Positions 1 through 61,985 of a stretch of 61,985 nt of DNA are shown here, one piece after another. The translations under genes and the position numbers were made by a program. This DNA is from an uncultured Moraxellaceae bacterium (GTDB lineage Bacteria > Pseudomonadota > Gammaproteobacteria > Pseudomonadales > Moraxellaceae). The stretch spans positions 1-61,985 of the forward strand of contig CAJXOR010000003.1 of NCBI GenBank assembly GCA_913057715.1, written 5' to 3'. The notes below the pieces were generated by a model. It was not told the DNA's origin and made no database searches. It saw nothing but the letters and a program-made list of their open reading frames with translations. Within the stretch, counting starts at the first letter, position 1; the number at the start of each line of letters is the position of its first letter.

Positions 1-48
1 CGAGATCATGCCTAGTCTCGTGGGCTCGGAGATGTGTATAAGAGACAG
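1..48. other. Nextera i7 adapter read-through (not genomic)
   Basis: The first 48 bases match the Illumina P7-side Nextera adapter: the end of P7, an 8-base index CATGCCTA, the read-2 linker GTCTCGTGGGCTCGG and the 19-base mosaic end. Translation of this end produces the well-known artefact peptide [10 protein letters not shown] at the C terminus of the sucC reading frame. Genomic sequence begins at 49. Confidence 0.97.
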
Positions 49-1199
49 ACTTTGACGACTAACTCGCCTGCTTCATCAAGTGACGAGGCTGGGGTCAGAT
101 CCAGTCCGGATTCTTTGAGCTTTTGCGCGCCCAGCTCAGCGTTGTTCCCTTCCAAGCGAACCACCACCGGCACTTTCACACCAACCTGTTTAACAGCCGC
201 GATGATGCCCTCTGCGATCATGTCACAGCGGACGATCCCGCCAAAGATATTGACCAGCACCGCTTTAACCGATGTGTCAGACAAGATCAATTTAAAAGCT
301 TCAGTGACGCGCTCAGTCGTTGCGCCGCCGCCCACGTCCAAAAAGTTAGCTGGATCACCGCCTTTTAACTTGATGATGTCCATTGTCGCCATCGCAAGGC
401 CAGCCCCGTTCACCATACAACCGATGTTACCGCCAAGCGCAACATAATTGAGTTCGTGCTTAGCTGCCTCACGCTCACGTGAGTCTTCCTGGCTTGGATC
501 TTCCATCGCTTTTAAGTCAGGGTGACGGTATAGAGCGTTTGAATCGAGCACGGCTTTGGCATCAAGGCAAAACAAATCACCGTCGGCCTTGATCACCAAG
601 GGGTTAATTTCAAGCAGCGCCAGATCATTTTCGATAAACAGTTTAGCCAGCTTCACATAGATATCGCTGAACTGCTGAGCTTGCTTAGAAGTAAGCCCCA
701 TCTTAAAGGCAATCTCACGTCCATCTGAATACTGCGCGCCGACCAAAGGATTGATCTGAATCTTGTGGATCAGCTCAGGCGTCTCTTCAGCCACCTTCTC
801 AATCTCAACGCCGCCTTCGGTAGACGCCATGAAAGTGATGCTACGTGTCGCACGGTCAATCACTGCGCCAAGGTAGAGTTCGTTAGCGATATCGACCGGC
901 TCATCGATCATGAGTTTATTGACCGGCTGGCCATCGGGGGCATTTTGATAAGTGACTAAGGTTGAGCCCAGCAGCTTCATGGCAACTTCACGCACCTCAT
1001 CGATGCTGTCGACCAACTTAACCCCGCCCGCTTTGCCCCGGCCGCCTGCATGAACTTGAGCTTTGACGACGTATTTGTTGCCCGCCATCCCTTCAGCTGC
1101 CGCAACTGCCTGCTCGACGCTTTCCACGACGATCCCGGTATTAACCGGCAGGCCGTATTTTTTAAATAATTCTTTGCCTTGATACTCATGTAAATTCAT
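49..1199 (-). CDS. sucC: Succinyl-CoA synthetase (ADP-forming) beta subunit, 3' end cut by contig edge
   Basis: SucC carries the ATP-grasp nucleotide-binding domain and, with SucD, makes ATP from succinyl-CoA in the TCA cycle. About 383 residues are present from [12 protein letters not shown] onward. The family is usually about 388 aa, so only the last few codons are lost, replaced by adapter-coded residues. The conserved stretches [17 protein letters not shown] and [13 protein letters not shown] are visible. The ATG at 1199 has AAGG about 7 nt upstream. The gene follows lpdA by 31 nt in the sdh-suc cluster, and sucD is expected just beyond the edge. The gap to lpdA holds one copy of the recurrent GACATTT word. 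Confidence 0.95.
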
Positions 1200-1217
1200 G
1201 GGGTTACCTTATTTAGT

Positions 1218-1227
1218 CAAATGTCAC
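1218..1227 (-). repeat. GACATTT intergenic motif, lpdA-sucC gap
   Basis: The minus strand reads GTGACATTTG three bases after the lpdA stop codon. It is one of twelve exact GACATTT words I found in intergenic gaps of this window; see findings. Confidence 0.6.
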
Positions 1228-1230
1228 TTG

Positions 1231-2670
1231 TTATCGTTTACGTTGGATAGCGTGGATCGCACGTCCATCAACGCTAAGTGCTGCTTCGTGTACGGCTTCA
1301 GACAAAGTGGGGTGAGCAAATGTCATGAGCTGGAAGTCCTCGGTTAACGCACCAAACTCCATACCGATCATGCCCTGATGCACCATATCACCAGCTCCTG
1401 GAGCCAGTGCGTGCATACCTAGGATTCGATCGGTTTTCGCACAACTGATGATTTTGACAAACCCGTCAGAATCAGCGGTTGCTAGTGCCCGGCCGTTTGC
1501 TGCGAGCGGAAACTGACCAGACTTCACCTCGATGCCCCTTTCTTTGGCCTCTTCTTCGTTGATTCCAACCCAAGCAATCTCTGGATGGGTGTAAACCACG
1601 TTGATGATGGTGTCGTAGTTAACCTGAGCTTTTTCACCGTGGATACGCTCGGCAACCATCATGCCCTCTTCCATCGCTTTATGAGCAAGCATCGGCCCGC
1701 GAACCAAATCACCGATGGCATATAAGCCTTTGATCGAGGTTGCACAGGTATCGTCTACTTCGACCAAGCCGCGATCCGTCATCGGGATTTGCACGCCATC
1801 GCCAAATAAACCTTCTGAGTAGGCTTTACGGCCAACGCAGACGATCAGCTTGTCAAAGGTTTCAGTTGAGCCGTCTTCTAAAGTCACTTCCACCTGATTG
1901 TCTTTAACTTCAGTTGAGCTAACCTTGGTTGAGAGACGAACCTCTAAGCCTTGTTTTTTAAACAGCTGTTTGGCTGAGCGTGCAACCGCTTTATCACACA
2001 TCGGCAGCAGCTCGCTTAAGGCCTCAAAGACCACTACTTCACTGCCCAGACGTCGCCATACACTGCCAAGCTCAAGCCCAATCACCCCCGCACCAATCAC
2101 GCCCAAGCGCTTAGGTGTCTCGGTGAATTCAAGTGCGCCCGTGCTATCAACAATCAATTCCTGATCAACCGGAGCACTCGGGATACCGATTGGCACCGAG
2201 CCGCTGGCCAGAATCAGGTTTTTAGCCGTTAACGATTGCGAATCCCCCTCATGGGGTGTGAACTCAACAACAAAGTTAGAATCTGCAGCTTTAGTGAGCT
2301 TACCTGCACCTTTAAACCACTCGATGCCGTTGCCTTTTAAGAGCTGAGCGACACCGCCGGTGAGCTGTTTCACAACCTTGTCTTTACGCGTCATCATGGT
2401 TTCGATGTCGATAGACACCTCACCGGTTTCGATCCCGTGATCGATCAGCTCATGCTGAGCGGACTCAAAACGGTGCGATGAATCCAGCAGTGCTTTGGAG
2501 GGGATGCAACCCACGTTCAGGCAAGTTCCGCCAAGCGAGGGTTCACCGGCCAATAGTCGCTTATCGATGCAGGCGGTTTTCATGCCCAGCTGAGCGCAGC
2601 GGATGGCCGACTCATAGCCGCCAGGTCCGCCGCCAATCACAATTACGTCAAAATCTGTTTCTGTAGACAT
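1231..2670 (-). CDS. lpdA: Dihydrolipoyl dehydrogenase (E3)
   Basis: This 479-aa flavoprotein re-oxidises the lipoyl groups of the 2-oxoglutarate dehydrogenase complex with NAD+. The N-terminal FAD-binding GGGPGG lies at residues 13-18. The redox disulfide is in GGTCLNVGCIPSK, with Cys50 and Cys55. A second GxGxxG (GAGVIGLELG) marks the NAD domain. The C-terminal HPTLSEAVHE holds the His-Glu pair of the active site. Full length for the family. It lies 19 nt after sucB in the suc operon. SD-like GAGAGG precedes the ATG, and the start codon itself falls inside a GCAAAATGTC word. Confidence 0.96.
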   Translation of the reverse strand: MSTETDFDVIVIGGGPGGYESAIRCAQLGMKTACIDKRLLAGEPSLGGTCLNVGCIPSKALLDSSHRFESAQHELIDHGIETGEVSIDIETMMTRKDKVVKQLTGGVAQLLKGNGIEWFKGAGKLTKAADSNFVVEFTPHEGDSQSLTAKNLILASGSVPIGIPSAPVDQELIVDSTGALEFTETPKRLGVIGAGVIGLELGSVWRRLGSEVVVFEALSELLPMCDKAVARSAKQLFKKQGLEVRLSTKVSSTEVKDNQVEVTLEDGSTETFDKLIVCVGRKAYSEGLFGDGVQIPMTDRGLVEVDDTCATSIKGLYAIGDLVRGPMLAHKAMEEGMMVAERIHGEKAQVNYDTIINVVYTHPEIAWVGINEEEAKERGIEVKSGQFPLAANGRALATADSDGFVKIISCAKTDRILGMHALAPGAGDMVHQGMIGMEFGALTEDFQLMTFAHPTLSEAVHEAALSVDGRAIHAIQRKR

Positions 2671-2689
2671 TTTGCCTCTCGGTTATGAC

Positions 2690-4018
2690 TTATAGATCAA
2701 GCAAAAGAAGGGCGGGATCTTCAACCAACTCTTTGATGGTAACTAAAAACTGCACCGCCTCTTTGCCGTCGATCATGCGGTGATCGTAGGACAGCGCAAG
2801 GTACATCATCGGGCGGATCACGACCTCTCCGTCTAGCGCAATCGGGCGCTTCTGGATGGTGTGCATGCCCAAGATCGCGGTTTGCGGTGGGTTCAAGATC
2901 GGGGTTGAGAGCAATGAACCGAAGACGCCGCCGTTTGAGATGGTAAAAGTACCACCGGTGATGTCGTCTAGACCCAACTTGCCGTCTTTGGCTTTGTTGC
3001 CAAACTTGATGATCTGCTTTTCCACTTCAGCCAAGTTCATGCGATCGGTGTCACGGAGCACCGGCACCATGAGTCCGCGCTCGGTAGAGACCGCAACACC
3101 GATGTCGTAGTAACCGTGGTAGACAACATCTTCTTTATCCAGTGAGGCGTTGACCGCTGGGAAGCGCTTGAGCGCCTCGGTACAGGCTTTCACAAAGAAA
3201 GACATAAAGCCCAAGCGCACGTTATGACGATCTTCAAAGCGAGCTTGGTAGTCTTTGCGCATGTCCATGATTGGCTGCATGTTGACTTCGTTGAAGGTCG
3301 TCAGCATCGCGGTTTCTTGAGTGGCAGACAGCAGTCGCTCAGCAACCCGCTTTCTAAGCCGCGTCATCGGTACCCTTTTCTCGACGCGCTCCCCCACCGC
3401 CTGAGACAGCACAGTGCCGTCTTCAGTCTTCATGGAGGTGTCTTCAGTCAGATCGCTATCAGGATTGTCCGACTCGCCTTTATCTGCTGCTTTTTTACCA
3501 TCAGCAGCATGATCACTCACGTCTTGTTTGGTGACGCGGCCTTTTACTCCAGAGCCGGTTACTTCATCTAAATCTTTGCCTTGATCGCGCCCAGCTTTTC
3601 GAGCTGCGGGACCAGCCGATAAGCCAGCTCCGGCGTTTGATCCTGAGGCTTTAGTTACCTCGGAGTCGCTAGAAGCTGAGCTTTCGTCATCAGCCGGCTC
3701 ATCGTCGGCATTTTGCTCGGTAGGCTCCTTGCTAGACTCTTGAGATTCTTTAGGCTGCTCATCAGTCTTATCGTCGCTTTTGCTGCCCGCTTCGATCGTC
3801 GCTAGCAGCTCCTCTGACTCAACCACCTCACCTTCAGCTTTTAGGATCTTACCCATGACGCCAGCGGAGGGAGCAACCACCTCTAGCACCACTTTATCGG
3901 TTTCGATCTCAGCGATCACTTCATCCAGTTCAACTGCGTCGCCCTCAGCCTTGTTCCAGACTGCAACGGTGCCGTCAGCAACTGACTCAGGAAAGGTTGG
4001 CGCTTTAACATCACTCAT
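2690..4018 (-). CDS. sucB: Dihydrolipoyllysine-residue succinyltransferase (E2 of 2-oxoglutarate dehydrogenase)
   Basis: E2 core of the 2-oxoglutarate dehydrogenase complex. Domains in order are: lipoyl domain (about residues 1-75, lipoylated Lys42 in ETDKVVLEV), a long acidic Ser/Glu/Asp linker, the E3-binding domain (ARKAGRDQG to KGRVTKQDV), a second linker, and the acyltransferase domain ending with [13 protein letters not shown], which holds the catalytic His and Asp. I chose the start at 4018 (MSDVKAP) because GGAG sits 6 nt before it. The in-frame ATG at 4030 has no Shine-Dalgarno. This start overlaps the sucA end by 8 nt, consistent with translational coupling. The protein is 442 aa. 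Confidence 0.95.
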
Positions 4019-6872
4019 CTTCTTCTCCATGGGAGGCGTCTTGGATACCCAGCGCCAGATAGATTAATTCTTGTTGCTGTGATTGGTGCAGCTTGGCTGA
4101 GCCGTATGCCGGAGCAGCTGCCGCTTGGCGCGCTGCATGGGTGAACTTAACCCCAGATCCAGCTGCCTTGATCACAATTGGGTAGAGGCGCGGTGCAACA
4201 AATGTCCACGCGCCTTGGTTAAGCGGCTCTTCTTGACACCAAACGATCTGCTTGACCCCTGGGTACTTGCCAAGTTCCTCCACAATCCGTGCAGACGGGA
4301 AAGGATAAAGTTCTTCAACCCGCAAGATCACCGAGTTGTTCAGTTCTTTCTCGCGGCGCGTTTCAAGCAAGTCGTAGTAAACCTTACCCGAACACAACAC
4401 CACACGATCGATCGCGTCGCTCTGCACCTCGTCGATCTCAGAGATCACCGCTTGGTATGAACCCGAGCACAGATCATCAAGTTCACTGGTCGCAAGCTTG
4501 TGGCGCAGCAGGCTCTTAGGCGACATCACTATCAAAGGAACTCTGGTTGGCCTGACTGCCTGACGTCTGAGCGCATGAAAGATCTGCGCTGGCGTGGTCG
4601 GGTTGATCACCTGCATGTTGTCTTCAGCACACAACTGCAAAAAGCGCTCTAGCCTCGCACTGGAGTGCTCAGGTCCCTGACCTTCAAAACCATGAGGAAG
4701 CAACATGGTTAAACCGCATAGGCGCTCCCACTTGGTTTGACCGCTCGAGATAAACTGGTCAATCACAACCTGCGCGCCGTTCACAAAGTCACCAAATTGC
4801 GCTTCCCAGATGATCAGGGAAGTTGGGTAAGTGGTGGCATAACCGTATTCAAACGCCAGAACCGCCTCTTCAGAAAGCAGGGAGTCATACACCACAAAGC
4901 GCTCTTGATCTTCAGCGATATGCTCTAGCGGCACATGGGTTGATCCGTCTGTTTGGGAGTGCAATACCGCATGGCGATGGGCAAATGTCCCCCGGCCTGA
5001 GTCCTGACCCGTCAGACGCACCAAGAAACCTTCGTCTACCAGACTGGCATAGGCCAGCACTTCAGCAGCGCCCCAGTTGAGCGGCAATTCGCCCATTTGC
5101 ATCTGAGTACGCTCTTCGATCACCCGTTTTACTTGGCGCTGCAACTCAAACCCTTCAGGAAATTGAGCCATTGATTGGGCGTACTTTTTAAGAGTGTCTT
5201 TATCGACCCCAGTCTCCCACTCGCTCTCAATACTGTGACCTAAGTAGGGTGACCAGTCGACATACAAATCTTTGTTGGGCTCAACCACGAGGGCATTGGC
5301 TACTTTGACACCGCTATCGAGTTGCTCGCGGTACTTGGTTTCGGTCTCATCAGCTTTAGCGCGGCTAATCACGCCGTTTTTAACTAGCTCATCAGCATAG
5401 AGCTTGGTGGTGCTGGCATGTGAGCGGATGTTTTGGTACATCATCGGCTGAGTCACCGAGGGCTCATCAGCCTCGTTGTGACCGCGTCGGCGGTAACAAA
5501 ACAGATCGATCACGACGTCCTTTTTATAAGTCATGCGGAAATCGAGCGCTAAGCGGGTGATGAACATGACCGCTTCTGGATCATCGCCGTTGACGTGAAA
5601 GATCGGTGCCTGCACCATCTTGGCAACATCAGTGCAATACTCGGTTGATCTGGCGTCATCTGGGTTAGAAGTAGTAAAACCCACTTGGTTGTTGATGATC
5701 ACATGCACGGTGCCGCCCGTTCCAAAACCGCGCGTTTGCGACATTTGGAAGGTTTCCATCACCACGCCTTGACCGGCAAACGCGGCATCCCCATGCACGA
5801 TAATCGGCAACACTTGTTTGCCGTCATCGTTACGGCGAATTTGGCGAGCGCGCACACTGCCTTCAACCACAGGGCTGACAATCTCAAGGTGAGAGGGATT
5901 AAAAGCCATTGCCAAGTGGATCTCACCGCCTGGGGTCATGATATTTGATGAGAAACCTTGGTGATATTTCACATCGCCAGAACCACTGGCATTAAATGTC
6001 TTGCCTTTAAACTCTTCGAACAAATTGTTGGGATCTTTACCGAGTATGTTGACCAAGGTGTTTAGGCGACCACGGTGCGCCATACCGATCACAACTTCCT
6101 GGATTCCCTGATTGCCTGAGCGTTGAATCAGCTCATCAACCAATGGGATAAAACTCTCACCGCCTTCTAGGCCAAATCGCTTAGCACCTGAAAACTTACG
6201 CGCTAAGTAATTTTCCAGCTCTTCAGCTTTAGTAAGATTGGTAAACAGATTGATCTTTTCTTCACTGCTCAAACCATAGTCACCGCGCGCGCCCTCAAGT
6301 CGAGCTTGAATCCAACGCTTCTGGTCAGTATCCACGATATGCATGTACTCTGAACCAATCGACTCGCAGTAGATAGCCTCAAGCGCGCCTACGATTTCTT
6401 GCAGGCTGGCCTCAGGCTTCCCAATCGCCAGATTACCGGTTTGAAATACCGTATCCATATCCGATTTGCTAAGCCCGTTATTTTCTAATTTTAGATCCGC
6501 AACATCGGTGCGAGGGGACATGCCGAGTGGATCGAGTTTTGCTTTTTGGTGACCTCGGTTGCGATAACCAGCAATCAGCTGCAGCACACCCACTTGGCGA
6601 CGCTCGTACTTAGTCGAAACCGAGCTCTGCTTCATCGGCTTAGCGCGGGTAGAGTTTCGTGCCAAGAGCACGAACTGCTCTTTTACGTTACTGTGAGGCT
6701 GATCAACCTCCTGATCCTTAGCATAGGCTGCAAAGTAATCCTGCCACTCTTCAGACAAGCTGCTCTGATCAAACAAGTACTGCTCATATAAGGATTCTAA
6801 AAATGCCGCACCATCCGCGCTGAGCTCAGCGTGTTTGATTTGCTGTTCAAATTTGGTTTTCAGATGCGACAT
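4011..6872 (-). CDS. sucA: 2-oxoglutarate dehydrogenase E1 component
   Basis: This 953-aa thiamine-diphosphate enzyme decarboxylates 2-oxoglutarate and passes the succinyl group to SucB. Visible landmarks are the N-terminal E2-binding segment ([12 protein letters not shown]), the substrate region [17 protein letters not shown], the ThDP/Mg site around [15 protein letters not shown] and NNQVGFTTS, and the C-terminal [20 protein letters not shown]. The length matches the family. It is the first suc gene after a strong terminator behind sdhB, so it probably has its own promoter in the 248-nt gap 6873-7120. I could not place that promoter with confidence. Confidence 0.96.
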
Positions 6873-7120
6873 AGTTCACTTCGCTTAGTTGCTTTAGTAA
6901 GTTTCAACAGATTGATCGTCTTGTTCAGCCAATTCATAGCACCGTTTAAGCAATTAACCTGCCAATTGACGAGAGTCAGACCAATTAATCCGCTTCCCAA
7001 ATCAGCTCTGTGAGTAACTGAGGCGACGCGCCTCATGACTCCTAGACCGCCAAATATTAGCACCAGCACTGAAAAAAAAGGGGCGTTGTTACTAAACGAC
7101 GCATATCTCAGCCACAAAAC

Positions 7121-7150
7121 AAAAAATCCCGCTAACAAGCGGGATTTTTT
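7121..7150. terminator. Bidirectional rho-independent terminator between sdhB and sucA
   Basis: The hairpin ATCCCGC / GCGGGAT with a TAACAA loop is flanked by six A's on the left and six T's on the right. It can stop sdhCDAB transcription and splits the TCA cluster into at least two units. Confidence 0.88.
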
Positions 7151-7165
7151 AACTCACACGATCAA

Positions 7166-7876
7166 TTAACCCGCTTCTTCCATCAACATACTGCGCAAGT
7201 GACCAATCGCTTTAGTGGGGTTTAAGCCTTTGGGGCAAACCGACACACAGTTCATGATCCCGCGGCAACGGAACAAACTAAACGGGTCTTGCAGGCGCGC
7301 CAAGCGATCTTGGGCTGCGCTGTCACGGCTGTCAGCCACAAAGCGGTAAGCTTGAAGCAGTGCGCTTGGTCCCAAAAATTTCTCAGGATTCCACCAGAAA
7401 CTAGGGCAGGAAGTTGAGCAGCAAGCACACAAGATGCACTCATACAAACCGTTTAGCTTTTCACGATCTTCAGGTGATTGCAGACGCTCAGTCGGCGGTG
7501 CGGGTTGATCATTGATCAAAAATGGCACCACTTTTTCATATTGCTCGTAGAACTGGTTCATGTCGACAACCAGATCGCGAACAACCGGTAAACCCGGCAG
7601 CGGGCGCAAGATGATCTTCTCTGGCAGATCATTCATGTTTTGCAAACATGCCAGACCATTTTTACCGTTGATGTTCATACCGTCTGATCCGCAAATGCCT
7701 TCACGGCAGCTGCGGCGAAACGAAATCGTCTCATCAACAGTTTTTAAGCGAATCAGCACATCTAGCAACATGCGATCTTCATCCTGAAGCTCGACTTTAT
7801 AGGTCTGCATACGCGGCTTTTGATCCACGTCAGGATTGTAGCGGTAGATTTCTATCGTACGAGTTCCACGACTCAT
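7166..7876 (-). CDS. sdhB: Succinate dehydrogenase iron-sulfur subunit
   Basis: SdhB moves electrons from the flavoprotein to the membrane quinone site through three clusters. The 2Fe-2S ligands are Cys57, 62, 65 and 77 (CREGICGSDG...C). The 4Fe-4S ligands are in CILCACCSTSCP, starting at Cys147. The 3Fe-4S/4Fe-4S set is Cys204, 210 and 214 in CRGIMNCVSVCPKG. At 236 aa it is the usual size. It is the last gene of sdhCDAB, 73 nt after sdhA, and is followed by a terminator. Confidence 0.97.
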   Translation of the reverse strand: MSRGTRTIEIYRYNPDVDQKPRMQTYKVELQDEDRMLLDVLIRLKTVDETISFRRSCREGICGSDGMNINGKNGLACLQNMNDLPEKIILRPLPGLPVVRDLVVDMNQFYEQYEKVVPFLINDQPAPPTERLQSPEDREKLNGLYECILCACCSTSCPSFWWNPEKFLGPSALLQAYRFVADSRDSAAQDRLARLQDPFSLFRCRGIMNCVSVCPKGLNPTKAIGHLRSMLMEEAG

Positions 7877-7930
7877 CAGCTTATCTCCAATTCATGCGAC
7901 CACTCTTGGCCGCATCGATCCAAATTAGTT

Positions 7931-7940
7931 AAATGTCACC
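7931..7940 (-). repeat. GACATTT intergenic motif, sdhA-sdhB gap
   Basis: The minus strand reads GGTGACATTT just after the sdhA stop, the same position relative to a stop codon as the copy after lpdA. Confidence 0.55.
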
Positions 7941-7949
7941 GAGTTAAAC

Positions 7950-9770
7950 TCAGAAGGTACGAACCTTAGGCTCAACATAATCAACCGTCAGCGGGCTCTT
8001 ACGAACCGGCTTATAGGTGATCTTGTTGCCCTCAGAGTACCAAAGGGTGTGCTTCATCCACTCAACATCGTTGCGGCCGGCTGGTGCGATTGGATCATCT
8101 TCATCGCGCTCATAGTCAACCACTGAGTGAGCACCGCGACATTCGTGGCGAGAAGCCGCAGATATCATGGTCGCTTTCGCCACTTCGTATAAGTTTTCAA
8201 CTTCTAAAGCTTCAATACGGGCGGTGTTAAACACTTGGGATTTGTCAGTTAAGTGGATATTTTTAACCTTCTCCTCCATCGCCAGTAGCTTCTCAACCCC
8301 TTCATCCATAACGCTTTGCTTGCGGAATACGCCAGCATGGAATTGCATGAGGTTGCGGATCTCATCAGCCACGTCTTGAGCGTTGTAGCCTTGAGTCGAG
8401 TTCTGCAGTTTATCAACTCGTTTCATAGTCGCATCAAGGATGGTTGGCGGCAAAGCGCGGTAGCCAGCAGTCTCATGCGAGTAGTGGTTGTCAACGATAT
8501 GATTGCCCGCTGCACGGCCAAATACCACTAAGTCAAGAAGCGAGTTAGTGCCTAGGCGGTTGGCGCCGTGCACACTCACGCAAGAGCACTCACCAATCGC
8601 GTACAGGCCTTGAATGATTTTGTTTGGCTCATCGCCTTCAGGGACCACCACTTGACCATGGATGTTGGTCGGGATGCCGCCCATCTGGTAGTGAATCGTC
8701 GGGATAACCGGGATTGGCTCTTTGGTGATGTCCACGTTGGCAAACTTGCGCCCAATCTCATAAACCGACGGGATGCGTTTCATGATCGTCTCGGTGCCTA
8801 AGTGAGTCAGATCCATATGGATATAATCACCTTTGGGTCCACAGCCGCGCCCTTCTTTAATCTCTTGGTCCATAGAGCGCGAAACAAAGTCACGCGGCGC
8901 CAGATCTTTTAAGTTTGGAGCATAGCGCTCCATAAAGGCTTCACCATCTTTGTTACGAAGTACTGCGCCTTCGCCGCGGCAACCCTCAGTTAAGAGGACG
9001 CCCGCTCCGGCAACACCGGTTGGGTGAAACTGCCAAAACTCCATGTCCTGCAGCGGGATACCGGCGCGAACCGCCATACCCATACCGTCACCGGTGTTGA
9101 TGTAAGCGTTCGTTGAAGCAGCATAGATACGCCCCGCACCGCCAGTTGCCAGCACCGTGGTCTTAGCTTGGAAAACCGCAATGGTACCGGTTTCTTGCTC
9201 AAGCGCTGTCACACCCCAAATCACGCCATTTTCATCACGGATGAGATCGAGCGCGATCCACTCAACAAAGAACTCAGTGCCCGCTTCTAGGTTTTTCTGG
9301 TACAGCGTGTGGAGCAGCGCGTGACCAGTACGGTCAGCCGCAGCACAGGCGCGCTGAACTGCTTTTTCACCGTAGTTAGAGGTGTGACCACCAAAGGGGC
9401 GCTGATAAATCGTGCCGTCTTCGTTACGGTCAAAAGGCATGCCCATGTGCTCAAGCTCATAGACCACTTTAGGTGCCTCACGGCACATGTATTCAATCGC
9501 GTCCTGATCACCCAACCAGTCCGACCCCTTGATGGTGTCGTAAAAGTGATAGTGCCAGTTATCCTCTGACATATTGCCAAGTGAGGCACCAATACCGCCC
9601 TGAGCAGCTACGGTGTGCGAGCGTGTTGGGAACACTTTAGAGATGACCGCAACTTTCATACCGGCTTGAGCCAGCTGAAGTGAAGCGCGCATACCTGATC
9701 CGCCGCCGCCTACAATCACAGCGTCGAAATTCAGGCGTTTGATGTTATGAATCTTATCGTTTGATTCCAC
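7950..9770 (-). CDS. sdhA: Succinate dehydrogenase flavoprotein subunit
   Basis: SdhA oxidises succinate to fumarate and holds covalently bound FAD. The dinucleotide fold VGGGGSGMRASLQLA is at about residues 19-33. His52 in SHTVAAQGG is the covalent FAD ligand. The substrate/active-site region has HPTGVAGAGVL and the late RHECRGAH. The protein is 606 aa, slightly longer than E. coli SdhA. The start codon is GTG at 9770, supported by AGGA 8 nt upstream. The gene begins 20 nt after sdhD. Confidence 0.96.
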   Translation of the reverse strand: MESNDKIHNIKRLNFDAVIVGGGGSGMRASLQLAQAGMKVAVISKVFPTRSHTVAAQGGIGASLGNMSEDNWHYHFYDTIKGSDWLGDQDAIEYMCREAPKVVYELEHMGMPFDRNEDGTIYQRPFGGHTSNYGEKAVQRACAAADRTGHALLHTLYQKNLEAGTEFFVEWIALDLIRDENGVIWGVTALEQETGTIAVFQAKTTVLATGGAGRIYAASTNAYINTGDGMGMAVRAGIPLQDMEFWQFHPTGVAGAGVLLTEGCRGEGAVLRNKDGEAFMERYAPNLKDLAPRDFVSRSMDQEIKEGRGCGPKGDYIHMDLTHLGTETIMKRIPSVYEIGRKFANVDITKEPIPVIPTIHYQMGGIPTNIHGQVVVPEGDEPNKIIQGLYAIGECSCVSVHGANRLGTNSLLDLVVFGRAAGNHIVDNHYSHETAGYRALPPTILDATMKRVDKLQNSTQGYNAQDVADEIRNLMQFHAGVFRKQSVMDEGVEKLLAMEEKVKNIHLTDKSQVFNTARIEALEVENLYEVAKATMISAASRHECRGAHSVVDYERDEDDPIAPAGRNDVEWMKHTLWYSEGNKITYKPVRKSPLTVDYVEPKVRTF

Positions 9771-9790
9771 AATACTTATCCTTTAATCAG

Positions 9791-10180
9791 TTATGCCCAA
9801 AAAATCAAGATGCCCCAGAGCAAGTAGGCGATCAGACCAACGATGGTCAGCGTTTGCAGCACCATACGCACGGGGTTAGCAACCGCACCCATACTTCCTT
9901 TGGTGATGTAATCGGTAAACACAGTCCACATACCAACCCAAGCGTGTGCAACCAGTGCCAAGAGGGCGAGCAAGTTGAGTACCTTCATCGGGGCTGAGAG
10001 CATAAAGCCTTGCCACGATGTGAACTCAAGCGGCGCGTTCATGAGAACCCAGCCCAAGATCACCACCAAGTAGACTGCCAAGATCACTGCGCTCACGCGT
10101 TGTACGATCCAATCGCGCAGACCTGATCCGGTCAGACCCGTTCCACTTTTCACTGCTGCTGTTCCAGTTTTCATACTCAT
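9791..10180 (-). CDS. sdhD: Succinate dehydrogenase membrane anchor subunit
   Basis: This small hydrophobic protein of 129 aa has three likely membrane helices, beginning near IVQRVSAVILAVYLVV. With SdhC it anchors SdhAB and forms the heme b and quinone site. RVSAV near the N terminus and the HAWVGMW segment, a candidate heme-ligand region, fit the SdhD family. It lies 10 nt downstream of sdhC in the operon. The identification rests on context as much as on sequence because the family diverges fast. Confidence 0.9.
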   Translation of the reverse strand: MSMKTGTAAVKSGTGLTGSGLRDWIVQRVSAVILAVYLVVILGWVLMNAPLEFTSWQGFMLSAPMKVLNLLALLALVAHAWVGMWTVFTDYITKGSMGAVANPVRMVLQTLTIVGLIAYLLWGILIFWA

Positions 10181-10190
10181 CTTTTAATCC

Positions 10191-10583
10191 TCAGACCACA
10201 ATCCAGAAAAATGACCACACGATCAGCACGCCCGCGATCGCAAGAGTTACCCAGGCTGCCAGACGACCACTGTCGGTTTCTTCAAACCAACCCAGATCAG
10301 CCAGCATGTGCTTAACACCCATCACAAAGTGATAAAGCAAAGCAGCCACCACCACCCAGACCGCCAAAGCAAGCAACACTGAATCAGCAAAGCAAGCGGC
10401 CAGCTTATCGAAGCTTTCTTGGCTTGTCAGTGACGCTTGGCTCATCCAGAGCAACAGTGGTATCAACAAAAATATGATGATCCCTGAAATCCGGTGCAGG
10501 ATGGATGCGATCGCGATCGGTGATTTGGAGTTGACCTTGATAACTTGAGACAAAGGCAGATCGATGGGACGTTTGCTTTTCAC
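10191..10583 (-). CDS. sdhC: Succinate dehydrogenase cytochrome b556 subunit
   Basis: First gene of sdhCDAB; 130 aa with three membrane helices. SPIAIASILHRISG is the family signature near the quinone site, and YHFVMGVKHMLADLG carries the heme-ligand His. The start codon is GTG at 10583, with AGGA 7 nt upstream; the N terminus KSKRPIDLPL is close to Pseudomonas SdhC, which from memory also starts with GTG. Confidence 0.94.
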   Translation of the reverse strand: MKSKRPIDLPLSQVIKVNSKSPIAIASILHRISGIIIFLLIPLLLWMSQASLTSQESFDKLAACFADSVLLALAVWVVVAALLYHFVMGVKHMLADLGWFEETDSGRLAAWVTLAIAGVLIVWSFFWIVV

Positions 10584-11153
10584 GGCGGTATCCTAATTGG
10601 TTATAGTCAAATGGAAAGAGTGGTGACCGAGACCGTACTAAGCGGTAAATCGGTTTAAAAATTCCAGCAAATAATACCAGAAATATCAGGCATGAGGTTT
10701 GAGCATAGTGACGCATGCGTTCGATTTTTGCACTTGAGCCCTTTATTAACCCGCTTTGGGTGCCAAGTGAATCGCTTACCAACGCTTGCCCAGTGCTAAA
10801 TTTGCCGCCCTCAGTTTTCATGGCCAGTTTGGCAAGCAAGACTCAAACCAACTCTGCTCGTTAGGTCAGAAAAACAGGGAGTTGCCTTTGATCCGATCTG
10901 TCGTTGCTGGCATTTTGCTGACGCGACTTTGTCATGAGTCTTTTTGGTGCAGCACTATCTCCATACCCGTGCAATTTAACCGATGCGGTGCACCAAATTT
11001 GGCTACAGGGCTTGATAGGTATAGGCTCAGTCCAGTAAATAATCTGTTGCTTGAGATCGATGTTTGTTATGCTAGGCACGTTTATCGTCCGGCTCAGTTC
11101 GCTGGACGTTTCGTTTTATGGTCACTTTTACGGCCCCTCACTCGGAGATAACC
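10584..11153. promoter_or_regulatory. Divergent sdhC-gltA regulatory region (570 nt, no gene)
   Basis: This gap separates the divergent sdh operon and gltA, and I see no credible gene in it. On the minus strand an extended -10 TGGTATTAT (10671-10679) could serve sdhC. A 10-bp perfect palindrome ACGCATGCGT lies at 10711-10720. On the plus strand TTGCTT...TATGCT near 11049-11075 is a weak promoter candidate for gltA. A GGCATTTTGC variant of the recurrent intergenic motif lies near 10909-10918. Confidence 0.45.
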
Positions 11154-12431
11154 ATGTCAGATAAGACAGCAAAACTAGAGTTAAATGGCACCACCATTGA
11201 ACTACCGATCTATGAAGGCACTTTGGGCTACCCAGTCATCAACGTAGAAGGAGTCCAAGCTCAAGGGTACTTCACTTACGATCCAGGTTTTAAAGTCACG
11301 GCACCGGTTGAGTCAAAGATTACTTACATCGACGGCGACAAAGGGCAGCTGCTGCACCGCGGTTATCCGATTGATCAGCTGGCTGAAAAAGCTGACTACT
11401 TAGAAGTTTGTTACGCACTGATTCACGGCGAGTTGCCTACTAAAGAGCAAAAACAAGACTTTGACTCTAAAGTGCGCAATCACACCATGATCCACGAACA
11501 ACTGCGCCGCTTTTACGACGGATTCCGCCGTGACGCTCACCCGATGGCGGTGATGTGCGGTGTGGTTGGGGCGCTCTCTGCGTTCTATCACGATGGCATG
11601 GACGTCTCAAACGCCGATCATCAAGAGATCACCGCGATCCGCTTGGTTGCCAAAATGCCAACGATCGCCGCCATGTGCTACAAGTACTCAATTGGTCACC
11701 CGTTTATCCAGCCTAACAACGATCTGGATTACGCGGAAAACTTCCTCTACATGATGTTCTCAACGCCAGCTGATCAAAACTATAAGGTCAATCCGATCCT
11801 AGCCAAAGCTATGGACAAGATCTTTACCTTGCATGCGGATCACGAACAAAACGCATCAACTTCTACTGTGCGCTTGGCAGGTTCTACCGGCGCAAACCCT
11901 TACGCTTGTATCGCAGCGGGTATTGCAGCGCTTTGGGGACCCGCACACGGCGGCGCTAACGAAGCAGTTTTGGTGATGCTCGATGAGATCGGTCACAAAG
12001 ACAACGTTGCTGAGTTCATGGAGCGGGTTAAGAAAAAAGAAGTCAAACTCATGGGCTTTGGTCACCGCGTCTATAAAAACTTTGATCCACGCGCCAAAGT
12101 GATGAAAGAAACCTGCGATGAAGTACTGGCTGCTCTGGGCATCAACGATCCTCAACTTGAGCTGGCGATGGAGCTTGAAAAGATCGCCCTGAACGATGAG
12201 TACTTTGTGAAGCGCAACCTTTACCCGAACGTCGACTTTTACTCAGGCATCATCTTAAAAGCAATCGGTATCCCGACCAGCATGTTCACCGTGATCTTTG
12301 CCTTGGCTCGCACCGTTGGCTGGATCAGCCACTGGCTCGAGATGCACTCAGAGCCGTACAAAATTGGTCGTCCTCGCCAGCTATATAAAGGCTACGACGA
12401 GCGTAACTTTATTGAGATCGCTGATCGTTAA
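11154..12431 (+). CDS. gltA: Citrate synthase (type II, Gram-negative form)
   Basis: GltA condenses oxaloacetate and acetyl-CoA at the entry to the TCA cycle. From the ATG at 11154 ([12 protein letters not shown]), preceded by GGAG at 6 nt, the protein is 425 aa, typical of the hexameric NADH-sensitive form. Visible motifs are [30 protein letters not shown] (an active-site His) and [16 protein letters not shown] (another His). An upstream in-frame ATG at 11118 lacks a ribosome site and family support. The gene is divergent from sdhC, as in Pseudomonas and Acinetobacter. Confidence 0.96.
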
Positions 12432-12442
12432 TCGATCACCTC

Positions 12443-12473
12443 AAAAAAAACCCGCCAATTGGCGGGTTTTTTT
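12443..12473 (+). terminator. Rho-independent terminator after gltA
   Basis: The stem ACCCGCC / GGCGGGT has an AATT loop, seven T's on the right and A's on the left. It lies 12 nt after the gltA stop and may also serve the convergent lipoprotein gene. Confidence 0.9.
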
Positions 12474-12490
12474 ATGCCTTGAATTCAATC

Positions 12491-12955
12491 TCAAGACTCA
12501 TAAACATCGGCGTCAGCGCTGCAAAAAGCTTTATGGATCTGCATGTCGATGTGAAGGTTATACAGTGATTTTGAACGAAGTTTGAGTTGATTTTCAAAAG
12601 GCTTGGCGCGAAACAACCCAGGGGCATAGCCCACCAAAGAAAGCACGTCAGCCAAACCCTCCTCGTTACTCATGCTACCTGAGTACAGCGTGCGCACGGC
12701 GCGCTCATAATCTAGCCCTAAACTCTGGCTCAGCTCATCCATGTCCTGATCTTCAAGTACCTGCTGCTCTTCTAGGCGACGCTCGATAAACTCAGCCTTA
12801 AACTCATCTGCGATCTGGCGTAGCTCATAACCGATTTGATTGCCGTAAGCATCCGGTGCCTGAACCCAATAAGAAACTGGCGCAGAACAAGCGCTAAGCC
12901 CAAGGCTGAGCGCAGCTGTGATCAATAGGGTTTTGAGGGTCCGGTCAGTCGGCAT
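12491..12955 (-). CDS. Hypothetical lipoprotein
   Basis: A 154-aa protein with a clear lipoprotein signal: a basic start (TDRTLK), a hydrophobic stretch and the lipobox LSAC with Cys23. The mature part is acidic and predicted helical (for example FIERRLEEQQVLEDQDMDE), with no family that I recognise. I prefer the ATG at 12955; a TTG three codons upstream is also open. There is no strong ribosome site. It sits alone between gltA, from which it converges, and the HELTH-protein gene. Function unknown. Confidence 0.7.
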   Translation of the reverse strand: MPTDRTLKTLLITAALSLGLSACSAPVSYWVQAPDAYGNQIGYELRQIADEFKAEFIERRLEEQQVLEDQDMDELSQSLGLDYERAVRTLYSGSMSNEEGLADVLSLVGYAPGLFRAKPFENQLKLRSKSLYNLHIDMQIHKAFCSADADVYES

Positions 12956-13090
12956 GACAATCAATTTGGATAATTTTGGCGGTGATTATAATTTATCTGG
13001 GGCGCATAACCTGTATTAATCTGTAGTTAGGGGTCATTTTGCTCAATTATAATGCCAACTTTCGCAGTTAAGCCGGCAAGCAGTTATCAC

Positions 13091-13567
13091 TCAAACCGGC
13101 CAGCTTTTATCATCGCTGCTGCCCAAATCAAACGGGATACAGCGCGCAAGCAGCGTGCACTCAAGACCACGAGCGCGGCGCAAAAACAAATCCTCAACCA
13201 TGCGCGCCTGCTGCTCAACACCAAACAAAGAAAAGGGCTTAGCGGTTTTAAGCTCATAGTCATAGCGCCGGTCAAACAGCGCCCGAACAAATACTCTGGA
13301 GCCCTGCTGCACCTGCCAAACATGGGTCAACTCGTGAATCAACCACGCCTGACGACCCAAGGACTCATCTCCAAAATCAGTGGGCAACTCACCAGGATGA
13401 AAATACACCGATCCGTTGGGGCTGACCGCGTAGCCTTTGAGTACCAGTGGGTGCTCACATAACTTGGTTGTCTCAAGCTTGAGCGCATCGCCAAAAATCG
13501 AGCGCGCAAGGGCCTGCTCAGCAGCAGTCAGCTTACGGCAACTTCGGGGTGCTATGAATCGCTGCAT
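13091..13567 (-). CDS. HELTH zinc-metalloprotease-like protein (Vgr-related family)
   Basis: A 158-aa protein with HELTH at residues 78-82 inside AWLIHELTHVWQVQQG, the HExxH zinc motif of gluzincin-type peptidases. I recall similar short proteins annotated as Vgr-related or DUF4157-like metalloproteases; that assignment is from memory. The N terminus (LTAAEQALARSIFGDALK) fits them. No signal peptide or membrane segment is seen. Substrate unknown. The reading frames on the opposite strand are shadows. Confidence 0.7.
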   Translation of the reverse strand: MQRFIAPRSCRKLTAAEQALARSIFGDALKLETTKLCEHPLVLKGYAVSPNGSVYFHPGELPTDFGDESLGRQAWLIHELTHVWQVQQGSRVFVRALFDRRYDYELKTAKPFSLFGVEQQARMVEDLFLRRARGLECTLLARCIPFDLGSSDDKSWPV

Positions 13568-13742
13568 AAATTTTTATAAAACCTTAAAGGCATAAAAAGT
13601 TAACACGAGTATTTAATAATCAAGAGTGACAAGTACAGTCAGCTCCTTCTAAAACACTAAAGAATTTGATTAAAATCAAAACTATCATCGACTAAGGTTG
13701 GTACAATTGTAACGGACATCTTACAAAAATACTGCAGAAATT

Positions 13743-15743
13743 ATGCCCTTTAATGCCGCCAAATCACCAAGAACCAAGCAGTACAGACCCGAAATAGACG
13801 GACTAAGAGCTCTAGCAGTACTGCCTGTTATCTTCGCTCATGCCGGTTTTTCTTTTTTCTCTGGTGGCTTTTTAGGTGTCGATGTATTTTTTGTTATCAG
13901 TGGTTTTTTAATTACTGGAATATTGCTTCGCGAGATTGATCAGGGTACTTTTTCAATCACCAGATTTTACGAACGACGTGCCCGAAGGATTCTCCCAGCT
14001 CTTTTTTTGATACTTGCAATCAGTACTCTAGCTGCCTTATTGATAATGCTTCCTGAAGATCTTAAAAAATTTGGTCAAAGTGTTTTCGCATCAAATATCT
14101 TTTTATCAAACTTTTATTTTTCAGGTGAGGCAAATTACTTTGATACAGGAAGTAAATTTAAACCTTTACTTCACACTTGGTCATTAAGTGTTGAAGAGCA
14201 ATTTTATATTTTATTCCCTTGGTTATTGTTTCTTCTAGCGCGCACGACAAGACAAAGGATTGTTACTGTCATCGGCGCGTTGTTTGTATCAAGTTTGCTC
14301 CTAGCTCAATATGGCGCAGTTAATTACCCTGTCTTTAATTTTTTTTCGCCACTCAGTAGAGCCTGGGAGCTCTTAGCTGGATCGCTTGCTGCTTGTTGGA
14401 AAGTACAAAGGGGTTCACTATCCTCAACCTATATTGTCAGATCACAAGTCATATCTATCCTCAGTTTTTTTTCAATCTTACTTTCCTACATACTTTTTAG
14501 TGAAACAACACCTAATCCAAGTTTTTTAACCCTATTCGCTGTTTTGGGTTCAGTTGGTATTATCTTATTTGCTGTTCCAGGAACTTGGGTTTACAAGTTG
14601 TTATCTAATCAGATTTTAGTTCTTATTGGACTGATCAGTTATAGCGCCTATCTCTGGCACCAACCAGTTTTTGTATTTGCTCGATTATATTTTATTGAAA
14701 TTTCAATATTCGGCTGGTTTGTTTTAATTCTTTTAACCCTATTACTCGCTTGGATAACATGGAAATACGTAGAGGCGCCCTTCAGAGACCATAAAAAACT
14801 AGATCAAGCGCAAATCTTTAAACTTGCTGCGGCAGGTAGTGCGATATTTATCGTTGTCGGTCTACTACTACATGTAACCAAGGGCTTGCCATCTCGCTTC
14901 AGTTCCGCGAACCAATCTCTGGCCTTGGCGCAGCAAGATATAAGTCCACTAAGAGATACATGTGGAAATAGAATGCCCGCTAGCTTTGATGATTACTGCT
15001 TGTACGGGCCTGAAGATCAGTCGCTACCGATAGCAGCTTACCTTGGAGATAGTCACGGAAAAGAGATGTTTTGGCGTCTTACGGAGTTCTTAAAGCAGAG
15101 CCCCTTGGTAGAGCAAAATTACAGAGTACAACCTTTTTTATGGAATGTTTGCCTTCCATTTGCTGAGTCTACAATCCAAAAGACTAAGGATTGTCAAGAA
15201 TTTCGCATAAAAATGAAAAAACATATCTTAAACAATCCCAACATAAAAACAGTAATTATCGGTGCAAATTGGAAATTATATTTTTTATGTCCAGATAAGA
15301 ATAATCCAGATAAATTTTGTGACTTAAGTGATAGTAACTATCAATCAATTAAAGATGAAATCATTGCTTACGAAGACGCAGGTAAACGGGTCATTTTAGT
15401 TCGACAGGTTCCAGTTATGCCTTGGGATGTTCCTCATAAGCTTCAATCTTTGAATTTAAAAAATAAAAATTGGAAGAATTTTTCATATAAGACAGATAAT
15501 AGCGCTAAAAACATCAATCGGCTATTTGATGATAAATTTGAATTTAGGTCCTTTTTAAGATTAGACCCCTCAGATTATTTATGCTCCCAAACTAATTCGA
15601 TAGAGTGTCTAGTATCCAAAGATGAAAAACCTTTGTATTTTGATTATGGGCACTTATCAGGACAGGGTGCAGACCTGCTGATACCGACCTTGGATCAGAA
15701 AATCAAGACAGCACTTCAGGACAGTGGCGACTATTCAAATTAG
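13743..15743 (+). CDS. O-acyltransferase of the OafA/PatB type, acyltransferase-3 plus SGNH domains
   Basis: A 666-aa inner-membrane enzyme expected to acetylate a surface polysaccharide or lipopolysaccharide. The N-terminal acyltransferase-3 domain starts with YRPEIDGLRALAVLPVIF and carries GGFLGVDVFFVISGFLI and RFYERRARRILPAL, followed by about ten membrane helices to residue 380. The C-terminal periplasmic SGNH hydrolase-like domain has GDSH at 435-438 and a late HLSGQGADLL with its His. The gene and its 175-nt upstream gap are clearly more AT-rich than their neighbours, and no good ribosome site precedes the ATG, consistent with horizontal acquisition. Its end overlaps alternative starts of rarA. 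Confidence 0.9.
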   Translation: MPFNAAKSPRTKQYRPEIDGLRALAVLPVIFAHAGFSFFSGGFLGVDVFFVISGFLITGILLREIDQGTFSITRFYERRARRILPALFLILAISTLAALLIMLPEDLKKFGQSVFASNIFLSNFYFSGEANYFDTGSKFKPLLHTWSLSVEEQFYILFPWLLFLLARTTRQRIVTVIGALFVSSLLLAQYGAVNYPVFNFFSPLSRAWELLAGSLAACWKVQRGSLSSTYIVRSQVISILSFFSILLSYILFSETTPNPSFLTLFAVLGSVGIILFAVPGTWVYKLLSNQILVLIGLISYSAYLWHQPVFVFARLYFIEISIFGWFVLILLTLLLAWITWKYVEAPFRDHKKLDQAQIFKLAAAGSAIFIVVGLLLHVTKGLPSRFSSANQSLALAQQDISPLRDTCGNRMPASFDDYCLYGPEDQSLPIAAYLGDSHGKEMFWRLTEFLKQSPLVEQNYRVQPFLWNVCLPFAESTIQKTKDCQEFRIKMKKHILNNPNIKTVIIGANWKLYFLCPDKNNPDKFCDLSDSNYQSIKDEIIAYEDAGKRVILVRQVPVMPWDVPHKLQSLNLKNKNWKNFSYKTDNSAKNINRLFDDKFEFRSFLRLDPSDYLCSQTNSIECLVSKDEKPLYFDYGHLSGQGADLLIPTLDQKIKTALQDSGDYSN

Positions 15744-15813
15744 AGCGATGCTTGAAAACGACTTTTACCCTAAGCGTCTTGTGCCAACCCTTAAGCTTTG
15801 GCACTCTTGGCTC

Positions 15814-17106
15814 ATGCAAAAACCCACCCTAAAAACCCTGCCTCAAACCAACATCCCGCTGGCTGAGCGCGTGCGCCCTACCTCGATTGATCAGGTGATC
15901 GGGCAGACGCACTTACTAGGGCCAAATGCCCCCCTTAGCCAGCTGATCGCAAGCGGTAAGTTGCCCTCCTTGATCCTGCACGGTGAAGCAGGGATCGGCA
16001 AAACCACTTTGGCTCGACTGCTCGCTGAAGCGTCAAAGCGGACATTTCATGCGCTCTCGGCGATCAACACCGGGGTCAAACAGCTGCGCGAAGTGCTGGA
16101 TGCTGGCGTCGATGGGCTCTTAGGGGCGCCTGTGGTGTTTATCGATGAGATCCACCGCTTCAACAAGGCCCAGCAAGACGCACTGCTTCACGCGGTTGAA
16201 ACCGGACAAATCACCCTGATCGGGGCGACCACGGAAAACCCCTCGTTTAGTGTTAACAACGCCCTACTGTCTCGCTGTCAGATTTACCGCTTAAAGCCGC
16301 TGAGCGATGAGGAGATCGAGGCGGTGATCCTTCGGGCGATCGAGGTCGATACGACTTTAAGCAGCTTAACTATCGAGGTAGTTTCACTTAAGCTACTCAC
16401 TCAACTGGCGAGCTCAGACGCCCGTAAAGCGCTCAACTTGCTTGAGATGGTGGTGGCTGCTCAAGCGGGACAAGACAGCAATATCTTGATAGATGATGAG
16501 CAGATCGCAAGCATCGCGCAAGAGGCACTGGTGCGCTATGACAAAACCGGTGAGGGTCACTACGATACGATCTCAGCCATGATCAAATCGGTGCGGGGCT
16601 CAGATCCTGACGCGGCGCTGTACTGGATGGCGCTCATGCTGGTCGCAGGAGAAGACGCCGCTTTTATCGCACGCAGATTGGTGATCCTGGCAAGCGAGGA
16701 TATAGGTAACGCCAACCCCAACGCGCTGCTTTTGGCTGACGCCGCGCTCAGATCCGTCCAGCAGATCGGCATGCCGGAAGCGCGGATCATCTTGGGGCAG
16801 GTGTGCGTGTACCTCGCTACCTCTCCCAAAAGTAACTCGACCTATAAAGCGATCAATGCCGCGATGGCGCTAGCTGCCAAGCATCAATATGCCGTGCCGC
16901 TTCACCTGCGTAACGGGGTCACCAGCCTCATGAAGTCTGAGGGTTACGGCAAGGGCTATCAATACGCGCACGACTACCCTAACCACTACGCGCCCCAAGA
17001 ACACCTGCCGGACGAGTTGATCGGCCAGCAGTTTTATGAAGCAGCCGACAACCCCAAAGAGCAGGCCAGCCAAGCCTGGCTAGACAAGATCAAGTCCGGC
17101 TTTTGA
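15814..17106 (+). CDS. rarA: Replication-associated recombination protein A (AAA+ ATPase)
   Basis: RarA/MgsA acts at stalled replication forks with SSB and RecA. The AAA+ core shows Walker A as GEAGIGKTTLAR, where most relatives have GPPGTGKTT, then the Walker B FIDEIHRFNKAQQDALL, GATTENPSF (sensor 1 region) and LLSRCQIYRL (arginine-finger region). The tetramerisation domain contains IKSVRGSDPDAALYW. I place the start at 15814 (MQKPTLKTL), giving 430 aa close to the usual 440-450. Upstream GTG and ATG codons (15724, 15748) are in frame but overlap or abut the acyltransferase end. Confidence 0.93.
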   Translation: MQKPTLKTLPQTNIPLAERVRPTSIDQVIGQTHLLGPNAPLSQLIASGKLPSLILHGEAGIGKTTLARLLAEASKRTFHALSAINTGVKQLREVLDAGVDGLLGAPVVFIDEIHRFNKAQQDALLHAVETGQITLIGATTENPSFSVNNALLSRCQIYRLKPLSDEEIEAVILRAIEVDTTLSSLTIEVVSLKLLTQLASSDARKALNLLEMVVAAQAGQDSNILIDDEQIASIAQEALVRYDKTGEGHYDTISAMIKSVRGSDPDAALYWMALMLVAGEDAAFIARRLVILASEDIGNANPNALLLADAALRSVQQIGMPEARIILGQVCVYLATSPKSNSTYKAINAAMALAAKHQYAVPLHLRNGVTSLMKSEGYGKGYQYAHDYPNHYAPQEHLPDELIGQQFYEAADNPKEQASQAWLDKIKSGF

Positions 17107-17216
17107 TTGCCTTGCCTCTTTCTGTGCCAATAAGTTTTTCCAGATAAAATCCCCAAATACCCAGCACGGTGACAGGCGCTCAACCAAACTTACGCGGCTA
17201 GTTCAGGCAGCGGGTT

Positions 17217-17234
17217 CATTTTGTGGGTAAAATG
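17217..17234. repeat. Short inverted repeat CATTTT / AAAATG upstream of ribBA
   Basis: CATTTT and AAAATG flank GTGGGT, 29 nt before the ribBA start. It is a possible degenerate pair of the recurrent CATTTT-type intergenic motif. I found no FMN-riboswitch pattern in the 156-nt leader. Confidence 0.35.
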
Positions 17235-17262
17235 CACCCAAATAGATAAGGGTGAGCGGCGC

Positions 17263-18363
17263 ATGGCTTTTAACACGACGCATGAAATCGTTGAGGATAT
17301 CCGTCAAGGCAAGATGGTGATCTTGATGGACGATGAAGATCGCGAAAACGAAGGCGATCTGGTCATGGCCGCGACTCACGTGCGCGCCGAAGACATCAAC
17401 TTCATGATCACTCACGCGCGCGGCTTAGTGTGTTTGACCCTCAGCCGCGCTCGCTGTGAGCAGTTGGAGTTGCCGCTCATGGTGACGAGCAACGGCGCGC
17501 AGTTCTCAACCAACTTTACCTTATCGATTGAGGCGGCGCGCGGAGTCACTACCGGGATCTCGGCAGCTGATCGCGCACTCACGGTGCAAGCGGCCGTTTC
17601 TTCACATGCAAAACCGACCGATATCGTGCAACCAGGGCATATCTTTCCGCTCATGGCGCAAGACGGCGGCGTGCTGCACCGCGCCGGACACACCGAAGCT
17701 GGCTGTGATTTGGCGCGTCTGGCAGGACTTGAGCCAGCTGCGGTGATCGTAGAGATCATAAAGAGCGACGGCACCATGGCGCGCCGTGACGATCTGATTG
17801 AGTTTGCTCAGGATCACAACCTGAAAATCGGCTCGATCGCCGATCTGATCCACTACCGGATCGAGAACGAACAGACGGTTGAGCGCACCGCTACCCAAAC
17901 CCTGCAAACCGAATTTGGCGAGTTTGAACTACACACCTACCGCGAGCTGGGCTCACAAGACACCCACTTAGCGCTGGTCAAGGGCGATCCGAGTCTCGGG
18001 GAAACCACGGTGCGCGTGCACGGTTTTAACCCCATGCGCGATCTGTTTGCAGCCACCAGCGGCCACGGCATGGGCGGCTGGTCGGTGACTCAAGCGCTAA
18101 AAACCATCGCGGAAACGGATCGCGGGGTGCTTTTGTGGATCGGGGAGCCTGAAAAGGTCGACTTGGGCGAGGCCCTGGAAGACATGAATCAGAAGCGCAC
18201 CGCCACCGCACTTAAGAAAAAACCTTATCGCTCCATCGGTGTGGGCGCGCAGATCCTGCGCGATCTGGGCGTGCGCGACATGCGCCTGCTCTCCTCCCCG
18301 ATCAAGTTCAACGCCCTCTCTGGCTTTGATCTGAACGTGACTGAGTACGTGAGCGCCAACTAA
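17263..18363 (+). CDS. ribBA: 3,4-dihydroxy-2-butanone-4-phosphate synthase with degenerate GTP cyclohydrolase II domain (RibBX type)
   Basis: The N-terminal half (about residues 1-200) is a complete RibB domain. It has MDDEDRENEGDLVMAA for the acidic metal site, TNFTLSIEAARGVTTGISA, and GHIFPL...HTEAGCDLARLAG. This domain converts ribulose 5-phosphate to the four-carbon riboflavin precursor. The C-terminal half aligns with GTP cyclohydrolase II but lacks the three zinc cysteines: where RibA has the cysteine-rich segment, this protein reads VRVHGFNPMRDLFAATSGHG. So the second activity is probably absent and another ribA should exist elsewhere. The ATG at 17263 follows an AGGGTGAG site; the upstream ATG at 17221 is weaker. 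The protein is 366 aa. Confidence 0.92.
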   Translation: MAFNTTHEIVEDIRQGKMVILMDDEDRENEGDLVMAATHVRAEDINFMITHARGLVCLTLSRARCEQLELPLMVTSNGAQFSTNFTLSIEAARGVTTGISAADRALTVQAAVSSHAKPTDIVQPGHIFPLMAQDGGVLHRAGHTEAGCDLARLAGLEPAAVIVEIIKSDGTMARRDDLIEFAQDHNLKIGSIADLIHYRIENEQTVERTATQTLQTEFGEFELHTYRELGSQDTHLALVKGDPSLGETTVRVHGFNPMRDLFAATSGHGMGGWSVTQALKTIAETDRGVLLWIGEPEKVDLGEALEDMNQKRTATALKKKPYRSIGVGAQILRDLGVRDMRLLSSPIKFNALSGFDLNVTEYVSAN

Positions 18364-18370
18364 GCCATGT

Positions 18371-18418
18371 AAATGCCCACACTTGACGCCTCACGTGAGG
18401 TATCCAGCGTGGGCATTT
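18371..18418. promoter_or_regulatory. Long imperfect palindrome between ribBA and ribH
   Basis: Outer arms AAATGCCCAC and GTGGGCATTT pair perfectly, and the centre is the 12-bp palindrome CCTCACGTGAGG (18389-18400). The two 24-nt halves match at 19 of 24 positions by eye. It begins 7 nt after the ribBA stop and lacks a T-run, so it is not a standard terminator. The arm ends are variants of the recurrent intergenic motif. Confidence 0.6.
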
Positions 18419-18519
18419 GTATGGGTTTCGTTTGGATAAAAACCATAAGCCCCGTATAATGCACCTCGCTGCAGGTTTATGCCCTGAGCCAACCAACTGT
18501 TTAACTTTGAGGATGCCCC

Positions 18520-18978
18520 ATGAAACAAATCGCCGGAATGCTTAATCAGGCTAAAGGTCGCTACGCGATCGTGGTGGGTCGCTTCAACAGCTTTGTGGTG
18601 GATCCCCTGTGCGCAGGCGCGGTTGACGTGCTTAAGCGTCACGGCATCTCTGATGACAATATCACTGTGGTGCATGTACCAGGTGCTTGGGAGCTTCCAC
18701 TGGTTGCAAAAAAACTGGCCGAAAAAGACTTTGACGCAGTGATCGTGCTGGGCGCCGTGATTCGCGGATCAACCCCTCACTTTGATTATGTGGCTGGCGA
18801 GTGCGCTAAGTCTTTGGGCAACCTGCAAATGTCATCTGGCAAGCCAGTGATCTTTGGCGTACTGACCACCGATACGATTGAGCAGGCGATTGAGCGCGCT
18901 GGCACCAAAGCGGGCAACAAGGGGTGTGACGCGGCCATGACCGCGCTTGAGATGGTCTCTTTGCTCGAGCAAATCTAA
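18520..18978 (+). CDS. ribH: 6,7-dimethyl-8-ribityllumazine synthase
   Basis: This 152-aa enzyme condenses the butanone phosphate made by RibB with the pyrimidine intermediate to give lumazine, the penultimate riboflavin step. Visible motifs are [47 protein letters not shown] (catalytic His) and [30 protein letters not shown] precedes the ATG. The stop codon overlaps the nusB start by one base (TAATG). Standard length. Confidence 0.97.
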
Positions 18979-20123
18979 TGACCGATGCCGATAAGGGTGC
19001 GCTGAATCCAAGTTCAGACCGAGAGGGCATCGAGTCCTCTGAAACCCACTACAAAACCAGTTTCACCGCGATCCGTAAGGCGCGGCGCTTTGCTTTGCAA
19101 GGCCTGTACAGCTGGAGTTTGACTGATCTGCCGATCAACGAGATTGAGGCCAAGACCCGTAGCGATAACGCCATGCACACGGTTCACTTGGGCTACTATC
19201 ACGAACTGCTCACCCAGATAACCACTCAAGTAGAGCAGATTGACGCGCTGATTGAATCAGCGATTGATAGGCCCATCGCCATGATCACCAAGATCGAGCT
19301 GGCGGTGTTGCGTATTGGGGTGTTTGAGCTCAAATACCGCCTCGAGATCCCCTTTAAAGTAGTGATCGATGAAGCGATTCAGCTAAACGAACACTTTGGA
19401 TCCGACCAAGGTTACCGCTTCATCAACGCAGTGATGGACAAGCTAGCGAGTCAATTACGCACCTTAGAAGTCACAGAGCTTGAAAACCAAGGTATCCGCA
19501 AACCCAAAAAACCCTACACACCCAAAGCTCCTAGAGTGAAAAAGTCGCTTGAGCGCACCGGCATATCTAGCGGCAAAACCGATGAGTCTACCGCTTCTAA
19601 ACCCGCTTCATCTCAAGTAAGACTTGGCCGCAAGCGTGTGGATGAGGCAACTGCTGAGCCGACATCTCAAGTTTCAAACGAAACGGCGGATCAGCTAGCC
19701 GCATCAACACCTGAGCCAGCAAAGACGCCAATTCAAGAAACTGAGTCTACTGAGGCGCATAGTACCAATGCTCCGAGCTCAGCAGATAAAGTAGATACTG
19801 TAGATCAAAGCACTGCCATTGATCAGCCAGAAGCCGAATCAGTCAGTACTGAGCTTGCAGCCAATCCTGGTGCGGATACTCAAGCTGAAATTGAAACTCA
19901 AGTTGAGGTTGAACCAAGTCATAACCCAAGCGAGATCGAGTCGGAGGCCCAGCCTGCAACCAAAGCAAAAGCCAAGCCTGCCAAGAAAACTGAAAAGAAA
20001 GTTGCTGCCAAGCCTAAAGCCACCGATAAACCTAAAGCAGCTGCCAAGCCCAGAGCAAAAACACCAGCCAAAACCACCACTAAGCCTGCCGCCAAATCTA
20101 AACCCAAACCCGAAGCAGACTGA
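18978..20123 (+). CDS. nusB: Transcription antitermination factor NusB with long Lys/Ala/Pro-rich C-terminal tail
   Basis: NusB binds boxA RNA with S10 (NusE) in rRNA antitermination. The helical NusB domain is within residues 25-165 (RKARRFALQGLYSWSLTD, YRLEIPFKVVIDEAIQLN, RFINAVMDKLA). Unlike the usual 130-160 aa, this protein is 381 aa. Residues about 165-330 are Ser/Thr/Glu/Gln-rich and acidic, and about 330-381 is a histone-H1-like run of lysine, alanine and proline (AKAKPAKKTEKKVAAKPKA, then more of the same). The DNA continues in frame with no sign of frameshift, and the stop lies 2 nt before thiL. The tail function is unknown; nonspecific nucleic-acid binding is a reasonable guess. 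Confidence 0.92.
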   Translation: MTDADKGALNPSSDREGIESSETHYKTSFTAIRKARRFALQGLYSWSLTDLPINEIEAKTRSDNAMHTVHLGYYHELLTQITTQVEQIDALIESAIDRPIAMITKIELAVLRIGVFELKYRLEIPFKVVIDEAIQLNEHFGSDQGYRFINAVMDKLASQLRTLEVTELENQGIRKPKKPYTPKAPRVKKSLERTGISSGKTDESTASKPASSQVRLGRKRVDEATAEPTSQVSNETADQLAASTPEPAKTPIQETESTEAHSTNAPSSADKVDTVDQSTAIDQPEAESVSTELAANPGADTQAEIETQVEVEPSHNPSEIESEAQPATKAKAKPAKKTEKKVAAKPKATDKPKAAAKPRAKTPAKTTTKPAAKSKPKPEAD

Positions 20124-20125
20124 GT

Positions 20126-21355
20126 TTGGGTGAGTTTGAGTTGATCCGCCGCTGTTTCGATTGGAACAGCGGCGCTGTTGACTCTGATACCACTGGCTCA
20201 GCTGTCCATCTGACAGACAGTGATACGACGCCGCTGGGTGACGACACCCCGACGGACAGCACCCATAGGCAGCCTAAGAATCAGTCCAATCAACAAGACC
20301 CCAGCACCACCCAACTATTATTGGGCATCGGTGATGACGCGGCACTAATCAAAAGCAGCGCGGTCCAGGCGATCTGCACCGACAGCCTGATTGAGGACAC
20401 CCACTTTGTGCTCGATACCTCAAGCGAGCTAATCGGTTATAAATCGCTAGCGGTGAACCTATCAGACCTTGCTGCCATGGGCGCATCTCCGACCCTGTTT
20501 TTGCTCGCGATCGGTCTGCCCGGCAACTCAAAACACTTTGATCAGGACGCTTGGCTGAGTGGTTTTGCTCGCGGTCTTAAGCGCTGCGCAAACGAGTTTG
20601 GTGTCCGGCTGATCGGCGGCGACACTACGCGCTCCCCTCAGATCAGCATCACCATCACCGCGCTAGGTGAGTGTGCGTCGCCGCTGAAGCGCTCAAGTCT
20701 CAAGCCCGGCATGCGTCTAGCGGTGAGCGGCTCGCTTGGCGGCCCAGCACTGGCACTTAAAAACCAAGAGCTTACCCAGCCAAATGCCCTCAATCAGCCA
20801 ACCCCTCGCGTGAGTTTAGGGCTCGCGCTTGGCAGGCAGCAGCAAGCCGGCTCCTCTATCTCCTGTATCGATATCTCAGATGGGTTGCTTCAAGACTTGA
20901 GCCACCTGCTTGAACAAAGCTGCGATCAGTTGGGGCTGAGTAACCAAACGCTGTGCGCTGGTCTTGAGCTTGATTGCTTACCCGCCCATGAGTCAATACG
21001 CGGGCTTGAGGCGCAGACCCAGATAGCGCTGATGCTCACCGGCGGTGAAGACTATGAGCTGCTGATTGGTTATGATCCCAATCTTGTGGACCTCTCAATA
21101 CTCAGCCAGCAGACCGGGGTTGCCCTCACCGATATCGGTGAGATAACGCTTAAGGCCCAATCAGGCACGCAAGCTCAACCACCGATCAATTCTGTCGATG
21201 GTGGGAGTATGGCTCAAGCGCAGCCTGATCCGCTGCATGCCAAGCTAACCGCTAAACCTTGGCAAATCACTGCTACGCTACACGCTTGTGAGTACTCGCT
21301 GCCAAATCCAGCAGACTGGGGTTTTGATCACTTCAAACCGGAGCAACAATCTTGA
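20126..21355 (+). CDS. thiL: Thiamine-monophosphate kinase with N-terminal low-complexity insertion
   Basis: ThiL phosphorylates thiamine monophosphate to the active diphosphate. The conserved opening GEFELIRRCFD is followed by an insertion of about 45 polar residues (roughly 15-62, rich in Asp, Ser, Thr, Gln), then the Mg/ATP loop LLGIGDDAALI, the TMP site TDSLIEDTHF, KSLAVNLSDLAAMGA, IGGDTTRSPQ and a late GGEDYELL. At 409 aa it is longer than the usual 320-330. The start appears to be TTG at 20126, because GEF is normally at the very N terminus and no ATG precedes it. It overlaps pgpA by 4 nt. Confidence 0.93.
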   Translation: MGEFELIRRCFDWNSGAVDSDTTGSAVHLTDSDTTPLGDDTPTDSTHRQPKNQSNQQDPSTTQLLLGIGDDAALIKSSAVQAICTDSLIEDTHFVLDTSSELIGYKSLAVNLSDLAAMGASPTLFLLAIGLPGNSKHFDQDAWLSGFARGLKRCANEFGVRLIGGDTTRSPQISITITALGECASPLKRSSLKPGMRLAVSGSLGGPALALKNQELTQPNALNQPTPRVSLGLALGRQQQAGSSISCIDISDGLLQDLSHLLEQSCDQLGLSNQTLCAGLELDCLPAHESIRGLEAQTQIALMLTGGEDYELLIGYDPNLVDLSILSQQTGVALTDIGEITLKAQSGTQAQPPINSVDGGSMAQAQPDPLHAKLTAKPWQITATLHACEYSLPNPADWGFDHFKPEQQS

Positions 21356-21855
21356 GCACCCAATTGTCCACCAAAATCACTGTCGCACTGGGGCTGGGCC
21401 TTGGCAGCGGGCTGGCCCCCAAGGCGCCTGGAACTGCAGGCTCACTAGTCGCCCTGCTTTTTTTCCCGCTCATGATTTGGTTGGGGCTCGGCGGCTCGCT
21501 GCTGCTCTGCTTGCTACTTTGCGTGGTTGGCGTGCCAATCTGCGGGCGCACCGCCAAACACATGGGCGTACACGATGACGGCCGGATCGTCTTCGATGAG
21601 TGGGCGGGTCAAGCGATCAGTTTGCTGCCGATTGTGGCGGTTCATGGTGAGGGGTTTGATGCGGCGACATTTTTGTGGGTCTTACTATCTTTTGGCTTGT
21701 TCCGGTTTTTCGATGTGATCAAACCTTGGCCCATCAGCTGGCTAGACGCCCGAGTGGAGGGCGGTTTGGGGATCATGATTGATGACATAGTGGCAGGGGT
21801 GTTCGCCGCACTGGTATTATGCGCGATAATGATAGGCTTAGGAGCAATCGCATGA
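21352..21855 (+). CDS. pgpA: Phosphatidylglycerophosphatase A
   Basis: PgpA removes phosphate from phosphatidylglycerophosphate in the inner membrane. The 167-aa protein has the family motif GLGSGLAPKAPGTAGSLVA at the N terminus, VFDEWAGQ in the centre, and RFFDVIKPWP plus GLGIMIDDIVAG near the end, with about four membrane helices. The start is TTG at 21352, with GGAG 8 nt upstream; it overlaps the thiL stop by 4 nt (TTGA). It overlaps glmU by ATGA, so the run is a single coupled operon. Confidence 0.95.
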   Translation: MSTQLSTKITVALGLGLGSGLAPKAPGTAGSLVALLFFPLMIWLGLGGSLLLCLLLCVVGVPICGRTAKHMGVHDDGRIVFDEWAGQAISLLPIVAVHGEGFDAATFLWVLLSFGLFRFFDVIKPWPISWLDARVEGGLGIMIDDIVAGVFAALVLCAIMIGLGAIA

Positions 21856-23381
21856 GTATCACTGTTGTCGTGCTCGCCGCCGGACGCGGAACCCGGATGC
21901 GCTCAAAATACTCAAAGGTGCTGCAAAAGCTCAGCGGCCAAACATTGCTTCGTCATGTGATCTCCACAGCTCGGGCGATTGAGGCGCAAAAGATCATCGT
22001 GGTGCATGGTTTTCAGGGCGAGGAGGTCATCAGCTCAATCCGCGATCACGATATTACCTGGGTTGAGCAGCAAAGTCAGCAAGGCACCGGTGACGCGGTG
22101 AAGTGCGCCCTAAAACAGATCCCTCAGTCAGGTCAGTCGATCATCCTGTACGGGGACGTGCCGCTGATCCAAGCCAAAACCTTGAAAAAACTGCACTCAT
22201 CTAGCCTCAACAACGAGCGCCGCAACTTGTCCATGATCACCATCCATGCGGATGACCCCAAGGGCCTTGGGCGAATCATCCGTGATGAAAATGGCAAGAT
22301 TAGCGCCATCGTCGAGGAAAAAGACGCTAACGAGTACCAGCGCCACATCAAGGAAGTCAACACGGGGATCTACTGCGTCGACAACGCCCTGCTTCACTTG
22401 CTACTGCCCAAACTCAACAACGACAACGCGCAAGGTGAATACTACCTAACCGATATCGTCGCACTGGCTTCAAAAGAAGGCGCCGAGATCAAAGCGGTTG
22501 ACCCGATCTTGCGATTTGAAACCGATGGGGTAAACGACCGGGTTCAGCTGGCAAGACTTGAAAACAAATGGCAACGGTATATGGCTCAGGAGCTCCTCAG
22601 GCAAGGGGTGCAGTTAGCCGACCCTGATCGCCTGCAGATCCGCGGTCACCTAGCTTGCGGCCAAGACGTGTTTATCGATACTTGCGTCACCTTTGAGGGC
22701 GACTGCACCTTAGAGGACGACGTGATCGTGGAGACTGGCGCTGTGCTACGCAACGTCTACTTGCATGCCGGAGCACACATTAAGGCCTATAGCGTGATTG
22801 AGGACTCTGTGGTGGGACCAAACGCTCAAGTGGGGCCATTTGCCCACCTGCGAGCCGGGACGCGCTTAGAGGCGAACACCAAGGTCGGAAACTTTGTGGA
22901 AACCAAAAAAACCACCCTGGGCGCAGGCTCCAAAGCCAGCCACTTAAGCTACCTAGGTGACGCGGTGATCGGTGAAAACGTGAACATCGGCGCCGGAACC
23001 ATCACCTGCAACTATGACGGGGTCAACAAGTTTGACACCCGGATCGAAGATGGCGCGTTTATTGGGTCGAACTCATCTTTGGTGGCGCCCGTCACCATCG
23101 GTGTAGATGCCACAGTAGGCGCAGGCTCAGTCATCACCAAATCGGTTGAGCCCGGGGTACTGGCTGTCGGACGCGCGAAACAAGTGATTGTGACAAACTT
23201 TAAGCGCCCAGCCAAAACCGAGCAGCTCTCTGCTTTTGACTTACTACAAAGTGATATTGCGCCGGATGCGCCAACCGAAGCTGACCCTATAGAAGCCAAG
23301 CCCACCGAAACTAAACCAAGCGAAGGCGAGCGCGTCGATACGCCAGAGCACCCGACCGAAAACAAGCCCGAGGAGAGATAA
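21852..23381 (+). CDS. glmU: Bifunctional N-acetylglucosamine-1-phosphate uridyltransferase / glucosamine-1-phosphate acetyltransferase
   Basis: GlmU makes UDP-GlcNAc for peptidoglycan and LPS. The N-terminal pyrophosphorylase domain has VVLAAGRGTRMRSKYSKVLQ and LYGDVPLI. The C-terminal left-handed beta-helix acetyltransferase has FVETKKTTLGAGSKASHLSY and NIGAGTITCNYDGVNKF. The start at 21852 has GGAG at 7 nt and overlaps pgpA by 4 nt. At 509 aa it is about 50 residues longer than E. coli GlmU: the extra C-terminal tail (from about 457) is a Pro/Glu/Lys/Thr low-complexity segment such as EAKPTETKPSEGE. glmS follows after 3 nt. Confidence 0.96.
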   Translation: MSITVVVLAAGRGTRMRSKYSKVLQKLSGQTLLRHVISTARAIEAQKIIVVHGFQGEEVISSIRDHDITWVEQQSQQGTGDAVKCALKQIPQSGQSIILYGDVPLIQAKTLKKLHSSSLNNERRNLSMITIHADDPKGLGRIIRDENGKISAIVEEKDANEYQRHIKEVNTGIYCVDNALLHLLLPKLNNDNAQGEYYLTDIVALASKEGAEIKAVDPILRFETDGVNDRVQLARLENKWQRYMAQELLRQGVQLADPDRLQIRGHLACGQDVFIDTCVTFEGDCTLEDDVIVETGAVLRNVYLHAGAHIKAYSVIEDSVVGPNAQVGPFAHLRAGTRLEANTKVGNFVETKKTTLGAGSKASHLSYLGDAVIGENVNIGAGTITCNYDGVNKFDTRIEDGAFIGSNSSLVAPVTIGVDATVGAGSVITKSVEPGVLAVGRAKQVIVTNFKRPAKTEQLSAFDLLQSDIAPDAPTEADPIEAKPTETKPSEGERVDTPEHPTENKPEER

Positions 23382-23384
23382 GCC

Positions 23385-25214
23385 ATGTGCGGTATTGTTG
23401 GCGGCGTGACCGAACGTAGCATCACCCCGATCCTGCTGGAGGGGCTACGTCGTCTAGAATACCGAGGTTATGACTCAGCCGGGCTAGCGGTGCTTGAGGG
23501 CACGCAGCTCAGTCGCCGCCGCGCAGTGGGTAAGGTCAGTGCACTGGTCGATGAGGTGCAAACCAACCCGGTCAGTGGTCACGCGGGGATCGCGCACACG
23601 CGCTGGGCCACTCACGGTGAGCCTGCGGTCAAAAATGCCCACCCGCATACCTCAGGCTCCGTAGCTGTAGTGCATAACGGGATCATAGAAAATTTTGAGC
23701 CACTTAAAGCTGAACTGACCGACCTAGGTTATGTGTTTAGCTCAGATACCGACACTGAGGTGGTTGCTCATCTAATTGAACACGCGCTCAAAGATTCAGC
23801 CAATCTGCTGGATGCGGTGCGCTCGATCCTGCCTCGCCTAAAAGGCGCTTTTGCGCTAGCCGTCATGAGCGAGCAAGAGCCTGGTACCTTGATCGCTGCG
23901 CGCTTGGGCTCGCCGCTGGTGATTGGTCTGGGGATTGGTGAGAACTTTGTGGCTTCCGATCAGCTGGCACTGATCCGCGTCACCAACCGCTTTATGTTTT
24001 TAGAAGAAGGTGATGTTGCCAAGGTTACCTTAGGCGCCGTTGAAGTGTTTGCTGGACAAGAGCCCGTTCAGCGCAGCGTCAGTGAGCTGGATGTCAGTGC
24101 CAACCATGCCGACAAAGGCGACTACAAGCACTTCATGCACAAAGAGATTCATGAGCAGCCGCTCAGTACTTTGCGCACGCTGGCTCAAGCACTAGATGGC
24201 ACCAAGCTCAATCCTCAGTTTTTGATCGCTGGAAGCAAACTCTTCTCCAGTATCGAACATGTGCAGATCTTGGCTTGCGGCACCAGTTTTTTTGCTGGCC
24301 TCACCGCACGTTACTGGATCGAGGATTTGCTGGGACTACCCTGCTCGGTTGAGATCGCCAGCGAGTTCAGGTACCGCAAAACAGTGACCCCGAAAAACAC
24401 CCTGCTCGTTTGCGTGTCTCAGTCGGGTGAAACTGCTGATACGCTGGCAGCGCTTCGCGCCCTGCAGGCTGAAAAACCCCAGGGGTTAACCACCATGACG
24501 GTGTGCAATGTCGCCACGTCCTCCATGGTGCGCGAAACCGACCTTACCCTCTTAACTGACGCCGGACCCGAGATCGGGGTTGCCTCCACCAAGGCATTTA
24601 CCGCGCAGCTCACAGCACTGCTGCTACTGACGCTCAAGATAGGCGAAGTTCAGCGTACGATGAGTGAAGCGGCCATCGGTGACAAGCTGCAGCTGCTGAT
24701 CGCTCTGCCCGATCAGATGCGCGCGGTGCTGGCGCTGGAAGAATCTATCGCGGTGATGAGTGAGCAGTTTGAACACTACAATCACAGTCTGTTTTTGGGG
24801 CGTGGATCGCTCTACCCAATTGCCCTAGAGGGCGCGCTCAAGCTCAAAGAAATCTCCTATATCCATGCCGAGGGTTATGCGGCAGGCGAGCTCAAGCACG
24901 GGCCGCTGGCGCTGGTGGACCACCGTATGCCGGTGATTGTTTTGGCTCCGTTTGATGAGATGATAGGTAAACTTAAGGCCAACATCCAAGAGGTTCGAGC
25001 ACGCGGCGGACAAGTGTTTGTGTTCAGTGATAAGCGCTGTCAGATCACACTCGATGACGGCACGCAAAAAGTTGCACTTGAAGCGGTTGATCCGCTGACC
25101 GCGCCGATCCTATTTGCCCTCCCGGTGCAGCTACTGTCATATCACGTGGCACTAATCAAAGGCACCGATGTGGATCAGCCACGAAATTTGGCAAAAAGTG
25201 TGACGGTTGAATAA
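23385..25214 (+). CDS. glmS: Glutamine--fructose-6-phosphate aminotransferase (isomerizing)
   Basis: GlmS makes glucosamine 6-phosphate, the first committed step of amino-sugar synthesis, supplying GlmU in the same operon. Cys2 (MCGIVGG) is the N-terminal glutaminase nucleophile, and THTRWATHGEP-like ARTRWATHG is represented here by AHTRWATHGEP. Two SIS domains follow (CGTSFFAGLTARYW and SQSGETADTL; GRGSLYPIALEGALKLKE). The C terminus ends AKSVTVE as in most GlmS. 609 aa, complete. No glmS ribozyme is seen or expected in this phylum. Confidence 0.97.
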   Translation: MCGIVGGVTERSITPILLEGLRRLEYRGYDSAGLAVLEGTQLSRRRAVGKVSALVDEVQTNPVSGHAGIAHTRWATHGEPAVKNAHPHTSGSVAVVHNGIIENFEPLKAELTDLGYVFSSDTDTEVVAHLIEHALKDSANLLDAVRSILPRLKGAFALAVMSEQEPGTLIAARLGSPLVIGLGIGENFVASDQLALIRVTNRFMFLEEGDVAKVTLGAVEVFAGQEPVQRSVSELDVSANHADKGDYKHFMHKEIHEQPLSTLRTLAQALDGTKLNPQFLIAGSKLFSSIEHVQILACGTSFFAGLTARYWIEDLLGLPCSVEIASEFRYRKTVTPKNTLLVCVSQSGETADTLAALRALQAEKPQGLTTMTVCNVATSSMVRETDLTLLTDAGPEIGVASTKAFTAQLTALLLLTLKIGEVQRTMSEAAIGDKLQLLIALPDQMRAVLALEESIAVMSEQFEHYNHSLFLGRGSLYPIALEGALKLKEISYIHAEGYAAGELKHGPLALVDHRMPVIVLAPFDEMIGKLKANIQEVRARGGQVFVFSDKRCQITLDDGTQKVALEAVDPLTAPILFALPVQLLSYHVALIKGTDVDQPRNLAKSVTVE

Positions 25215-25739
25215 TTGGCGGGATAAGACAATCGAAGAAAAAGGTAAAAATAACTTAGTTCAGCCGAAGTGATCATTTATCACCTCAAGTATTTAGGATC
25301 TCAATGGCCTGCACGATTAAGTCGCCATATGATCAAACGATGATCAAACATAGATACGATCATTTAGTGACTCTTTCAAGGTTGGCACAAAGTTAAGCAG
25401 TTTCGAGGTTGGAAGTTTAAAAGTGCGCCAAAGAAAGTTGCAGTTATCAGCGTCAACCCCAGCTGGGAGCTTCAACTTTTGCGTAGATAAGTCAGCCGGA
25501 TCGAATCTTCAATCACAAATTCCATCATAAACCCGACCTCCTGTCTGATCTGCAGCTTTAAGCCCTTTTAGGCTTGTGTTGCAGTGCGATACGCTCGAGA
25601 TCACAGAATTATCCCCCTTCAAATCACCAAAACGATAAATGTCATCCTGATCTACATCGCGGTGGTACCAGCAGCTGCTCAAGTGGATGCAGAGCAACCA
25701 ACAAAGCAAAAGTGCATCGTTCAAGTCATTGACTCGCTT
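25215..25739. other. 525-nt gap without a supported gene
   Basis: Between glmS and the PhaC-like hydrolase I see no gene, RNA or terminator of quality. A 71-codon minus-strand frame at 25509-25724 has no ribosome site and a composition unlike its neighbours. Near 25328-25357 the word ATGATCAAAC occurs twice in tandem, in a TGATCA-rich stretch. Confidence 0.5.
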
Positions 25740-26870
25740 TTAGTGAGAGCGCTGACTCAGCCACTCTGCTGTTTTTTTCCAAACCGATTCGGGTGCCTTG
25801 CTGCCCGAAACAATCCCCATGTGCCCACCGGGTACGAGTGCAAAGTTTTTGTCAGTACTTCCAACGAGATCAAGTAAGGGCTGGACTGCACTCTGCGTGA
25901 CAATATTGTCTTTTGATCCACCGAAAGCGATGAGTGCGCTGTTGATATCTGAAAGATAAGCAACGCGGTCACCCAGTTGCATTCTCCCCGTTGATAGCTC
26001 GTTATCAATCCAGAATTTGAGGATGACATCACGCATCACCCCGCCCGGATAAGCGAGCATATGGTCAATAAAGGCGCTGGATGTAGCGTGATTAATGACG
26101 TATTCCCTATCATGAAGCTTGGTGAGGAGCTCCCAATATCCAGAGAGATTGCCGATCGGATCGGTCAGTTTAAAGCCCAGCGTATTGATGATCCCATTGA
26201 CATGAAAAAAACGACTGGGAAAACGATGCAGCCTGATATTGGTATGACGTCTTACCCACAACGATCTGCGGTGCAGCAGTTGATAAAATTTACCGGTGTA
26301 GCCAGATTGATGGGTATCAATAGGTGCGCCCAAAATAACCAAATTACGGATATGTTGATCCTGAAACAGTGCGGTGTAGATCAGCGCAAAGGCACCGCCC
26401 AAACTCCAACCATGCAGTGACAGCTCTTGCTCCCCGCTATGACGGCGGACTTGCTGTATAAATTCAGGCAGTAGCAGTTCTACATAAGTACTAACGCCAT
26501 AGTCAGTCTGCTTAAGACTGGGCTCTCCCCAATCGATCAGATAGACGTTGAATCCCTGCGCAGTTAGGTAACTAACCAGGCTTCGCTCTGGAAACAAGTC
26601 ATAAATCAGCATGTTGACGGCCAGCGGCGGCACGATCACCAGTGGAACGCGATACCGATCAGGTTGTCTGAGTGCATCCGCAGCAGGTGCTTTGGACAAA
26701 TAATGGCGCAAACTCACTATTCCATTGGTATGCACAATGTCATAGGGTGTTTTGCCCGCTTTAGCCAGTTGCTGGCTGTTAAATATGCGATCAATTGCGT
26801 TGATGCGTATATGGCGCACACGCTGTAGATGGGTCACCCACTTGGTTTTCTTTGGTCGGTTTTGACTCAT
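25740..26870 (-). CDS. PhaC-like alpha/beta hydrolase with serine nucleophile
   Basis: A 376-aa alpha/beta hydrolase whose N-terminal half resembles class III poly(3-hydroxyalkanoate) synthases: VPLVIVPPLAVNMLIYDLFPERSLVSYL as a pattern, then FNVYLIDWGEP. The nucleophile elbow reads HGWSLGG, with Ser where true PhaC has Cys. An Asp in FGGSKDNIV and a His in VPGGHMGIV complete a plausible triad. So it may act on acyl esters rather than polymerise. The start is uncertain: ATG at 26870 (MSQNRPKK) or 26894; neither has a clear ribosome site. It lies 94 nt downstream of the monooxygenase gene on the same strand. Confidence 0.75.
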   Translation of the reverse strand: MSQNRPKKTKWVTHLQRVRHIRINAIDRIFNSQQLAKAGKTPYDIVHTNGIVSLRHYLSKAPAADALRQPDRYRVPLVIVPPLAVNMLIYDLFPERSLVSYLTAQGFNVYLIDWGEPSLKQTDYGVSTYVELLLPEFIQQVRRHSGEQELSLHGWSLGGAFALIYTALFQDQHIRNLVILGAPIDTHQSGYTGKFYQLLHRRSLWVRRHTNIRLHRFPSRFFHVNGIINTLGFKLTDPIGNLSGYWELLTKLHDREYVINHATSSAFIDHMLAYPGGVMRDVILKFWIDNELSTGRMQLGDRVAYLSDINSALIAFGGSKDNIVTQSAVQPLLDLVGSTDKNFALVPGGHMGIVSGSKAPESVWKKTAEWLSQRSH

Positions 26871-26964
26871 GCAAGATGCCCGCTTAGTGCACATTTATAG
26901 GGCGCAGGAAACCAAAACATAGGGTGATCCATGCTCAGTTTCCTGCGGTGTGATTTTGAGTGTG

Positions 26965-28452
26965 CTAAGGAGTCACGTCATAATCAGATGGTTTGAAGTG
27001 ACTCATCTTGTGTTTGATAACGAAACCATACTCAGGCCAAATGATGTGATTTCGACCTGAAGCGTCAAGATAATAACTTTTACAGAAGTCAGCACGAACC
27101 GGCATCCGATTTAGGCGCTTGTCGATGTCAGTATTGAACTTGTCCTGAACTTCTTTTTTGACATCCACCACCTTGGTGGCATTGTTTTGAATCGCTTTAA
27201 TGGCTTTAGAGATATAGATCGATTGCTGCTCTGCCGTCCACATCACTGAGCCTACGGTGTTCTGTGAGTTTGGCCCAAGCATCATGAACATATTGGGGAA
27301 GCCATGAACAGACACGCCCATGTATGCGCGTGGATTACCCTGCCAAGTATCACTGAGCGAGCGCCCATCTTCACCCTTAATAATGCGATAGATCGCAGGC
27401 TCGGCCACCGCATAGCCAGTCCCAAAGATGATCGCATCGACCGGATATTCTGTACCGTCTTCAGCGACTACCCCAGTTTCGGTAATACGCTCCAGCCCCT
27501 GAAATAGCACGTTGACATTGGGTTTAGCCAAAGCCCCATACCAACTGTTGGAAAACATGGGGCGTTTACAGCCAAGTGTATGATCTGGCGTCAATTTTTC
27601 ACGCATGATCGGATCAGCAATATTAAGGCGGATATTGAGCAGCCCCAGCGGATGCGTCGCTGCTCGCAGCACGTTGATATTCATAAAGATCGGCAGTGAG
27701 GGCTCAAGGCTAAGTAGCGCAGACTCTCTAACGGCCTTTTGCAAAGTGGGTGCGAATTTAAACAGTTTGTTGATCACCTTGGGCATCGCAAAGTCTGGCT
27801 TAGGCAGCACCCAAGACGGCGTGCGCTGAAAGCTGATCAGCTCTTTGACCAGCGGTTGAATCATCGGCAAGAACTGGATTGCCGAGGCACCTGAGCCAAT
27901 TACCGCGACCCGTTTACCCGTCAGATCGTACTCGTGATTCCACATGCCAGAGTGAAACATGGTGCCACCAAAAGTGTCCTGCCCCGGAAATTCTGGCATT
28001 TTGGCCTCGCCGATAAAGCCAGTGGCCGGTACAAAGAATTTTGCGCTATAGAGCTGATCTGCCGTGCTGATTAACCAACGCTGCGCGGTTGAATCCCAGC
28101 GCGCATCCGTCACTTTGGTGTTTAATTTGACTTGATCGACAATATTGAACTGGTGCGCCACATCTTCTAAATACTGCTGAATTTCAGCTTGAGGCGCATA
28201 AGTCCGGCTCCAATTTGGATTGGGTGCGAAACCCAACGAGTACATCTCACTCGGCACATCGCAGAACAGTCCAGGGTAGTCATTTAGCGCCCAAGTGCCA
28301 CCAATACGATTGGCAAGGTCCAAAATCACTGTATCGTGAATGCCTTGTTCTTTGAGTTTGATGCAGGTACTAAGCCCTGAAGGTCCAGCTCCGATGATGA
28401 GGACATCAACAGCAAGAGGTTTTTGGGTGGATTTTGCAGTGTTGGTTTTCAT
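26965..28452 (-). CDS. Flavin-dependent monooxygenase, Baeyer-Villiger/FMO type
   Basis: A 495-aa NADPH- and FAD-dependent oxygenase for ketones or lipophilic substrates. FAD fold: IIGAGPSGLSTCIKL at about residues 19-33, followed by RIGGTWALNDYPGLFCDVPS. The Baeyer-Villiger fingerprint FxGxxxHxxxW is present as FGGTMFHSGMW, with Asn following in place of the usual Pro or Asp. The NADPH fold is VIGSGASAIQFLP. GAGG precedes the ATG by 5 nt. It is adjacent to two alpha/beta hydrolase genes, an arrangement that fits ester or ketone catabolism. Substrate unknown. Confidence 0.88.
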   Translation of the reverse strand: MKTNTAKSTQKPLAVDVLIIGAGPSGLSTCIKLKEQGIHDTVILDLANRIGGTWALNDYPGLFCDVPSEMYSLGFAPNPNWSRTYAPQAEIQQYLEDVAHQFNIVDQVKLNTKVTDARWDSTAQRWLISTADQLYSAKFFVPATGFIGEAKMPEFPGQDTFGGTMFHSGMWNHEYDLTGKRVAVIGSGASAIQFLPMIQPLVKELISFQRTPSWVLPKPDFAMPKVINKLFKFAPTLQKAVRESALLSLEPSLPIFMNINVLRAATHPLGLLNIRLNIADPIMREKLTPDHTLGCKRPMFSNSWYGALAKPNVNVLFQGLERITETGVVAEDGTEYPVDAIIFGTGYAVAEPAIYRIIKGEDGRSLSDTWQGNPRAYMGVSVHGFPNMFMMLGPNSQNTVGSVMWTAEQQSIYISKAIKAIQNNATKVVDVKKEVQDKFNTDIDKRLNRMPVRADFCKSYYLDASGRNHIIWPEYGFVIKHKMSHFKPSDYDVTP

Positions 28453-28488
28453 AATGACCTCGTTGGCATATTTTGCTTGCGATTGGGA

Positions 28489-29781
28489 TTAAAGGATTGC
28501 GTCAGCAGTTCGCTTAGAAGCCTGTGACTGCTCAAAATGAATTAACAACGCACGGGAAACCGCCTTAGGCTGTTCTGCTTGTAGAAAATGTCCACAACGG
28601 GGTAAGTACACCGATCGAACCTGAGTATTGAAGCCTTTTGGCTGCCCCAGTTGTTTGTGCAACTGGATGTTCATGCAGCCATCATCTAGCCCTGCCAGCG
28701 CCAGTGTCGGGAGTGTGACTGGGCTCATCAAGTATCTGGCAGCTTGGCGATTTGCTGAGTGATGAAGGCTCAACAGGGCGCGGTAATAACGCGCTGCCGC
28801 CCATGCAATATCAGGATTACTAAATGCTGTGCGAGCTGGCTCAAATTCAGCGTCACTAAACGACCAACTTGGAGACCATGTTTTCCAGATCCGCTTCACA
28901 TAATTGGCGTTTTGCTTGGACAGCAGATGCTCAGCTTTATTCGACTGCATGACGAGCATATAAGAGGACATGCGCAGCTGCTTAGGCAAGTTCCAAACCG
29001 CGTAAGGCAGTCGAGTTTTTATGGGAATCGGAGGCACGGCGAGTAAGCTCAAGGAAAGCCACGCAGCTGGTTTTAGATTGGCCAACACCATGGCAATCGC
29101 GGCGCCCCAGTCATGACCAACCAAGTGTGCTGATTTAACGTTCAGCGCATCTTTCCACGCCAGCATATCCTCTGCCGCGGGCATAAGACCGTATTGAGCA
29201 TGGCGTTTGGCAGAGTCTGCTGTGTATCCGCGCAGCCACGGCACGAGGACTCGATAACCCGTCTGTACCAGACTTGTAATCACAGCATCCCAACTGCCGA
29301 GCCATGTCCCTGATTGGCGTCCTATATAAGCTCCTAAGACACTTAAAATAGCGGTCGTCAGTGCAATGATTAAACAGGCAACATAAGCATTAACAGCCAA
29401 CAGATTTAACGTAAAGCCTGCTGCCATCGCATCGAGACTGGTAGCTATGGCTAACGACAACAGTGTCTTATGACTTACATTGATCCGAGTATCATCATCG
29501 TTAACCGAACGCGACTCATAGAGCATCTTAATTCCAAGCGCGACCAGTATGACAAAAGCTATCCAAGAAGCCCCTTCAGCAAACCAACCCAGCATGGTAG
29601 AGCCAAGCGCATAACCAATCAGCGGCATCACTCCCTGAGCAACCCCGAAATAGACGCCAATGAGTAACGCCATTTTCATAAACTGCGACTTAACATCGCT
29701 TCTATGCGTTGAACCAAGACCGATTGCAGCCGCAAACGCATCCGCAGCCAGTGCTAACGCCAACAATAGTATTTCTAACAT
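28489..29781 (-). CDS. Chimeric ORF: MntP manganese exporter N-terminus fused to N-truncated epoxide-hydrolase-like alpha/beta hydrolase
   Basis: Residues 1-163 are an MntP-type exporter: repeated Asp-containing helices [11 protein letters not shown] and [13 protein letters not shown], with helices to [10 protein letters not shown]; only about the last 25 residues of MntP are missing. From residue 164 the frame is an alpha/beta hydrolase: [17 protein letters not shown], the nucleophile elbow LVGHDWGAA, an Asp in AGLDDGCM and a late [10 protein letters not shown]. The hydrolase lacks its first strands and the oxyanion HGFP-type loop. The join falls at GSW, a tripeptide natural to both families, near 29290-29301. 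The 430-aa frame is open throughout. Base use shifts at the join, so I read it as the left edge of the acquired island. Neither function is assured; MntP could survive. Confidence 0.8.
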
Positions 29782-29814
29782 AAAAAATAGTACCCTTTAA
29801 GATGTTTTATTCTT

Positions 29815-30117
29815 CTACTTCATATAAGTTTTTAGTATCAACAATACATCTTCTATCTCTTGTTGGCGTTGTTGCTGGGTAATGTCCTCTGCCCCTAGAT
29901 GTTCTCTTATATGCTCTTCTAAAACCTCTTTCATAAGACCGTTTACCGCCCCCTTTAATGCCGCTATTTGCTGCAAAAGAGCCATGCATTCAGGATCGCC
30001 TTCTAATAAAGCTTCTATTGCTACTGACTGACCTTTGATACGTCTGATACGTCTGATACGTCTGATACGTCTGATACGTCCTAGTAGCTTGCTCTTACTT
30101 TTTTGAGTGTGTGAAAT
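29815..30117 (-). CDS. RcnR/DmeR-type Ni/Co-sensing repressor with expanded repeat and ATT start
   Basis: Translating the minus strand from ATT at 30117 gives a 100-aa protein (SHTQKSKSKLLGR... to LILKTYMK) that follows E. coli RcnR throughout. The nickel ligands fit exactly once a 9-residue insertion is removed: His3 after the start, Cys44 (RcnR Cys35), His69 (His60) and His73 (His64). The insertion is a tandem expansion of Arg-Ile-Arg in helix 1, from five 9-bp units at 30037-30081 where relatives have about two. No ATG, GTG or TTG exists at the proper start; ATT occupies the place of Met1, with GAGG 11 nt upstream. The gene may use ATT or be decaying. It is followed after 33 nt by the mntP chimera. 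Confidence 0.85.
   Translation of the reverse strand: MSHTQKSKSKLLGRIRRIRRIRRIRRIKGQSVAIEALLEGDPECMALLQQIAALKGAVNGLMKEVLEEHIREHLGAEDITQQQRQQEIEDVLLILKTYMK
30037..30081. repeat. Five 9-bp tandem repeats inside the rcnR-like gene
   Basis: GATACGTCT is repeated, the last copy ending in C instead of T. In frame on the minus strand this encodes repeated Arg-Ile-Arg. The unit is a multiple of three, so copy-number changes would alter protein length without a frameshift. Confidence 0.95.
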
Positions 30118-30138
30118 TATTTTTATTGCCTCATTTTA

Positions 30139-30153
30139 TACTGGGGGGTAGTA
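30139..30153. promoter_or_regulatory. RcnR operator TACT-G6-N-AGTA
   Basis: The sequence TACTGGGGGGTAGTA is a perfect match to the known RcnR recognition pattern TACT-G6-N-AGTA. It lies between the divergent repressor and dmeF starts and abuts both candidate promoters, so it can control both directions. Confidence 0.9.
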
Positions 30154-30170
30154 TATTTATTAATGATGTT

Positions 30171-30176
30171 TATAAT
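30171..30176 (+). promoter_or_regulatory. Candidate -10 box of dmeF
   Basis: A perfect TATAAT lies 44 nt before the dmeF start. The matching -35 position overlaps the right half of the RcnR operator and is weak, consistent with repression by promoter occlusion. Confidence 0.55.
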
Positions 30177-30220
30177 ACATAAGATTGCCATCTTTTCATA
30201 TATAGCTAGGGATTTAAAAC

Positions 30221-31135
30221 TTGAAAGAATCAACTATTCAGTGGGAACACTCTCATGATTTCGGTGTCGATAGCGCCCAAAACAAATCTAAAGTAAAGAT
30301 TGTATTTTGGTTGACGACGATAATCATGGTTTTAGAGATCGCTGCTGGTACATGGTCTGGCTCTATGGCATTATTTGCTGATGGGTGGCACATGGGCACG
30401 CATTCAGCTGCATTTCTTATCGCTATCTTTGCTTATTCATACGCTAAAAAGAATGCTAATAATAAATCATTTAGTTTTGGTACGGGCAAGGTAAATTATC
30501 TCGGTGGTTTTGCGAGTGCTATTGCATTAGCCATTGTCGCATTATTAATGGTTGTAGAATCAGTCCAACGAATAATAGAGCCAAACAATATATATTTTAA
30601 CGAAGCCATTATCGTGGCTGTTGTCGGTCTAATCGTAAACATAGTGTCGGCATTTATACTTAAAGATGACCATCACCATCATGATCATCATGGCGATTCC
30701 GACCATCATCATGACCATGACCACAATATGAAAGCGGCTTATTTACATGTTTTAGCGGATGCACTCACTTCTGTGCTTGCTATCGTGGCGTTATTAACTG
30801 GTAAATATATGGGCATCATCTGGATTGATCCTGTCATGGGCATTGTCGGTGCAATAGTGATTCTTCACTGGTCTTATGGATTGATCAAAGAATCGAGTAC
30901 CGTGCTTTTAGATAAATCTGTTGATGTTTCAACTTTTGAGAAGATATCGCAGACTCTCGATAAGAGAAATACGATTATTAACGATATTCATGTGTGGAAA
31001 ATAGCGTCAACCCACCAAGCCGCCATTCTTTCAGTGTCCTCACCATCCCCTTTAAGTACGGAAGAATACAAAAAAATATTATCAGAATCTCTACCTCAAA
31101 TTTCTCATGTCTCTGTTGAAATTAATAAAATCTGA
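30221..31135 (+). CDS. dmeF: Cation diffusion facilitator DmeF (Co/Ni efflux)
   Basis: A 304-aa inner-membrane CDF exporter. Six membrane helices are visible; the transport site is formed by Asp54/His57 (FADGWHMGTH) in helix 2 and His176/Asp180 (HVLADALTS) in helix 5. A histidine-rich loop at 149-168, with runs such as DDHHHHDHHGDSDHHHDHD, lies between helices 4 and 5, as in DmeF. The C-terminal cytosolic domain ends at HVSVEINKI. The start is TTG at 30221, with AGGG 9 nt upstream. The divergent RcnR-type repressor and operator strongly support Co/Ni rather than Zn as the main substrate. Confidence 0.88.
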   Translation: MKESTIQWEHSHDFGVDSAQNKSKVKIVFWLTTIIMVLEIAAGTWSGSMALFADGWHMGTHSAAFLIAIFAYSYAKKNANNKSFSFGTGKVNYLGGFASAIALAIVALLMVVESVQRIIEPNNIYFNEAIIVAVVGLIVNIVSAFILKDDHHHHDHHGDSDHHHDHDHNMKAAYLHVLADALTSVLAIVALLTGKYMGIIWIDPVMGIVGAIVILHWSYGLIKESSTVLLDKSVDVSTFEKISQTLDKRNTIINDIHVWKIASTHQAAILSVSSPSPLSTEEYKKILSESLPQISHVSVEINKI

Positions 31136-31187
31136 ATGGGGTGATCTGAATCTAGGAGCGTGCTTTGATAAACCAGTAGCATAGTAA

Positions 31188-31206
31188 GCTTCAGATTATC
31201 TGAAGC
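31188..31206. repeat. Perfect inverted repeat between convergent dmeF and nreB-like genes
   Basis: Nine-base arms GCTTCAGAT and ATCTGAAGC flank a single T, in the 174-nt gap. There is no T-run on either side. It could be a weak terminator or a protein site. Confidence 0.5.
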
Positions 31207-31309
31207 CGTGTATCGTTCATTGGTTTTTGGAAAGAAAGTCCTTAGTGGCACCCTTTTTAAACACCAATGCTTTCGCAATGAAAACCCCTTGTTATATATA
31301 GATTCGACA

Positions 31310-32656
31310 TCAAGAACCTGAACTTGGCCAACGAGGGTGATAGTCATCGACTACGAAAGGATGGGTATGGCGTATGCCGTTAGGTGTAGGAGATCCAGTA
31401 GCATGGACATGACCTTCTGGCAAATTCGAATGCTCGTGTTCAATCTCTTTTAAGTCAATAGATGGCCAGACTCTAAAAGCCGCCCATACCGCTAGTGCAG
31501 CCGCACAGCCTAATACCGCAAAAGCTACGGTCATACTGTAGCGAGCACCCAACCAACCCGCTAACGGATAAAATACCAACCAACTGACATGAGACAAAGC
31601 AAACTGAGCGGCAAACAGTGCTGGGCGATCTTCTTGATGTGAGGAACGCCATAACAAGCGTCCAGAAGGGGTTTGAGCAGCAGAATAACCCAAACCTAGC
31701 ACGAACCATAAGACCATGAGCGAGTTTTGTCCCATCATCACTGTTCCAGCGAACATCCCCACCACCAACAACCCCACGCCACTCAACATGACACTACGGT
31801 CTGTCAGCTTAACCAGTAAGCTTGGCAAAGCCAATGCAGCAATCATAGAACCAGCACCGAAGCTTGCCAATGCTAATGCCACTGCGCTCTGAGTGAGTCC
31901 CATGCCACCCTGAATAATCACCACTGTATTCACAAAGACCATAGACGCTGCGGCAGACACAGCAACATTGACCGCGAGTAATCCGCGCAGTCGAGGGGTG
32001 GCTAAATAGATTCGAATGCCGCGTGTGGTTCTATCATAAATGCTACGGCGCGCGGGCATAGCATGCGCGGGTAGCGTGACCGACACGACCAATATGGCAG
32101 ACGCTAAAAATCCCAGTACCGTCCCCGTAAACAGATTGTGGAAGCTCATTACTGTCAGCAATGCTGCTGCTAACATGGGACTGACCAGACTTTCCATATC
32201 GTACGCGAGGCGTGAAAGCGATAAGGCTTTGGTGTAATCCTGCTCATCAGGTAGAACGTCAGGAATAGTGGCTTGAAAAGTCGGCGTGAATGCTGCTGAG
32301 GCGGCTTGCAATACAAAGATCAGCACGTAAATTTCCCAGATTTGGGAGACAAAGGGCAGTAGCAGAGCGACACCTGCTCGTATCACATCCAGCGTTACCA
32401 GCATGGTACGTTTAGGCAGCCGCTCGGCAAAGGCCGCTGCAATGGGTGCTACGCCAACATAGGCAATCATTTTGATGGCCAATGCGGTTCCCATAACGAC
32501 CCCAGCGTTATTACCTGCCAAATCAAAAGCTAGTAGCCCAAGCGCCACAGTAGCTAAACCTGTGCCAATCAGGGCAATCACTTGCGCGGCAAATAAATGA
32601 CGATAAGTTCGATTTGCAAAGATACTAAGCACGGAGTGTCTCTTCAGGTCAGTCAA
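31310..32656 (-). CDS. NreB-like MFS nickel exporter with His-rich C terminus
   Basis: A 448-aa major-facilitator protein with 12 predicted helices, beginning ANRTYRHLFAAQVIALIGTG, and the MFS loop-2/3 motif AERLPKRTM. The last 45 residues are histidine-rich (EHEHSNLPEGHVHATG, IRHTHPFVVDDYHP), a feature of NreB/NrsD nickel exporters. The start is TTG at 32656, with AAGG 4 nt upstream. It is 6 nt downstream of a CsoR-type repressor gene and next to HupE/UreJ genes, so nickel or cobalt efflux is the likely job. Confirmation would need metal assays. Confidence 0.8.
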   Translation of the reverse strand: MTDLKRHSVLSIFANRTYRHLFAAQVIALIGTGLATVALGLLAFDLAGNNAGVVMGTALAIKMIAYVGVAPIAAAFAERLPKRTMLVTLDVIRAGVALLLPFVSQIWEIYVLIFVLQAASAAFTPTFQATIPDVLPDEQDYTKALSLSRLAYDMESLVSPMLAAALLTVMSFHNLFTGTVLGFLASAILVVSVTLPAHAMPARRSIYDRTTRGIRIYLATPRLRGLLAVNVAVSAAASMVFVNTVVIIQGGMGLTQSAVALALASFGAGSMIAALALPSLLVKLTDRSVMLSGVGLLVVGMFAGTVMMGQNSLMVLWFVLGLGYSAAQTPSGRLLWRSSHQEDRPALFAAQFALSHVSWLVFYPLAGWLGARYSMTVAFAVLGCAAALAVWAAFRVWPSIDLKEIEHEHSNLPEGHVHATGSPTPNGIRHTHPFVVDDYHPRWPSSGS

Positions 32657-32662
32657 CTAACC

Positions 32663-32941
32663 TTATAGGTAACGAGTTATTTCCTTGAACTCCTCGATAG
32701 AATTCTGCTGATCTTTATCAACAGACCCTAGCAAGTCTTCAAGGCAATGATCCAAATGGTCTTGAATTAAAATTTTCTTGGCTTGATGAATGGCATTCTC
32801 GACCGCTTGCAGTTGCTGTGCTATATCAAGACAAGTTCGACCCGCAACCAACATCTCTATTGTACTACTTAGATGTCCATTCGCTTTTTTGAGGCGTGTG
32901 ATAACGGCTGGGTGAGACTCATGAATGTGTGGTTTTTTCAT
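32663..32941 (-). CDS. CsoR/RcnR-family metal-sensing repressor
   Basis: A 92-aa all-helical repressor. It carries Cys37, His62 and Cys66 (GRTCLDI, QDHLDHCLE), the Cys-His-Cys set of CsoR-type sensors, plus N-terminal His5, His7 and His10 that could add Ni/Co ligands. It heads the operon with the nreB-like gene and faces hupE across a 261-nt gap that holds a palindromic candidate operator. It differs from the RcnR-type gene at 29815, so the island has two independent metal sensors. Confidence 0.85.
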   Translation of the reverse strand: MKKPHIHESHPAVITRLKKANGHLSSTIEMLVAGRTCLDIAQQLQAVENAIHQAKKILIQDHLDHCLEDLLGSVDKDQQNSIEEFKEITRYL

Positions 32942-33010
32942 AATGGAAATATCTTTTCTCTAGGGAGCATTATTATACCTCATAGAAAACTTAAACTTTT
33001 CATTGACCTT

Positions 33011-33027
33011 ATCCCCACCTAGGGGAT
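33011..33027. promoter_or_regulatory. Candidate CsoR-type operator
   Basis: ATCCCC and GGGGAT arms around ACCTA form a GC-rich inverted repeat (ATCCCCACCTAGGGGAT) inside an AT-rich gap, between the repressor and hupE. G-tract inverted repeats are typical operators for this repressor family. The match is inferred, not a known consensus. Confidence 0.5.
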
Positions 33028-33202
33028 ATCATCCTACTCCTTAGTTATTCGTTTTGCATTTAAAATTTTCATGATTTTAAGTATTACTCTATAAAGAAGC
33101 ACTTAGTTATGAAAACCATAATGCCTTCTTTGACTGATATCAGAAGTTTTAATGGTATTACCTACACCGCGTATCCACTATTCTCACATCATAGGAATCC
33201 TA

Positions 33203-33943
33203 ATGCACAGCTATGTCTACAATAGGCTTCCAAGATCGCCATGGGCGACTTGGCAGACCCGTCTGCTATTGTTCTCAGCACTTCTTATTTATCTTCTTAC
33301 TGGTAGTAGTGAAGCTTTGGCTCACGCGGTAACCGCGGGAGACAAAGGCTATATTCAGGAAATTTCAGGGGTTAATATCTTACCCTTTATGTACTTGGGT
33401 GCTAAACATATGATCACGGGATATGACCACATCCTGTTTCTCTTTGGGGTTATCTTTTTTCTCTACCGTATGAAGCACATCGGCATCTATGTGAGCTTAT
33501 TTGCGTTAGGTCATTCCACAACGATGATCTTAGGCGTGTACTTTAACATCGGTATGAACAGCTATCTGATTGATGCCATTATTGGCCTCTCTGTTGTTTA
33601 CAAAGCTTTAGACAATATTGGTGCGTATCAAAGGTGGTTCGGGTATCAACCAAATACCAAAATAGCGGTGCTAATCTTTGGTCTTTTCCACGGCTTTGGG
33701 TTATCAACTAAGCTCCTTGAATATGAGATGTCGCCTGACGGCCTGCTACCTAATTTGCTTGCATTTAACGTGGGTGTGGAGATTGGGCAGTTACTGGCTC
33801 TAGCAATCATATTAATTGGCATGAGCTATTGGCGTCGTACGCTAAGTTTCATCCGTAACGCCTATACCGCCAACGTCGCCATGATGAGCGCAGGATTTAT
33901 TTTAGTGGGCATGCAGCTCACTGGCTATTTAATGTCTTCTTAA
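33203..33943 (+). CDS. HupE/UreJ-family metal transporter
   Basis: A 246-aa membrane protein with a cleavable-looking N-terminal hydrophobic segment ending ...SEALAHA, then about six helices. HMITGYDHILFLFGVIFFL and LGHSTTMILG are the HupE/UreJ_2 signatures with conserved His and Asp; GLFHGFGLSTKLLE follows. HupE/UreJ proteins are secondary nickel/cobalt permeases. I chose the ATG at 33203 because AGGA lies 8 nt upstream; the upstream ATG at 33152 has none. It is followed after 16 nt by its usual partner gene. Confidence 0.85.
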   Translation: MHSYVYNRLPRSPWATWQTRLLLFSALLIYLLTGSSEALAHAVTAGDKGYIQEISGVNILPFMYLGAKHMITGYDHILFLFGVIFFLYRMKHIGIYVSLFALGHSTTMILGVYFNIGMNSYLIDAIIGLSVVYKALDNIGAYQRWFGYQPNTKIAVLIFGLFHGFGLSTKLLEYEMSPDGLLPNLLAFNVGVEIGQLLALAIILIGMSYWRRTLSFIRNAYTANVAMMSAGFILVGMQLTGYLMSS

Positions 33944-33959
33944 TTCAAGGATTCCCAAT

Positions 33960-34583
33960 ATGTATAACAGTGACACCCCACTACAAGCTGAACTTCCCAC
34001 TTCAAAGCAGCTTATAAAATCTACTGTTCTGGCCGCAATCGCAGCAGTGGTTCTTTTATTTACGGTGGTTCTCCCCGCTGAATATGGTATCGACCCTACT
34101 GGGGTTGGTAGTATTCTTCAATTGACAGAAATGGGACAGGTTAAGCAGCAATTGGCAGATGAAGCTGCCGCCGATGCGGCTGGTTTACTAGTAGCTGAAA
34201 CACCAAGTATAGATAATGTGGCCGAACAAGCAGTGAGTACCACACTTTCTGACACTGCTGTCGCTAGTGGTGAATGGCGTGATGAAATTCCCTTCACCTT
34301 GACGCCAGGTGAAGGATTAGAGATTAAAATGAAAATGGATTCAGGTGGCAAGGCTGAATACTCTTGGGTCGTGGCAGGTGGTGATTTGAACTTTGATACC
34401 CATGGCGATGCATTAGGCAAGGCCATCAGTTATGAGAAAGGTCGCGGAGTTGCCGCTGATGAAGGCGTTCTAGAAGCTGCATTCACAGGCAATCACGGCT
34501 GGTTTTGGCGCAATCGTGGTGATTCAGATGTTGAAGTTATTCTGCGTACCCGTGGCGATTACAGCACTATTAAAACGATGTAA
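33960..34583 (+). CDS. Transmembrane anchor protein, partner of HupE/UreJ
   Basis: A 207-aa protein with one membrane helix near residues 22-40 (STVLAAIAAVVLLFTVVLP) and an exported C-terminal domain containing EIPFTLTPGEGLEIKMKM and AAFTGNHGWFWRNRGD. From memory, proteins of this type sit next to HupE/UreJ in metal-resistance islands of Acinetobacter and relatives and are annotated only as transmembrane anchor proteins. The domain looks like a beta-sandwich sensor or chaperone, but its biochemical role is not known to me. Confidence 0.75.
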   Translation: MYNSDTPLQAELPTSKQLIKSTVLAAIAAVVLLFTVVLPAEYGIDPTGVGSILQLTEMGQVKQQLADEAAADAAGLLVAETPSIDNVAEQAVSTTLSDTAVASGEWRDEIPFTLTPGEGLEIKMKMDSGGKAEYSWVVAGGDLNFDTHGDALGKAISYEKGRGVAADEGVLEAAFTGNHGWFWRNRGDSDVEVILRTRGDYSTIKTM

Positions 34584-34658
34584 AGAAAGTAGTGGTTAGT
34601 TCTTGCCGTACTATCTAATTGAAAACAGAGCTGTCTCACTAAGATTATAGCAACCAGC

Positions 34659-34715
34659 TAAATAAACTTAATCCTCGCATTAGAACATAAGTGGTCTAAT
34701 GCGAGGACTTATTTA
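34659..34715. repeat. Large imperfect inverted repeat after the HupE operon
   Basis: Perfect 12-base inner arms at 34673-34684 (CCTCGCATTAGA) and 34695-34706 surround a 10-base loop. Outer arms TAAATAA / TTATTTA extend it. There is no T-run, so it is not a classic terminator. It lies between the convergent membrane-anchor and DUF6122 genes. Confidence 0.75.
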
Positions 34716-34806
34716 GGATTGGATAGCGATGTATACATGCTACTTCTAGGAGTTATTGAAGAGGTGATCTATAAGAGAAGCACAAAGGGACGTAGTCACA
34801 GCCGTA

Positions 34807-35196
34807 TCAAAACTTAGTGGCTCTGGCAAGCCACGCTACCAAATCACGGGCAGGAGCCTCAACCAAACACTGCGGACAATTAAGATAGGTCATCACGCAA
34901 TCATTTAAATCAGTTAGCGTATGTAGTAATAATCCCAAACCAATTATTTTATAGGGCTTAGGTAGAAACAACATAACTGCATATACTACCATTGCATAAT
35001 AAGTATGGAGTGGATGAAAATTGATACTACAGCGATCGGGCGAGAAAATAGGCGTAGCTATCAAATGATCTAGATCCACCAGCATAGTGGCTAACAAGAT
35101 CAAATATACGCGTTTATAGTCATTACGAAAAAATGTATAGGCGATGATCAACGGCATGCCAAAGTGTAGAAAATAATGGATAACAACTTGAATCAT
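34807..35196 (-). CDS. DUF6122-like membrane protein
   Basis: A 129-aa hydrophobic protein with about four helices. The stretch LLATMLVDLDHLIATPIF and SINFHPLHTYYAMVV place conserved Asp and His residues at membrane edges, resembling metal-dependent membrane hydrolases of the DUF457/YdjM type. The DUF6122 assignment is from memory. The C terminus ends with a Cys pair (NCPQC). It is often seen as cargo near metal-resistance genes; function unknown. Confidence 0.65.
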   Translation of the reverse strand: MIQVVIHYFLHFGMPLIIAYTFFRNDYKRVYLILLATMLVDLDHLIATPIFSPDRCSINFHPLHTYYAMVVYAVMLFLPKPYKIIGLGLLLHTLTDLNDCVMTYLNCPQCLVEAPARDLVAWLARATKF

Positions 35197-35566
35197 CGTT
35201 TTTTCCGATTTAAGATAGTTTGTAATGGCTCATCAATCTCAGATAAAACATAAGATATTTTTTTCTTTAGAGTGCATGTGAAACATATGCATCATACACT
35301 CACTCTCTCATTATTGTACCTGTACAAAAAATCACTAGTTAATATAGGGTATACCCTAAGAGAACCATCAAAAAGGCTTCAAAAACCTATTAATAGACCA
35401 CTTAAAATAGACTGGTATAATGGAACCACTTATAACAGATTATAAAAGTACCTATGTTTGTCAAAACATATTTGAAAAATACGACTAAACAGCTATCTAC
35501 CTAACCCAAACTTATAATTAAATCAACTTCCGAGAGTATATAGTTCCACGAGATTTAGTCAGAACC
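35197..35566. promoter_or_regulatory. 370-nt AT-rich gap with two perfect palindromes
   Basis: No gene is seen. Two palindromes lie close together: TTGTACCTGTACAA at 35314-35327 (six-base arms, CT centre) and TAGGGTATACCCTA at 35345-35358 (14-base perfect). They lie 120-160 nt upstream of the DUF6122 start and could be operators of this gene. I cannot name a regulator for them. Confidence 0.5.
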
Positions 35567-35776
35567 TTAGACTAAGTCTTGTATCTCAATCTCCAGCGCA
35601 TCACATATCTCATAAGCTTTCTTGAGCGTAATGTTCTTCTCTCCTCGTTCTATATTCCCCATATAGCTTCGATCAATACCAGCCATCTCTGCCAATCTTT
35701 CTTGGGATATTCCTTTACTTTTACGCATCTCACGGACACGCTTCCCAAAGGCAATCATGCGATCATCTGTTGTCAT
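35567..35776 (-). CDS. XRE-family helix-turn-helix regulator
   Basis: A 69-aa DNA-binding protein, almost entirely one HTH_3 domain: FGKRVREMRKSKGISQERLA, then EMAGIDRSYMGNIERGEKN with the recognition helix, and AYEICDALEIEIQDL. This size and layout match controller proteins and antitoxin-type regulators. The start is uncertain: ATG at 35776 is the first ATG; an upstream TTG at 35803 and a GTG are in frame. It is divergent from the zinc-ribbon gene at 35861 with an inverted repeat between them, so it probably regulates that gene and itself. Confidence 0.85.
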   Translation of the reverse strand: MTTDDRMIAFGKRVREMRKSKGISQERLAEMAGIDRSYMGNIERGEKNITLKKAYEICDALEIEIQDLV

Positions 35777-35783
35777 CTCATTA

Positions 35784-35816
35784 ACCACTGCTAAAGATAG
35801 CAATACTCACAGTGGT
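35784..35816. promoter_or_regulatory. Candidate operator of the XRE regulator
   Basis: ACCACTG (35784-35790) and CAGTGGT (35810-35816) form a seven-base inverted repeat with about two helical turns between centres. A small GCTA/TAGC repeat lies within. It occupies the gap shared by the regulator and the divergent gene. Confidence 0.45.
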
Positions 35817-35860
35817 AAGCTACAATATACACGGGATATAGTCGGTATCAAGAGGTGAGC

Positions 35861-37153
35861 GTGAAAACTAAACTAGAGTATCAGTCAGATATAACAGAAA
35901 TTAATAAGCTTATCTGTGAGATGTACTGGTTAAGAGAAGGTGATAAACGAAGTGGTTTCATATATACCTGTAAAGAGATAGGTCAAGAGTTTGATGTTAA
36001 GCATCAGGATATACCGAGTATCGTTAAAATAAATGCTCATCTTGTCGTGCTAGACTGCCAATGCATAGACTGCGGTACAACTAAGATTTGCTATACTCGT
36101 TCACAGCTAACTCGATTGGATCTTATTAGATGGCGGTGTGATGATTGTTGGGAGGCGCTTCAAAAAAGAATGGATCAAGAGTACTTAGAGCATCGTTTTA
36201 AACAGCACCGTTTAGCAGAAGAGAGAAGACAGACTGCTCTAAAGTACATCAATCAGTGCAGAAGCATTCAATTGAGCAGTATTCCTTCAGTCACTGAGCT
36301 TAACGATGTGGATAAGCTTCTACTCGCAGCGACTGTAGAGAGTATAGGAGCAGATGATTTAAGGAATACAGTCTCTCTGCGTGACAACTTATTATTACCT
36401 TTATCACCGTTCTCTAAATTAGATGAAGAGATACTACAGCATCTCTTTAAGCGAAATCTGCTCATACTAGCTCCTGAAAATAACTACGAATACGTAACCA
36501 TCAACGAAGAACAAGAGTTAGAAATAGATTTCTATCAAGCGATTTTTGAATTTACCTATAGTATTGAGCATCTTACTAGGATTATGATAAACGCTAAATC
36601 TAACAAGAATACCAGTGCTCTAGTAGCGGATGATCAATTTAAGAGCTGGTGCGAACAGGTGCAGCTAGGAGAGTGTCTAAGCTACCTGATTACTAGGCCA
36701 AGACTGAATGATCTAGCTCCACCTATTGGCGACAAACTAGTTAGTATTTTCAGAGCATGTTTAGCTGAATGCTCTGTATCGACCATGCATTATATAATTT
36801 GGAAGTCTGTTGAAAATGCGGCTGCATACGTGCAAAAACCAAGTATTACTCGAAGACATGCTTCAAATTCTGTTTCTGGTAATATAGAAAGGGTTTTCGG
36901 TAAAATACATAGTGGTAGTTGGAATCGCAATAAATCTTTTCGCGATGCTAGCCACCCTCAGTCTGCAATGGCTAAAATATTTTTTGATTATGTATTTGGA
37001 GTAGATGATGGTGGTTTTCACTACACTATTGATGAGCTATTCAGACCATATAGGTCTCAGAGAGCTTTAGAGCAAGTCAGTTATGCAGCTCTAGGAAATG
37101 CTAGAAGCACTAATTATTCAGTCACAATAGCTCTTGATATCAAACAATCATGA
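35861..37153 (+). CDS. Unknown protein with a zinc-ribbon-like cysteine cluster
   Basis: I do not recognise this 430-aa protein. Numbered from the alternative GTG at 35855, it has cysteines at 68, 70, 73 and 79 and then 95 and 98, including CxxC pairs IDC and RCDDC, consistent with a small zinc ribbon. Next is a basic/acidic helix that could be a coiled coil (KRMDQEYLEHRFKQHRLAEE), and then a helical region to the C terminus. No nuclease, ATPase or methylase motif is visible. Start: GTG at 35861, with AGAGG 5 nt upstream. AT-rich, divergent from the XRE regulator. A role in defence or plasmid/phage biology is only a guess from context. Confidence 0.7.
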   Translation: MKTKLEYQSDITEINKLICEMYWLREGDKRSGFIYTCKEIGQEFDVKHQDIPSIVKINAHLVVLDCQCIDCGTTKICYTRSQLTRLDLIRWRCDDCWEALQKRMDQEYLEHRFKQHRLAEERRQTALKYINQCRSIQLSSIPSVTELNDVDKLLLAATVESIGADDLRNTVSLRDNLLLPLSPFSKLDEEILQHLFKRNLLILAPENNYEYVTINEEQELEIDFYQAIFEFTYSIEHLTRIMINAKSNKNTSALVADDQFKSWCEQVQLGECLSYLITRPRLNDLAPPIGDKLVSIFRACLAECSVSTMHYIIWKSVENAAAYVQKPSITRRHASNSVSGNIERVFGKIHSGSWNRNKSFRDASHPQSAMAKIFFDYVFGVDDGGFHYTIDELFRPYRSQRALEQVSYAALGNARSTNYSVTIALDIKQS

Positions 37154-37281
37154 TTTACCGATGTCTAAATCATTAATACAATTAAATGAGCCAAATAAGG
37201 TATATCAGTAAAAGAAAGATTATTTAGATAGAACACTATATAACTTGCTGAGCAAATTTATTATTACTGATAGGAGCTAGT

Positions 37282-37530
37282 ATGGAAGATTCTAAATTTG
37301 AAGCATCAATTACTGATGATCGTCCTATCCTCGTTAGCCAACAAGAAATAGAAGAACGACGCCGTATTATGGCTATTACTTCGGGTAGTTTCGCAGTAGA
37401 CAACCTTCCTATTAACCCAGATACTCAGCATATTTTTAAGGATTTTGAAGAAGGTAAAATTGCAACTATTACAGAAGTAGAAGCGCTGCTGCACGCTCAC
37501 TATACTAAGGTAGCGCTTGAAGATAATTAA
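37282..37530 (+). CDS. VbhA-type Fic antitoxin, apparently orphan
   Basis: An 82-aa protein with a strong ribosome site (AGGAG, 5 nt before ATG). Residues 20-70 follow the VbhA antitoxin pattern: EEIEERRR-like helix, then SFAVDN (36-41), which fits the Fic-inhibitory motif (S/T)xxx(E/D)(G/N), and then LPINPDTQHIFKDFEEGKI. VbhA proteins block AMP transfer by a Fic-domain toxin encoded just downstream. Here no Fic gene (HPFxxGNG) follows: the next 80 nt hold a repeat copy, then a convergent gene. The toxin may have been lost, or the protein may act on a distant partner. The assignment is by motif reading only. Confidence 0.6.
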   Translation: MEDSKFEASITDDRPILVSQQEIEERRRIMAITSGSFAVDNLPINPDTQHIFKDFEEGKIATITEVEALLHAHYTKVALEDN

Positions 37531-37557
37531 TCAACATCTCTTCTTTTACTAAAGCCT

Positions 37558-37579
37558 CAGTATAATACTTATTACTCGC
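37558..37579 (+). repeat. Diverged copy of the CAGTATGATACTT direct repeat
   Basis: CAGTATAATACTTATTACTC differs from the two copies near 38.9 kb by one substitution and one missing T, and continues with GCTAAC, echoing GCTGAC in copy 38973. It lies 28 nt after the antitoxin-like gene. Confidence 0.6.
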
Positions 37580-37611
37580 TAACGGTTTTCTCATGCAGGT
37601 GGGTATAATTT

Positions 37612-38778
37612 CTAATCCTCCATGCGCTTGTGTCTGAGATAAGTCATATAGCCTTCATCCAATCTTTCTGCCACTTTACTAGCAAAAATGCTTTCATCCT
37701 CACCAATTTGTCTTTCAACATAGAAATTTTCACTATTAGAGAAAACCCGTGAATTATCATCTAGTCGATTACAGCTAAAATCGCTATCCGGTTTAAAGTC
37801 GGTTGCTATTAAGCGACTTTGATCTTCAATTGATCCATTGCCACTTACAACGTTACGGCTTAGGTCTAAAGCAGCATTCTCACTCATTATTAACTCAAGA
37901 TAATGACAGCCTTCTACCTTGATTTTAGCCACAGTATCCTCAGTCAAACAAATTAAGTCACTTTCATTAATACTCTTTGAAGCAGACTTCATGTGCAGTT
38001 CAACGAAACATGAGCCTCTTGTTACAATGCTTGATAGTTTTTTAAGACTTATGAATATCGGGATATTTTCTGCTAATGACTCTTTCTTCGTAATATGGAG
38101 GCCAGTAATACCTCTTCCTTTACCCATACCACCCCAAAACATTTTTATATAATAGCTACTACATATCTCATAGAGCTCTTCTAGTGTACCTATAAATCTT
38201 GCATATTTCTCTTTTGGCTTAGATTCTACATGTACCTGTCCGTTAAACAGACTAATTGAATTGACGCCTGATAGGTCAATTAGGCTTAGTCGTTCCGTAT
38301 TAAACCCACCGTTGATATCTGTTAGCCAGTAACAAGCGTAGTAAACCATACCGTTGACCACCTCTCGTATATACTCCTCTTTTAGCTGACCTTCATTTAT
38401 ATATACCTCAGAATCTTCAGGCGACATGTTCTCACTAACCAGTACTATTCGTTTGGCTGGCTCATCAAATTGTGTTTTTAATGCCCGCAATATATCGTCA
38501 GAGTAAGTATCAAAATAAGCTTTTAGAGCAGTCATATTTTTGTTGCTAAGCTCTCTTATACTGCTGAAAATCTGGGTTGCGGCTAGTAAATCACCGCCAT
38601 CTTCATCAAGTTCAATCTGATTAACGAGGTTGTTCGTAAACATCATAGGCCAAACAAAATTTGCGTGTTTAGCCAAATTATCGAACCCGCCTACTAGCAC
38701 GAAAGTGGCATCAACCAGCGGCTGACTCCAGCCTTTATTTACTAATAATATGGTGAGCTTTTCCTTATCATGGTGCAT
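37612..38778 (-). CDS. Unknown 388-aa protein in repeat-bounded module
   Basis: I do not recognise this protein. It is soluble and acidic, without signal peptide or membrane helices. Visible stretches are an N-terminal segment LLVNKGWSQPLVDATFVLVGGF, a helical middle (TQIFSSIRELSNKNMTALKAY), and a central GGMGKGRGITGLHITKKE that might be a nucleotide or substrate loop but is not a standard P-loop. The ATG at 38778 follows AGGGAATGAGAT. It is AT-rich and bounded on one side by one diverged, and on the other by two identical, copies of a direct repeat. Convergent with the VbhA-like gene. Confidence 0.65.
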   Translation of the reverse strand: MHHDKEKLTILLVNKGWSQPLVDATFVLVGGFDNLAKHANFVWPMMFTNNLVNQIELDEDGGDLLAATQIFSSIRELSNKNMTALKAYFDTYSDDILRALKTQFDEPAKRIVLVSENMSPEDSEVYINEGQLKEEYIREVVNGMVYYACYWLTDINGGFNTERLSLIDLSGVNSISLFNGQVHVESKPKEKYARFIGTLEELYEICSSYYIKMFWGGMGKGRGITGLHITKKESLAENIPIFISLKKLSSIVTRGSCFVELHMKSASKSINESDLICLTEDTVAKIKVEGCHYLELIMSENAALDLSRNVVSGNGSIEDQSRLIATDFKPDSDFSCNRLDDNSRVFSNSENFYVERQIGEDESIFASKVAERLDEGYMTYLRHKRMED

Positions 38779-38918
38779 ATCTCATTCCCTTTATAAGATA
38801 TTTTGAGTGAGGTAGTTCTTATTACAAGCTTTGATATATTTGAGAAGTTAGAATATCTTGTGATTCCTTATACTGTTAATCGATATGGTGACATAGCTTT
38901 GTTGTAGTTTTAAAAGAA

Positions 38919-38942
38919 TTTTCAGTATGATACTTTATTACT
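38919..38942 (+). repeat. 24-bp direct repeat, copy 1
   Basis: The 24 bases starting TTTTCAGTATGATACTTTAT are identical to those at 38973-38996, 54 bp away. This copy lies behind the 5' end of the 388-aa gene. Confidence 0.9.
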
Positions 38943-38972
38943 CGTAAGAACCCTAAGCTATTGTACTATCAC

Positions 38973-38996
38973 TTTTCAGTATGATACTTTATTACT
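38973..38996 (+). repeat. 24-bp direct repeat, copy 2, at the right island edge
   Basis: Identical to 38919-38942. The host-like outer-membrane gene fragment becomes recognisable right after this copy, so it coincides with the island boundary. Confidence 0.9.
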
Positions 38997-38997
38997 T

Positions 38998-39750
38998 GCT
39001 GACAGCAATGCACTTGGTAAATACACCATGCTTGCGGATAAGCACGACATGGTCATGAAGGCAAACCCTTACCAAGTTGACTCAGGAGTGGGACATGGAG
39101 GTATGAATCATGGCGGCATGAGTGGTCACATGAGCCACAGTCGTGGCGTGAGCGGCCTCGGCGATACTTTGGTAGGCGCCACTTATCGCTTGTACGATGA
39201 AGGCGCACACCAGGTACTAACTACTCTTGCCATCTCCGCTCCAACTGGTGACTTCAGTGAAACCGGTGCAGACGGCAAGCCGGTTCACTATGGCATGCAA
39301 CTGGGCGCCGGGGTCTGGCAGGTGCTGCCAAGCATCACTTACAAGTACCAGCTTGAACCCATCACCGCAGGTGTTCAGCTCTCAACTCGTCAGCCGCTCG
39401 AGGACACCAATAACCTGGGCTACCATCAGGGGGATCAGCTTGCATCGACTGCGTGGCTCAGCTACCTGTGGAACCCGTCCATTAGCTTATCTGTGCGTCT
39501 GCAGTACAGCAAAACTGACACCATACAAGGTCACTATGAGGCGGCGCACAACCACAGCGCACCCGCAGACTTTCAGGGAAACTATGGCGGTGAACAAATC
39601 CTGGCAGGCGTAGGCTTTAACACCGTGATCCCAGCGACCGGCGGTGTGCGCCTCGGTTTTGAGTACCTAACGCCGATCAACGAGAGCCTAAACGGAGTGC
39701 AGCAACAAACCCGCGACGTGCTAAACGCCTCAATCAGTCGTGCTTTTTAA
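38998..39750 (+). pseudogene. 5'-truncated outer-membrane beta-barrel transporter gene
   Basis: The frame ADSNALGKYTMLADKHDM... to ASISRAF, about 250 codons, encodes alternating beta strands, a His/Met/Gly-rich loop (GHGGMNHGGMSGHMSHS) and a terminal Phe, as in outer-membrane barrel proteins of the phenol/metal-associated transporter type. There is no signal peptide and no start with a ribosome site; the first ATG is 39028. The upstream frame stays open into the 24-bp repeat, where the resemblance stops. So the N-terminal third appears to have been removed by the island junction. GC content is host-like again. Confidence 0.75.
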
Positions 39751-39757
39751 AACACCC

Positions 39758-39786
39758 TAAAAATGTCACCGATACAGACATTTTAG
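39758..39786. repeat. Inverted pair of GACATTT motifs
   Basis: AAAATGTC and GACATTTT face each other across nine bases, 8 nt after the stop of the barrel gene. A further GTGGCATTTT variant lies at 39951-39960 in the same 282-nt gap. Confidence 0.6.
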
Positions 39787-40032
39787 AGGCGATCTAAATC
39801 AACCACTTGACCAGCTCTCAGTTGCTCTTAAGCCGAAGTAGTCGAACCTTATGGCCGCGCTTCGCAGCCAAAGCAGTGATCCGATTGGTTAGACTGTCTG
39901 CTTGCCCAAGCTGGACGTCACGCCTTTAACACTTTCGCAATATTCGATTGGTGGCATTTTATTAAAACTGACCTTGCTCCCAGATAAAACTACCCTCAAG
40001 CTAGGGTTAAGATAACTGACGGCGTTGACCGC

Positions 40033-40710
40033 ATGTCATACACCCCCAGCACCGATCAACCCATCGCCACCCTCAGCGAGCTTCGCACCGGCCTGGCACT
40101 TCCCTTCGCACGTGAGCAAGCCAGCGCCATCAACAAGATCAAGCAGGCCCAACCGCTTTGGGTGGGTGACTGCGGGATCGAGGGCGACGAGCAAGCCGAC
40201 ATGCGTCACCACGGCGGCCCCTTCAAGGCCGTCCACCAGCTGCCGCCTGCCAACTATGCGCTAATCGAAGCTCACTTTGGCATCCACGCTCCGATCGGCT
40301 CGCTGGGAGAGAACCTATCGACCACGCCTACGGTAGGCAACCTTCAGATGCTGGAGTCAACGGTGTGCATCGGTGATATCTATCAGATCGGTGATACTTG
40401 CCAGCTTGAAGTAGTGCAGCCGCGGCGACCCTGCTTTAAGATCAACGATCAACTGCGCACGCCGAAGATCGCAAGCTGGCTAAGCAAACAAGGCCGAACC
40501 GGTTGGTACTATCGTGTAGCCAAACAAGGTACGATCTGTGCGGGCGATCCGGTGTATCTGGTTTCCCGCCCCTACCCGTTTGCCGTGATCGAGCGCCTCT
40601 GGCAACTCACCAATCGCGACCACGCGGCTGAATCCGGCGAATTAGCAAAATGGCAACAAGTCACACCTCTTCACGAGAGCTGGCATACCGCGCTTGGCAA
40701 ACTTAAGTAA
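40033..40710 (+). CDS. YiiM-like MOSC domain protein
   Basis: A 225-aa molybdenum-cofactor-binding MOSC protein of the YiiM type, which in E. coli reduces N-hydroxylated compounds. Landmarks: GDEQADMRHHGGPFKAVHQ near residues 50-70, LGENLSTT at about 95, and the Cys-containing VVQPRRPCFKIN at about 135-146 that would bind the cofactor sulfur/Mo. The C-terminal helical extension (AVIERLWQLTNR) is the 3-alpha domain. No strong ribosome site precedes the ATG. A bidirectional terminator separates it from the next, convergent gene. Confidence 0.88.
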   Translation: MSYTPSTDQPIATLSELRTGLALPFAREQASAINKIKQAQPLWVGDCGIEGDEQADMRHHGGPFKAVHQLPPANYALIEAHFGIHAPIGSLGENLSTTPTVGNLQMLESTVCIGDIYQIGDTCQLEVVQPRRPCFKINDQLRTPKIASWLSKQGRTGWYYRVAKQGTICAGDPVYLVSRPYPFAVIERLWQLTNRDHAAESGELAKWQQVTPLHESWHTALGKLK

Positions 40711-40819
40711 CTCGGCGCCCTGCCCGACGCGTTTAGGCTTGCTCAAGTGGGCTGGCTCAAATCATCAGCACCCTTAAGCCACCTCCAACCCGCCGCGCGA
40801 AGCTAACCCAGCACCATAA

Positions 40820-40845
40820 AAAAGCACCGCTCGCGCGGTGCTTTT
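40820..40845. terminator. Bidirectional terminator between yiiM-like and hydrolase genes
   Basis: AAAAGCACCGC / GCGGTGCTTTT with a TCGC loop; A and T runs on both sides suit two convergent genes. Confidence 0.85.
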
Positions 40846-40896
40846 AACTATCACTATCAAGCCTGCGTAAACTCAAATCACTGTGAGATCCACGCC

Positions 40897-40910
40897 GGTG
40901 GACATTTGAC
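40897..40910 (+). repeat. GACATTT intergenic motif at a stop codon
   Basis: GGTGGACATTTGAC reaches the last base of the stop codon of the minus-strand hydrolase gene. Confidence 0.5.
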
Positions 40911-41824
40911 TAGCGCTTCATCTCAGCAAACCCCTGACGCACGATCGGCGCTAGCGGGACCGCGTGGGTATAGATGCCCCAGTGCTCCGCATCGAACTCA
41001 CTCACGCGGTTGTTGCTAGCCAGCTGATCGAGATTGCGGTAGGTATAGGGTTTCACATAAGCGTCGCGGGTCAGCAAGATCGCATGCACCGGACAAACCG
41101 CTTTGAGTTTACGCGGCAGCGCCAGACGCTGGATCATATTGGCGCGGTAAAGCTTGATACCGTGTTGAGCGTCGCTTGCAAAACTGGGCTGATTGGGTTT
41201 TTTGGAGATCTTGGGAAAGTGCTTCTCCAGTCGCTGGATCAACAGCTCAGGGAGGACAGGCAAGTGAAAAACTGCGATGTACCAAGAGCTGAGCAGTTGG
41301 GTGATCGTCTGCTTGGGCGGGGTGTTGCTGTCGCGCCCGATCCTACCCACATGATCAAGGCAAGGCCCGGAGATACTGGTGAAGCCCAGCAGTTTTTGTG
41401 AAAAGCGCGCCTCACAAACCGGCTCCCATGACTGGATGCTGCCCCAGTCATGACCAATTAAGTAAAATGACTCGTTTGGGCAGATCACCTCAGAGGCCGC
41501 CCATAAGTCGTTTGCTAACTGCCCCAGCTGGTAACTTGAGATCGCAGCAGGCTTACCGGAGGCGCCTGCGCCGCGCGTGTCATACAAACCAATTGAGTAG
41601 TGCTCTTTGAGCTGCGCCACCAGCGGCAGCCACACACTGTGATCGTCTGGATAACCATGAACCATGATCAACCAAGGCTTGCCTGGGTTAATCAGCCGGT
41701 AGGTGGCGATCTGCGTGCCGTCGCTCGACACCGCGCTGCCGCGCTCAAACTCAGGCGCTGTCTGTTTGGCAACTTTTCTGGAATCTGCTGTTTCTACAGC
41801 CTGAGCGCTTGGTAAGTCGGTCAT
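40910..41824 (-). CDS. Alpha/beta hydrolase, epoxide-hydrolase/dehalogenase type
   Basis: A 304-aa alpha/beta hydrolase. The oxyanion loop is VHGYPDDHSVW, the nucleophile elbow GHDWGSIQSWEP with Asp as nucleophile, and the catalytic His is in FDAEHWGIY near the C terminus. LYDTRGAGASGKP is typical of the N-terminal hydrolase domain found also in some SDR fusions. GGGAG precedes the ATG by 5 nt. It belongs to the same superfamily as the truncated hydrolase at 28489 and is intact. Substrate unknown. Confidence 0.82.
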   Translation of the reverse strand: MTDLPSAQAVETADSRKVAKQTAPEFERGSAVSSDGTQIATYRLINPGKPWLIMVHGYPDDHSVWLPLVAQLKEHYSIGLYDTRGAGASGKPAAISSYQLGQLANDLWAASEVICPNESFYLIGHDWGSIQSWEPVCEARFSQKLLGFTSISGPCLDHVGRIGRDSNTPPKQTITQLLSSWYIAVFHLPVLPELLIQRLEKHFPKISKKPNQPSFASDAQHGIKLYRANMIQRLALPRKLKAVCPVHAILLTRDAYVKPYTYRNLDQLASNNRVSEFDAEHWGIYTHAVPLAPIVRQGFAEMKR

Positions 41825-42017
41825 GTTTTCTCCCGCAGTTTATTCATAAACTGACGTCTAGATGGTCAGCGCTGGTACCGGCTCAGCAGAGCCAACCAGC
41901 GGTCAGCTCAGCCAACCAGTGGCATTGATATTAGTATACACCTGTTTACTAAAGCCGCAAAAGTCAGGTTCATAAAATCACCGTCAAAAAAAGGGTTTAA
42001 TTCAGCCCTTATCCAAT

Positions 42018-43679
42018 TTAGGTTTTGGCAATCTTCTTGAAGCGAGTCTTTTTACCGCCCGTATCACCCACGGTTTTTTGACGATAAGCCTCGTACTCTG
42101 ACCAGTTGCCATCAAACCACTGCGGACCCTCGGCTTCAAAGGCCAAGATGTGCGTACAGATCCGGTCCAGGAACCAGCGATCATGCGAGACCACCATCAC
42201 GGTTCCTGGGAACACTTGGATCGCGTCTTCTAGTGCACGCAAGGTTTCCACATCCAGATCGTTTGAGGGTTCATCGAGCAGAATCACATTTCCGCCTTGC
42301 TTCAGGGTTTTGGCTAGCTGCAAGCGGTTACGCTCACCGCCGGACAGCGATCCTACGCGCTTTTGCTGATCCTGACCCTTGAAGTTAAAGCGGCCGATAT
42401 AAGAGCGGCTAGGGGTCTCGTACTCACCAACCTTGATCACGTCTAGGCCGTCAGAAACCTCTTCCCAGACGGTCTTATTGTCGTCCAGATCGTCGCGCAA
42501 CTGGCCGACATAAGAGGTGGTCACTGACTCACCGATATCGACCGTGCCGGTGTCAGGTTTGTCCTCACCAGTGATCATCTTGAACAAGGTGGTTTTACCC
42601 GCACCGTTTGGACCAACGATGCCGACGATTGCCGCTGGCGGCACGGTAAAGGTGAGGCCCTCATACAGCAGACGGCCATCAAAGGATTTGGAGATTCCCT
42701 CAACTTCGATCACCTTGTTGCCCAGACGTGGCCCTGGCGGTATGTAGATCTCGGCGGTTTCGTTGCGCTGCTGGAACTCACGAGAGTTCAGCTCTTCAAA
42801 GCGCTCCATACGGGCTTTTGATTTGACCTGCTGACCCTTGGCGTTTTTGCGCACCCACTCAAGCTCTTTTTTCAGGGCCTTAGCAAAGGACTCTTCTTGC
42901 TTGTTCTGCTCATCGAGACGACGGTCTTTTTGCACCAACCAATCGGTGTAGTTGCCCTGATAGGGGTAACCGTGACCGCGATCCAGCTCCAAGATCCACT
43001 CAGCGACGTTATCTAGGAAGTACCGGTCGTGGGTAATCGCCACAATCGTACCGCTAAATTCTTTTAAGAAGCGCTCAAGCCAAGCGACAGACTCAGCGTC
43101 CAAGTGGTTGGTCGGTTCATCGAGCAGCAGCATATCGGGGCGTGAGAGCAGCAGGCGACACAGCGCAACGCGGCGCTTCTCACCACCTGAGAGCTTAGAG
43201 ACGTCAGCGTCCCAAGCAGGCAAGTTCAGCGCATCAGCAGCTTGATCGAGTTGGTTATCGAGCGTGTGGGCGTCCCACGTCTGGATTATCGCCTCAAGTT
43301 TTTCTTGCTCTTTGGCGAGCGCATCGAAGTCGGCGTCTTCAGCCGCGTACTCTTCAAACACTTGATCCAGACGCGCCATGGCATCTAAAGCTTCGCGCAC
43401 ACCGTCCTCGACGTTTGAGCGCACGTCTTTGGTCAGATCCAGCTCAGGTTCCTGCTCTAGGTAACCAATCTTGATCCCTGGTTGCGCCCGAGCTTCGCCG
43501 GTGATCTCTGTGTCCTTGCCCGCCATGATCTTAAGCAGGGTCGACTTACCGGCGCCATTTAACCCCAGAACCCCAATCTTGGCCCCCGGGAAAAACGATA
43601 AATTGATGTTTTTTAGGATCTCACGTTTGGGCGGCACCATCTTTGAGACGTTGTTCATGGTGTAGATATACTGTGCCAT
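42018..43679 (-). CDS. ettA: Energy-dependent translational throttle protein, ABC-F ATPase
   Basis: EttA binds the ribosome E site and gates entry into elongation according to the ATP/ADP ratio. Two ABC domains: Walker A GLNGAGKSTLLK and GPNGAGKTTLFK, signature LSGGEKRRVALCRL and LSGGERNRLQLAKTL, Walker B LLLDEPTNHLD and ILLDEPSNDLD. The inter-domain linker with KDRRLDEQNKQEES is the ABC-F P-site tether. The start at 43679 (MAQYIYTMNNV) follows GAGGAG and gives 553 aa, matching the family. The longer frame from 43709 has no support. Confidence 0.96.
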   Translation of the reverse strand: MAQYIYTMNNVSKMVPPKREILKNINLSFFPGAKIGVLGLNGAGKSTLLKIMAGKDTEITGEARAQPGIKIGYLEQEPELDLTKDVRSNVEDGVREALDAMARLDQVFEEYAAEDADFDALAKEQEKLEAIIQTWDAHTLDNQLDQAADALNLPAWDADVSKLSGGEKRRVALCRLLLSRPDMLLLDEPTNHLDAESVAWLERFLKEFSGTIVAITHDRYFLDNVAEWILELDRGHGYPYQGNYTDWLVQKDRRLDEQNKQEESFAKALKKELEWVRKNAKGQQVKSKARMERFEELNSREFQQRNETAEIYIPPGPRLGNKVIEVEGISKSFDGRLLYEGLTFTVPPAAIVGIVGPNGAGKTTLFKMITGEDKPDTGTVDIGESVTTSYVGQLRDDLDDNKTVWEEVSDGLDVIKVGEYETPSRSYIGRFNFKGQDQQKRVGSLSGGERNRLQLAKTLKQGGNVILLDEPSNDLDVETLRALEDAIQVFPGTVMVVSHDRWFLDRICTHILAFEAEGPQWFDGNWSEYEAYRQKTVGDTGGKKTRFKKIAKT

Positions 43680-43788
43680 AGGGCTCCTCGGCTGCAAAGC
43701 AACTTGCAAAAAGACAAAAGATCGTAGGGGCGTATTATGTCATAAAAGGGTCAGTGAACCCCAAAGCAACTAACGCGATGAGTCAACT

Positions 43789-44088
43789 ATGAGCAAAATG
43801 TCACCAGATCAAATCCAGCAAGCACTCCAAAACCTCACCAATTGGCGCTATGAGCCCGCAAAAGGTGAATCAGCCGATCAGATCGTGTTTGAGCACTCTT
43901 TTAAAGACTTCAACGAAGCCTTTGGCGTGATGAGCCGAGTGGCGCTGTATGCCGAGCGCGCCGATCACCACCCCACCTTTACCAACACTTACGCTGATCT
44001 CAAGATCGCCCTGTCGACTCACGATGCAGGCGGAGTCACGAAGAAAGATGTGGATATGGCAAGTTTCATCGATGAGATCTGCACTTAA
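43789..44088 (+). CDS. phhB: Pterin-4a-carbinolamine dehydratase
   Basis: A 99-aa enzyme that regenerates tetrahydrobiopterin-type cofactor after phenylalanine hydroxylation, or moonlights in pterin metabolism. The signature ERADHHPTFTNTY holds the catalytic histidines, and LSTHDAGGVTKKD closes the active site. No phhA is adjacent. A terminator follows 14 nt after the stop. Confidence 0.92.
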   Translation: MSKMSPDQIQQALQNLTNWRYEPAKGESADQIVFEHSFKDFNEAFGVMSRVALYAERADHHPTFTNTYADLKIALSTHDAGGVTKKDVDMASFIDEICT

Positions 44089-44102
44089 AACTCTCAAGCA
44101 TC

Positions 44103-44132
44103 AAAAAACCGGCCACAGGGGCCGGTTTTTTT
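44103..44132. terminator. Bidirectional terminator between phhB and hpf
   Basis: AAAACCGGCC / GGCCGGTTTT with an ACAGG loop and A/T runs on both sides, between convergent genes. Confidence 0.9.
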
Positions 44133-44144
44133 CGCTTCAAAAGC

Positions 44145-44573
44145 TTAGCGTACGATTTGCTCTGCGTTATCGACGCCGCGTGCTTCAAGCTCTTGCTGCT
44201 CATCTAACATCTCATCAATCAGCTGGGCCTTCACTGACTTATCACGGCCACGAACCACGCCAGACTTACCGGCTTTGGCGAAGCTATGCTCTAGCAGCTT
44301 GTGCATCTTATCAATCGCATGTTCTAAAGATTGATCCAGATTGCCCGCATAAGCATTGACCGCCAGCGGTTTCATACCTGCCACCCGAATCTCAAGCACG
44401 CAGTGGATGTCGTCATCCCCGCCCTTGTGGGCATTTTCATCTTTAAAGTGAACTTCAGCGTGCGTGATCTTGTCGCTTGAGCGTGAAAACTCATCCGTGA
44501 TCCTTCCTTCGACGTGACTGATCAGACGCGCGCTACCTTCAATATGGTGACCATGACGAACTTGTATATCCAT
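44145..44573 (-). CDS. hpf: Ribosome hibernation promoting factor / RaiA family
   Basis: A 142-aa ribosome-binding stress protein that parks inactive ribosomes. The N-terminal alpha/beta fold has MDIQVRHGHHIEGSARLISHV, HAEVHFKDEN and a conserved VNAYAGNLDQSLEHAIDKM. There is a C-terminal tail of about 40 residues, shorter than in long HPF, so short HPF or RaiA type. The start at 44573 has AAGGA 8 nt upstream; the ATG at 44603 is unlikely. Confidence 0.88.
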   Translation of the reverse strand: MDIQVRHGHHIEGSARLISHVEGRITDEFSRSSDKITHAEVHFKDENAHKGGDDDIHCVLEIRVAGMKPLAVNAYAGNLDQSLEHAIDKMHKLLEHSFAKAGKSGVVRGRDKSVKAQLIDEMLDEQQELEARGVDNAEQIVR

Positions 44574-44660
44574 AGTTTTATTCCTTTTAACTGGAAACCC
44601 CAATCTAGCGCGGCTAGAGGATCAAAGTCTGTGTGGAATTGTTAGGATTTATCTACGTTT

Positions 44661-44670
44661 GAAATGTCGC
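44661..44670 (-). repeat. GACATTT intergenic motif, trmA-hpf gap
   Basis: The minus strand reads GCGACATTTC, about 90 nt upstream of hpf. Confidence 0.5.
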
Positions 44671-44693
44671 CGCTTGACACGGCGAGCAGAGGC

Positions 44694-45824
44694 TTAAGCT
44701 CTGCGCACCAGCCGCACCCCAGACTCGATGTGCGGGGTGCCGGGAAACTGATCAAAAAGCGCCGCACTGACCACCTCATGTGTTGCACTTAACGTCTTTA
44801 GGTCACGAGCCAGCGTCTCAGGATTGCAGCTGACATAGATCAGGTGATCAAACTGAGCCAAAAGCTCAAGCGTATCGCCATCGATCCCGGCACGCGGCGG
44901 ATCAACAAACACGAGGCCAAAGTCGTAATCACCAAAACTCACTTCAGCCTGCTTAAGCCGTCGAAACTCGCGGCTCCCCGCCAGCGCCTCGCCCACTTCC
45001 TCAGCGCTCAGACGAATCAGCTTCAGGTTATCAACATGGTTGTCTGCCGCGTTATGAGTCGCGGCAGCGGTTGAGGTTTTGCTGATCTCGGTGGCAAGAG
45101 CCGCTCGGCACTTAAGCGCCAGCGGCAAGGTAAAGTTACCGTTGCCGCAGTAAAGCTCCAGCAGGTCGCGGTTGTTAAGCTCCTCAATCTGATCCGCCTG
45201 ATCCGCCGCCCAGCCCAGCATCTGCTCACACATCGCCGCGTTTGGTTGGCTAAATGCCCCCTCTGGCTGGCGGTAACTATACTTACGGCCCTGAACCTTA
45301 AAGACTTCAGTCACATAATCGCGCGACAGCACAACTTTTTGCTTGCGCGAGCGACCGATCACTGCACAGCCAAGCAAAGCTTCAAGCGGAAGCGCCGCTT
45401 CTATCCACGCATCATCTAGCGGCTTATGGTAGATCAGCGTGACCAGTAACTCACCCGACAAGGTGGATAAAAACTCAACTTGAAACAGCTTACGCTTGAG
45501 CGTATCGCCCTCGATTAGCTCAGCCAAGCGACTCATGGCTTGGTTGATCTGACGATGAGCGACGTCAAACTGGGTTAAGTAGCTGCGCTGTTTCACGCCC
45601 TGATCATCGGGCAGCATCATGGTGTAGTGCCACTGATCACCCTCGTGCCAAACACCAAACTCAGCGCGGTTGCGGTAGTGGGTGGGGCTTGATCGGTAGA
45701 GCTCAATTGAGGCGGTATAGAACTCAGACAGCTGCGCACTTAAGCGCTGATGCTTGGCCTCAAGCTGAGTTTCGTAAGATGATCCACTCTCATGGTTTGA
45801 GCTTAAGGCAGGTTCGGTGCTCAT
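44694..45824 (-). CDS. trmA: tRNA (uracil-5-)-methyltransferase
   Basis: TrmA makes ribothymidine at position 54 of tRNAs. The SAM site is LELYCGNGNFTLPLA, the substrate motif is FSQPNAAMCEQML, DPPRAGID precedes the catalytic region, and VSCNPETLARDL holds the nucleophilic Cys. The start at 45824 (MSTEPALSS) gives 376 aa, near E. coli's 366; longer starts run into the neighbouring gene. It begins 7 nt after the upstream secreted-protein gene. Confidence 0.94.
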   Translation of the reverse strand: MSTEPALSSNHESGSSYETQLEAKHQRLSAQLSEFYTASIELYRSSPTHYRNRAEFGVWHEGDQWHYTMMLPDDQGVKQRSYLTQFDVAHRQINQAMSRLAELIEGDTLKRKLFQVEFLSTLSGELLVTLIYHKPLDDAWIEAALPLEALLGCAVIGRSRKQKVVLSRDYVTEVFKVQGRKYSYRQPEGAFSQPNAAMCEQMLGWAADQADQIEELNNRDLLELYCGNGNFTLPLALKCRAALATEISKTSTAAATHNAADNHVDNLKLIRLSAEEVGEALAGSREFRRLKQAEVSFGDYDFGLVFVDPPRAGIDGDTLELLAQFDHLIYVSCNPETLARDLKTLSATHEVVSAALFDQFPGTPHIESGVRLVRRA

Positions 45825-45831
45825 CTGGCAG

Positions 45832-46305
45832 TTATTTGCGGCTGCAGGCCGTGACGGTCTGGCTCTCAGGTTCTTCAAGTACAAATGACTTTTTATCCAA
45901 GGTCACGATACTAGAAGTGGCTGGTTGGCCAATTCTGGCCTCTAACTGCTCGCCGAGCTTAGCTGTCTTTTCAAAATCCGGATTGAGTATATTTTTGATA
46001 TCTAGACGCTCAACCACGCTCGTAAGTTTGTCGCTTTCGATCTTATAGTTGCTTGCGCCCTGAAACTCATAACCGGCATAAGGGCGACCCTTTACCTTGA
46101 TCACCATGCGACCCACGGTCAAACTTTTGCCGCCTGGCAAGTAGTTTTCACTTGAGGCGATCTCAAGTGCCGCCCCGCCCAGATCCTGAATCGTGCTGCA
46201 TTTCCATACGCCCAATATCTGACTGGGCGCTGCTGCCCAGACTGGCGTTGAAAAACCCACCAACATCACTGTCGATATGGCTAAGTTGATCCCAAGAGCT
46301 CTCAT
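45832..46305 (-). CDS. Hypothetical secreted protein
   Basis: A 157-aa protein with a classic signal peptide (INLAISTVMLVGFSTPVWA, cleavage near AAA). The mature part has LGVWKCSTIQDLGG, predicted beta strands and a C-terminal CSRK; two cysteines could pair in the periplasm. GAGG 5 nt before the ATG at 46305 decides the start over a GTG at 46311. No family recognised. Probably co-transcribed with trmA. Confidence 0.75.
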   Translation of the reverse strand: MRALGINLAISTVMLVGFSTPVWAAAPSQILGVWKCSTIQDLGGAALEIASSENYLPGGKSLTVGRMVIKVKGRPYAGYEFQGASNYKIESDKLTSVVERLDIKNILNPDFEKTAKLGEQLEARIGQPATSSIVTLDKKSFVLEEPESQTVTACSRK

Positions 46306-46372
46306 GCACACCTCAAAATAAAAGCGTCAAAAAAGCGCAGCAAACGCTGCGCCATATCAAATCACTATAGAC

Positions 46373-47605
46373 TCAGTAGAGCACACGCACCTTAAGTGTT
46401 TGCTCGACCGCGCGTAATTTTCCGACAGCCGCGTCTGAATCATCGTCATCGACGTCCATGACTAGGTAACCTAAGTCCCCGTCGGTCATGAGGCTTTGCG
46501 AAGTGATGTTGATCCCTGCATCGGCAAAAGACGAGTTGATCTGAGCGAGCACGCCGGGTACGTTTTTGTGGACATGCAAGATACGGTGAGCACCGTCTCT
46601 GAGCGGGATGCTGACTTCAGGAAAGTTAACCGAGGTCACGGTGTCGCCTGCGTCTGAGTAGCGCACCAGTTTCTCAGCCACTTCCAGCCCGATGTTGGCC
46701 TGAGCTTCCTGAGTCGATCCACCGATGTGCGGGGTCAAGATAACATTTTTCAAACCCACCAAAGGTGACTCAAGCGGTTCACCGTTTGATTTGGGCTCAA
46801 CCGGGAACACATCGACCGCAGCGCCGCGCAGTTTACCGTTGGTGAGTACTTCGGCCAGCGCGTCGATCTCAACGCAGGTGCCGCGAGCGGCGTTGATGAA
46901 CACTGAGCCGTCTTTCATGTGGGCAAACTGCTCTGCGCGCATCATGTTGCGGGTGCTAGGCACGTCAGGCACGTGCAAGCTCACCACGTCAGCGGTTTCA
47001 AGCAAGCCGGCTAAAGTAGAGACTTGGGTTGCGTTACCCAGCGGTAATTTGGTGATCACGTCATAGTAGATCACGCTCATACCCAGCGCTTCAGCGAGCA
47101 CGGACAGCTGACTGCCGATTGATCCGTAACCCACGATACCGATGGTTTTACCGCGAACTTCGTTTGAGCGTGTGGCGGATTTGTTCCAATTAGCGTTTTT
47201 GATGCCGGTGTCCATCTCGGGGATGCGGCGCATCAGCATGATCGCTTGAGCCAGAACCAATTCAGCCACCGAGCGGGTGTTTGAATAGGGGGCATTGAAA
47301 ACTGGGATACCCAGCTCTTTAGCCTTCTGCAGATCCACCTGATTGGTGCCGATACAAAAACAGCCAACCCCGATCAACTTCTCAGCATGCTCAAGCACTT
47401 CAGCAGTGAGCTGGGTGCGCGAGCGCAGACCCACAAAGTGAGCGTCTTTGATCTGCTCAATTAGCTCATCTTTATCAAGCGCGGTCTTGACATAGTCAAT
47501 GTTGCTATAGCCTGCATCATTTAAGATCTTGACCGCGTTGGGGTGGACGCCCTCAAGCAGCAAAAACTTGATTTTGTCTTTGTTTAAAGAAAGTGTCTCG
47601 CTCAT
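46373..47605 (-). CDS. serA: D-3-phosphoglycerate dehydrogenase
   Basis: First enzyme of serine synthesis. NAD fold: GKTIGIVGYGSIGSQLSVLAEAL. Catalytic Arg in NAARGTCVEIDALAE and His in TPHIGGSTQEAQANIG. The C-terminal ACT domain (VHKNVPGVLAQINSSFADAG, residues about 335-410) is the serine feedback site. The start at 47605 gives 410 aa, equal to E. coli SerA. It is divergent from a D-2-hydroxyglutarate dehydrogenase gene; SerA makes D-2-hydroxyglutarate as a side product, so the pairing is functional. Confidence 0.96.
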   Translation of the reverse strand: MSETLSLNKDKIKFLLLEGVHPNAVKILNDAGYSNIDYVKTALDKDELIEQIKDAHFVGLRSRTQLTAEVLEHAEKLIGVGCFCIGTNQVDLQKAKELGIPVFNAPYSNTRSVAELVLAQAIMLMRRIPEMDTGIKNANWNKSATRSNEVRGKTIGIVGYGSIGSQLSVLAEALGMSVIYYDVITKLPLGNATQVSTLAGLLETADVVSLHVPDVPSTRNMMRAEQFAHMKDGSVFINAARGTCVEIDALAEVLTNGKLRGAAVDVFPVEPKSNGEPLESPLVGLKNVILTPHIGGSTQEAQANIGLEVAEKLVRYSDAGDTVTSVNFPEVSIPLRDGAHRILHVHKNVPGVLAQINSSFADAGINITSQSLMTDGDLGYLVMDVDDDDSDAAVGKLRAVEQTLKVRVLY

Positions 47606-47633
47606 GGACCTGCCTCGCTTAAGTAGCTTATAT

Positions 47634-47645
47634 AAAATGTCGACC
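47634..47645 (-). repeat. GACATTT intergenic motif upstream of serA
   Basis: The minus strand reads GGTCGACATTTT 29-40 nt before the serA start. Confidence 0.5.
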
Positions 47646-47831
47646 TTGGCCAAAGTCCCCGGCGCGGCTTGTCATCTGCCACTTTGCCGGTTAGCCGCTC
47701 AATTGCCCAGAACTCAATTGGCAATACTCAATTGCCAAAAAAAACCGCAGACGCAAGAGACTGATCAGGACCTTTGATCGAATTTAAAGGCGATATGCTA
47801 TCATATTCTACCCTTTGCAAATTTTTTTGCA

Positions 47832-47869
47832 GGCACAAAACCCGCAGCTTAACCTGCAGGTTTTGTGCC
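47832..47869 (+). promoter_or_regulatory. Strong hairpin in the leader of the D2HGDH gene, possible attenuator
   Basis: Sixteen-base arms (GGCACAAAACCCGCAG at 47832-47847 and its partner at 47854-47869) match at 15 of 16 positions around a CTTAAC loop, followed by CCTTTTATT. It ends 26 nt before the start codon and has no plus-strand gene upstream, so an attenuator or a translation-control hairpin is more likely than a gene-end terminator. Confidence 0.6.
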
Positions 47870-47895
47870 CCTTTTATTGATTGGTTTGAGTCCCT

Positions 47896-49302
47896 ATGCC
47901 CGCACCCCTTCCCCAAGCGTTTTTAGATGCACTGTCTTTTTTAGATGACACTCAGCTCAAATCCGATAAGGATTCGCTTGAGCACTGGGGGCGCGACTGG
48001 ACCAAACACTTTGAGCCAGACGCAAGCCTGATCGTGTTCCCGCGCTCAACCGAAGAAGTGGCTCGTCTGGTTAAAGCCGCTTTTGATTTTGGTGTGGCGC
48101 TCACCCCAAGCGGCGGCCGCACCGGTCTGTCTGCGGGAGCGGTGGCGGCTAACGGCGAGGTAGTGGTGAGCCTGGACAAGATGACTCGGGTGATCGAGTT
48201 TTTTGAGGCCGACCGCTTGGTGCACGTTGAGGCCGGTATGGTGACCGAGGCGCTGCAGAACTTTGCTCTAGATCAGGGGCTCTACTACCCAGTTGATTTT
48301 GCCTCGGCTGGCAGCTCGCAGATCGGTGGCAACATCGGTACCAACGCCGGCGGGATCAAAGTGATCCGCTACGGCATGACCCGTCAGTGGGTACTGGGCT
48401 TAACCGTCGTCACTGGCACCGGCGAGGTGCTGCACCTAAACCAAGGCATGATGAAAAATGCCACCGGTTATGACTTTCGCCACCTCATGTGCGGCGCTGA
48501 GGGAACTTTAGGCATCGTGACCGAGGCCATGATCAAGCTTGAGCGCGCGCCTAAAAACTTGACCGTGATGGTGCTGGGGTCTGAGGACTTTGGTTCGATC
48601 ATGAAGATCTTATCCAGTTTTCAAAAGCGCGTTGATCTGACCGCTTTTGAGTACTTTGGCGATTTGGCGATGCAAAAAGTGATCGATGCCGGTCACACCC
48701 GTGCGCCATTTGAGTCACGTACGCCTTTTTATGCGCTGCTTGAGTTTGAAGCACCCTACAACGAGATCATGGATGAAGCCATGAACGTGTTTGAGGAGTG
48801 TTTGGAAGCCGGCTATGCGGTCGATGGGGTCATGAGTCAGTCCGAGTCTCAGGCGCAAAGTTTGTGGGCGCTGCGCGAGGGCATCAGCGAATCCATCGCG
48901 CCATTTACCCCCTACAAAAACGACATATCGGTGTTGATCGGACGGGTGCCGGACTTCATGAGCGAGATCGAGGCGATCGTCAGCCGCGAGTACCCTGAGT
49001 TTGAGATCTGCTGGTTTGGGCACATCGGCGATGGCAACTTGCACCTCAACATCTTAAAACCCGAGAACTTAACTAAAGATGAGTTTTTTGAACGCTGCAA
49101 ACAGGTCAATGTCTGGGTGTTTGAGATCGTGAAAAAGTACGGCGGTTCAGTGTCGGCGGAGCACGGGGTCGGCATGACCAAAAAACCCTATCTGAACTAC
49201 AGCCGATCTGAGGGCGAGATCGAGATCATGCGCGCGGTCAAACGCGCTTTTGACCCCAAGGGCATCATGAATCCGGGTAAGATCTTTGATCTGAAGGCTT
49301 AA
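47896..49302 (+). CDS. FAD-linked D-2-hydroxyglutarate dehydrogenase (GlcD/D2HGDH family)
   Basis: A 468-aa FAD oxidoreductase of the VAO/PCMH fold. FAD-binding elements: LTPSGGRTGLSAGAV, SSQIGGNIGTNAGGIKVIRYG and GAEGTLGIVTEAMIKL. The C-terminal domain has the metal-site histidines in WFGHIGDGNLHLNIL and SAEHGVGMTKK. Glycolate and D-lactate oxidases share the fold, but the divergent serA neighbour is the arrangement known for D2HGDH in Pseudomonas, where it removes 2-hydroxyglutarate made by SerA. Product choice therefore rests on context. A leader hairpin precedes it. Confidence 0.85.
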   Translation: MPAPLPQAFLDALSFLDDTQLKSDKDSLEHWGRDWTKHFEPDASLIVFPRSTEEVARLVKAAFDFGVALTPSGGRTGLSAGAVAANGEVVVSLDKMTRVIEFFEADRLVHVEAGMVTEALQNFALDQGLYYPVDFASAGSSQIGGNIGTNAGGIKVIRYGMTRQWVLGLTVVTGTGEVLHLNQGMMKNATGYDFRHLMCGAEGTLGIVTEAMIKLERAPKNLTVMVLGSEDFGSIMKILSSFQKRVDLTAFEYFGDLAMQKVIDAGHTRAPFESRTPFYALLEFEAPYNEIMDEAMNVFEECLEAGYAVDGVMSQSESQAQSLWALREGISESIAPFTPYKNDISVLIGRVPDFMSEIEAIVSREYPEFEICWFGHIGDGNLHLNILKPENLTKDEFFERCKQVNVWVFEIVKKYGGSVSAEHGVGMTKKPYLNYSRSEGEIEIMRAVKRAFDPKGIMNPGKIFDLKA

Positions 49303-49312
49303 TTCAAAGCAG

Positions 49313-49342
49313 GCAAAATGTCAGCTATGGTTGGCATTTTGC
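49313..49342. repeat. Inverted pair of CATTTTGC motifs
   Basis: GCAAAATGTCAGC and TTGGCATTTTGC pair at about 11 of 13 positions around a short centre, in the 59-nt gap between two convergent genes. It replaces an ordinary terminator here. Confidence 0.65.
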
Positions 49343-49361
49343 AGACTGAAAAACCAGCTGA

Positions 49362-50369
49362 TTAAGCCGTACAAACCCGGTTTTTGCCTTTAGATTTAGC
49401 GGCATAGAGCGCGGCATCTGCACGCGCAAGCCAGCAATCCAAACCCTCTTTCGGATTCAATTGCGCCACTCCAGCGCTGAGAGTCACTGAAGACTTAGGT
49501 AACAAATTGGCGCTACTGATGATGATCAACAGCTCTTCAGCTAACTGACTGGCTCTGTGCTCGCCCACCGAGGGCAGCAGGATCAAAAACTCCTCACCGC
49601 CGACCCTAAACTTCAAATCAGAACTGCGAAACTGACCTTTTAAGATCTCAGCGACTTTATTGAGCACCTGATCGCCCACGGGGTGGCCATAAAGATCGTT
49701 GATTTGCTTGAAGTCGTCTATATCGAGCACGATTAAACTCACTGAGGTACTCGAGTGAATCGAGTCTCTGATTGCGCCTTTGAGCTGCTGTCTTAAGGAG
49801 GCGCGGTTAAGCAGTCCCGTCATGGGATCGCAGATCGCCATGTGGTAAAGGTCGGTTTGTTTTTTCTGCGCCCCATAGCAGCAAGCCGTAAAGCAGATAA
49901 TCAAGGTGGCGAGCGTCACGATTAACCTGAGTGCCACCGAAAAATCAAGCTCAAGCAGCATGGCGGGCGTGAGCACCAAAAAGATAATCAACGCAGCAGA
50001 TAAGGCGCGCTTGAGATCAAAGAGTACAAAAAATGTCGCCACCGCTGGATAAGCCCACAGTGCTCCGATCACCTGCTGTTCAGCCATCGCAGACACGATG
50101 GTGATCAAAAAACCAGGTAGTAACCCATAATAAAGAAGCGTGACAGAGTGGCGACCCATCAGTAGCATCCGCAGAAAAACTGCACATAGGCTGATCAAGA
50201 TGATGAGACCACCGGCAAAGGTCATATACTGACCACCGATGAAATCAAAAAAAACAAAAGGTATCGCGATAAAGATCGCCAAGATCGTCATACCCATGTA
50301 CAGACGATACCCAGATATACTGGCGCCCTTATCTGGAGCGCGCTGCTTATAAGCTTCGCTTTGTTTCAT
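49362..50369 (-). CDS. Membrane diguanylate cyclase (GGDEF)
   Basis: A 335-aa enzyme making cyclic di-GMP. Residues 20-165 form about six membrane helices. The cytoplasmic GGDEF domain starts at DPMTGLLNRASL (181-192), has DIDDFKQINDLYGH, and its active loop reads GGEEF (257-261), a functional variant. RSSD at 248-251, five residues before, is the inhibitory I-site, so product feedback is expected. No EAL domain. Sensory input of the membrane part unknown. Confidence 0.9.
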   Translation of the reverse strand: MKQSEAYKQRAPDKGASISGYRLYMGMTILAIFIAIPFVFFDFIGGQYMTFAGGLIILISLCAVFLRMLLMGRHSVTLLYYGLLPGFLITIVSAMAEQQVIGALWAYPAVATFFVLFDLKRALSAALIIFLVLTPAMLLELDFSVALRLIVTLATLIICFTACCYGAQKKQTDLYHMAICDPMTGLLNRASLRQQLKGAIRDSIHSSTSVSLIVLDIDDFKQINDLYGHPVGDQVLNKVAEILKGQFRSSDLKFRVGGEEFLILLPSVGEHRASQLAEELLIIISSANLLPKSSVTLSAGVAQLNPKEGLDCWLARADAALYAAKSKGKNRVCTA

Positions 50370-50472
50370 GACGCCTTATCCCTGCGCGTTGTTATTTTTT
50401 TACAAACTCAATCCTTTGAGTTTTGCAGACTCTGTTGCCGTACGCAACCCAATTAAAAAACACACAAAAAAA

Positions 50473-50697
50473 CTAAGATTTTACCCACTCACCCGATTTT
50501 TTCTCAAAGACATTTTTCACCGCTGACCAAGCCACAGCAAAGCTGACCTCTTCTCGAGTATCACTGCCCTCTCGATCTTCAGGGTTTTTATACTGCTCCC
50601 AAGCACTGTTGTAGGCGGCTCGAAAGATCTCTTGTCCGTGCTCAGGCAGAGCCTCGCGGACTTCCAAGGGCAAATCAGACAACGTCGAGTATGGCAT
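50473..50697 (-). CDS. ChaB-family protein
   Basis: A 74-aa protein with the ChaB pattern: PYSTLSDLPLEVREALPEHGQEIF and AVAWSAVKNVFEK. In E. coli ChaB is linked to the cation antiporter ChaA, but the biochemical role is unclear. GGGAG precedes the ATG by 5 nt. It lies 20 nt after the S4 gene. Confidence 0.85.
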   Translation of the reverse strand: MPYSTLSDLPLEVREALPEHGQEIFRAAYNSAWEQYKNPEDREGSDTREEVSFAVAWSAVKNVFEKKSGEWVKS

Positions 50698-50717
50698 AAC
50701 TACTCCCGGTAAAAAGT

Positions 50718-50939
50718 TTAAGACGCAGGATCAAACTCGATCAGGAACTCAGCCTCCCCCAGCGTCACGCGATCACCGCCGCGGATTTTTTTGCGGCGCT
50801 GCAACTCAACTGCGCCGTTTACTTTCACCTCGCCTTGGTCAATCAGCATCTTGGCTTCGCCGCCACTGCTGGCAAGGCCCTCAAACTTTAAAATCCTATA
50901 GAGCTCGACCGGCTCGCGGTTGATCTGGATCGTATTCAT
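50718..50939 (-). CDS. YbcJ-like S4 RNA-binding protein
   Basis: A 73-aa protein consisting of one S4 domain (LYRILKFEGLASSGGEAKMLIDQG, then VKVNGAVELQRRKKI), as in E. coli YbcJ. It probably binds structured RNA; no target is evident. AAGGGG precedes the ATG. Confidence 0.88.
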   Translation of the reverse strand: MNTIQINREPVELYRILKFEGLASSGGEAKMLIDQGEVKVNGAVELQRRKKIRGGDRVTLGEAEFLIEFDPAS

Positions 50940-50983
50940 ACTGCCCCTTAAAAGTTGATTGTGCTACCTGCTCAAACCAGTGG

Positions 50984-51793
50984 TTACTGGCGAGTCAGGC
51001 GTATGGGCCCTGGCAACAAATCGTCACTCGTGGCTCTTGCTGGATTGATATCGATGCCGCCCCGACGAGTAAAGAGCGCGCGCACCATGAGCGCGTCGGG
51101 TTTTAGGCGGCTAAGCAGATCGGTGAAGATCTGCTCCACGCAACTCTCATGAAACCCCGAGTGGCTGCGATAAGAAACCAAGTAGCTTAGTAACGCTGCG
51201 TGATCGATGGCGCGCCCTCGGTACACCAGCTGTACGGTTGCCCAGTCCGGCTGCGCGGTGACTGGGCAATGCGAGCGAAACAAGTGGGTGTGAAGCTGCT
51301 CGAACACCCGAGACTCACCCGCAAACTTAAGCAGAGCTGGATCAACATCTTGATCAGATAACGTAACCGGCAGATGATCCAGACAGTGCGCTGGATCAAG
51401 CAGTGAAGGCATGAGGGAGTCAACACTGAGCAGCTCAAACTTAACCCGCGCCTTGATGACGCGGTAAAGATCGTCTTGTACTTGCTTGATCAGCGCGTCT
51501 TCAGACTCAAACACACTAAAGTTTAAGCTGCCCATATACAACTTAAGCGACTTGGACTCACAGATGTTTGGGGAGCTTGAAGGGACACTCAATCGGGCGG
51601 TGCAGGACACTGGTTTACCCGTAGGCTCAAGGTAGGACACCTCAAACAGGTGCCAGACATCGACCCCGCGAGTCAGGTTAATCCCAGCAGCTAAGCTCGC
51701 TCGACCAGCTGCCCTTGGGATCGCCTCCAGCACCTTCCAGTCATAGGTTTTGGCGTAGTCTGTGGTTTGACCTAAAGCGTCCAGCGTCACCAT
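50984..51793 (-). CDS. queF: NADPH-dependent 7-cyano-7-deazaguanine reductase, type II
   Basis: QueF reduces preQ0 to preQ1 in queuosine synthesis. From the ATG at 51793 the protein is 269 aa, the long tandem-domain form of gammaproteobacteria. The QueF motif ICESKSLKLYMGS lies in the N-terminal half. The nucleophile Cys176 and general acid Asp183 are in SHCPVTAQPDWA. The frame extends to a TTG at 51802, which is less likely. Confidence 0.95.
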   Translation of the reverse strand: MVTLDALGQTTDYAKTYDWKVLEAIPRAAGRASLAAGINLTRGVDVWHLFEVSYLEPTGKPVSCTARLSVPSSSPNICESKSLKLYMGSLNFSVFESEDALIKQVQDDLYRVIKARVKFELLSVDSLMPSLLDPAHCLDHLPVTLSDQDVDPALLKFAGESRVFEQLHTHLFRSHCPVTAQPDWATVQLVYRGRAIDHAALLSYLVSYRSHSGFHESCVEQIFTDLLSRLKPDALMVRALFTRRGGIDINPARATSDDLLPGPIRLTRQ

Positions 51794-51832
51794 TTTCCCC
51801 AATCAAAACTCAAGTTTAACGTAAAATTAGGA

Positions 51833-52606
51833 TCAGCCGCCGAAACCGACGCCGCGCTTGAGCAGTTGATAACAAAACCCGTAAAGCACCACGCAGAACA
51901 CTGCGATGGCGATCAGGGCGCCGGTGACACTCACGTCACTCTGCCCAAGGATACCGTAGCGGAACGAGTTGACCATGTAGACGATTGGGTTCAACAGCGA
52001 CACTTTTTGCCAAAACTCGGGCAACAGACTCAGCGAGTAAAACACCCCGCCAAGGTAGGTCAGTGGCGTGAGCACAAAGGTCGGTATGATCGATATATCA
52101 TCGAAGGAGCGCGCAAACACCGCGTTGACGAACCCGCCAAGGCTAAACAAGATCGAGGTTAACACCACTGTCACGATGGTGATCCCGTAGTGCTGGATGG
52201 ACAGCTCGGTAAAAAACAGCGCAACGATAGTCACGATCAAACCGATGGTTAATCCACGAAACACCCCGCCGCCGATATAACCCAAAAGTATGGTGTGCTT
52301 GGGCACCGGGGATGTCATGAGCTCCTCGATCGAGCGCTGGAACTTCACACTAAAAAAACTAGAAACCACGTTTGAGTAGGAGTTGGTGATCACCGACATC
52401 ATGATCAAGCCGGGCACGATGAACTGCATGTAGCTAAACCCGTCCATCTCGCCGATGCGCGATCCGATCATCTTGCCGAAGATCACAAAGTACAGCGTCA
52501 TGGTGATCGCTGGCGGCAACAAGGTTTGTGGCCAGATCCTGAGGATGCGGCGCACCTCTTTGATGAGCAAAGTGTAAAATGCCACCCATATTTCAGCATA
52601 GCTCAT
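51833..52606 (-). CDS. ABC-2 type transporter permease (YadH-like)
   Basis: A 257-aa permease with about six membrane helices and the ABC-2 motif region FQRSIEELMTSPVPKHTILLGY, followed by FVLTPLTYLGGVFYSLSLLP. It overlaps its ATPase gene by 4 nt (ATGA), so the two form one exporter. YadGH-type systems lack a firmly known substrate; lipid or polysaccharide export is a guess. Confidence 0.9.
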   Translation of the reverse strand: MSYAEIWVAFYTLLIKEVRRILRIWPQTLLPPAITMTLYFVIFGKMIGSRIGEMDGFSYMQFIVPGLIMMSVITNSYSNVVSSFFSVKFQRSIEELMTSPVPKHTILLGYIGGGVFRGLTIGLIVTIVALFFTELSIQHYGITIVTVVLTSILFSLGGFVNAVFARSFDDISIIPTFVLTPLTYLGGVFYSLSLLPEFWQKVSLLNPIVYMVNSFRYGILGQSDVSVTGALIAIAVFCVVLYGFCYQLLKRGVGFGG

Positions 52607-53628
52607 GAGCGCACCTCTGCTGTTGCGTTAGATGATTGTTTAGCCTGAGATTCAGGCTCATCGGAGCCTTCACCGTGCGGCTCAACCAAGCGCATAAACA
52701 ACTCCTCTAACCGGTTTGACTTGTTTCGAAGGCTCAAAACCTCTATCCCCTGATCGGTCAGCTCGGTAAAGATCGAGTTGATGCTGGTAGATTTATCGCA
52801 GGTCACCTCAAGCGTCCGTGAGTCGGTCAGCTTGGTTTCAGCGACGCCAAGTTTAGGAGCTTGCGTGAGCGGCTGCGTCAAATCCATGATAAAAGACTCA
52901 ACCGACAAGGTGTTGAGTAGCTCCTTCATGGTGGTGTTTTGAATCAGCTTTCCCTTCTCAAGGATCGCAATATCTCGGCAGAGGGTTTCCGCCTCCTCCA
53001 AGTAGTGCGTGGTCAGGATGATGGTTGTTCCCTCCTCCTTATTGATCTTCTCAACAAACTCCCACATGCTGCGGCGAATCTCGATATCCACCCCCGCTGT
53101 CGGCTCATCAAGTATCAACAAAGGCGGCTCATGCATCATGGCGCGAGCGATCATCAGGCGGCGCTTCATGCCGCCAGACAAAGAGCGGCTCACCGTGTCG
53201 CGCTTCTCCCAGAGTCCCAGCTGCTTTAAAAACCGCTCAGCGAGTACCTCTGCGCGCTTTGCTGGGATACCGTAGTAACCCGCTTGAGTCACCAAGATAT
53301 CAAAAACCTTTTCAAACTGATTGAAGTTGAACTCTTGGGGCACGATACCGATCTGGCGCTTGGCTTTTGAAGGCTCCGCTTCAAGATCGATCCCCATGAT
53401 CTTGACCGAGCCTTCGGTTGGCTTGAGCAGGGAGCTGACGATATTGATGAGGGTAGATTTACCGGCGCCATTTGGCCCCAAAAGTGCAAAAAAACCGCCA
53501 CGTGCGACGGTAAAGCTAACGTCGTCTAGGGCTTTTAAGCCGGTGGGATAAACCTTGCTTAAGTGGGTGATGGTTAGCGCTGGAGCATCTGGATGCTCAT
53601 TGGTTGAATTTGCTGAAGTCTGATTCAT
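52603..53628 (-). CDS. ABC transporter ATP-binding protein (YadG-like)
   Basis: A 341-aa ATPase. Walker A GPNGAGKSTLINI at about residues 54-66, signature LSGGMKRRLMIAR, Walker B LLILDEPTAGVD, switch His in ILTTHYLEEAE. Residues after about 240 form the C-terminal regulatory extension of ABC-2 exporters, and the last 25 are a polar tail. Drives the permease encoded after it. Confidence 0.92.
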   Translation of the reverse strand: MNQTSANSTNEHPDAPALTITHLSKVYPTGLKALDDVSFTVARGGFFALLGPNGAGKSTLINIVSSLLKPTEGSVKIMGIDLEAEPSKAKRQIGIVPQEFNFNQFEKVFDILVTQAGYYGIPAKRAEVLAERFLKQLGLWEKRDTVSRSLSGGMKRRLMIARAMMHEPPLLILDEPTAGVDIEIRRSMWEFVEKINKEEGTTIILTTHYLEEAETLCRDIAILEKGKLIQNTTMKELLNTLSVESFIMDLTQPLTQAPKLGVAETKLTDSRTLEVTCDKSTSINSIFTELTDQGIEVLSLRNKSNRLEELFMRLVEPHGEGSDEPESQAKQSSNATAEVRS

Positions 53629-53756
53629 ACTAAATTCTTATAAAAACTTGAAGCGGTACTATATAGCGCCGTCAGTGCATAAGCGTTGTGACTTTGGTAA
53701 ATGCACGCCATGCAGGCGAAGTGCCACGAGCCAGGTTAAGTCAACTGCTTGGATAT

Positions 53757-53782
53757 AAAAAACCCGGCTGTCGCCGGGTTTT
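53757..53782. terminator. Bidirectional terminator
   Basis: AAAACCCGGC / GCCGGGTTTT with a TGTC loop. It lies downstream of the minus-strand cytochrome gene (ends 53811). Confidence 0.85.
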
Positions 53783-53810
53783 AATCAAATACGTCAAATA
53801 AGCGTCAAGC

Positions 53811-54290
53811 TCAACGAACCGCGGCAACCATGTAGTCGACGGCATTTTTGACTTCTTGATCAGGGATCTCCGCACCGCCTTTAGCTGGCATCGCGTTAAA
53901 GCCGTTGATAGCGTGCGTGTAAAGCGTCGCCGTCCCCTTGCCCAGACGTGCAGACCACTGCGCTTTGTCGCCGTATTTGGGTGCGCCGATCAGGCCAGCT
54001 GCGTGACAGTTGGCGCAGACGCCCTCATAGATCACGTTGCCCGCACGGATCTCACCTTCAACCGCTGGTGCCAGACCTTTAGAGACCTTAACAGCACACT
54101 CGTAGCCCTCGATGCACACGGTGCCAAAGGGGTTAATCCGGCCAACCAAGTTGGCGTTGCGATCAATCATCGCTTGGATATGCGCCGGATAAATACCGAC
54201 TTGCTCAGCCTTTCCTGGCGCTGTGCTGGGTGCAGCGACCACAATCACGCTCAGCAGAGCCCCTGTCAGCAGCGCTAACGCTTTTTTCAT
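53811..54290 (-). CDS. Monoheme cytochrome c5-like protein
   Basis: A 159-aa periplasmic electron carrier. The signal peptide is MKKALALLTGALLSVIVVA. The heme motif CANCHAAG and the axial Met in FNAMPAKGG are present, with DQEVKNAVDYMVAA as the closing helix. Between signal and heme domain lies an unusual segment of about 60 residues containing a Cys pair (GTVCIEGYECA), so an extra disulfide is possible. The start could also be ATG 54302. Likely feeds a terminal oxidase. Confidence 0.85.
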   Translation of the reverse strand: MKKALALLTGALLSVIVVAAPSTAPGKAEQVGIYPAHIQAMIDRNANLVGRINPFGTVCIEGYECAVKVSKGLAPAVEGEIRAGNVIYEGVCANCHAAGLIGAPKYGDKAQWSARLGKGTATLYTHAINGFNAMPAKGGAEIPDQEVKNAVDYMVAAVR

Positions 54291-54408
54291 AAAAACGCTC
54301 ATCAAATCAAAGTTTGCACATATTATATGCAAATCCACCCGCTACTGCATCGGTTTTGGGTAACAACTGACTCATGAGTTAGTTTCAACAACCCGCCAGA
54401 TCTTTAAA

Positions 54409-54420
54409 CAAAATGTCGCC
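54409..54420 (-). repeat. GACATTT intergenic motif upstream of tRNA-Arg
   Basis: CAAAATGTCGCC; the minus strand reads GGCGACATTTTG. It lies 67 nt before the tRNA gene and faces the copy at 54680. Confidence 0.5.
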
Positions 54421-54486
54421 GCTAGATCGGTTTTCGCCGCACATGGACTGGCAATTAACTCAAAAACTGCCTAATATGCTGCGCAC

Positions 54487-54563
54487 GCGCCTGTAGCTCA
54501 GATGGATAGAGTGTTGGCCTCCGAAGCCAAAGGTCGTGGGTTCGACTCCCGCCAGGCGCACCA
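54487..54563 (+). tRNA. tRNA-Arg (anticodon CCG)
   Basis: A 77-nt cloverleaf: acceptor GCGCCTG / CAGGCGC, D-loop AGCTCAGATGGATAGAG, anticodon stem TTGGC / GCCAA with loop CTCCGAA (anticodon CCG, reading CGG), T-arm GGTTCGACTCC. The 3' CCA is encoded. A terminator follows 11 nt later. Confidence 0.97.
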
Positions 54564-54573
54564 ACTTCGATTT

Positions 54574-54602
54574 AAAAAAAACCGCCCTTGAGGCGGTTTT
54601 TT
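54574..54602 (+). terminator. Rho-independent terminator after tRNA-Arg
   Basis: ACCGCC / GGCGGT with a CTTGA loop, eight A's before and six T's after. Confidence 0.9.
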
Positions 54603-54679
54603 GTTGAGTCAGAATCTGATCCAGATTTAGGCGGTCAAGTTGTTGCAGCGCAGATCCGCCTCACGTATGGACCTTGATA

Positions 54680-54690
54680 GTGGACATTTA
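54680..54690 (+). repeat. GACATTT intergenic motif
   Basis: GTGGACATTTA in the 177-nt gap between the tRNA terminator and the next gene, which otherwise holds nothing I can name. Confidence 0.5.
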
Positions 54691-54779
54691 ACAACTGCTT
54701 TCAGCTATGGTCTGAGCACTCGCCTCGGTTTAACCCCGCCCACACTATCGCTGATTTGCTGCTGCAAATAGGCTCGAAA

Positions 54780-55376
54780 TTACAGCGAATCCATCAAAAA
54801 GGTATGTTGACTCCACTTAGGCTCATCAACCGCACGCGTCAAAACTGCAGCGACATCGCCGCGCGCAGCCGTCCCGCTCGGATCAACCTCATCGCCTAGG
54901 CGTATGTTGCCATCGCCCTCTTCATCGGTCAGGCTGACGGGACGCACGATCACATAATTCAAACCTGAGGCTTTAAGGTGCTCATCTGCTTCATGCTTAG
55001 CTTGAAGATAGTGAGCCAGCTCGCTGTCTGGATCAGGGTCGCCTGCACCCACACTACTCAGCATCACGAAGCGCGATACATCGGCTTTAGCCGCCAGATC
55101 GATCAATCGTTTAGCGCCATCGCGATCAACCTTATCCGTCATATCAGAACCGGTCGATCCACCAGAGCCTGCGGCAAAGATCACCACATCTGCGCCCTCG
55201 CAAACTCCGCTTTGAAGATCAGTGAGATCACCGTGACGAATTTCAACCTCACTACCCAACTCAGAGGTATCTGAGGATTCACGCACCAAGGCGATCGGGT
55301 TATGACCTGCGGCTGTTAATTTCTTAACCAGACGCAGTCCGGTGTTTCCGGTAGCGCCAGCAACTAGAACTTTCAT
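54780..55376 (-). CDS. NAD(P)-binding atypical short-chain dehydrogenase (NmrA/YwnB-like)
   Basis: A 198-aa Rossmann protein. The dinucleotide motif is VAGATGNTGLRLVKKL, followed by HGDLTDL and FAAGSGGS. The catalytic-type Ser in VMLSSVGAGDP and the YLQAKHEADEHLKASG Tyr-x-x-x-Lys-like region are retained. Function is usually redox sensing or quinone/flavin reduction; unproven here. AAGGAG precedes the ATG. Confidence 0.82.
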   Translation of the reverse strand: MKVLVAGATGNTGLRLVKKLTAAGHNPIALVRESSDTSELGSEVEIRHGDLTDLQSGVCEGADVVIFAAGSGGSTGSDMTDKVDRDGAKRLIDLAAKADVSRFVMLSSVGAGDPDPDSELAHYLQAKHEADEHLKASGLNYVIVRPVSLTDEEGDGNIRLGDEVDPSGTAARGDVAAVLTRAVDEPKWSQHTFLMDSL

Positions 55377-55514
55377 GGATGACTCCTTATGTTGTTTATT
55401 TGGCTAATTAGCCCGCAAGAGGCGGGCGGCAAGGTTCAAGATCACAGCCTTAAGCATGCGGCCAAAAAGACCGCAATCAGACAAAAATACCTGCCAAGAC
55501 TTGTCGATACTCTC

Positions 55515-56189
55515 TTAAAGCAGTTCGAGCAGTTTGCTCGCGGCAGCTTCAGACGACGCGGGATTTTGACCGGTCACCAATTTTCCATCGACTACCACAA
55601 AAGAGGCCCAATCATCACCTTTGGCGTAGTCGCCGCCGTTCGCGATCAGCATATCCTCAACTAAAAAGGGCACAACGTCGGTCAGGCCTACGCCTTCTTC
55701 CTCAGTGTTGGTGAATCCAGTGACGCGCTTGTCGGTAACAAGCTTGTTACCCTCTTTGTCTTTGGGGTGCTTAAACACGGCGGGCGCATGGCACACTGCA
55801 CCGATTGGGCGATCAGTCGCTGCAAAAGTCTCGAGCAGCGCTATGCTGTCAGCATCTTCCGCCAAATCCCAAAGTGGTCCGTGTCCACCAGGATAGAAGA
55901 TCGCGTCAAAATCATCAGCTTTTATGGTCGACAAAACAGAGGTGTTGGCCAGCAGTTTTTGAGTCTCCTCATCTGCTTTAAAGCGCTTCGTGGACTCAGT
56001 CTGAGCATCTTCAGCATCACTTGAAGGATCGAGCGGGGGCTGGCCGCCTTTTGGCGAGGCCAGTGTGATCTTTGCACCTGCGTCAGCAAACACATAGTAG
56101 GGCGCGGCGAATTCTTCAAGCCAAAAACCCGTCTTTTTGCCCGTGTCACCGAGCTTGTCGTGTGAGGTTAACACCATCAATATTTTCAT
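55515..56189 (-). CDS. DJ-1/PfpI-family protein, Hsp31-like glyoxalase III type
   Basis: A 224-aa protein with the nucleophilic elbow GAVCHAPAVF (catalytic Cys), FYPGGHGPLWDLAED and an upstream Glu in the GFWLEE segment, as in class I glutamine amidotransferase-like glyoxalases. Probably detoxifies methylglyoxal or protects from carbonyl stress. AGGAG lies 7 nt before the ATG. It sits 24 nt from the oxidoreductase gene on the same strand. Confidence 0.85.
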   Translation of the reverse strand: MKILMVLTSHDKLGDTGKKTGFWLEEFAAPYYVFADAGAKITLASPKGGQPPLDPSSDAEDAQTESTKRFKADEETQKLLANTSVLSTIKADDFDAIFYPGGHGPLWDLAEDADSIALLETFAATDRPIGAVCHAPAVFKHPKDKEGNKLVTDKRVTGFTNTEEEGVGLTDVVPFLVEDMLIANGGDYAKGDDWASFVVVDGKLVTGQNPASSEAAASKLLELL

Positions 56190-56213
56190 CTGTTTTCTCC
56201 TAAATTAAATTAA

Positions 56214-57245
56214 TTAGTTGTCCAAACGCACCACACGCTTGCCAAACGCTTCTCCATTGAGCAGGCCGATAAATGCCTCTGGGGCTTGCTCTAAACCCTC
56301 GATCACTTCTTCACGATATTTGACTTTATCCTCGGTAACCCACTGACTCATCTGGTCTCTGAATTCTGGATAGTGGTGACCAAAGTCATCGAACACGATG
56401 AACCCGCGCATGGTCATGCGCTTGCGCAGGATTTGCCCCATCAGATAATTCATGCGGTCGGGACCCTCAGGCAGCGAGGTTGCGTTGTACTGTGAGATCA
56501 ACCCGCAAACAGGGATGCGCGCACCCGTGTTGAGTAACGGCAGTACCGCGTCAAACACTGCGCCGCCGACATTTTCATAGTAAACATCGACCCCCTTTGA
56601 GGCTGCCGCCTTGAGCGCTTCAGCGAAACCGTCTGCTTTGTAGTCGATACAATCATCGAACCCCAAGTGCTGGGTCACATGCTCGCACTTCTTATCCCCT
56701 CCTGCGATACCGATCACTCGGCACCCCAAGATCTTGCCAATCTGCCCAACCGTTGCCCCAACTGGCCCACTCGCTCCGGCAACCACTAGGGTTTCTCCAG
56801 CCTTTGGCTGACCGATCTTTGTCAGCCCCGCCCAAGCGGTCAGCCCTGGCATACCAAGCACCCCCAGCGCCCATGAGGGGTTCTCGGGTGACTTACCCAA
56901 ATTAATCACCCCCGCTCCATCCGAGAGCGCATAGTCCTGCCAACCGCCTGAAGCGACAACCCAGTCGCCCTCCTCAAACTCGCTCAGGTTCGAGGCAATC
57001 ACCTCGGCAACCGTACCCCCAACCATCACCTCACCAATCGCAACCGGTTCAGCATAGGAGGGCGCATCACTCATGCGGCCGCGCATATAGGGATCGAGGG
57101 ATAAGTACTTGTTTTTAAGTAGCATCTCACCCTCGCCGGCTTTGGGCACATCGGTGGTTTCAAGACGCAAAGTATCCGAATCTGGTTCACCAACAGGGCG
57201 CTGTGCAAGAACAAATTGGCGATTGGTTTTTGAGTGGTGTGTCAT
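56214..57245 (-). CDS. NADP-dependent medium-chain reductase (CurA/YncB-like)
   Basis: A 343-aa zinc-free MDR enzyme. It has YLSLDPYMRGRMSD near residues 48-61, the substrate-side GGTVAEV, the NADP fold VAGASGPVGATVGQIGKILG, and VYYENVGGAVFDAVLPLL. Related enzymes reduce curcumin, 2-alkenals or prostaglandin-like enones. It pairs well with the neighbouring DJ-1 and Rossmann genes in carbonyl defence. Confidence 0.88.
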   Translation of the reverse strand: MTHHSKTNRQFVLAQRPVGEPDSDTLRLETTDVPKAGEGEMLLKNKYLSLDPYMRGRMSDAPSYAEPVAIGEVMVGGTVAEVIASNLSEFEEGDWVVASGGWQDYALSDGAGVINLGKSPENPSWALGVLGMPGLTAWAGLTKIGQPKAGETLVVAGASGPVGATVGQIGKILGCRVIGIAGGDKKCEHVTQHLGFDDCIDYKADGFAEALKAAASKGVDVYYENVGGAVFDAVLPLLNTGARIPVCGLISQYNATSLPEGPDRMNYLMGQILRKRMTMRGFIVFDDFGHHYPEFRDQMSQWVTEDKVKYREEVIEGLEQAPEAFIGLLNGEAFGKRVVRLDN

Positions 57246-57276
57246 GCAGTTCTCTTGTTAAACGCTAAGCGATAGT

Positions 57277-57286
57277 CAAATGTCAC
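57277..57286 (-). repeat. GACATTT intergenic motif
   Basis: The minus strand reads GTGACATTTG 32-41 nt before the start of the oxidoreductase gene. Confidence 0.5.
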
Positions 57287-57470
57287 TATGGCCCTGCATC
57301 ACGTTTAAATACAGACCGACTCTGTATGGGGAACATAACTGTGTGGCCGCTTAAGGTTGCAGCCGAAGATAACCCCAATACTTAAGCTTCAATCGACTGA
57401 TTGAGATTGGGATACAGAGATTCAAATCCTCAAAGTTTTGAGTTTGATGAGCAACCGGTTTAAAAGCCAG

Positions 57471-58142
57471 TTAACTACAAATCCGGTAGTTGCCCAGATC
57501 TAAGTGAAAGTGGTCGCGGTGCAAGGCGTTGTATTCGGGTCCCAGCACTCCGCCAAACAGGTTGCATGAGCCTTGCTGGACGGCATTTAAAAATTTAGCT
57601 TCGCTCGTGTCCTCGCCCCAATCACCCAACAAAGAAACCGAGCCTTGATCAAATTCAAAACTGCTGATATCGATGGCGTTGGCACTGGCGTGCTCACTGA
57701 TCCGCTGTGACCCGCGAACGCTTCGGCAAGCAAAGATCCCGCTGTGATTGATCCGGGTGGGCTCCTCTCCTAGGTACTCAAGCGCCGCTGGCGCCACCAC
57801 GTGTTTCTCCCAAAGCGCAACCGAAAGCATGAGGGCGCACTGTCCTTTGACAGGCGCCGAATACGGGTAACGTGATTGGTTAAGTTGAACTTGAGAGTCA
57901 AGCGCGCAAGTTCCCGCTGTGCGGTCTGGTAAGGACTCATAACTGACGCCAAGCTCATAAAGCTTGCGCTCACACGCAAGCAAATCATCGCTTAAGCGCC
58001 GGATCTTGGTCACCGTAAAACGATCCGGCTCAGCGCTGACGTCCAGCGGCTGCCATGGCATACGCTGGTAAAACTCAGCGGTGAAGAGCTCCTGATAAAC
58101 CCAGATCAAGCCCACCAGGACTAGCAGCGCCACGCCCTTCAC
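57471..58142 (-). CDS. Extensin-like C-terminal domain protein, putative zinc peptidase
   Basis: A 223-aa protein with one N-terminal membrane anchor (VALLVLVGLIWVYQELF) and the extensin-like domain. Conserved cysteines appear in AGTCALDS and IFACRSVRG. The zinc-type residues lie in SEHASANAIDISSF and HRDHFHLDLG, resembling LAS/M15 peptidases that cut peptidoglycan peptides. The start is GTG at 58142. Likely a periplasmic cell-wall enzyme. Confidence 0.85.
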   Translation of the reverse strand: MKGVALLVLVGLIWVYQELFTAEFYQRMPWQPLDVSAEPDRFTVTKIRRLSDDLLACERKLYELGVSYESLPDRTAGTCALDSQVQLNQSRYPYSAPVKGQCALMLSVALWEKHVVAPAALEYLGEEPTRINHSGIFACRSVRGSQRISEHASANAIDISSFEFDQGSVSLLGDWGEDTSEAKFLNAVQQGSCNLFGGVLGPEYNALHRDHFHLDLGNYRICS

Positions 58143-58251
58143 AAGCTTGACTCAAGGGTTTGCGCGCTCAAGCACTGCTGTCCTACTCCCAACACAAACC
58201 GCCTATCAATACACCAATTAAGCTATCAGCCTAACTAGACGGGCTCCGAGC

Positions 58252-61041
<2,790 letters not shown>

Positions 61042-61163
61042 AAATATCCGTCGGTTTTAAAGGGCTAAGCCGGTAAGACTGCCCGAAAATAAAAGGAGTT
61101 ATCTTAGCGGATTTGGGGGTTAAAAAGTAAAATTCAACCCCATCCTTGCTTGATCTCACCACC

Positions 61164-61176
61164 GTTGACATTTTGC
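61164..61176 (+). repeat. GACATTT intergenic motif between secA and fdxA
   Basis: GTTGACATTTTGC. It resembles a -35 box, but no -10 lies at the right distance; the better fdxA promoter is further downstream. Confidence 0.5.
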
Positions 61177-61197
61177 TAAAGCGGATTGGCCTCAAGC

Positions 61198-61226
61198 TTG
61201 CCCAAAAACACAATTGCGCTTACTAT
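61198..61226 (+). promoter_or_regulatory. Candidate sigma-70 promoter of fdxA
   Basis: TTGCCC and TACTAT are separated by 17 nt, 47 nt before the fdxA start codon. Confidence 0.5.
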
Positions 61227-61272
61227 ACGCCCACTTGTTTTATCTGCTGATAGCTGCCCATAAGGAGCCGCC

Positions 61273-61608
61273 ATGACCTTTGTTGTCACCGAAAATTGCA
61301 TCAAATGCAAACACACCGACTGCGTTGAAGTGTGCCCGGTCGACTGCTTTTACGAAGGCCCAAACTTCCTAGTGATCGATCCCGATGAGTGCATCGACTG
61401 CGCGCTTTGTGAGCCTGAGTGTCCGGTCAACGCGATCTTTAGCGAGGACGAAGTGCCAAAAGGTCAGGAAGTGTTCCTTGAGATCAACGCGGAGCTTGCG
61501 GCTAAGTGGCCCAACATCACCCTCATGAAGCCTGCTCCAAGCGACGCTGAAGAGTGGGACGGTAAGCCGAACAAGCTTGAGCTACTTGACCGCAGCATGC
61601 CCGAATAA
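61273..61608 (+). CDS. fdxA: 7Fe ferredoxin FdxA (3Fe-4S and 4Fe-4S)
   Basis: A 111-aa Azotobacter-type ferredoxin. The first cluster motif [17 protein letters not shown] supplies ligands for the 3Fe-4S cluster and one for the other; [12 protein letters not shown] supplies the 4Fe-4S cluster. The C-terminal extension ([12 protein letters not shown], then [11 protein letters not shown]) is typical. AGGAG 5 nt before the ATG. Divergent from secA; followed by a terminator. Confidence 0.96.
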
Positions 61609-61622
61609 GGTCTTTCAGCAAT

Positions 61623-61649
61623 AAAAAGCCCCGAGATCGGGGCTTTTTT
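61623..61649. terminator. Terminator after fdxA
   Basis: AAAAAGCCCCGA / TCGGGGCTTTTTT with a GA loop, between fdxA and the convergent DUF3465 gene. Confidence 0.9.
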
Positions 61650-61692
61650 GTTGGTTTCAATTTAGGTTTATGGGGCGCTCAAAACTAAATTA

Positions 61693-61707
61693 GGCAAAAT
61701 GCCCACC
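61693..61707 (-). repeat. Variant intergenic motif (GGGCATTTTG)
   Basis: GGCAAAATGCCCACC; the minus strand reads GGTGGGCATTTTGCC, the same form as the arms of the ribBA-ribH palindrome. Confidence 0.45.
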
Positions 61708-61718
61708 AATCCGGCCAA

Positions 61719-61943
61719 TCAACCGTAACGCACACCGTCTTTTTCAATCCAGCCGTGCTGATGACGAGCAGCAGGGTCGTGGTGGGTCCAGTGCATGACT
61801 CCGCCTTTAGGGGTCCAAACATACTCCCCATAAAAACTCACCTGATCGCCTTTTTTCAAGTTGGCAACTCGGGGCGCCAGATCAATGTTGTGCGCTACGA
61901 GCAAAGTTTGACCACTGCCGAGTCTCACCAAAAACTTCTGATG
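61719..61943 (-). CDS. DUF3465-like protein, 5' end cut by contig edge
   Basis: The last 74 codons of a gene read [58 protein letters not shown]. This is the OB-fold-like DUF3465 pattern with its WTHHDP motif, found in small secreted proteins. The preceding MYKRQ in the open frame is coded by adapter and is not part of the protein. Function unknown. Confidence 0.85.
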
Positions 61944-61985
61944 CTGTCTCTTATACACATCTGACGCTGCCGACGAAGAGGATAG
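61944..61985. other. Nextera i5 adapter read-through (not genomic)
   Basis: CTGTCTCTTATACACATCT (mosaic end), then GACGCTGCCGACGA, an 8-base index AGAGGATA and one base of P5-side sequence. This shows that the contig ends at a tagmentation site. Confidence 0.97.

Follow-up and report, generated by a model that had tools for sequence, protein, structure and literature searches.

The dmeR-like gene in the 61,985-nucleotide stretch of Moraxellaceae DNA analysed here (the window) is probably the decaying repressor gene of a second, horizontally acquired dmeRF Ni/Co efflux divergon. Two changes separate it from its orthologues, the in-frame growth of a 9-bp tandem repeat within the DNA-contact helix and the loss of the canonical start codon, and both lie beside an intact operator and an intact efflux gene (Table 1).

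Table 1. Positions of the dmeRF divergon and neighbouring features in the window
Feature	Position	Strand	Basis or comparison
mntP homologue, 3′ end replaced by truncated alpha/beta hydrolase, in-frame chimera	28489..29781	-	junction ~29289
Block homologous to Psychrobacter DNA, ~85-90% in pieces; acquired metal-efflux island	29289..35432 (end approximate)	.	homology, GC
dmeR-like frame, CsoR/RcnR/FrmR family (PF02583), 100 codons + stop	29815..30117	-	PF02583 E=1.1e-17
Five perfect 9-bp copies, coding strand CGTATCAGA, Arg-Ile-Arg	30036..30080	-	orthologues: 2 or 3
ATT codon where orthologues L007, L008, L009 have ATG start	30115..30117	-	orthologue comparison
GAGG Shine-Dalgarno-like tract, retained, 11 nt before ATT	30129..30132	-	sequence; identical in L008
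RcnR-type operator TACT-GGGGGG-T-AGTA, dmeR/dmeF intergenic	30139..30153	+	identical to consensus; predicted
dmeF, CDF-family Co/Ni efflux transporter, His-rich loop, intact	30221..31135	+	NCBIfam NF033827 388 bits, cut-off 250

The RcnR-type family membership proposed in a first-pass annotation is borne out by the Pfam match, which covers residues 21-95 of the window protein and scores 64.7 bits against a cut-off of 22.8. The protein falls below the thresholds of two narrower models, with 71.7 bits against a curated 138 for the E. coli RcnR equivalog NF011613 and 93.9 against 133 for the FrmR equivalog. Aligned with 23 homologues, it shows one clean insertion, nine residues long, that falls between positions 13 and 14 of the unexpanded protein. 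This 24-sequence alignment confirms two further claims of the annotation, namely that the array adds nine residues in frame to helix 1, which contacts DNA, and that subtracting nine restores the RcnR numbering of Cys35, His60 and His64: window H3, C44, H69 and H73 correspond to H3, C35, H60 and H64, all of them invariant. With the nine residues removed, the positions of His3, Glu34, Cys35, His60, Glu63 and His64 are those of DmeR/RcnR, and the gene shares with this family the PF02583 profile, the TACT-G6-N-AGTA site and adjacency to dmeF. Unlike its members, it lacks a canonical start and carries the extra residues in helix 1.

The array comprises 5.0 copies of TGATACGTC with 100% matches and, with a TRF score of 90, outscores every other tandem repeat in the window. 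Read on the minus strand, the sequence across it is GRIRRIRRIRRIRRIKGQ, in the dmeR-like frame. We discounted a gene on the opposite strand, as no plus-strand ORF of 50 aa or more crosses the array, and likewise an operator-like or hairpin element, as the repeats are direct only and neither an inverted repeat nor a terminator overlaps them.

Comparison of copy number in related strains, a check put forward in the first-pass annotation, revealed differences between species. The orthologues from Psychrobacter sp. Choline-02u-9 (L007/L036) and the Psychrobacter sp. M13 plasmid NZ_CP132195.1 (L008) are 92-95% identical at the protein level to the window protein in its 2-copy form and have the same operator; unlike the window, both have two copies and an ATG start. 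The island genes that follow dmeF are common to the window and the former, and mntP and dmeF to the window and the latter, although the M13 dmeF is frameshifted. The dmeR of G247 (L009, Psychrobacter genus group) contains the window's own repeat unit at three copies, with an ATG start and an intact frame, and the window has five. Two copies are indeed the usual state, as the annotation supposed: the short form occurs in nearly all homologues examined, more than 50 further ones among them. A degenerate search for at least three R-[IV]-R units before GQ matched the window alone among 369 genomes sampled from the class, and only the window and G247 among 346 sampled from the family (~700 Gammaproteobacteria in all), which speaks against an array that is fixed and widely shared. 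No expanded array was found in viral contigs, and our literature search on repeat expansion in rcnR, or on rcnR mutants in adaptive evolution, returned nothing relevant. The window expansion is far beyond chance.

In L007, the ancestral-type codons amount to a perfect 9-bp direct repeat even without any expansion. The DNA-contacting part of the ancestral helix 1, Arg-Ile-Arg-Arg-Ile-Lys, would thus have been encoded by codons that by chance made a 2-copy direct repeat. Such a repeat would be a natural slippage substrate, and strand slippage at this pre-existing pair probably drove the in-frame growth to five copies that the comparison reveals. Pairwise dmeR differences are star-like and do not single out the window and G247 as sisters through a common expansion; on these sequences, the pattern would fit either one or two expansion events.

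The first-pass annotation also placed a gene at 29815-30117. The expansion within it is real, but a canonical start is absent, and 30117, taken as its end coordinate, is the first base of the ATT codon. We found no ATG, GTG or TTG before the repeat in this frame, whose first in-frame ATG (29985) lies downstream of it. Where a functional DmeR would have a canonical start for the full-length frame, the window gene has ATT, and apart from this codon the bases around it match those of L008. The same comparison shows the ATG-to-ATT change, a step separate from the expansion. This kind of switch was seen once in 61,358 reconstructed AUG starts (PMC5622118). Non-canonical starts are repressed by IF3, and E. 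coli infC has a proven ATT start (PMC5472188). Weak initiation at the window ATT may occur, and as a consequence of the start codon change the cell probably makes very little of the protein, if any.

Any protein that is made is unlikely to function normally. The metal ligands of RcnR include the N-terminal amine and His3, and metal binding orders the N-terminus and restricts the DNA contacts of Arg14 and Lys17 (PMC7055735). The window repeat covers the equivalents of Arg14-Lys17, which would leave a 5-copy protein with little prospect of working normally. By helix geometry, nine added residues amount to a rise of 13.5 Å and a turn of 180 degrees (three residues, -60 degrees), so the added units are out of register. 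Helix 1 would be lengthened and rotated by these amounts, and the N-terminal amine/His3 ligands and the R14/R17 DNA contacts would be expected to leave their normal frame. The AlphaFold model of the 2-copy orthologue (mean pLDDT 90.3, pTM 0.76) superposes over its full length on FrmR, InrS and CsoR (for FrmR, Z 10.1 over 89 residues). The 5-copy window model (mean pLDDT 83.1, pTM 0.51) has one long helix at residues 2-38 and matches FrmR over residues 40-100 only (Z 5.8), with the helix-1 superposition lost; this model draws on the alignment of 24 sequences, where the insertion is present in the window protein alone, and its lengthened helix is weak evidence.

These features bear directly on whether dmeR still works, with low-level translation from the ATT or an upstream ATA yielding a lengthened regulator of altered operator affinity or metal set point. 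We consider this unlikely. The frame is open, the Shine-Dalgarno tract, the operator and all metal-ligand residues are kept, pairwise dN/dS is low and infC uses ATT, all in favour of a working gene, but ATG-to-ATT switches are almost never kept, the +9 insertion reverses the phase of the helix, and the predicted 5-copy fold does not superpose on FrmR in helix 1.

The first-pass annotation went further and interpreted the array as a tunable or phase-variable metal switch, a view that found no support, given the lost start, the broken helix register and the damaged contexts of both expanded alleles. Selection on copy number at such a contingency locus would agree with the 2, 2, 3 and 5 copies of the four orthologues and with a perfect repeat as slippage substrate. 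However, 9-bp steps leave the frame unshifted and allow no ON/OFF control by frameshift, the 5-copy allele has no start codon, the 3-copy allele is orphaned from dmeF, and arrays of at least three units are absent from all other sampled genomes, making a contingency locus very improbable. It seems equally doubtful that, in Moraxellaceae mobile metal islands at large, a 9-bp array in the DNA-contact motif of the repressor grows and shrinks to give heritable, graded Ni/Co set points, with the start-codon change as a second step lowering repressor expression. An acquired efflux pair with its repressor in decay is the simplest account, and a tunable switch has no specific support.

Could the ATT, the copy number or both instead be sequencing or assembly errors? 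The source assembly is a draft of 131 contigs, one of which has an adapter-like end. Against an error, a single short read can span the 45-bp array, the start differs by a plain substitution beside an intact dmeF frame, and the 3-copy allele comes from a separate near-complete genome (G247). We regard this explanation as quite improbable.

The genomic setting is in line with a decaying repressor. In much of the first 2 kb of the acquired block, GC is below that of the DNA to its left. The host genome has another intact dmeRF, with a normal ATG, on contig C9 (G000:C9), so the window dmeRF is a second copy, a status that would relax selection on the window repressor. Window dmeF is divergent from dmeR and constrained, with an open frame and a dN/dS of 0.17 against L068. 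The operator follows the RcnR consensus, TACT-G6-N-AGTA (PMC7055735); one is recognisable in the window, compared with two at E. coli rcnA-rcnR, and in Rhizobiaceae dmeR and dmeF form one operon (PMC9820535) rather than a divergent pair. If little or no repressor is made, this intact operator would be left unoccupied and window dmeF is probably derepressed, unless the native DmeR from the other contig cross-binds.

The substitution pattern of dmeR may reflect a recent change. Window-private changes comprise three nonsynonymous (the start codon and Ser-to-Leu replacements at residues 28 and 84) and two synonymous, compared with nonsynonymous:synonymous ratios of 3:9, 4:9 and 1:3 for the three remaining lineages; these counts are too small for significance and are consistent with recent relaxation. 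Because no stop interrupts the dmeR frame and its pairwise dN/dS is 0.05-0.09, any loss is recent.

Related loci are damaged too. The G247 genome has no close DmeF (best match 32% identity), a YnfA-like gene, assigned by eye, occupies the place of dmeF, and the operator is altered to a G8 tract with TAGCATA. In Psychrobacter sp. WY6 (G310), dmeR is cut at the repeat by an IS3-type element, whose transposase ORFs were recognised by eye, and the N-terminal part is gone. The M13 plasmid divergon (L066:14016-15349) is the reverse of the window, with dmeF frameshifted and the 2-copy dmeR intact.

Several lines of evidence thus argue for decay: a rare ATG-to-ATT switch, to a non-canonical start of the kind repressed by IF3, behind a retained Shine-Dalgarno tract; the window-private substitution ratio; the loss of the full-length FrmR match in the 5-copy model; a second intact dmeRF in the host; and the damage to WY6 dmeR, M13 dmeF and G247 dmeF and operator. 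Against it stand the open frame, the low dN/dS, the infC ATT start, the small number of private substitutions, the G247 3-copy allele with its ATG and intact frame, and the weakness of the AlphaFold evidence. If the decay reading is true, the locus is an example of an acquired efflux divergon that keeps its pump as its repressor is lost, and of codons that, chosen by chance for a repetitive basic motif, seed slippage in a DNA-contact helix. The alleles of two, three and five copies form a natural series on the helix register that couples metal binding to DNA release in the CsoR/RcnR/FrmR family.

A number of further features were seen in and around the island. Homology to Psychrobacter mntP ends at 29289 in all three copies compared, marking the edge of the acquired block. 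The start codon of window dmeF is TTG, compared with GTG in relatives, and both divergent genes have weaker starts than their relatives. The ORF at the start of contig C9 (L070:11-739) has an adapter-like protein end, presumably a translated Illumina Nextera adapter left on the contig end. Downstream of dmeF, a second DUF156 regulator (32663-32941) adjoins an MFS transporter (31310-32656) whose C-terminus is His-rich, and a HupE/UreJ-type protein (33152-33943) follows; this region, 31310-33943, is more of the metal island and is syntenic with L068. Finally, 95 bp at 35349-35443 match L068 and the M13 plasmid in inverse orientation, where they lie just upstream of a recombinase gene, and are a possible res or transposon-end site.
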